In this document: positions 1-64,000 of the stretch, one piece after another
How the letters are laid out: every line of letters begins with the position of its first letter
Numbering within the stretch: position 1 is the first letter of the stretch
Assembly: GCA_030141605.1 (NCBI GenBank)
Contig: JAQGDQ010000053.1
Span: 741,981 to 805,980, forward strand
Direction: 5' to 3'
DNA from: Tubiluchus corallicola
Lineage: Eukaryota; Priapulida; Priapulimorpha; Priapulimorphida; Tubiluchidae
DNA length: 64,000 nt
Notes under the pieces: model-generated
The model's input: only the letters and a program-made list of their open reading frames with translations
Databases searched by the model: none
What the model was told of the DNA's origin: nothing
Made by a program: the position numbers and the translations under genes

Positions 1-905
1 GCAAGGCTCTGAAAATAAACACTGGTGCTGTTGTCATTTGGCCAGAAAATTAATATGTACGCCAATAAAATGCTTATAGCAAAAATGTTAGCGAAATTTC
101 CAGAAAAGATTGCATCATTACTGAATGTGCACTGCAGTCTGCTGTGTTGTGACATTTTTTTCTTCCCTATGACTTTGAATGATACCACACGAATTAAAAC
201 TGCTTTTGAAGTGACATGATAAAAATGCTTTTGATGAAAATGGTGGTATTCATGGTGGTGGTAGTTAACAGCAGCAGTGGTGGCGGCAGTGTAAATTATG
301 GGGGGGGGGGGGGTGACAACAGTATGGTGATGGTTCTGATGGTGATGTTGCAAAAGTTGCAGTAATCTGTAGCAGTAACAACTTTTCCCTTAAAATATTC
401 CCCTATACCACCTAGCATGGCGATACAAATTATAGGACAGTAAAGATGTTAAGTGAGCTGAGCTTGTTTGCTTTTCATGGACGACTAAACAACAGCATGA
501 AATTTCACATGAATGATACCGTTGTCCGAGAAGAACATTGGACTGTAAAAGATATGGCACTATGCCACTATATACCATTATAGCATACTAGTACATAGTA
601 TATACCATATATACTTTTTTGATATTTTACTATGCAGTGTAAAAAAACGTTCTAGCAGTACTTCGTGAAGGTCTTGGAGAGAGATCTATAGCTGTTTGGA
701 AAAAGGAAGAACAGGAAGAAATTGCAATGAAAAGTCCCAATGTTGATTCTACTTTATTTGATTTTTTTGTTACTTAATAACTTTTTTAACTTTTTATAAA
801 CTATCAAATATTTATGATAAATGAATTTTGATAGACGTATCTAGAATTTAGTTTTATTTGCCAAATTCAAGTCATTTGTTATGCTATTGTTTTATTATAT
901 TTTAG
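1..905. other. Intron or upstream sequence of the ZFYVE26-like gene, no supported exon
   Basis: The exon at 906 begins in phase 0 behind a splice acceptor, so the preceding exon of the same gene must lie to the left. I could not find it here or convince myself it is inside the window. The stretch holds imperfect GTG/ATG/GCA triplet-rich low-complexity sequence at about 236-350, including a run of about 13 G near 300-313. A short exon-like reading frame at about 640-775 follows an AG and ends in TAA; I do not recognise it (see findings). Confidence 0.5.
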
Positions 906-3900
906 GTTAAAGGTTTGTTAGTGGATGGGCAAATTTACAATGAATGCCTTTATTATCTTAAAACATATGGAACTCATCTTTCCCTTCTGGCTTTTTACAT
1001 GCGCCATGGTTGTATTCTGATGGCTTTACAATATTTGGTTGAACAAGTATGTGCACTTTTTGTACATTTAATTATGCGTAATAGTTGCATCTTTACTAAA
1101 CTCTATTACAAATGTTAATTATATTGTGTAGTTATATAATAAGAATTTTAAGCAGTTTAGTATTTTCACAGTTTAGTACCTGAGGTAGTTTAAAACAAAA
1201 ATGACATTTAGGATCTTAGTTTTTGGAAATTTCGCTTTTCTAGAACTGCTCAACTGAAATATTTATTGATGGTGTCTTCATTCCGTGCCTTGAGAAAGGT
1301 GATATAGTCAAACTGCAAGAGCAATTACGTGCAGATGATCCTACATTAGAAAAGTGGAGTACTTACTTGACTGCTACTTGTAAATACTTGGATAAAATGC
1401 AGTTGATTCACACTCTATACGATTTTCAACTATTCATGAAGGTAGTTTTTGTAGTTCTGTATGTTAGCGCTATTGTGTAATGTTGCTGGTAGATGTGTTA
1501 ATCATTATCAGTGTTTGTTTTTGTGCATGTGTGACTGTATAAGATTGTTTTAAACTGTAGCTATAAGATATTTTGCTGTTGCATAATGTAAACATACTAA
1601 AGCTTTGAATACCTGGAAGTGATACAGAAAATATCTAAAAACTAAATATCTAATTTTATTTTTTGAGAAGATACTTTACTGTATCATCTTCAGGCATTCA
1701 AAATTTTAGTAGAACATCTACTACTACGTTTACTTTTTAGAGGATGTCAAGTACTTTTAAAAGATGCTATCGAGTATCAACTTTTTGCAGTATATTCAGT
1801 ATGTTCAAATTCAGTAAAATGATTTTGTGATTTCAATAAACTAAAAATTTAATTTTTAATTGCATGTACACCTAATCTGTTGTAAATTTACATGACATGT
1901 TCAGTAAACTTTGTGTGTGATTCAAAAAATTCAGTCAATTTTGACTGCACAAAATTTCTATTTGTGCCTTGTATAAAAAAGTTTGCACCAAATTGACTGC
2001 AGTAGGTTTTGTCATTTGACGAAACATCTCAGCAGTGCGCTACCAGTGTACATATGTAAAACATCTGGAAGCTGGATGCCCAACACCTTTTTTGTAGCAC
2101 CAGGAATGACAGGTTAAATTTAACAGCAAATGAAATTAGAAACGGCTGTAAATAGCAAAGTACCCAATCAAATATTTATAAATACGCAGCAATGCAGGCA
2201 ATGGTGCCCGATAAAGAATCTGCAATATGCAATAATCAAGTACGCTATACTCAAAGCTATTGTGCTAGTTAAATAAATGATGAAATCTCGTTCATTTTTG
2301 TGAGTTTGCATTACTGGTGTGCACCCAATAAACCATGTTCACTATAATGGTGTTATTAATGCGTCTTTATTATGATATTTACTTCCTTTTGTGTTTACTC
2401 AATGGGGCTTTGATGTCTCTTTGCATACAAAATTTGCTTAAGATACATGTAAACGTGGGGCAAAGAAATATAGCAAAAAGTAAATGTGTAATATTTTGCT
2501 GTAAAAATATATTTATATGTCTTGATGCAAACAATGAGAAATTCCCATATTGTCTTATTTTATAGGATTACGTTCGAGCCGCTATTACTTGTATTCGATT
2601 CTACAGAACTGGTGCTAATTCATATACAGAACTGTACAGTCGACTGCCTCATCTTGCCAATGCAACACAGCACCTTGAAACTTATTTTAGAATTCAGAAA
2701 GATTCAAATAGGAATACTGGATCTGGCATGTACTGTGTGTGGGGAGAAGAAAGTAGTGAAGTTCGATTGACATTACCCAAGGGTGAAGTTCATAAGTACG
2801 TTTTGACTTCCATTTGTAACAGATAGAAACAATTTTTTGGGTACAGCAATAGTTACTATTATCGTCTTTGTCTTGTTGCGTAAGTTGACGAAAAGCCTAC
2901 CCATTGATTATTGTTACTATTGAATCTAGCTAAACTACAATGAAAGCTTTTTATTCATTGTAAAATCTGAACTTATTTATGCGAGTTTATTTATTTGTAT
3001 ATTTATTTATTTATTTAGTTGTATAATTTCCGTAGACATACTACTTTGGATTTCCGTAGACATACTAGTTTTTAATTTCCATTTGTTGTTCATGATGAAA
3101 CTCTAAGGATACATTCTTTTTATATTGCGGCATATATAGAGAAATATAAAATTTACCTTATTTACAGTTATCTCATGACAATAAGTTTACAAACTGAAGT
3201 CACCAAATTTCTACAACGATGTGAAAACTTAAGACCATCTGTAGCACAGTATTGGGAAGCTCCTTTACCTACTTTGTTTGGAAATGGCAAAGTTAAGATG
3301 GATGTAGCAATAGCAGTGATGATGGCTGGTAACAGTATTGATGATGGATTTGGGATTGCTTTCAGAATTATACAGGTAATATGACTTTGGTTAGGTAATA
3401 GATAGTGAAAACTCAGAAACGTCTTATATATTGTAGCAGTAGATCACACAATAAACTTTAAGGTTACTGCTAGATCACACAATAAACTTTAAGGTTACTG
3501 CTAGATCACACAATAAACTTTAGGGTTACTGCTAGTTCCATTCGTTTTAACATTTTCATTAGCTACTTATCAGCCCCTGATTTTTAATTTCTCTGCAGGA
3601 AAGTTGAATTTCTCGGGAAACTTTGTTGCTTGACATTAATGCTTAACAATGTTTTTTTTTGTAATTGTTGCCATAATTCTAGTGGTTCATATGACTTATT
3701 ATGTAGCTTTACTTTTGACTTACTGGAATTTTGTCTCAGTGACTAACAAAAGACGTACCATTGTACTTACACACTTAAGTCATTCTATCAGTTCTGTTTT
3801 TGCTTTACACAGTAAGTCGTCTAAAATGTCTTCTAACATCCTTATTTTGTAGGAATTTCGATTGAATTCAACAATTATCTACACACAAGTAGTGAAACGG

Positions 3901-6583
3901 TTAGCGAAAGCACACAAATATAAAGAAATACGACAGTTATTGTCTTGTGTGCAAGACTCTGGTTTGTCGGATAAGCAAAGTTATGATGAAGTCATTGGAG
4001 CCTGTATACGTGTCATTGCTGGAGAGCCTAGTGAGGTAATTACTAATTAGAACTTGCTATGTTAGTTAACAAATGTTAATAAAGTCTTCTAACACATCAA
4101 TACAACCAAAGTAAATTCAACCCTATCGCTATGTACGTACTTTTTAACAGGGCTGCATTGGTTTTTGCACATTTGACAATAACTTCTTGTGGTGTGTTAC
4201 TAAAACAGAATCTTGTAAATAAACAAATAGCCTATTGTTATTAAACACTAATATTGAATATTAGTTTTATTTATACACGTGCACACACACCCAAACAGAT
4301 AAGCACATACTTAGATTTAGAAGCCAATTTATGCAAAAGTCCATATTACTAATCCGTAAAAAATACAATTCTTTTATAAGAATGCACAACAAGTGACTAA
4401 ACACGTTTCACCAACTATCAACAAGCAGTTTTGCATGAAAACATACTATGTAGTACAGTATTATGGAATGCACCTGGGTTCAGATGCTGCTTAGCGTTAC
4501 TTGTTGCAAAGCAACCACAATCCCACGGCTGTTAAACTTTTCTACAATGTTTTTGCATGGCCATAGCAGTGAAATAAACAGACCTGGGTAACTGCACTTA
4601 GTGCTGAGCTCGGGGCGGCACTCTGCCGCCTTCCATCCTTTACAAGAAAAACATAGGCGGCAGTGTGCCGCCTTCTGTAGTGAAAGGATTAAACTGGTAA
4701 ACCTTGGCTCAAATAAAAAGTAAGTGAACATTTAACAACCCTTATTTTCATGTTATTTGACCAAACTTTTAAAAAGTCTAAAGCCATTAAGCTTAGCACA
4801 TTTAGTATTAACCCTAAATGCATTTTCATAAGTGGTATATGTTACGCTTGTGTTGCTTTTTTAGCTTTGTAAAAATACCATGTTTTTTTTGTTTTTCATT
4901 AAAATTACATGGGCATGAATAATTGTTAGAGAATATAGTAAGGTAAAAATTACTTTTTTGTTAAGCAACTTTAGACGAAGCTCTGCAGTTTGTATTTTCA
5001 TATTTCAATATTTTTTGTATTACAGAGCAAAGAAGTAGAAAGCTTTATCAAGATGCTGAAAATTGATACAAATAAGGTAATGATTAAAGCAAAGAATGAA
5101 ATCAAAATGTGATTTATTATAACTTTGGCATGTTTCTTTTTTTGATGTTCTGAAGTTACATAGTATTATTAACAAAAGTGGTTAAGTTATTGAATAATTG
5201 TGATTTCTTTACTTTTTAACAAGTTTTTTTGCAGTACTGTCTACATCTTTAAATAAATCTCGTAAGAGCTCATTTTTCCTGCTGATTATTGTTTTGTAAC
5301 TTACTATTATAGTATATGATTTAGACACTTTGTTATGCTTTTCAGATAAATGCTTATATACTATGCACAAAACTAAAGTCAGCCTATTTAATAGCTGTTA
5401 GAGGAGAAAGAGCTGATGATATTAAGAGAATTGCAGGTATGTAAATGCTTTGGTTTCTTTATTTAAAGGAAAACCAGTTCTCGAACAACATTCATTGTAT
5501 TTGAATGTACACATAAAAATATTGAAATTGCCAGATAATTTACATGCTTAAATTGCTCAAAGCAAAGTGAAATCATTTTCATCTCCCACCATATGAACTT
5601 CACTGTGAGCATATATGAAACAGATGTCGTAAGCTGGTGGACAGCACGAAGACACTTATAACATAAATTCTTCTATTTACTCTGAAATTTCGCTTTTCTA
5701 GCTGACTAAATCTTTGCATTAAACTGTTTATACAAAAATTAGTAGTCGGATCAATTTGCTATAACTTTAACATGCTTATATCGCTTTAGTCCACAAGATT
5801 GTACCTCAAAATGTGCAAGTGGTGCACAATGTAATTACTGATAAGCATGGAACGAGCTGTGAGCATACAGAAGTACTGTGCAATTTGCTTCATTTATAGA
5901 GTTCAGTTTTAGCTTGATAAATAATTATTCTATTACTCTGTCAGCGTTAACTAGCAGTGTTGGAAATCATTATGTTATCATCGGTAACTGGTTTTCATCA
6001 CACAGTGGGCAATTGGATTCATCACAAAGCAAAAACTATACTAATAATCTCTCGTTTGTAGTTTATAATAATTCTGTAGATGCAAAAGAAATTCGCTCAA
6101 GCACCTGGTGGGATAAGTGCTTATAATTTCGTTCAAAATGAGCATACCACACTTAGAATGATTGCGACTTTAATTTGATTTCACTAATCACATAAGGTAC
6201 AATTCAAATTTTATTGCTGAAACTTTCTAGAATTTTTTTCAAATATTAAAATAAGCTAAACTTCCTAAGAGACTTGGCTATAGGTTTTTTGAAGGTGTTG
6301 GATATTTGCCAATGTAAATTTAAAATTTAAAAGTGTAGAGTGTAGTTACAATTGATTTATCATTCAATTAGTCAAAGCAATCACTACGTCATTGCATCAG
6401 CAGTCAGTTGGTTTGTCATTTTCTGCTTATGTATTATAAGAACAATGATTTACAGGGGCTGCTGAAAGAGCAGGACACACAGCAGTGAAAAATATATGCA
6501 CAAAATGGCTAACAGCTTACCATGAGAGGCAAAAAGAACAATTTCAAGCTACAGAAATGACTAGTACCTATTCTAAACGCTGA
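906..6583 (+). CDS. ZFYVE26: ZFYVE26 (spastizin)-like protein, C-terminal 409 residues, 5' truncated by window edge
   Basis: Eight exons: 906-1046, 1244-1441, 2566-2795, 3168-3375, 3853-4035, 5026-5076, 5346-5436 and 6456-6583 (TGA). They total 1230 nt, in frame, all with GT-AG introns. The encoded tail follows human spastizin closely: YNECLYYLKTYGTHLSLL, LPTLFGNGKVKMDVA, DDGFGIAFRIIQ, EIRQLLSCVQDSGL and LKSAYLIAVRGERAD. Spastizin (about 2540 aa in human) is a large PI3P-binding FYVE protein that works with spatacsin and AP-5 in lysosome reformation and cytokinesis. Its loss causes hereditary spastic paraplegia 15. The FYVE finger lies upstream and is not in this window, so only the alpha-helical C-terminal region is seen. 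The C-terminus ends in a short basic tail after KWLTAYHERQ. Orthology rests on this C-terminal match alone, but it runs across all eight exons. Confidence 0.9.
1604..1702. repeat. Imperfect inverted repeat (hairpin) in ZFYVE26-like intron
   Basis: A left arm at 1604-1626 and a right arm at 1679-1702 are near reverse complements (TTTGAATACCTGG... against ...CAGGCATTCAAA), separated by about 52 AT-rich bases. It could be a small miniature inverted-repeat element or a chance hairpin. No target-site duplication was seen. Confidence 0.45.
3441..3533. repeat. Three tandem copies of a 31-bp unit in an intron
   Basis: The 31-bp unit starts AGATCACACAATAAACTTTA and is repeated head to tail at 3441-3471, 3472-3502 and 3503-3533. 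The first two copies are identical and the third differs by one base. There are no spacers, so this is a minisatellite and not a CRISPR array. It lies 65 bp after the donor of the exon ending at 3375. Confidence 0.9.
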
Positions 6584-6729
6584 AGATAAAATTCGTTTTT
6601 AACTTGCTTCAATGTGGTGTGTATTGTATTCAAGTGAATCAGGGTTAATTTTCAGTATATAAACCAAGTGTTTATTGAATTGAGCTAAAATCAAAATGCA
6701 AAATGTAACTGGTCTTTATTATTATTGTT

Positions 6730-6735
6730 ATTAAA
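6730..6735 (+). terminator. Candidate polyadenylation signal of the ZFYVE26-like gene
   Basis: ATTAAA lies about 150 bp after the TGA at 6581-6583. The motif is common in AT-rich DNA, so this is only a plausible 3' end. Confidence 0.3.
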
Positions 6736-8305
6736 GTGTGTTCCAATATGACAAATAGTGGATAGATGTTATTCATATGGGTTACCCCCCAGTTACTTGA
6801 ATAATTCAACCAACATACATACTGCAAATATCGAGTTTGTTAGTAGTCTGCTATATAATTAATTGTTATCTCTAAAATCTGTATTGAGTAGCATTGTGCT
6901 TCACGACTGTTGTAATTTGCTCTCTTCATTATCATAGACACTGCAAGCCATGATATCAATTGGTTGTGTAACTCCAGTGTTAGTTTTAAAAAATTGATTG
7001 TAAATATGTACATACATAACTTAATCATCAATAATTGAAGTTATGATGTGGTATAGTTTTCTATTTTTGTATTTTATGCAGGTAATGTATATAAAATATA
7101 GTATACTACCTCATCAGTTTTCGTAATATTCAGGACTAATGATAATGTGTACATACATAAATAACGAATTTCAAAAGACATCAAAGTTAAATAAAAAAAA
7201 ATCATTCTACAGTACTTTAGCTGATGTCTCCTATTGTTCTTAACATTAGTCTGCAAATACATCAACTTCAAGTAACTATGTAAGTTAATGCCAGAGAAAA
7301 TATATTGGTCAACAGATTATGAAAACTTCTGTTAGTGCTTATGTAAAGATTTATAAAAACTTACTTGGCTGAAGGGTGATAATTTAAAGTATAGTCAGTA
7401 TATGACGAATTAAAATTACTTATTACAGAATATTTCTACCTTCTCAATCTAATCAGTAACATATCAAATAACAGGCTAACTACTAACGTAAGCATCCAGT
7501 ATCATTTGCAGGTTATACATACTGTATCAGTTGTCTTATTTTTAACAAAAATTTTGTTAACTACAGTAGTTCTAGTTGCTAAATCCAGCATAATTCGTGA
7601 ATTAGTTCCTGGAAGCTATTATAAATGTTGTTAGTAAAAAATATCAAAATTTTATTACTCTAGCAGGAAATATGACAAAAATACTGAAACCTATAACATA
7701 AATCAGTGTAACGCATGTATGCAAATACAGAAATCAAAAATTGTTCAAAGCAATAGTAAAGGCAATAACGTGTTATAATAATACTGTGTTAAGAGGGGAC
7801 GATCAGGGAATTACGAAAAAGATCCCTAGGCAGAATCACACCAGATCATTTAGCAGCACTCTAATGAAGATTCTCTGTAACATAAATAATAGTTTGTGTA
7901 ATTGGGGTTAAGTTCTACGACATCAGATACCTACGTTCCAGCATCAATAGCTCTGAAAAATTGACTTATTTATGAAAGTACAGTAAATTATTGTCACTGA
8001 GCTTATTTCTGGTTACCTTTTATAGAGAGTAGATAAATTAATCTCATTTTCTTAACTGCTAACCAACCTTTAAAATGGCTGCAACTAATGTAAGTTCCAG
8101 ATCACTACAAAAAATATCAGCTTCGTAATAAGATAATGTGCAAACAAAAGAAATTTTAAAGCAAGGTTTGGAGCTGCATGTGAAAATTCGCTGATTTTAC
8201 CCTTTAACACAATAACTACACACAACTTTTGACTGTAAATTACAAGCAAATGAAATCTTAAACTATTTGACATTACTCAATTCGACATTAATTTGGTAAG
8301 TCTAG

Positions 8306-8311
8306 TTTAAT
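8306..8311 (-). terminator. Candidate polyadenylation signal of MSH2
   Basis: On the minus strand this reads ATTAAA, about 160 bp downstream of the MSH2 stop codon. No AATAAA is nearer. There is no poly(A) tract next to the stop, which matters for the retrocopy question. Confidence 0.25.
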
Positions 8312-8473
8312 GCACCGAGCTAGAAATTCAGATATATTTTAAACAAGGTTTTTACAAATTAGAGTATATCAGCATTATATAAGAATAACTGCACAAACTT
8401 GTTGAAGTGTAACAAAAATACTTTAAATTCAAAAGAAAACACTGAATATAAACTATTGAAAGCAGCTAAAGTT

Positions 8474-11272
8474 TCAATGTATTCCTTCCATTTTATTTAA
8501 CCATCGAGCAGCCAAGTTTTTGATGTACGAATTTTCCTGTTGCACAATATCTTGTTTTAGTTGCTCAAACTCAGATTGCAGTTGATCATCTGTTTTTCCT
8601 TCAACAGATAACTCCTTGACTTTGGTCAGAAATTCTTTGATTAACAGTTCCCCTTCTTTTTTCGCTATGTTTTCATCTTTCTCTACATCTGCATTAGTGT
8701 CACTACTACTAGGACTTTCATAATCTTCTAGTTCATCTGCCTTTCTTTTGGCAAACTGAATGACATGTTTTGGAAAATAAGCTAGCTCGGCGACGTGTAT
8801 ACCAAAACTTTGGTCACACACTCCAGGCTTAACTTTATAAAGCAAAGTAAATGTCTCATCTGATGTTAGTGCAGTTACATGCAAATTGTTAACACATGGA
8901 ACTTCTTCGGCTAATGCTGTGAGCTCATGAAAATGTGTTGCAAACATTGTAAAACATTGAATTTGTTTTGCAATATACTCTGATATACCCCAAGCCAAGC
9001 CAAAGCCATCATAGGTCGATGTTCCTCTGCCAAGCTCATCTATAATAATTAGCGAGTCTTTTGTAGCAGCTCTAAGTATCGATGCTGTTTCCACCATTTC
9101 TGACATAAACGTTGACACTCCTTTAAGTTGGCTATCTCCTGCACCTACACGTGCCATAATTGCATCTACAATAGAAATTTCAGCAGATGTGCATGGAACA
9201 TAACAACCAAGTTGTGCGAGTAAAACAACAGTGCCAACTGACCTGATGTAGGTAGACTTTCCACCCATGTTAGGACCAGTTATAATATGAAACATGTGCG
9301 TGTTTCTGTCAAAATCTATACTGTTTGGAATAAAAGCTACATCATCTTGCATTTCCACACATGGATGACGTGCGTCCTTTAGTGTTAAAATACCCGAGCC
9401 TTTTTCTAATATTGTTGGTCGAACATAAGCTGATGGTGCACTTACAGCTGCATGAGCAAAACTAACCAAAACATCCAACTGTGCTAGAATATCATTCATC
9501 TGCACCATAGGATCTGCATATCCAGCAGCTATTTCTACAATTTCTGAAACCAAGGCTTTCTGTTGTATTGTGTAATCATTTTTTGTTTGCATCCAGTCTT
9601 CATTCAGTTTACGCAGTAATGATGTGTTAAATCGAACTCCACTGTTCTTCGTGTCAATTATTGAGTAGTTTCTATTATTACGGAGGACTTTCTCATCTTT
9701 CCTTGTAACTCTGAATGAATAGCCCAGCTGGTGACTGCTCTCTAACTTGATGTTTTTGTGTGCCTCTAAACCCAAGTCTGTTGCTGCCTTCTTCAGCAAT
9801 ACTTTCATTTCATCTTCCAATTCGTCTAATTTGTCCCTCAAGGTTTGTAAATCTTCATCAAAATCTGGACGAATTAGATATTCATGATTTTCAATTTGCT
9901 TCAAATCTAAAGTCGTTTCGATCATGTCCTGAAATTTGGCGAAATCCGTTAATAACTCTTTCAAAGGGTTAGTGTAAATTTCCATCAGTAACTGCCTGTT
10001 TGATCCAGAGTGTTTCTGTAGCACCTCCAAAAGCAAAGGCGCCCGTGCAACAGCTGTGTAAATCTTGTAACAATCTTGTAAAGTTGCATGTTTTTTCCGA
10101 AATTTTTTTGTAAGTCGCTGAAAATCTGGTATTTTACGCAGATGGTCTTGTTCTAGCGACTGTCGCAGCTCAACATCTTCAATGAAGGCTGTAACTATGT
10201 TCAGTCGCTCTTCAATTTTATTTTTGTCTATCAGTGGCTGTTTGATCCATTCTGCTAAAAGTCGGCGACCTTGCGCTGTTTTGCAATAATCTAAAAGACC
10301 TAATATACTAGTAAACTTGTTACTCAATTCATCAGCAGTTGGAAGCAAATTAAGCGCTCTCAGTGCTGCAGCATCCAATCTCACGTATTGGCCAATATCA
10401 AATAAATGCAAACTATATGCACCAAAATTTTCTTCATTTTGCATAAGTTCCAAATATTTTATCAATGCTGCAATACCGCACATTGCCACTCGTTTTTCTT
10501 GCTCTAGCAAGATACTACTATTAGTCTGTTCGCCTTTCTTAAATTTTAGCAGTCTATTTAAATCCTGTGCATTGTCTTTATCATTAAAACAGCCCTTTTT
10601 TTGGCATGTTACCAAAACACCACTTCTCTCCAAAACTTGTTTAATAGACACATACTGTTGTGTGCTGTCGCTTGGAAGCAAACATTCTTTTGGATCAAGT
10701 TGAATAATTAGTGCTTCAAAGTTACAGTACTTTTCATTGTCCACAAATTCGCACACACCCATTCGTTTCAATGTTGCGTCAACATATCCAACACCAACTG
10801 TTGTTTGACCATTTATTACCAATATTTTTACTGCAGCTATGTTTGCAGAATCCGACATATCACTATTAGCAAACAGCACATCTTCAAACTGAGACAGGTT
10901 ACCCGGAGATGCTTTAAATTCCACTGACCAATCATTTTGTTTCCCCGAACCTTTATTTTTATACAGCTCTACTCTGTATTGCCGAATGAGCAATAACTCC
11001 CTCACAAGTTGCTCAAACTGAGATTTATTTACTACTAAAGATTCCACTTGTTGGCTTTCTCTGTTTTTTCCGAGATATTTAACTCGGACCATCGACTTGT
11101 ATATTTCTTTTGCAACAAACACTGCATCCTCTCCATGAACTGTGTAATAATCGCTCCTATCAAAAATTCGGATAGTGGTACTTGGCTTTTCCGGTAATTT
11201 TCTATAAAATGTAAGAAATCCATCTGTAACTGAAACATCCAAATCAACTGAAATTTTATTATCACCAGCCAT
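8474..11272 (-). CDS. MSH2: DNA mismatch repair protein MSH2, complete and intronless
   Basis: One reading frame of 932 codons, against 934 in human, runs from ATG at 11272 with no intron and no frameshift. MSH2 pairs with MSH6 (or MSH3) to form MutS-alpha or MutS-beta, which recognises base mismatches and small loops in nuclear DNA. Visible features are the N-terminal mismatch-binding and connector domains (roughly 1-300), the lever/clamp (about 300-620) and the ABC-type ATPase. In the ATPase the Walker [10 protein letters not shown] is at 666-674, and the Walker [21 protein letters not shown] has D745/E746. [10 protein letters not shown] motif and the C-terminal helix region follow. All catalytic motifs are intact, so the gene looks functional. 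The start is well placed: the N-terminus ([12 protein letters not shown]...FLTFYRKLP) aligns with the animal family from the first residues. The lack of introns is odd, because every other gene in the window is finely split and human MSH2 has 16 exons. Confidence 0.97.
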
Positions 11273-11286
11273 GCTGTTTATGGTAT

Positions 11287-11294
11287 TTTCGCGC
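11287..11294. promoter_or_regulatory. E2F-type site in the MSH2 promoter or 5' UTR
   Basis: TTTCGCGC, an exact match to the E2F consensus TTTSGCGC, lies 15 bp upstream of the MSH2 start codon. A CRE-like TGATGTCAT lies about 20 bp further on. GC-rich octamers are rare in this AT-rich window. Mammalian mismatch-repair genes are known E2F targets, so S-phase control is a reasonable inference. Confidence 0.5.
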
Positions 11295-11449
11295 GTTTTA
11301 GCTGCGCCGATGATGTCATTTATTTATTTTCACTTTACATTTATTGCACACACTCAACGTGATCATAAGTTGAGAAGATTTCTCTTGCAGTAACATGCAA
11401 CAACTGTTGATAGACCAAAGAAGCCATTAAACTGAACACAGTTTATGCA

Positions 11450-14060
11450 ATAGATACCTTTCCAAGCTTCACATAGAGTATCATTAAAAAGACTGATTTG
11501 CCCAATTTAGATCATCTCAGTGACCTCTCATTCCCTCATGTAGACTTTAACTGCGCCATGCATCCCATTGGACAGGATGTACCAGTTGCTGTGGTACCTC
11601 TTGAAGTGAGGATAGGTTCCTCGCCAATGGATCCTTATGCCATCAGAACTGCACTTGTATGAACTCTAAATGGGTGCATATGGGGTGGCAGCCAATCACT
11701 ATGTTACATAGCCAATTATGCTCACGTTGACATAAACGAAGATCACAGACTGTCAACACAGGTTGAAAATTTTGGAGATTGGAGAGATGCGTCAATGACA
11801 CTGATCTGGGAATGCAGATAACCACAATCAATTAGCCGTTCCCTTTACGGAGCACGATCTAAATTTGGAGGATAGTCGACCAATGGCTGAATCCAGATTA
11901 CCAAGTTTGAAGACCAGGCTTTTTAAGCATCCAGAACTGCACAAGAAGTATTCAGCAAACATCTCCAACCTGTTAGCTAGTGGATATGCTGAGGAAGTTG
12001 ATGAAGATTCAGGCATCATGGGGAAGATATGGTATATCCTTCATTTCCCAGTTTTTAATGTCAACAAGCCAGATAAAACTTCGACTGCAGGGCCAAGTTT
12101 AATGGAGCCTGACTTAACGACATTGTCTTGCAGGGTCCTGATTTGACTAGCAAGCTCATAGGAGTTCTTATATGCTTTTGTCTGGAGGATGTCGCTGCCA
12201 TGGAAGATACTGAAGCCATGTTTTACCAGGTCCGTGTCAGGCCCGAAGACAGAGATGCTCTGAGATTCTTATAGTGGAAAGACGGAAATCTGGAAGACAC
12301 TATAAAAGTTTATCGGATGACATTTCATCTCTTTGGAGATGTATGGTCTCCCAGTATCTCTTCCTTTACCTTTGGCCACACAGCCGCTGACAATGAAGAC
12401 AAGTACGACAAAGAAATAACCCAGTCTATTGAAGGGAACTTTTACGTCGATGATTTTTTAAAGTCAATTGATACTGGGATGCTGCTTCCAACGTAGTTCA
12501 GCAAATGACTTCACTGTTAGCTGAAAGTGGTTTCAACCTTACCAAATGGCTGAGCAACAAGAAAGTTCTGGAAAGCATACCAGCAGAGAAATGTGGAAAA
12601 TCGGTCAAAGCCTAGGATTTGCATTACGATAATTTACCTAGAGTGAAAGTCTTAGGAGTCGAGTGGCACATGCACAGAGACGTTTTTTGTGTTAAAATCA
12701 AGCTCAAGTAGAAACCCTACACTAGAACAGGAATGTTGAGCATTTTATTCTCAGTGAAAGATCCCCTTGGCTTCTTATCTCCCTTCGTTTTTTGAGGAAA
12801 ACTTCTCTTTCAGGAAGCCACTGTGCTTCTCAGGAAGTCTTGGGATGATAAATTGGACAGTGGTATCCAAGAAAGATGGCAGTGTTGGCTGGATGATTTG
12901 CCAATCTTGGAAAAACTAGATGTCCGAAGATGCATTAAGTCAGCTGATTTTGGAAAATACATAAACTTTCAGCTTCATCACATTTGTGATGCTTCACCTC
13001 AAAGTTACGAAACTCTTTGATACATCTGGGCAGAAAACTATAATAGTGATGTATGCTGCATGTTTCTAACAGTAAAATCTCGTCTCGCCCCTGCAAAGGG
13101 AATGACAGTCCCACAGCTCGAACTATCTGGTACAACTTTGGCTGCAAAAATGGATTATATGCTGCAGAGTGAACTGGATTTCGATATAGTTAGCTCGTTC
13201 TTCTGGAGGGATAGCCTAATTGTACTGCAGTACTTGACTAATGATACAAAGCGTTTGCATACCTTTGTGAACAATAGGGTGTCGTATATGCTGCAAAAAT
13301 CATCTCCTGAGCAATGGAGACATGTCACTTCAAATCAGAATCTTGCTGATGATGACAGTAGAGGTTTAGATGCAAATAGTCTGCTAGCATTCAGCAGATG
13401 GATCAATGGACCAAGTTTTCTTCTTTCTTCTGAAATGCGCGAGTAAGTGGCCCAGCTTAGATCTCTCAAAATAGGAAGATCTCCTTAAAAATGACAGCGA
13501 GGTAAAGAAATTTGTAGAAGTCATCTTGGTGCAATCTGGCCAAGACATGTTGAACCCAATAAACAAAATGGTGGGTCACTTCTCATCATCAATCAAATTC
13601 ACCAGGGCAGTCACTTGGATGCTGCGATTCAAACACATTTTATGGGCCAAGGTCACTAACAAGACTTTACTTCTTTCTCTGAACTTGTCAATGTCAGAGA
13701 TCAATGATGCACATAATGAAATTGTAAGGACTCTACAGAAGCTGCATTTTACTGATGAGTATGAAGCTTTGTCATAAGGACAACTGATAGCCAAATCCAG
13801 TTGCCTAGATGAGCTTGACTCGGTTTTGTCTGACTTTGGGCGTCATGAAGTAGTAGTCTCTCACAAGAGGAATACAAACAATGGGTATTAGTGCAGAACA
13901 ATTTATTGCATCAAAGTGTAACTGTTAAGTCAACTGAGAAGCTGTCGTGCTCAATGCCCACCAATATCTAGTGTGGAGGCCTCGTGGATCTCGCCTTCTT
14001 GAGGGGTACGGCCAAAGACTCAGAGAGATCAGCATAAAAATAGAAACAGAATGAATTGAT
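11450..14060 (+). pseudogene. Decayed BEL/Pao LTR retrotransposon pol (protease to integrase)
   Basis: Pieces of one Pao-type polyprotein appear in order but in changing frames. They are an aspartic-protease-like end (HLSDLSFPHVD, then MDPYAIRTALV near 11510-11660), the linker MAESRLPSLKTRLFKHPELH (about 11882), VFNVNKPDK, reverse-transcriptase blocks ([19 protein letters not shown] near 12440), KWLSNKK, the RNase-H-like part (13060-13446: SRLAPAKGMTVPQLELSG, FFWRDSLIVLQYL, HVTSNQNLADDDSRGL) and the integrase zinc-region start (13606-13860). Several stops, frameshifts and missing segments show the copy is dead. Similarity is to the BEL/Pao superfamily found in many invertebrates. It lies head to head with MSH2, starting about 180 bp upstream of its ATG, so it is close to the MSH2 promoter. 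Confidence 0.85.
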
Positions 14061-14349
14061 GAGATTAAACATTTGAGGCACTGTATATTAATTTTATAGG
14101 AGATGAATTTAAAGTGGACATGGAAACACTAAATGTCATGATGTATCTATACTGAAGTTTGGCTTTGCCAGCTATTGTTATTGCAGATGGTCAGGCATCA
14201 GACAGTATGAGGATTGCAGTATACTCTTAATTCTTTAATGTTAAACCTTAGTGACTCTGCTCCTTATTGACTTCTTATACTGAAGCACGTTAATCGAGTA
14301 AGGATTGTGGCAAACGGGAGATTATAAAAAATAATGTACTATAGTACAT

Positions 14350-14870
14350 AATGATTCCACCAAATAAAACAAGATTAGTAAAAGAAATAATCCTGACTGA
14401 AAAAATAGAATAGCCATTCAAACAAAGTTGGTATCATGAAGTGATAGAAAAATAAGTATAGAAGCTGAAAAAAGTGACAGGGGTAATAAGATTACGACGG
14501 AAATGAGAAATTAAATTAAAAATTGAAATGCACTTGCAGGAACAAAAAAACAAGATTAGATTGCTCAATGTAATAAACTGAGGCTACTGAAAAACGAAAT
14601 TATGAAGAATATTAAAGGATGTAGTCTAAAGGAAACTAGTGAAATTATTAGACTAAGGCTGAACATGACAAAGCATACAAGGGTAATTACAAGAACTTTT
14701 GTAAAGACAATGTATTGAATCCTTTATGCCGTTCAGCAGAGGATACAACCGAGCACTTTTTCAATTTCAAAGAAAATCAAATGTTAATAAATAAAACAAA
14801 TGTGAAGGCTGATATTATTCTAGGTGACAATGAAAGTTTTTGATTTTATTACAAATTTATGGATTTGACA
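14350..14870 (+). pseudogene. LINE (non-LTR retrotransposon) C-terminal remnant
   Basis: Broken frames read IPPNKTRLVKEIIL, then EIIRLRLNMTKH, then after a frameshift NYKNFCKDNVLNPLCRSAED followed by TTEHFFNF. This is the usual end of a family of animal LINE ORF2 proteins, where a degenerate zinc-knuckle (CPLC...TTEH..C) closes the protein. Several stops and at least one frameshift make it non-functional. It directly follows the BEL/Pao remnant. Confidence 0.7.
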
Positions 14871-15169
14871 AATATGTTCGATGAAGAACTTAAATTGAAA
14901 AATGTCGAATAAAACTAAGCTTAATTTAAAGAAACCCTGCCACCATGTCCTTACATTGCGGTTCATCGTTAGGGATGGAATGCGTTCAGCATCTATATTT
15001 GGTAAATCCAAGACTATGTTGACACATGTCCAACTCATCTTGCAACTTGCAAATGTCTCACAAACTTGTCTTTCGAATATCGATCAATGGCACATTTTTA
15101 AATTATCTTACTCTTCTGTATAATTTCAATAGGTTTAACAAGGCTGATTTGAGTGAATTTCCAAGCCAT

Positions 15170-15530
15170 TCACTTCAGTTTGCGCCAATATCAGCTCCCG
15201 GAAGATTGCAGGCTCTGTGAGACGCAAAATGCTTCGAACACTAAAAGCATGATAGATTCTGTAGCAATTGACTGAGTAATACTTTGATGCAATAAATTGC
15301 TCTGTACTAATAATTACTATCGATTTTGCGCCCCCACCACCAGCAAAATGTTATTTTACACCCTATATTAATTGCAGTTTATCACTTTTATAATGTTTGC
15401 ATTTCTGTTATTTAATTATACAGTTTATTATTTTACAAATCAACATAATTTTAGTTAACACTATATCTTTCCGATCATAATATACAATTAGTTAATGTTG
15501 CAGCTATACGAGACGTGTGAGGCCTCCACG
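15170..15530 (-). repeat. Possible inverted LTR-like fragment related to the BEL/Pao remnant
   Basis: A 29-bp stretch at 15283-15311 is the near-perfect reverse complement of 13887-13915. An 11-bp motif GTGGAGGCCTC at 13973-13983 recurs inverted at 15519-15529. A minus-strand frame at 14820-15038 has a DLPNIDAERIPSLT peptide that resembles the protease-linker region of Pao proteins. This suggests a second, oppositely oriented BEL/Pao fragment. The order of the two shared motifs differs between the copies, so a simple LTR pair is not established. Confidence 0.35.
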
Positions 15531-16619
15531 CTAAAAAATATTTTTCATTGTGATAATTTGCTAAATTCAACAGATTGAAGGCCCTAATTAACACATCACT
15601 CATGAATGTCATATGCATGTGAAAACTTAATCCAGTGCACATCTTTCATATATTTTTGTCAACTCAGTAATTAAAAGAAATGAATAAATACTCAAGGTAA
15701 AGGCGCCGATCGTGTCCTACACCACGTTCAAAATGCAGTGGAACATGTTATTCCAGTTTAGATGGGGCATATAATTTTCTCCTGAACAAGTCATGTAAAA
15801 AAAGTCAAGCTGGGTCGTTGAATCTGATGATTCGAGTAGGTGGTTCGCGTGCAGTCAGTTGCAGCATGTGGGAAAATGGAAAAACAAATGTAGATGATGA
15901 CCACAGGTGGAATATGGTATAATTATTGTAATCAAATGAATTTTTTTATATATGAAAGAATAGTACGAAGTTTTGCTGAAAGGCACATTGACAGCTATTA
16001 AGTGGTTACAATGGCTTTTGTAGAACATGGTAGTCCTACATATATAGTCATCCTACATCGTTCAACTGATACCAGTTCAGCTCATGCAGCCATCATAGCA
16101 GTCACACCAACTCACACTTATTTGATATCATGATGTTCTCGGGGACTATAGTAGTTCAAGGTAAGCCATGCAGCCCGATCTTCTCTGAACTGATTCCAAC
16201 TTTTTGAGTTATTTCATTTATCGCAAGCATCGACACACAAGATTCGTGTATGCTCATTGTTTAATAATGATTATTTTTAATCATGTTTAATAACAGTCCA
16301 CATGTTTAACTGATGACCATGAAGCATTATTACATCCGAATTGATAATAAAGCCAATAGGCTTAATTTAAATCTTTTCTGATACATGCGAAAAAAATTTG
16401 CCCATTTTACTGCTCAAACAACATCACCATATTTACGATGTTCTCTATATAGGTGATACAAAAGCAATTTTGGGACAGGCAAAAGGGATAAAATAAAAAA
16501 GAACTGAGAATGTCACACTTGCATCAGTTACACAATGAAAAAAAATGCAATAAAAGTCGCACATATATGCCCATACATACACAAAAGGCTACATACACAA
16601 AAACTGATGATTTCACCAC
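15531..16619. other. Gene-poor spacer in the transposon-rich region
   Basis: AT-rich, with no long reading frame and no element that I can name. Nothing is supported here. Confidence 0.4.
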
Positions 16620-17045
16620 GTGTCTAGATTAAATTCCATAATTTTCTGTTTCTTTGATCTGGCCATATTGTCCAGTTCCTCTTGGAGTATTATAGCATCT
16701 TGATCATTCTTCACTAATAGACCGCTAGTGAGACATCACACATGATGTCGTGAACAAACAAGAGTACTTTAGATCGCAACCTTTGGTGTGTCATTTATAT
16801 AAAATAGGAACAGGCACGAGCTACACCAGATCCTTAGGAGCTCCAGATTTAACAGGGGCTCCAGCCAAAAACACGCTGTCAACAACAACAGATTGAGTTC
16901 ATTCAGTATAGGAAAGTTTCTGTCCGAGTGTTGACCATACCATCAATGCCATATATATATATATATATATATGCCGAAATTTAGTTTTTGCATTGCATTC
17001 ATAGTTCATCTTATCAAATGCCTTTGAAACCATCATAGATTTACC
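16620..17045 (-). pseudogene. LINE reverse-transcriptase palm remnant
   Basis: Read on the minus strand, fragments in changing frames give SKAFDKMNYE, then TQSVVVDSVF, then APVKSGAPKDL, then NDQDAIILQEELDNMARSKK. These match the order in LINE reverse transcriptases: FSKAFDKV, the QSVVVDG strand, SGVPQGSVLGPLLF and the segment after the catalytic DD. The catalytic box is destroyed. An (AT)n microsatellite at about 16951-16972 has grown inside the copy. Confidence 0.65.
16951..16972. repeat. (AT)n microsatellite
   Basis: About 11 AT units lie within the decayed LINE fragment. Confidence 0.9.
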
Positions 17046-17618
17046 ATGATTTGGCAATATTTTGACGGAACCAAGCGTTTATGCTGTGACTTGTTGGCTT
17101 TTGTATTCCTTGAAAAGCCATAATTATTTAATTTATGGTTAAAAATTTATAAAAAGTTACACCCAAACAGCAGGTGGTATTTTGAAATAAACGCAGGCTG
17201 AGTAGAATGATATCTCTAGGTACTGCGGTGCGCAAAAACGCAAATAAATCTTAACTGAAGTTGCTAAATGTTGACGCTGAACATTATGCTGAGCTGCTGC
17301 AATAGAACCATGATAGAGTTTCAAACGCAGAAATGTTACGCATAGGTAAAGGAGTGAGAGGACAAAGGACAGCTTGGGCACTCATCAGAACTAAGAAACC
17401 TTCATCTAATTCGATAGAGTTTCGATTAGGAGTTGTTCAGTTGTATTAAATTTGTCAAACAGTACAAGGCGAAAACGCATGGTTTAAATGAGCCGAAGTG
17501 CGTAATGTGAGTATTTTCTTTTCACTAGTCGTGTTTTTGTGACGGATTGTTATTTTGCAAGGTAGTAATGGTAGTATTGCAGGTCTTTGTTCTTAAATTT
17601 ATAACCCAGAGTTAAACC

Positions 17619-18140
17619 TCAGAAGTTATTATTGTTTTTGTTTTTTTCAAGAGAATTTATTCTATTTACTGTTGCACAGCGCAAAAGTGGACCTAAAACA
17701 GTTCCCTCCCTAACAGATTCCTTTATTTTAATTTCATTATTGATACCAACTGGTGTCTCAATAACAGCATATGCTACCTCATTCAAATTTAAAATTAATT
17801 CACAAATGTGTGCTGGTATCCCTAAACGCCACATTTCAACTACAGCATCTTTAAGCCAAAGTTTATCGAAGCATTTTTCTATATCAAAAAATGTCATGTA
17901 AATATCATTGTTTAAATATTTATAATAGTTTAACATTGCCCTAATAGTGAATAGGTGATCAGCAGTACTTCGATTAGATATTCCACCATATTGGTATCTT
18001 CCTAAATCCGTTTCCAATTTGTCAATAATTCTATTTTTAATAATTTTTTCAAACAATTTTCTCATTATATTTGTAATGAAAATACCTCTTCTATTTTCCA
18101 TCAGCTTTTTATCACCTTTGCCTTTGTAAACTGACTTAAT
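17619..18140 (-). pseudogene. LINE reverse-transcriptase finger/palm fragment, 3' truncated
   Basis: A 160-codon open frame, extended upstream by the in-frame YKGKGDKKLMENRRGIF, carries typical reverse-transcriptase motifs: NIMRKLFEKIIKNRI, a QYGGISNRSTADHLFTIRAM block, the first catalytic Asp in TFFDIEKCFDKLW, and EGTVLGPLL where active elements have QGSVLGPLLF. The frame then runs into non-homologous sequence ending in an Asn/Lys-rich tail. The YxDD box and everything after it are missing, so it cannot be active. It is a separate copy from the fragment at 16620-17045, because the two overlap in domain content. Confidence 0.8.
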
Positions 18141-21100
18141 TTAAAAATACACAGTGAGACTTATTTATTTCTCACTGTTTATGCCTTATCTCTAGCATGC
18201 CCTACTGGCTTTGGGCACTGCTTCTCATTAGTCTGAAACCCCTTATTGTCAATCAAAATGAATTAATTAAATTAATGACCTTTGCCAATAGATAGCTCAT
18301 GTTATACCATTGTATTATGGATACCTGCTAAAACTAAAAGTATATATATCAATTGGAATTAATCAAATTTGTTTACAGATTCAATCATAACACTCTTCCA
18401 GTATTGTTTTCTGATTACTATCTCAGTGTACTGTAGTCACAACGCATGATTACAACACTAGCTTTGCAGGCAACAGAATTTACTTCATAGAACGTTTCAA
18501 TAGAAATATGGGACAGAAGTCATTAAAATACCAGGGGGCTGTTTTACGGATGCCCTTCCAAATAATATGAAAACTACTTCCTATTATAATCTAAAGTATT
18601 ATTTATAGATCTAATCTTACATCTAGTCATTGTAACATTACTACCACTACTGGTTATCCAGCTAATAATTATGTAGTTCTTCTAAGTCCTACTATTCACG
18701 GCTACTAACAATATTTAGATATGCGTTAGCTAGTATTGTAGATTTAATCTTTTTCAAAAGTTATTTGAAAGTCATATTGTTACATATTCTCAATCCTGAA
18801 ATGTAAGAAAAGTACCACCAATGAAATTCATCTTATGATTTACGTTATCAGAAATGCATAATTTGTAACAGTGTCGATGTCCCAAATTGCCTATAACTTT
18901 ATGTCCCTTGCTAGAAATATTGTAGATTATTATTAATTTAAATGCTAACAATATTTTTCCCACTTCATTGCTACTACTAAGTTTAATGACAGTTTTTCTT
19001 ATTTATAAGTAGTTAAGTGAGAATTTATAATAAGTGAATGAATTACTTATCAAGTGAACTTAAATTAGTTACCACAACATGGCGATATGATATTTTTAAT
19101 AAGTTTCTAATTCCTTAAAGTGCCTAATATTATACATTTATGCATTTGTTAATTTTATAACCTGATTAGTGTCTACTAATGCATTATTCTATATTAATTT
19201 TAAGATGAGTTAAGACAGCAGACTCGACGACCCATATTGTCCCCTGCTGCCATTTCTTCTGCATCATTAACATTGTCTTCTCCACTTTCAATTTGTTGAT
19301 TATGTGCTTAGAAGAAGAGAAATAAATACGTCTATGTGCTGGCTAAAATACAAATGAAACTTGGTAATAATTATGGTTAGAGGCATGTGAGTTGACGCTT
19401 CTTATCAAAAGGGTTAAAGGCATTGAACATGAAGCTGAACATGAGGCGACACTCTCCTATATCAGTAACAGCTGAATATGCCATGTCTGAAACGTCTCGT
19501 TTTTATACACGGGAATTGTTTCATAATTTCGTATACCTGTGTAGTAGGTGGTGCTGCGTGAAACACCGGCCGCCCCTGAGGTCCTACACATTCCGTTGTT
19601 ACATTAGACTTTCCTTCGTAATCAAAATGGAACGGACAACAAACATATCCGTTGCAGCTGATATGCATTTTAATGAGGTCTATTATAACGAGCGTTTACT
19701 GTACATTCTAAGTAACAAGATCTAATCATACCATACGTGTAAAACTAAGTTAACTTTACTAAAGTACACTAACCTTGCAAAAAACTGCTAACTGTATTAA
19801 AAACTGCATTAGCATTTATGAGTAAACAGCACTGCAGCAAGGACTGAAGTAGCACTTGTATTGGGTTTACTGAGTTAGACTTACATGGTGCATGACATTA
19901 AAAGCTTTTGTTTTAATATATCCACATTTTGTATATTCCATGCATATCAGGATAAGACATGCAAAATTTACATTTTTTTATATTGAGCTGCTGCCATTCT
20001 TCCTTTGAATGTTACTTTATTTCAAGGGTTTAATTGCTAGTGGTATTAGAGATAATAGCTGTTCAAGTTATGGAAAATTCAGATGAAATCATTACTAATC
20101 ACTTTATTGCTGCATGATCTCAAGCTCAACCAGTCCTTTCATTTATAATGAAACAATTACCTACATGTTAATGAATGATTGCCGCTGTCTTTGAAATCGT
20201 TTGTCTAGACACCGTGCAAGGTATACAAGTTTGTGACCTATAAAGATCTAGGCCTGTAAATACATAATTTATTATCTGCTGTTAATATCAATATACCAGA
20301 TCCAGTTCTGTGTAGAATGCAGCTAATTTGCGAATTATAGTGTATGCATGTGTATGACTTGTATAGATAGTGTCATTTTTATCTTGTTCACAGGGTAACA
20401 TATAAAAGTTAGCATTCTAATGGATATGCTTGTAATTGTTATAAAGTCAGAATAAATCTAAAGTTCACAAAGAGTGCTAATAAAATTAGAACATTGCATG
20501 GAAATTCACAACAAGCGAGCATTTCCTCTTGACTCCGGCCTTTCTTCTATTATACAAGACGAAATTATATTTAAAACCCTTGTTGCTTAGAGTTGGCTTA
20601 AGGAAATTTGTATAATATGCTTCCTTGACCAAGTGATCAAATCTTGATTGAGCTGTATCAGTCACAATAAACTCTTCATATCTCATTAGGCTATTACAGT
20701 TTTGTTGATGTTCAGTCGAGAGCAAGTTATTAGCATTCATATGCTCATACACTGATTGCTTAGATATATCTTAGGAATTGCCGGAACTTGCTTGGGCCAA
20801 GAGCAGACACGATCTTTTCCTAACTCCCCGGAAGAGACAAATATAAAGAGTTATTATGGGCAGCTGATACATTAAAGCAAGTTTAAAAGTAACTAAGTTT
20901 CTCAAGGCATTTACAAAATACAGGGAGCGCACTGCAGAAATATTGTGAAATCTGTCATATTGTTTCTGATTTTCGACAGATTGGCTTTCAGGAGAAACAA
21001 AATCACGTACCTGTAAAGGAGAAAGTGAAACTTGGCTTTAATAAATGCTTCTCGACAATTTTAGTGATAGAGTGAGGACAATGATCTGATGAGGGCAATA

Positions 21101-22265
21101 CTGACAATCCAAGATACTTTCACTGATAGGCGTACCAAGTGAGTGACTCCTTATAGACGGTTACGGCTTTGCTGGACATTTACTGATCAGCGAATGTCTG
21201 TCTTTAATGGTAGCTGAATAAAGCAAGTAATATTTACAGAATCTCTGTCTTGCAGCTAAGGGTTTTAATGCATAATCAGTGAAATCACATGCAATAGACT
21301 GTGAGTATAGTACTCCAGGATGTTTTCGTATTGTGCCTGTACGAGCATTAACTTTTGCTCTTAAGTGGATGCAGAAATACATCAGAGTTGCTAAGACCAG
21401 CGTTTCCTCTTGATCTCACACCTTGAAACAAGTGATACTCTTAACTAGCATGTATTGCTTAAATTTAATACTTTCACTTGTAATCTGGCAGTATTGATGG
21501 AACTCTTGCTTAGCAAGTTTATCATTTAAATTCTTTATTTGTTACGCATTTCTGTTATTACGATGTTATCTTGTCCATGTAAAGCCTTAATAACTGCCTC
21601 GCATTTTGCCGAGAAGTACGAAGTACTGTCAGCCGTCCAATTCGTTATCGCTGTTTACATATTTTGGTTCACTAGTATACTGTATTGTAGTTTTGTGGAT
21701 GGAAAAACGTGTTTTGAATAGTGTATTTTTATTATTACATAAGCCATTTGTGTTTACATGAAAAATTCATCCTCACTGAGTGCTGATAATACAGTGTCTT
21801 TGTTATAAGTGAATTTTGTAAATGCAACCAAACTGCAGTTCAAGTAAACAACGTATAGTTCAAGGCTATGATGACTCTGCATTTTACTTCGGTTCACAGA
21901 CCTAGCACAAAGCTTTGTAGAAACACTTATTAATTTCTCTACATTGGCTAATCGTTTCGTACAATGGAAACTTACTGCAAGCATAATCGCGCTATATTTT
22001 TACTGCTTAATGCAATCATCAAAGTAGATCTCTGATTGTGAACCTGGAAATTACGATGAATAGACTAGATGATCTATAAATATATATATATAATATATGT
22101 GCATACGGTGCATATTAGGGACATTAGTGACAGCTGATTGATGGTTGCGCAAAGAACACTCAAGCAAGTTCTCATAAATAACTGGACACTTGGGTGTATT
22201 TGACTTTTTAACACTAGAAGGACCGGAAAAGTGTACATTGAAGGGCCGGCACGCGCCAGTTAATA
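18141..22265. other. 4-kb gene desert
   Basis: No gene is supported. A short minus-strand frame at about 19204-19315 follows a CTAAG acceptor-like site and reads an acidic peptide (QIESGEDNVNDAEEMAAGDN) before TAA. It could be an orphan terminal exon, but no partner exon was found. A 100-codon plus frame at 19423-19725 and an 88-codon minus frame at 20486-20752 have no recognisable domain. The latter's start (YEHMNANNLLS) faintly resembles a LINE. Confidence 0.4.
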
Positions 22266-24768
22266 TGGTGCGCGGTAAAAATCGCACAAGAAAAATGGCA
22301 CAAATGAAAAAGTAGGTAAAATTGCACGAGAAAAAATGCACTGGAAAAATGGCACAAATGGAAAAGTTGATAAAAATGGCACAAGAAAAAACGGCAAAAA
22401 TAGAAAAAAGGCACATATGTTATTTGTCCAGTTGATTTCTTTAACAAAACTAGAATGTGCTCAGTAGGAAGCAGATCTCTGCCAAAGTCGAACAATTCTA
22501 AATTTATTCGGCTGATTATGTTGATTAAAAAAAATTTACCACAAAGATAAGCAAGCAAACATACGAAAATGTACCTGTATTGGTATTATATAGACTATAT
22601 ACTAGCAAAATACTCACAAAATATTTGTTCATTAAATAGATTTATAATCAATAATGCACGAATGTTCTGCATAGTGTTTATCTAGCTCTTAACCATTACT
22701 TTTGACGATGGTAATAGACTGATAGGCAAAATTTATACGTTCCAAGTCACCTTATAAGGCTATACACATTAATAAACAGATGTTGTAGATGGCGTTACAC
22801 AGTTTATAAGCAAGAATTTCTTGAGATGGAACTGGAACTAACTCGTAGATGTTTGTCTAGGTGGAGATAACAAAAAAGAAGTGCTAAACGCTCCCTCTGA
22901 TACCTCCACGAAGTACTTCACCGTTGTTTTTTTACGTGGTGTTCGCTCATGTTTTGGGAAAAAAGAACCAGCCAAAAGATTCCCATTTTGGCTCCCTGTA
23001 CCCCCTTTCTTCACTAAGTTTCTTGAAAATCTGTTAGGTAATTCTTGTATAATAGGCTTACTGTTATAACAGATAAAAAACAACCAAACAAACAGACAAA
23101 CAAGCAAACTGTGTTGAAGTATAACTTCCTTGGCAGAGGTAAAAATAACTAACATAATTATCCTTTCCTGTAACCCTAATTCTAAACACATATTTTACTA
23201 AGTGTGCCATTTTTCCTATGCCATTTTTACCTGTGCTATTTTACCGTGCCTTTTTCCTGTGCCATTTTTACTTGTTTAACTCTGGTGTTAAAGTAACATT
23301 TCAGTCCTGAAATCCTGTGCAATAGCAACCAGAACGAAACTATGAAAAGTAATAAAAAATAGGAACATATCCTCCAGAGATATGCACGAAATAATAAAAA
23401 AATTGCGTCAATTGACGTGCTTTATCCTTCTGGTTTACGACACAGCTCCCGGATTAGCGGAAATTCTCAGTCTGTAAGTCCGGTGGAACAGTCAGGAAAA
23501 CTGTTTAAATGTTTTCACTTTACTGTTTGCATTTGAAATCGGGAAATATATAGGAATGGGGAATTAATGAGAATGGATAGATCCTAGGTTGGGTGACCGA
23601 GTGATCTATATTTTGGACTGCAACCACACGAGTCTAGCGACAGTCGACGCCAGGACATGCATATTGTACAATCTACAACTCGTTGTTGTAACCTGCATAT
23701 TCGTTGTTTGTGCGTTGTCCTAAATAAGTCGCTAAATAGCCGTTAGTGCTAAAGTTGTCTGTTTTTTGGTAATTTTTTGTTGTCGTTGTCTTTGTCTTTA
23801 ACAAAAATCGTCCAGCGGAATGACTTTGCAGTTTTGTAAAACACGTTTTCGCGCTGCTGTGTAATCAATATAGGCTTTTGGCGTGCCACAGCTTCGAATT
23901 GAATATTGGGGAAGTGTGAAGGATCGCTAGAGGTTAACCGGGTTAGGTTGGTCATTCTAAAACAGGGTTTAAATCGCCAAAACAAGTGTTTCAGGTGTGT
24001 AATATCATTATTTCGAATGTAGATAAAAACGGCACAGGAAAAATGACACAAATGAAAAAGTAAGTAAAAATGGCACACTTAATAAAATATGTGTTATAAA
24101 AATTTTGTTATGGTAGTAAGCCTGTTATGCAAAAGCTACTTGACAGACTTTCAAGAAACTTAGTGAAGAAAGGGGCCGGGGGGGGTACAGGGAGCCAAAA
24201 TGGGAATCTTTTCGCTGATTCTTTTTTTTCGCAAAATTTGAGCGAGCACCACGTAAAAACACTGGTGAAGCACTTCGTGGAGGTCTCAGAGGGAACGCTT
24301 AGCTACACATTTCAAGAAAATCTCGCGTGTAAAATGCTGTGTAATGCTGTCTCTAACCTTTGCTTATTAGTGCGTATAGCCCTATATGGTGACTTGGAAC
24401 GTATAAATTTTGCCTATCAGTCTATTACCATCGTCAAAACTAATGGTGAAAACGGTAGATAAACACTATGTGGAACACTTGTACATTATTGATTATAAAT
24501 GTGTTTAATGAACAAATATTTTTGAGTCTTGCTAGTCTATATAATACCAAACAGGTACGTTTTTGTATGTTTGTTAGTTTATCTTTGTATTAAATAATTT
24601 TTGATCAAAAGAATCAGACGAATAAGTTTAGGATTATTTGGCTTTGACAGACATTTGCTTACTACTGAGCACGTGCTAATTTTATCATAGAAATCAGTTA
24701 CATCAAAATGTCACGTGTGCCATTTTTACGGTGCTATTTTTTCCTGTGCCATTTTTACCGCGCACCAA
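22266..24768. mobile_element. Foldback-like structure: long inverted arms bounded by arrays of a 12-13-bp repeat
   Basis: The sequence from 22266 to about 23275 and that from 24768 back to about 24015 are near reverse complements over most of their length, around a spacer of about 740 bp. Both outer ends read TGGTGCGCGGTAAAAAT. Outer and inner ends of each arm carry short arrays based on AAAAATGGCACA (22276-22420, 23203-23275, 24015-24075, 24715-24760), with the inner arrays facing the outer ones. Matching interior landmarks include a segment ending in TTGGCTCCCTGTACCCCC near 22990 and its complement near 24195. Arm 1 has more repeat copies and an extra 120 bp or so near 23070-23190. It is either one foldback (Galileo/FB-type) element or two copies of a 0.75-1-kb non-autonomous element inserted in opposite orientation. 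No transposase frame was found. Frames on the minus strand here merely translate the repeats. Confidence 0.75.
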
Positions 24769-27310
24769 TTGTTTCTTTATATTTTCGTATAGTTTTGTCT
24801 AGTGCTAGGGGAGAACAAGGTCACTTTCAAATTACGCGGTGAAGCTACTATTAAAATTTCAATATCTTACCAATGTTACCAAAAGACAAGGGATTACGCA
24901 TGCAGCAGTATTGATCCGCAATTCTCAACTGATAAAGCTTGGCTAGCGGGCAAGCAAAACGTTGCGTAAATCTTGTGTTGGCTCTTCATAATACAGTGTT
25001 CTTGAACATCGATAGCTTCTCGATTAAATTCCAACATAATTTACTGCTTAAATTATTAACGAACAATACTAATAAAACTGTTTTATGATAAACCCTAGCA
25101 TCATCTCTATAACAACCCCTAGGACATTCGGACTGTGAAGTATAAAACCTGTGATCTGTAAGAAGCGATCGAGAAATGCAAGTCATGCAGCAACTGTAGT
25201 ACAGTGTACTAACCGCTTGTTGAACCCATTGGAAATTGAGTCGCAGCATATTTTGTATCGATGACTGTTTTATATATTTCCGGTGGCTGGAGCTTTAAAA
25301 GACTAAATGTGACCATAAGGTCTAATTAATTTATTTTGTAGTGTGTGCCCAGCACACGTTTTAAATGTACTTTTTTAGTGTCTGGGTCTAGCTAGTGAAT
25401 TCAGTTGGTTTTAAACACAGAATTTCACGAATGAGGTGACCGGCTTTATTGAACCCGAAATCTTGTATTTGCCAACATGTTCCTTGTGTTCACTCAAGTA
25501 CTGCTGGATTATTAGAATTAGTTGTTTACAACAAGTACGCGGGCAGTGGTGAACCTTGATTGCTTTAAAGGGTAATCTGGCTAGAAGATTACATAGACTG
25601 GATACGAACTTACATGTATATATTTTATAAAGTATATTTGCTTAGTTGTATTGTACGAGTGCAGTTTGGTACTCGGTATCTAATTCGAGCTGTGACAGCG
25701 TTGCCTACTTTCCAGACTTCCGGCAAATAAACCTACAGTTTCATTTGTACAAAAATGTCTTATACTAGTCGCATACGGCAAAAATTCTTTATGCAGCAAA
25801 GTGTTGACGCAAACGATCTTATACAAAATTTGCTCGCACACAGCAAATGTGTACGAAGCAACCTGTGTCATTGATAAACACGTAACAGTAAACATTTACC
25901 AGGTGACACGTGTCAGAATGAGAATGATTGATTGTTATTGTTTTGTATGATGCAAATTGTTGTACCCGACGTGCGTACTGGAGCAGGATATGAGTTACGT
26001 GAAAAAAATAGTCACTTTTCATAAAAATCTGTATGCGGCAATGTTCAAAAAACAGCGTTTATTGAGCTCACACATGAGCAAAATCTGACAATTGCGCACA
26101 ACTTTTGCCTCATGTGTCTCATGTGTGATAGGTATCAAATAGTTGTTCACAAGTTCAAAATACTCTAGATATTGTCAGAGGTCTCGGGTGCCTAATAGTG
26201 GCTTCGCTTACAACTGCTATGTTTCATTGTTTTTACTGTAATTTAGTGTTTTGTTAATCTGAAAATTCGATTTCCTTGTGAAGTGTATCAGCAAATAAAA
26301 GTAGTGAATACATTTAAATACTTTGATTATTTCAATAGAATAGTGAGAGTAGTACTCTTGCTTGAAAATTTGCGACAAATGCTTTTCCTACTTTCATGTA
26401 TTCTCCAATAAGACCACTTAATAAAAGTTAGCAACATTTTTTCCCACTTCATGATGCATTTTTAGTTTGCAACTACTTGTACATGTGTTTACCATTAATC
26501 ACTGGTAACATGAGCTACTTTGCTGTCACGCTTAACCTTCAGTGGCTTGTCTTTGTCAGCTTTTGGGGACATTTGCTGTGCCTTTGCAACGTGTGCATGA
26601 GTCAGCTATAAATGTTTGCAGCATTTGCTTGCAGAATGTACTTTGCTTCTGTTATAAACCTTGAGTAAGTTATAAACAAGTTCTTTATTATGCACTGCTC
26701 TCGCTTCATACAGTAGCTAGGTAGCATAACTTGTAAATCATCAGTAGCTTGTCTTAAATTTTGTTTTTGTTGAAGTGAAATTGAAAAAACGTGGTTTGTT
26801 AGTTAACATGGTTGTGTATATAATAGGTGCGATTTTGTTATGACATTGTAATTGTGTGGCTGAATTAAATTAATTTTTTTCAGGTGAGAATTGATTGCTG
26901 AGATGCCATTGTTGCTCCGCGAATTATAACATGCGAAATCACCAAAATGTTATTTTGTGCACTTGCTATGTTATGGCTCAGCGATATAAACTGCGAAAGT
27001 TTTATAATGTGCGTGCTCCATGCTTATGATAACATTGCTAAAATGTGATGTTAGAGAAATCTAGTTAAACCAGAACCTACTGCACGTGGAGTTTTTGAAA
27101 ACTTTTATTTCTCATTCTATTTCTGCTTTGGACCTTTCTTATCGATTATCACTCTCTGTGCATTCCTAAAAGTCGTCGTGTTCGCCAAGTAACGACTAAG
27201 AAAGCTAAAGCTGCTTCAATGGCATTGAGCCATCAGTGGCGGTCAAGTGAGTCATTTAAACAGCGTTTAAAACTTAGTAGCGTGATAACCAATTGCTCAA
27301 GTCTTCCACT
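24769..27310. other. Upstream region of KEAP1
   Basis: No coding exon is supported. The right end must contain the KEAP1 promoter and 5' untranslated region. A non-KEAP1 frame opens with ATG at 27219 and runs to 27578 across the KEAP1 start codon in another frame, so it would act as an overlapping upstream reading frame if transcribed. Confidence 0.4.
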
Positions 27311-30300
27311 ATGTCATCTGCTAATGCATCTTCATCATCTAAGTCAACATCAAGTCTACCTTCCTGCAATAACTCTGCTGCAAACCATGCTGTCACTTTC
27401 TCCAGCTCTTCCTATTCAGGTCCTTCCACTTCCACAGCAAATGGCACATCCTTCAGAGATTGCCATCGTAGCGAGACCACCTGTTATCGCCCAAGACCGC
27501 CATCTGCATCCCGTCCGCTCGATGGTTCTATGCACTTCAGCATCTCAGATTATCCAAAGGAAGCTCTGGATACAATGAACATATTCCGTAATATGAAGAA
27601 ATTCTGTGATGTTGTGATACATGCTGGTGAGGAGAGCTTCCATTGTCACAAAGTGGTGCTAGCTTCCTGCAGTCCATATTTCAAAGCAATGTTCTGCAGT
27701 GGCTTGAAAGAAACTGATAAACCAGAAGTTACAATACACGGAATTAATCCAGATATAATGTGTATACTCATCAACTTTGCCTACACAGCCGAACTCTCAG
27801 TGAGTGAAATGAATGTATGTAATCTTCTTCCTGCGGCTTGCATGTTCCAGATGACACATGCTGTTGAAGCCTGCTGCACATTCCTTGAACATCAATTGGA
27901 TCCCTCGAACAGTATTGGAATTGCTGAGTTTGCTGAACAGCATGGCTGCCATGAACTTGCTAAAAAAGCAAAAGATTATATAGATCTGTATTTTTCAGAG
28001 GTAATTTTTTTCTTTTGTTGTCAATAAGTGTAATTTTTATGTCGAGCTTTGCTTTAGATATGCATCTATAACTAAGAATAAATAACAATTATTTGTAAGT
28101 GGCACAACATGAGACGTATGCTCAAACGAACATTTGATCTAGTTATTTTCATATATACTATGCAAAATTTTTTCATTCACTATTTAGATCATATAAAGCA
28201 TAACTGTTGATTAGTGTACATGTCTTCGTAATGCCGCATACACATTGTTGCGTTTACCATAGATGTTTAGAATTGTGATTTGTGTGATAGATACAAACAA
28301 CAATAATGTATATGCAATTCTGGATGCCTGGTAAATACCACTTAAATGAAAAAGCGAAATTTGACATGTGGAAGAGTATGTGCATTACCAGGTCAGCATA
28401 TTGGAGTAACTTACATGCCAAAAATGTTTAATGTTTTTACTTTGTTTCTTTTTTAGGTGGTGAAACATGACGAATTCATGAATCTGCATCCTTGCAAACT
28501 TGTTACTTTATTGAAACGAGATGAACTGAATGTAAAGTGTGAAAGTGAAGTGTACAATGCTGTCAAGGCGTGGGTGCGGTATGACGAGAAACTTCGTCTC
28601 AATAAACTAGAAAACTTACTCTGTGTGGTTCGATGTCACTTCCTTACACCAAAGTTTCTTCGTGATCAGTTGGATTTCTGTCGCATACTGAAAAACAATC
28701 CTCAATGCAAGGAGTATCTTTGTAGAATTTTAACTGATTTGGAGCTGCACAAACCATGTCCGGACCAGCAACGTTATCCACAAGGTGCGATGGTTATATA
28801 TGTTGTGGGTGGTTACTTGCGTCAGTCACTCAGCAACATGGAATGTTTCCACCCCGAACTTCAACAATGGTTTACACTTGCTGATTTGCCGGTGCCCCGC
28901 AGTGGGCTGGGGGTGGGTATAGTGGAAGGAATGCTATATGCGGTGGGAGGAAGAAATAATTCTCCTGATGGTAATATGGACACAGCAGCTGTTGAACGAT
29001 TTGACTATCTTCATAATGAATGGGAACACTGTGCACCATTAACAGTACCAAGAAATCGAGTTGGCGTTTGCGTTCTGGACAATATGCTTTATGCCGTGGG
29101 TGGGTCTCATGGTTCTGCTCATCATGCTTCTGTTGAAAGGTATATGGTGTGCTATGTAATTGGTAATTTAACTGGCATGTGCACTAGTTTTAATCAGAGG
29201 TGTGTCTAAGACTAAGGTGAAGAAGACTAAGATTATGTGCGGTTAAAACCATGAACTTTTACCAAGATTAATTTTAAGAGTAGATATGACAGTGACACTA
29301 TGACAATACCAGACCTTCAAGCTTCAAGATACATATTCTAAGACTATAATTGGAAACTACTTTCTCTGAGAAGGTACCTTTAAACATCAACATTTTAACA
29401 GCCAGCATATATTTTATATATATAGATACTCAATTTTGTGTTGTATGGTTAGTCATTCATTCATTCATTCATTGGTGAAATATAGATCTAGAAAGGTGCC
29501 TCCACTATTCTGATTTGAATATCTGTTACTGCGGCACATGTGCTTTTTTACTTTTTCGCACAAAATTAAAGATATAGAATTTAACAGAATCATCGAGAAA
29601 AGTTGAACAGAATTTTCAAGAAGTTAGAAACACAATGAAAGTGTTTTGGCAGCAGTGGATTTTTTAGTAGTGTTCAATTTTTAAGTGCCGTGAGTGTGAA
29701 ATTGGTGCAATATTTTTATGTGCAGGAACTCTCTCGCTAAAAATTAGTATTATACTTAGGTATATAACTTTTTGTCGAACTGTCTTAGTTGAAATAGCAT
29801 TTTTATTTGCTTTCTGCAGAAAGCATTACAATTGCTATGTTAAAAGGTAATTAACCAAAGAGTGATTAGCTATTTGGAAAAATCTGTAAAGCCTTTCAGA
29901 GAGTAAATATGTCACTTAAATGTTCTATAGGCAGATGATTACAAAAAACTGATAATTATTCTATTGGTAAGAATAATCTAAAATGGACTAAACAGTTATG
30001 TAAATTATTGTTGAATACTGTAAGTGGTTGTTTGTGTGAAAGGTGGGACAATTTGGTTGTGATTTGTTCAGTGTTGATGTAAACCTGCAATAACTGAATT
30101 ATGTTGGTGAGGAAATGAGATGAATAAACAAGGTGAACTGTGTTCCGTAGTAATGCTTTAATTTGCCTTTCGTACAGTGTGGCAGTGTTGTAGTCAAATA
30201 TTTTTGTAGCTGTTCACTTCTGTGTTTTATGTGGAACAACATTAATTGTGTTTAGATATAACCCAGCAGATGATAAATGGATGCTAGTGAAACCAATGAA

Positions 30301-32623
30301 GACCAAACGTATAGGTGTTGGTGCAGCAGTTGTAAACAGGTTAGTTGCAGTGTTTGCAATACAATTGCATAGAAAAAGTAAATAAACAAATAAAATTCAT
30401 AAATGGCTAGATGAATTTTGAGATATATGGACTGATGGCCAAGTGTCGGCTCTGGCACGGCAACATCTGATCAGAGCGTTTTGAAACTTGTGAATGTTTG
30501 TAGTTCTGAGCATTTTCTGCAAGCGAGTAAATGGCATTAGTGGTCTAATTGCTAATCAGTAAAAAAAATGTTGATATTAGAAGAAAACCGGGCGATTATT
30601 TTGACTCAATCTCATTTTAATTTACCGTCCAAAATATACATTTTCTTGCCTATAAAAGGTAGCAATTGCTTCATATATTTGAGTAATTAGCTTAGAAAGT
30701 TAATTAACGGCAACCGAATGCAGCTATTGCTTACATCAGAAACTAACCACAGTTTGCGCAATGGCAGGCATCTTCCCTTGCGTGTCAAGCACATTTGCAC
30801 AAGTGTTACTGCTTAGACACGTGACGTCACGAAAACAAGGCCAAGCGCATGTAACAAAAATGAGCCTTTGCCAATCTTAATAGATTCACTGAGCCGTAGC
30901 TTTGAAAATTTAACAAAATTTGAGTATCCGAGGTAATTATTATTTAATCTAAGCTTTGATTTAAAAAAGTTGTAGTAGTTTTCAATATTTTATAGCATTC
31001 TTTAGTCTGAACTAATGTTTAGACAATCGTCCGGTTTTCCTTTAAGAGCTATATGCATGAAATTTTATCTAGCAGCTATTACCCGCAGAGTTAACAATTA
31101 TAGAATTATGAACCTACAGCATCTTGCTAGACGTACACATGGCAAATAATCGGAAATAAAATATTTTCTATTTTTTTCAATGTATCCTGTGATTTTTAGA
31201 ATATTAACAAAATACGCTAATTAGTTCTATTTTATAACAGGCTTCTCTATGCTGTTGGTGGTTATGATGGTGCAAACAGGCTCAATACAGTAGAATGCTA
31301 TCATCCTGAAAATGATGAATGGAATCATGTGGCATCTATGAATGTTCACAGGAGTGGTGCTGGTACGTTGATATTAGTGTGTAAATGTTTAATTGCTGAG
31401 ATTAACAAGTAGCTTAAAAACAAATTTTTACGGAATTAAATCTTGAGCATGTACTTCAAGTTTTAAAACACGTTTAAGGTTTGTTTTGAAGGGATTGGCA
31501 TTAGACTAAAAAATATTCTCAAATAAATCGTAATTTTAACTGCACACACTTTCAAGTGCTGTTTGTCTTTTTTGAAAAGATTTAAAGTCAAATGTCACTT
31601 GACTCTTGCTCAACTATATTACGATTAAACTGTCGGAAAACATTTTCTTAGCATAATCGTTTGAGAAATCAAGATGAAAAAATCACTTCAACTGGTTGTA
31701 TTGAGTGTGTTTATTCTAGTGAGACTTCACTATGTATGGTTGGCTATGATGTATTTACAGATATTACCTATCCATTTACTACTCAGATTAGTGCTGCTTA
31801 AGCTTTGCAGTCTTTTCCTTTTGACCCGTCTAGTGTAGTTTTATTCAATCTTTACAGTTTCATTTATGGAGAATATAGAAATTGAAGGTTTTAATGGACT
31901 TCGCTGACGTTTAAACTGGCTTTATTTCCAGGCGTGACTGCATTGGGTTTGTATCTTTATGCTGTTGGAGGGTATGATGGTGCCAGTCAACTCAAAAGTG
32001 TGGAACGTTATGATATAATACGGGATAGATGGGAAATAGTGCCACCTATGAACTGCCCACGTAGTGCTCTGAGTGTTGCAGTTATTGATAACAAACTTTA
32101 TGCACTAGGTTTGTAATGTTATTATAAAATTTCTATGTAGAGAACAGTTGTCATTAAGTGTCTACTGGTCTGTCAAAGGTTTGTTATTGTTAAAACAAAT
32201 CATCGCTAATTGGAGAGTCGATGCCTATTGTACAGTGATGCTGATTGAGGGTAGGTTGTGGAGTTTGTTGTGATTCTCACTCAACAAATTCTTAGTGTCA
32301 GAACTTAAAAGCTAGTGTGAGAATTTTTTATCCACAAATTACCATTTTCTCAAATATTTATTCTGATTGCACGAACTTAGCTTAAAAGGAATATAGAAAA
32401 GGAAATGATACATGAATATATTATATGTAACAGAATTATTTATCTGAATAGTTTGTAGTAACTAAATATTAAACTTGCAGGTGGTTATGATGGTCACAAC
32501 TTTCTTAATACCGTAGAAATGTATGATCCTGAAACCCGCGTATGGACAGAAGTGACAAATATGGGATGTGGGCGAAGTGGCCATGCAGCCGCATCTTGGC
32601 TAGGTGTCTTTTTCAAGTCTTGA
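27311..32623 (+). CDS. KEAP1: KEAP1, Kelch-like ECH-associated protein 1 (632 aa, complete)
   Basis: Six exons: 27311-28000, 28457-29139, 30256-30339, 31241-31362, 31932-32108 and 32481-32623. They total 1899 nt and end in TGA. KEAP1 is the cytoplasmic substrate adaptor of the CUL3 ubiquitin ligase that holds CNC-bZIP factors (NRF2) at low level until electrophiles modify its cysteines. After a Ser/Thr-rich N-terminus (1-70) come BTB (about 85-195), BACK (about 200-325) and six kelch blades (about 340-632). All human NRF2-contact positions that I could place are kept: Y350, S379, R396, N398, N430, R431, R499, S524, Y541, Q546, S571, Y588 and S618. Sensor cysteines equal to human C226, C273, C288 and C297 are C243, C290, C305 and C314. 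The position of human C151 is Asn168, with Cys170 nearby. The human C613 region is absent because the tail is short. ATG 27311 is chosen because a stop lies in frame at 27278. Confidence 0.95.
29454..29474. repeat. (ATTC)n microsatellite
   Basis: About five ATTC units lie in KEAP1 intron 2. Confidence 0.8.
30582..31041. mobile_element. Candidate MITE in KEAP1 intron 3
   Basis: The ends are inverted copies of about 17 bp: AGAAAACCGGGCGATTAT on the left and the complement of ATCGTCCGGTTTTCCT on the right. They enclose about 460 bp without coding potential. I could not identify a clear target-site duplication, so the superfamily is open. Confidence 0.5.
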
Positions 32624-32693
32624 CCATTTGCTTTTGACAAATTGACAGCTAAACAGTTATCATAGTGTTGGAAACCTGTGCAGCACACAACAC

Positions 32694-32699
32694 AATAAA
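32694..32699 (+). terminator. Candidate polyadenylation signal of KEAP1
   Basis: AATAAA lies about 70 bp after the TGA at 32621-32623. More distal signals exist in the spacer, so a longer 3' UTR is also possible. Confidence 0.4.
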
Positions 32700-34520
32700 A
32701 CAAGGCTGAGTTTGTGATAGTGAATTTTACTGTGCAAACGTCTAACTGAGAATGACCGTTACCCACATATTTATTATAGAAATATCATGCACTGTTGTAT
32801 TTTACTGTACATAGTGGAAAATCAAAAATGTATAATGATGGACTATGTTTTATCTATTCGCACAAACACAGGATGTTAAATCCTATTTTTTATGCAATTC
32901 AGCATATTACAAACCTCCATCCTACACAACAACTGGGCCAGCTTATTATGCTAATGGTTGTGGCAATAAATTTAGTTCGCCATCAAGTGTAATCTTCAAA
33001 CAATGAGACACAAACAGACAGAAGTTTAATCACACAGGCACTGTTCAGAGGTTATACGCCCTTCCATTAGCAAGAAAAATAGCTGGAGACATTTGTTCTC
33101 TTCCTAATGCTGTATACATGTGTTTGATTTCCGAAAATTATCGATCCTTTTAAAGCTGTTAGGAACTTGAGATTTGGACTATTTTTCACTCCCAATGTTT
33201 CCTGCTAAGAACTGTGCCTAGTCTCTGTATAGTATCAATCACAGCCACTTGATAATTTGATTTTGCATCTTTTGGGCTTATCTGTCACCGTTGTGTTGTT
33301 TTACGACAAAATTATAAATGATATTCTGCTAGGTGTCTGGTAACTCGTTATGGCCTTTTGTCATTTGCTCACATTGCTGTTTTCTAGTCATTGTTGCTTC
33401 AGTAATTTGCTCATATAAATAATTTGCTCATGTAAATATTGCTATCAACAGTTTTGCATGTTTTAGCTTCTTGTTTTCCGGTTTAGTTCAGCCTACGGCA
33501 TTCATTATGCTGTTGATCGATGGCTTTTTGCCAACACTATATACGTATAGCAAAGCTGTACGTACAAAGATTTTAGCCTTTGACAATGAGCACATCGTCA
33601 GTCTTGGTTAACACATATCTAAAACTACTCTAGTTCAGTTTCACCATCAACAAAAATCAGAATTTTGCTGCTTGATTAATTGAGGATTCTTGTGTTTCTT
33701 AGCTCAATTCAAATTTCCCGCAAAAATTTTAGTTTAACAACATTTAAATGTACTGGGAATTTACTTATCGTATATACTGTAATTACCGTTTTTGTTGTTT
33801 CCTTGAAATGTATACCATCCTGTGATGCAAATTGCATTTCTCGTTGTTCTAGTGTGAAATAAACAAATCTGAATCTTATCTTCTTTTTAAGTACATAAAC
33901 AAACAAAATGAATGACTAACGATAATTTGTGCCACAGTGAGTTTATTTTAGAAAAGGTTCTGTTTCTTTTTTGTATTCACAAATTTGGAATTTTCAACAT
34001 CTGTATATTTTATACGATAAAATTCCCAAAAACGGCCTCTAAATGGGAGTAGCACATTGTGACTGAAATAAATATCCCTACACAAAATCACAACATTTAC
34101 ATTAGGTGGACAATGCAAGTTATAAACTAACATATATGCTTGGTTAAATACATTAATAATTTTATATGATCAGTTCCACAGGTTCCTTCTACGGTAATGT
34201 TGTATATTAAATTTTGTAATGCATTACACTGTTACCAGTTTACCTATGTGTAATGAGAGAATAGTAAGCATATTCCGAGTATATATGCTTACTCAGTTGT
34301 GCAACAGAAAGATGGATTCTGAGTTTACCATAAGCTGGCATTCAACATGCGTTAGTTTCCATTATAGAAGTTACGGTTATATAAGTTACAAAAAGGTGCA
34401 CATGTTATAAGAGCTTGTGCAGTAACTGAAATAAAACTGTTTTGTGACTGTTGCCAAAGCATATTTATAATTGCTAGCTTTTGAAAATGTTATATTCACC
34501 ACCAAATTCTACATTATTAT
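32700..34520. other. Convergent spacer between KEAP1 and SMARCA4
   Basis: Both genes end into this stretch. A minus-strand AATAAA at 33942-33947 could close the SMARCA4 transcript, leaving roughly 575 bp of 3' UTR. No exon or mobile element was recognised. Confidence 0.4.
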
Positions 34521-56923
<22,403 letters not shown>

Positions 56924-57379
56924 TATCACCTTCTTTCGTCCAACAGTAAGCTACCTAAATAAGCAGCAACCTACAATATGATTATTCCAGTTACTTTGCA
57001 GAAATGCATGATATAATCATAAGACACAAATGATGAATTACTTTTATTTGCCTCCCTGAAATGCTTGCTTTTACTTTTGCATGGTTCAGTCTACATCTGT
57101 CTGACAATCACCAATCATTTATTTTTGGACTGAACGTAACTACAAGATGGATTGCTTAATCATATGATTGATTTTGTTCTTCACTTGCAAAAGATGACGA
57201 ACAATGAACTGTATAGGCAAATGATTATTAGGAAATGGACTGATGGTAATTTTTTTTGAAAAACTTAATCAAGACAATTTTTGATGGTTAAGTCAATTAA
57301 CCTCATCAGAAATCTGTTACAAATTAAAAAAACTTGTTACAGTATTAACTTCTTTATGCAATCAAGTAAATTTGGGGTT

Positions 57380-57740
57380 AAAGCAAGGGTGAGGTTAAAC
57401 AATCTAAAAACAGAGGTATGCAGTTCATAGATTTGAACAATAAAATGGTGTCATCTACATAACAATTACAAAATACATGCTTAAATTCTTTAAAACAACT
57501 GTTAAGCCAATTTATTTTCATAATAACACATAAATACTTGAGCAAAAGTAGGTCCTAATGGTAAGCCACATTTACTTTCAAGAGGAAGTGCAATGTATAA
57601 ATTGACACAAAAATGATATATTGCTAAGAAACATATTGATCACTTTCATTTGGCAAATCTTTAACATATTTTGCTCTCACTTTTACATAACTTTTCATAA
57701 AACTGATAATGCTTGGCAGTATTTGCAACAGTTACCATTT
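57380..57740 (-). pseudogene. LINE-like reverse-transcriptase remnant with a YVDD box
   Basis: Minus-strand pieces read CGLPLGPTFAQVFMCYYENK, then after a one-base frameshift WLNSCFKEFKHVF, then CYVDDTILLFKSMN (box at 57450-57461) and LFLDCL. These match the GSPLGPTLANVF / RYVDDTFLLF segment of a retroelement reverse-transcriptase family common in invertebrates. It is frameshifted and cut short on both sides. Confidence 0.7.
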
Positions 57741-57957
57741 GCCATGCACAGAAACATACGCACCAAGTTACATGCGCAGTCGTGCAGAGCATAACATACT
57801 GACACAGTAGAGATAAGTGCTTCTCTGATCCTTTCAGAAAGGGGAGAGATCTGGGTGAAACGGCTAAACCGAGTGGGGCCTAAGCCCTGTTTCAGCGTAA
57901 CAAACAGTTCGTCCGAAATATGATACAGGAATGATATACAAATTTTAGGAAAGGAAC

Positions 57958-58950
57958 GGAAAACGTAAAGGAAAACAAGTCAATGGGACCAAATGGAATC
58001 AATCTCTGTATAATCAAGCACTATGAATCAGCCTTCATCACATCTCTGATATACATAATAAAGAAGAGTTTGGTATAGTCGCCACGTATAAGAAAGGTAA
58101 TAAAGATGAAGTCAATAACAGATGAATGTAAATCTAGCTGGAGTAAGTTACCAGTGGAATAGGGTTCAGGCATTGGACCAATACTGTTTATACTAATGAC
58201 CTACCAGATATCTTAAGAAACAAAAGTAAACTTTCTGCTGATGATACTAAAGTATATGAAGCAGTGTTCTGTGAAGAAGACCAGCAGTGTTTGTAGTCTT
58301 ATTAACAGAATGATGATTGGTGTGAAACATGGCAGACGGCTGTTAACCAAGGTAAAAGTAAGGTTATGAGAGTGGAAAGAACAAATACTGACACAGTAAG
58401 CAGCAATAATAAGCAAAAGGAGATAAGGGAGTCATCCGAATAAAGGGATCTTGGCATTATAATTGATAACAACCTTGATTTTAAACAAAATATAGCATAT
58501 ATCACAAACAAAGCACATCAAAACTCAACACTTGTAAAAAGAAATTCATCCATGTTGCTGAAGCTGTGCAAATCTATGGTAAGACCCACCATCGACTATG
58601 CAGATGTAATATGGCTTGTAGAGAGAACCAATAGTATAGCTACTAAGTTAGTCCCAAACATGCAAGGGAAAGAATATCCACAATGGCTCAAGGAGTTAGG
58701 ACTGGGCGCCTGGAAATACAGGCGAGATAAGCAAGACATGATACAGGTATACAGAACATTACATGGGATAGACTACACTCAGACATATATTATAAACGTA
58801 CAAGGCACACTAAGAACAACAGAACACTCATTTAAACTTCTCAAAACAAGACTGTATGGAAGACGGAACAAAAGGAAAAAGGCATTCCAAAGAGCAGTTA
58901 ATGCCTGGAACAAACTTCCTTCCCACGTAGTCGAGTCCACAAGTTTTTAG
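57958..58950 (+). pseudogene. CR1/RTE-type LINE reverse transcriptase, 3' half, decayed
   Basis: Fragments in order are KSMGPNGIN, the palm box SADDTKVYEAVF near 58235, KSKVMRVERTNT, DLGIIIDNNLDFKQNIAYIT, and then an intact 132-codon frame (58552-58950) from KSMVRPTIDYADVIW to NAWNKLPSHVVEST, the usual LINE C-terminus. Between ADVIW and TKLVP about 20 family residues are missing. Stops upstream make the copy inactive. It lies between the divergent SMARCA4 and SLC35D genes. Confidence 0.8.
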
Positions 58951-59578
58951 CTTTTTTACAGTGCGATAGAAAAAGATCAATAGCAAAATATGCTAAATCC
59001 CCATCGATTATTATGGATTGTGGATTAAAGGAAATAAATATCAAAATTAACCAAGCTCTGAAAACAAGAAGGTTGTTGGGAGTTGACTGAAATCGGATAG
59101 TGTTACAACATTAAATTGGGCTTGCACTTAGACTAAGATAAGTGCCTCGAAGTCGGAGGCCGAAATGAACCGCTAATCTGGAGCAAATCCAGAAAAATGA
59201 GATACGGGTAAAATCTGTAACAATAGTACTGCCTAAAAAGTTACCACAGTAAACTATTAGTTAACATACCTACTGGACTGAATCCAAGAATCTACTTACA
59301 TTACAAAATTATCCCATTACTAGTTAAACAAGAAAATCGCCATTGTGCTAGGTTACATCAAATGCGCATGCGTCTTACCGTTTACGTTTAGTTTTTCTTT
59401 AAATTATTTTTATAATACTGAATTTAGAATCTTGTAATTTTTGCATAAATTGCTGTCTAGGTAATTATTTTGTTCAGAATCCAAAAACAAGCGTTAGTCT
59501 TACATACCTGATTGTAAAATTTATATTTTCTTGCAAATGTCAAAGTCCGAGAAAACACTATATGAGTAGGTAATCTTA

Positions 59579-62500
59579 ATGGCGCCTGACACGAAATCGC
59601 CGTCTTTGCTTTTTCGGCTGCTATCTGCAGCTTTCTACGGTTTAGCGTCCGTGTTAATTATTATTGTTAATAAAAGTATACTTACTGCATACAAGTAAGT
59701 AAATTGTCGTTACGTTTTTTGTGTATTTTTAGTTTAGCTTTTTGGTTGCGCTACTATTTTGGAATTGCATCAGTACTGTGGTCACCACAGTACGTAACTC
59801 TGAAAAATGCTTTGGAGAAAATTCAAGAGAGTTGTATGAGGTTAGTCCATGATGCAAATCCTGCAGCGATGTCCACTTTGGAACAAAGCCGAAGTACTAC
59901 TGATGAACTCACTCTCAGCTGATACTGTCAATGCACCATCTATCGACAAATTTAAAATGAATATGAGAAGGGACCGTACACGACTTGAACTCTAGGTCCT
60001 GATGTAATTGTAAAGAAGATTGGCGAGAAGTTTTACCAATTAGGCCATTATTATTTGATTGCTGACTAGAGTATGTTCGCTTGCTTTCCAAATCTGGCCA
60101 GGTAAACTCAGTTTGTCATCTTAATTCCCTTGACATATTGTAAAATCGTACTGTCAATCTGGTCCGGTGCTTACTCAGGACCCTCTTCGTTGCTATTGAA
60201 CTAGCCTCCACAAAAAGTGCCTGCAAGGTCACACTTCATTGATTTTTTTTCGTGTTTTGGTTTGTTGTTCACTGTTATTCTTCTGCCATGTTGACGGGTT
60301 GGCACTCTATAAAGAAGCCACTGTGCAATCCGTTTTTGTTACAAACAAAGGGCCATGTATTATGTATGAGCTTATGTACAAAAGTTTTTAAATGTATTGT
60401 ATGAGCTTATAAGTTTCCTGTACCCTGGGTGTAAATAAATAGTTTAATAGCTGCAGTCACGAATCTAATTTCCTCAATTCATGCAGTTTAATTAGAACTG
60501 ATATTAACTTTTAGAGTCACTACATGCTGCCTGAATTTTGGTAAGCAGTGGCAATAGTCTTGGGCATACATACATTATGTTGGCATTTTAGTTTTTATCA
60601 GTGATTGCTGTTTATTTTGATATTAACTTACGAAAATCCAAGAAATAACATAAAATATGCTTCACATTTTCACAATGATATCAATGGAAGATTTACAGCA
60701 AATTGTTACAGAATTACAGTGATTATTATTTTTTCAAGATCAATGTATAATGTTTGAAATTCAAGATTTGTTCTTTGGAAAAGGAACAAAATTGCAAATG
60801 CCATTGTACTTTGGCAAAAAATCTAAATTTTTAACATTTTCTAGTAATTTCTGAAGTACTCTTTTCAAGAGTGTTTTAATCTGAAATTACTGTTTGCAAA
60901 ATTTCAAAGGCATTATTCTAATGAAACACATTTTTCTTTTTACAGATTTCCATCCTTCCAGTTTTTGGGCTTTGGTCAGGTAAGTAACACTACTAATAAA
61001 TATGTGTCTTAGAAGTATGATACCTTTGTTTCACATATTGGCAAGTGCCATGCTTGAAGTAAAAAGCCTAGGCTTTAATGGCACATTTTTGGTAGATGTG
61101 TGTTCAAGAACAACACTGCAGGGATGAAATGTTTGTGTATGATTTCAAGGGAAGGTACAGTGCGTGAGTTTGCATCAATAGAAGCTAGTGAGCCCTTAGT
61201 GCGTCACGTAAGCCAGCATGTAACTCCATACAGTTTTGTCTGGCTATTACTGCATATATTATCAAGAGTAGTTTGATTCTAACAGGTTTCAAAAAAATTA
61301 GCATCAGCTGGTTTATTATATTTGATCAAATTTCGTGATTTTACTATTACCTTCTTGGACAGAAAACTGTCATCATTGCTATTCTTATTTACCTAGACTT
61401 AGGAATGATTTGAATAAATCACATCTATTAGTCTGTCAGTCGGATAAGTTTGTTCAAGTAAAATAACCCCAGTTAGTTCAAAGGTTGCCTTTTACCAGCC
61501 TTTTTGTGGAAAAATTAATTTTCTATTGTCATTAAAGCCAAAACAGAGCTGTTTACTCAACGGAGCCAAATGACTTGGTCACTTTACGTAATTTTTTTGC
61601 TGTGTTTTCTGATGTTTGCTTTTGTTGCAATGTCATATGTTTCTACATTTCGGTTGTGTTTGATCAAGCTTTTGACAAATAGTAAGTACCTCTGCTAATT
61701 TTAAGAAAAAGACTGTTTAACTAAGTGTTTTATTATTTTATTTCGATAGATATTAGTCACTGTGATTGTTTTGTACATAAGCAAGTTGGTCGGCATAGTT
61801 TCTTTTCCAGACTTTTCTAAAGAAACTGCATTTAAGGTAAGAAACTGCTTAAGGAAACTATCTTAATTTTTTTTAATATCTTATGTGAATAGTTCTCCTT
61901 GAATCATCAAGGTAATTCTTGATAATGTAAAATTTCAATGATCCATTATTCACCATTATGGTAAAATAAGTTTTTCTTAGTTCATCTATATGCCCTAATG
62001 GAATATGCACAAATATTTCATAAAATTCTTCTACTAATTCCAGTGTTTCCGCTGCTGACTTAGCAAATTAGTTATTGGTCATGTAAGGAGACAAAATCAT
62101 TTTAATAACTATGTTTACAGTACAATTAAACATCATGGACAATTAACTGGGAGCATTGTTACTTAGCTATATTCAGAAAAAAAGTTGAAAAATTAAAAAG
62201 TAACTAGTGTTATTTGTGTGTCCATTGCTTTTATAGATATGGCCCTTGCCTTTGTTTTATTTTGGCAATCTAGTCTTTGGATTGGGTGGGACTCAGAAAA
62301 TCAGGTGAGCCAGTTAAAATTTAAATAGGTGTTTATTAGTGATTAATAATGTATATATTTCTTTATTATTTGATCTTAATAATATTATGTTGTTATTGTC
62401 ATTATTACGTTGTAACCTAAATTCTATGTATAGTGCTTTCTGATATTCTGAATTAAATTTTGAAAATTTACTGAACAAAGATAAGAAAGCTTGCAGTCAA

Positions 62501-63525
62501 TAGTAACAATACTATGCACTGTCACATAGCTGTAGTTTACTTTGACAAAAAAGTAAAATACTACTTGCTTAACAACACAACTTATGTAATTACGTTGAGA
62601 TGACGATTACACTATTATAAGTTCTGTCACTTAAATTAATTTTAACTGTTTGTTCAACATGCATATTACTAGCACAAGTGTGGAAGAATATATTAAAAAA
62701 CATTTTCAGCACTCATTTTTATCAGTATCTGGCGTCGCTAAGAGTGTGTTAGTGAATGTTTTACTTATTAAGATTTCTTAAAAGACTTTATGTTAAAAAT
62801 GTATTAAAGAAACTCTCACAGAAAAACTATATTTCACAAACCTTACTGAGAAGAAAATAAACTTATTTGCAATGTAAATTGTGCACAAATGTTGCAGCAG
62901 TTTAATGAAGCCTATTTATATTTGCTTTTCTAGTTTACCCATGTTAACTGTGCTAAGGAGGTTTTCTATTTTGCTAACCATGATTTTAGAACTACTTGTG
63001 TTAGGGTAAGTATGACACTGCACAACTTTTATTATACTTGAGGTTGTTTCAGTTACACAATAATATTCTTTAAGTGGTTTCTGCAAGTAAATGTTTGGCT
63101 TAATTATTTAATTTCCCACTGCACTATTTTTCTTTAATTTCAGAATACGGCCGTCATGGTTGGTGCAGTTTAGTGTATTTAGTATGATATTTGGAGCTAT
63201 AGTAGCTGCTAGGTAAGAAAACATGGTGTTTGCTATTTATACACGCTATTTCTTTAGTAATATTAATTGAAGGTACTGTGCTTGCAAATATTCTTTGTGA
63301 ACTTGTAAATAATTTTATAATGAAATTACTTTAACTTTTTTAGAAAAAAATGTCATTTCTATTTGTTTAGTGGTATTTAATTTTTCTGTTCTGTTTGTTT
63401 AATATGTTTATTGATTTTTCAGTGATGATTTGGCATTTAACGCTTTAGGATATTCATATATAATGCTCAATAATGTTTGCACTGCAGCAAATGGCGTTTA
63501 TATGAAGAAAAAATTAGACTCAAAG
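59579..63525 (+). CDS. SLC35D-family nucleotide-sugar transporter, N-terminal 183 residues, runs past window end
   Basis: Seven exons: 59579-59694, 60946-60979, 61750-61836, 62237-62304, 62934-63005, 63144-63212 and 63423-63525. They total 549 nt, in frame. The product has the alternating hydrophobic helices of the drug/metabolite transporter fold and strong family motifs: LLSAAFYGLASVLIIIVNKS, FPSFQFLGFGQ, SLPMLTVLRRFSILLTMI, AASDDLAFNALGY, TAANGVYMKKKLDSK. SLC35D proteins carry UDP-sugars (UDP-GlcNAc, UDP-glucuronic acid, UDP-GalNAc) into the Golgi or ER lumen for proteoglycan and glycan synthesis. LRRFSI and KKKLDSK look closer to SLC35D2/fringe-connection than to SLC35D1, but subtype is not settled. 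The C-terminal half must lie beyond 64000. ATG 59579 matches the family start. Confidence 0.9.
59740..59995 (+). pseudogene. LINE C-terminal scrap in SLC35D intron 1
   Basis: YFGIASVLWSPQYVTLKNAL then EKIQESCMRLVHDANPA, and in another frame DTVNAPSIDKFKMNMRRDR before a stop at 59993-59995. These resemble the WSPYxxxxIxxLEKVQ and NAPSIxxFKxxL ends of LINE proteins. The middle is deleted. Confidence 0.55.
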
Positions 63526-64000
63526 GTATGGGCTAAAATTCGACATTATTACATATGTTTATTTTGGCATAAGCTGGTACTGGAATTGCTATTTTGTGAC
63601 GACGTTAAAGCATTTTATATGCTAATTCATAATAGATCGTATTTATACAAATTTCGATCCTAGCCAGTACAGTGGTGTTAAAGCATCTTCTACTCTTTTT
63701 TGTTTGATCAAAATGTTTGATAAATGGCCAAAAGCATCTGACTCAAACTAGGTTACTCGTGTAGTGTTTCTAGGTGGTGCAAAAGTCTTGAACCATGTGG
63801 ATCACAACATGATTACATATCATTCAAAAGTTTATTACTCTGTAATTACCAGTGATGTTGATTCATTAGTTGCCTCCTTTCTAAACGAATGTTGTGAAAA
63901 GGTTAAACTTGAGGGCGAATTTTCGGAATTGGTTCAACATTTTAAAGAGCTCTGTCTCCCAGGGAGGTCCATGTAGAGATCTCTGCTTTTTATAATATGT
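63526..64000 (+). other. Start of SLC35D intron 7 with an unidentified short reading frame
   Basis: No further SLC35D exon is visible. A 70-codon frame opens with a non-ATG codon at 63764 and ends at 63976 (VLNHVDHNMITYHSKVYYSV, then LNECCEKVKLEGEFSELVQH). It has protein-like composition, but I do not recognise it and it has no splice context. It may be a retrotransposon scrap. Confidence 0.3.

Follow-up and report, generated by a model that had tools for sequence, protein, structure and literature searches.

The window analysed here, a stretch of 64,000 nucleotides from the priapulid Tubiluchus corallicola, carries an MSH2-like mismatch-repair gene at 8477-11323 (minus strand), with all five MutS domains in a single 949-codon frame that is unusually intron-poor for an animal, and a BTB-BACK-Kelch gene of two or more exons at 27281-29206 (plus strand), within a few kb of the pair of transposon copies described below. 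Fragments of a Pao-type retrotransposon and reverse transcriptase (Pfam RVT_1) lie at 13021-13443 (plus strand) and 17622-18140 (minus strand). The window also holds a three-copy tandem repeat of 31 bp at 3440-3535 (98% matches) and a two-copy tandem repeat of 128 bp at 44967-45218 (92% matches).

Two inverted arms, recovered by a repeat search and by BLAST, face each other across 739 bp, in agreement with a sequence-only reading of this DNA that had described a spacer of about 740 bp. That reading placed the whole structure at 22266-24768; its start stands, whereas arm2 stops one base earlier, at 24767. The two arms are 75% identical over 718 alignment columns when gaps are counted (BLAST). 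Their outermost ends match exactly over 17 bp, as had been claimed (TGGTGCGCGGTAAAAAT at 22266-22282 and, reversed, at 24751-24767), and the opposing arrays reported for all four arm ends were likewise located: 14 of the 18 near-matches to AAAAATGGCAC in the window fall within these 2.5 kb, all of them directed inward from the four arm ends. The repeat length of 12-13 bp had to be corrected, as the 12-letter motif AAAAATGGCACA recurs mainly with a period of 14-15 bp or its multiples (27, 41, 56) among 804 motifs in the collected loci. Arm2 folds on itself as DNA (z -3.4), and positions 22000-25000 gave no family match in Rfam. The features are as follows:

22266..~23275, minus strand: arm1, one unit copy, B end at 22266 and A side at ~23275; 84% identical to arm2 at aligned core columns and 88% to the consensus core
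22266..22275, minus strand: outer B end of arm1, TGGTGCGCGG, a match to end B (311 genomic copies at up to 2 mismatches)
22277..22414, plus strand: B-side array of arm1, inward AAAAATGGCAC motifs at 22277, 22291, 22345, 22372 and 22404
23204..23270, minus strand: A-side array of arm1, motifs at 23204, 23218 and 23259
23276..24006, no strand: spacer between two insertions, outside the mobile unit; no second whole genomic copy
24007..24014, plus strand: left target duplication of arm2, ATTATTTC, 7/8 match to 24768-24775
24015..24767, plus strand: arm2, one unit copy of 753 bp, starting GAATGTAGA and finishing CCGCGCACCA; 79% identical to the consensus core
24015..24023, plus strand: A end of arm2, GAATGTAGA, a match to end A (651 genomic copies at up to 2 mismatches)
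24025..24076, plus strand: A-side array of arm2, motifs at 24025, 24039 and 24066
24717..24756, minus strand: B-side array of arm2, motifs at 24717, 24731 and 24746
24758..24767, plus strand: B end of arm2, CCGCGCACCA, an exact match to end B
24768..24775, plus strand: right target duplication of arm2, ATTGTTTC, 7/8 match to 24007-24014

The A terminus of arm1 is degenerate, with ACTTGTTTAAC standing where ACCTACATTC is expected.

A high-copy family of array-ended units

With arm1 as query, the 343.5-Mb assembly returned 1182 first-look candidates and 157 scored matches. The flanks of these copies led to two distinct ends that were found reproducibly, GAATGTAGGTAAAAATGGCAC (end A) and GTGCCATTTTTACCGCGCACC (end B). 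When up to 2 mismatches are allowed, the genome contains 651 copies of A and 311 of B; the reversed patterns, used as controls, gave 0 and 11. The canonical unit is laid out as GAATGTAGG-[AAAAATGGCACAGG]n-core-[inverse]n-CCGCGCACC, that is, two opposed arrays of a 14-15-bp repeat (AAAAATGGCACAGG/T) stand inward of the ends and surround a non-coding core of about 750 bp. Complete A-to-B units span 0.5 to 1.6 kb among the sampled copies, the number of repeats in the arrays varies from copy to copy, and solo units are the dominant genomic form. Similar open frames are seen in the two arms, but the 965-bp consensus of 27 sequences shows no such long ORF: none of its frames exceeds 80 aa, and the longest found no family match in Pfam. 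Each arm belongs to a high-copy non-autonomous DNA transposon without coding capacity.

The family is aged, since the median identity of the cores to the consensus is 84.5%. In three of the 40 A/B units having a core, the core is flipped relative to the ends (L041 445-1224, L066 936-1507 and L106 202-1023), which is what exchange between opposing arrays would be expected to give. One unit (L040 335-971) has B ends on both sides; a count of A/A units was set aside, as repeats inside the arrays can pass for end A. Two further copies depart from the canonical form: L021 (G000:C642:23930-26535) has more than 1 kb of the repeat at a contig end, a satellite-like expansion, and in L036 (343-1188) a 40-bp tandem array replaces the core, with only the ends and arrays kept.

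Target duplications were assessed in 32 A-to-B units by comparing the eight bases before A with windows after B, re-paired flanks serving as the null. Eighteen units matched at six or more of the eight bases (1.75 expected, and never above 6 in 2000 shuffles) and 12 at seven or more (0.19 expected), leaving 14 without a clear duplication. Perfect 9-bp duplications were found in four copies, ATTGATACA (L047), GACATAAAC (L036), TTCTAAAAT (L033) and AATCATAAC (L028), in all of which B ends in GCACC; some other copies fit 8 bp. In addition, the flanks of ten units were joined without the element and with one target copy, and the resulting sequences were searched for as empty sites. The L036 junction matched uninterrupted at about fifteen paralogous places, and the two that were read (C1779:314160 and C1349:559465) are gapless across the junction and carry a single 9-bp target, GATAAAAAC and GGTGTAAAC, where the filled site carries GACATAAAC twice. 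For the L036 copy, these empty sites show directly where the unit begins and ends and that 9 bp of target were duplicated. We conclude that the unit duplicates 8-9 bp of its target, typically 9.

Superfamily and the search for a transposase

Target duplications of MULEs range from 8 to 11 bp (PMC6446971), and the 8-9 bp of this family fall within that range. Together with an architecture that matches Tm1 of root-knot nematodes, a Mutator/Foldback family of the Phantom subclass (PMC3169594), the 9-bp duplication indicates that the family most likely belongs to the Mutator-like superfamily.

Searches of the family's own genome for MULE, Merlin, hAT, P-type and FLYWCH families did not find a transposase-bearing member. 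None of the family's arrays lies within 1.5 kb of the seven strongest MULE-domain loci; the FLYWCH search gave no match, and neither did its positive control. A check of the ORFs in seven core-less array-ended units (L067, L069, L072, L078, L091, L093 and L105) found no recognisable protein. Collecting genomic copies by their end, a check proposed with the sequence-only reading, thus recovered solo arms and target duplications but not the transposase-bearing partner.

The units could instead belong to hAT, P-type or Merlin, as non-autonomous forms whose ends are rich in repeats, a possibility that we consider unlikely. All three superfamilies are present in the genome (115 hAT-dimer, 26 P-type and 7 Merlin matches), some of the P-type frames exceed 800 codons, and the copies that fit an 8-bp duplication would suit them, hAT and P elements duplicating 8 bp and Merlin elements 8-9 bp. 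However, the empty sites and the four perfect cases show 9 bp, and the family's ends lack the CAG/TAG start of hAT and the CATG start of P-type elements. Furthermore, among the ends listed, about one-third of the B ends and one-sixth of the A ends, no hAT, P-type or Merlin match falls between the two ends of one unit, and none of the 26 P-type loci is near such an end. A single transposase was encountered within a unit, that of a Merlin-like (IS1595-domain) element in copy L065 (3090-4640; G000:C158, about 137090-138640); this element has ends of its own, like CTCTATTAGAATYCAGG, and was rejected as the family's transposase because it is a nested insertion.

As a separate observation, the P-type transposase genes, found at 26 places with frames of up to 881 codons, possibly represent a recently active P-like family. 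Several contigs, including C1597, C1700, C31, C1719, C1720 and others (L057) of G000, look bacterial and carry near-identical IS256-type transposase genes, one of them beside a RecJ-like gene (L057); these contigs look like a symbiont or contaminant. One IS256-type match, at C1820:941087, lies 0.94 Mb or more inside its contig.

It is also conceivable, though we regard it as improbable, that the family represents an animal DNA-transposon lineage whose transposase lies outside present Pfam models, with the unequal termini and the 14-15-bp arrays as its recognition signal and with new copies tending to land nearby in opposed orientation, giving rise to foldback-like pairs such as that in the window.

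Two insertions or one foldback element

Considering all the above results, we find it very probable that the two arms were inserted separately and that both are copies of a high-copy, non-autonomous, cut-and-paste DNA transposon, mobilised by a transposase in trans that is most likely Mutator-like. Four observations speak for separate insertions: solo arms with their own duplications are the normal form, arm2 is flanked by a duplication, the outer flanks of the pair are not, and the spacer does not recur with the arms among the candidates scored. The flanks of arm2 are alike at 7/8 bases, a level that 1.5% of random flank pairs reach with free register. No convincing target duplication was found at the flanks of arm1, and none at the outer flanks of the pair, where the best agreement (5/8) is reached by 42% of random pairs. 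Among the best 40 spacer candidates scored, a single genomic place matches the entire spacer, the other matches being pieces of dispersed repeats, and the arm-spacer-arm arrangement was likewise found once. Of the two readings offered beforehand, that of two oppositely inserted copies of a non-autonomous family is thus borne out, whereas that of a single foldback unit with two arms is not; single arms with their own target duplications, named at the time as the finding that would speak against a foldback unit, are what the genomic copies display.

The kinship of the two arms deserves separate consideration. In a tree of 56 cores, arm1 and arm2 are sister rows (support 100/99), and they share 84% identity at aligned columns, where the median over all core pairs is 80%. 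Their kinship looks real but old, as only seven rare changes are common to both. Since independent insertions would predict otherwise, the sister relation was unexpected, and it suggests that one copy arose from the other by local transposition, or that gene conversion took place between inverted copies lying close together.

Among 100 listed B ends, three other opposed unit pairs lie within 10 kb (L031, L032 and L041), where simple arithmetic from the listed ends under uniform placement gives about 0.3. Such close opposed pairs are a hint of clustering and would allow for some connection among neighbouring copies. The long B-to-B spans at L031 (8.3 kb) and L032 (4.5 kb) were considered as large elements and rejected, each consisting of two separate units; neither span contains a recognisable transposase frame.

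That the pair is one composite foldback element, with long inverted arms and a spacer moved as a whole in the manner of Galileo or FB, would account for the 17-bp likeness of its outer ends and for the strongly supported sister relation, as expected of gene-converted arms of one element, and the three other opposed pairs might be taken in the same sense. We nevertheless hold it to be very improbable: the target duplication belongs to arm2 and not to the outer flanks, the spacer was not met elsewhere with arms among the best 40 candidates scored, the single arm is the normal form, with its own duplications and empty site, and the two opposed pairs that were compared, out of three, are not unusually similar (60th percentile for L032/L032r, 39th for L031r/L031b). 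About as improbable is an inverted segmental duplication of one insertion in place of two transposition events, which would yield sister arms but fails to explain them here because homology stops at the transposon ends, with neither flank nor spacer duplicated, and arm2 is bounded by a target duplication of its own.

Returning to two separate insertions, we propose that the transposase acts in trans, is most likely Mutator-like and would recognise the unequal terminal motifs together with the arrays, the latter being putative multiple binding sites by analogy with the THAP-domain sites of Galileo (PMC3688188). Slippage or unequal exchange may lengthen and shorten the arrays, and an occasional exchange between the two opposed arrays of a unit would invert the core. 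The pair in the window would then consist of two opposed sister copies, probably arising through local transposition or later gene conversion.

Comparison with known systems

The En/Spm and Ac/Ds elements of plants carry short subterminal motifs that are repeated in both orientations and bound by the transposase. They resemble the present family in these motifs but differ in superfamily, in their simple, conserved terminal inverted repeats and in duplicating 3 or 8 bp of target. The FB element of Drosophila, which duplicates 9 bp of target, shares this duplication and the internally repetitive inverted ends; however, here the arrays are much shorter, the single-copy core is conserved, the termini are unequal and no NOF-like gene was found. 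In Galileo, which duplicates 7 bp, long inverted repeats enclose a transposase gene, in contrast to the unit of about 1 kb described here, and membership of the family in Galileo fails on the length of the duplication (8-9 bp against 7 bp). The Galileo/FB resemblance first seen in the pair does not hold at that level, but it reappears one level down, each arm having inverted ends built of arrays. Galileo, a member of the P superfamily, also has repeats in its inverted ends, and the binding sites of the THAP domain of its transposase have been identified in these tandem repeats (PMC3688188, PMC3573991), making it the best model for the role of the arrays here. Tetris, a foldback element of D. 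virilis (PMC4079207), is likewise non-autonomous and modular, with repeats that can expand in a satellite-like manner (compare L021 and L036), but its repeats are 220 bp long and unrelated by description.

The closest match is Tm1 (PMC3169594). In Tm1 as in the present family, short and unequal terminal motifs (7 bp in Tm1) stand outside the inverted part, the ends are built from repeats of ~14 bp whose number varies, 9 bp of target are duplicated, non-coding members measure about 1 kb, the copies are aged, and an occasional unit carries one motif at both ends. On the other hand, the repeat is CGATTCAGTATCGC in Tm1 and AAAAATGGCACAGG here, the terminal letters differ too, Tm1 has tens of copies where we count hundreds or more, and here no transposase-bearing member was found and no purine-rich motif D was recognised. 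Judged from its sequence, the family appears to work like Tm1 but is not classed as Tm1, since the architecture agrees and the letters do not.

Altogether, an apparent 2.5-kb foldback element is re-read as two ordinary insertions, each foldback-like within itself. The design of Tm1, a nematode family with copies in the tens, recurs here with other letters and in hundreds of copies. So many copies, with arrays that vary and cores that are now and then flipped, offer material on how transposase-site-like arrays grow, shrink and recombine. The family is a further case of a known kind, a non-autonomous, array-ended DNA transposon, two copies of which lie in the window.
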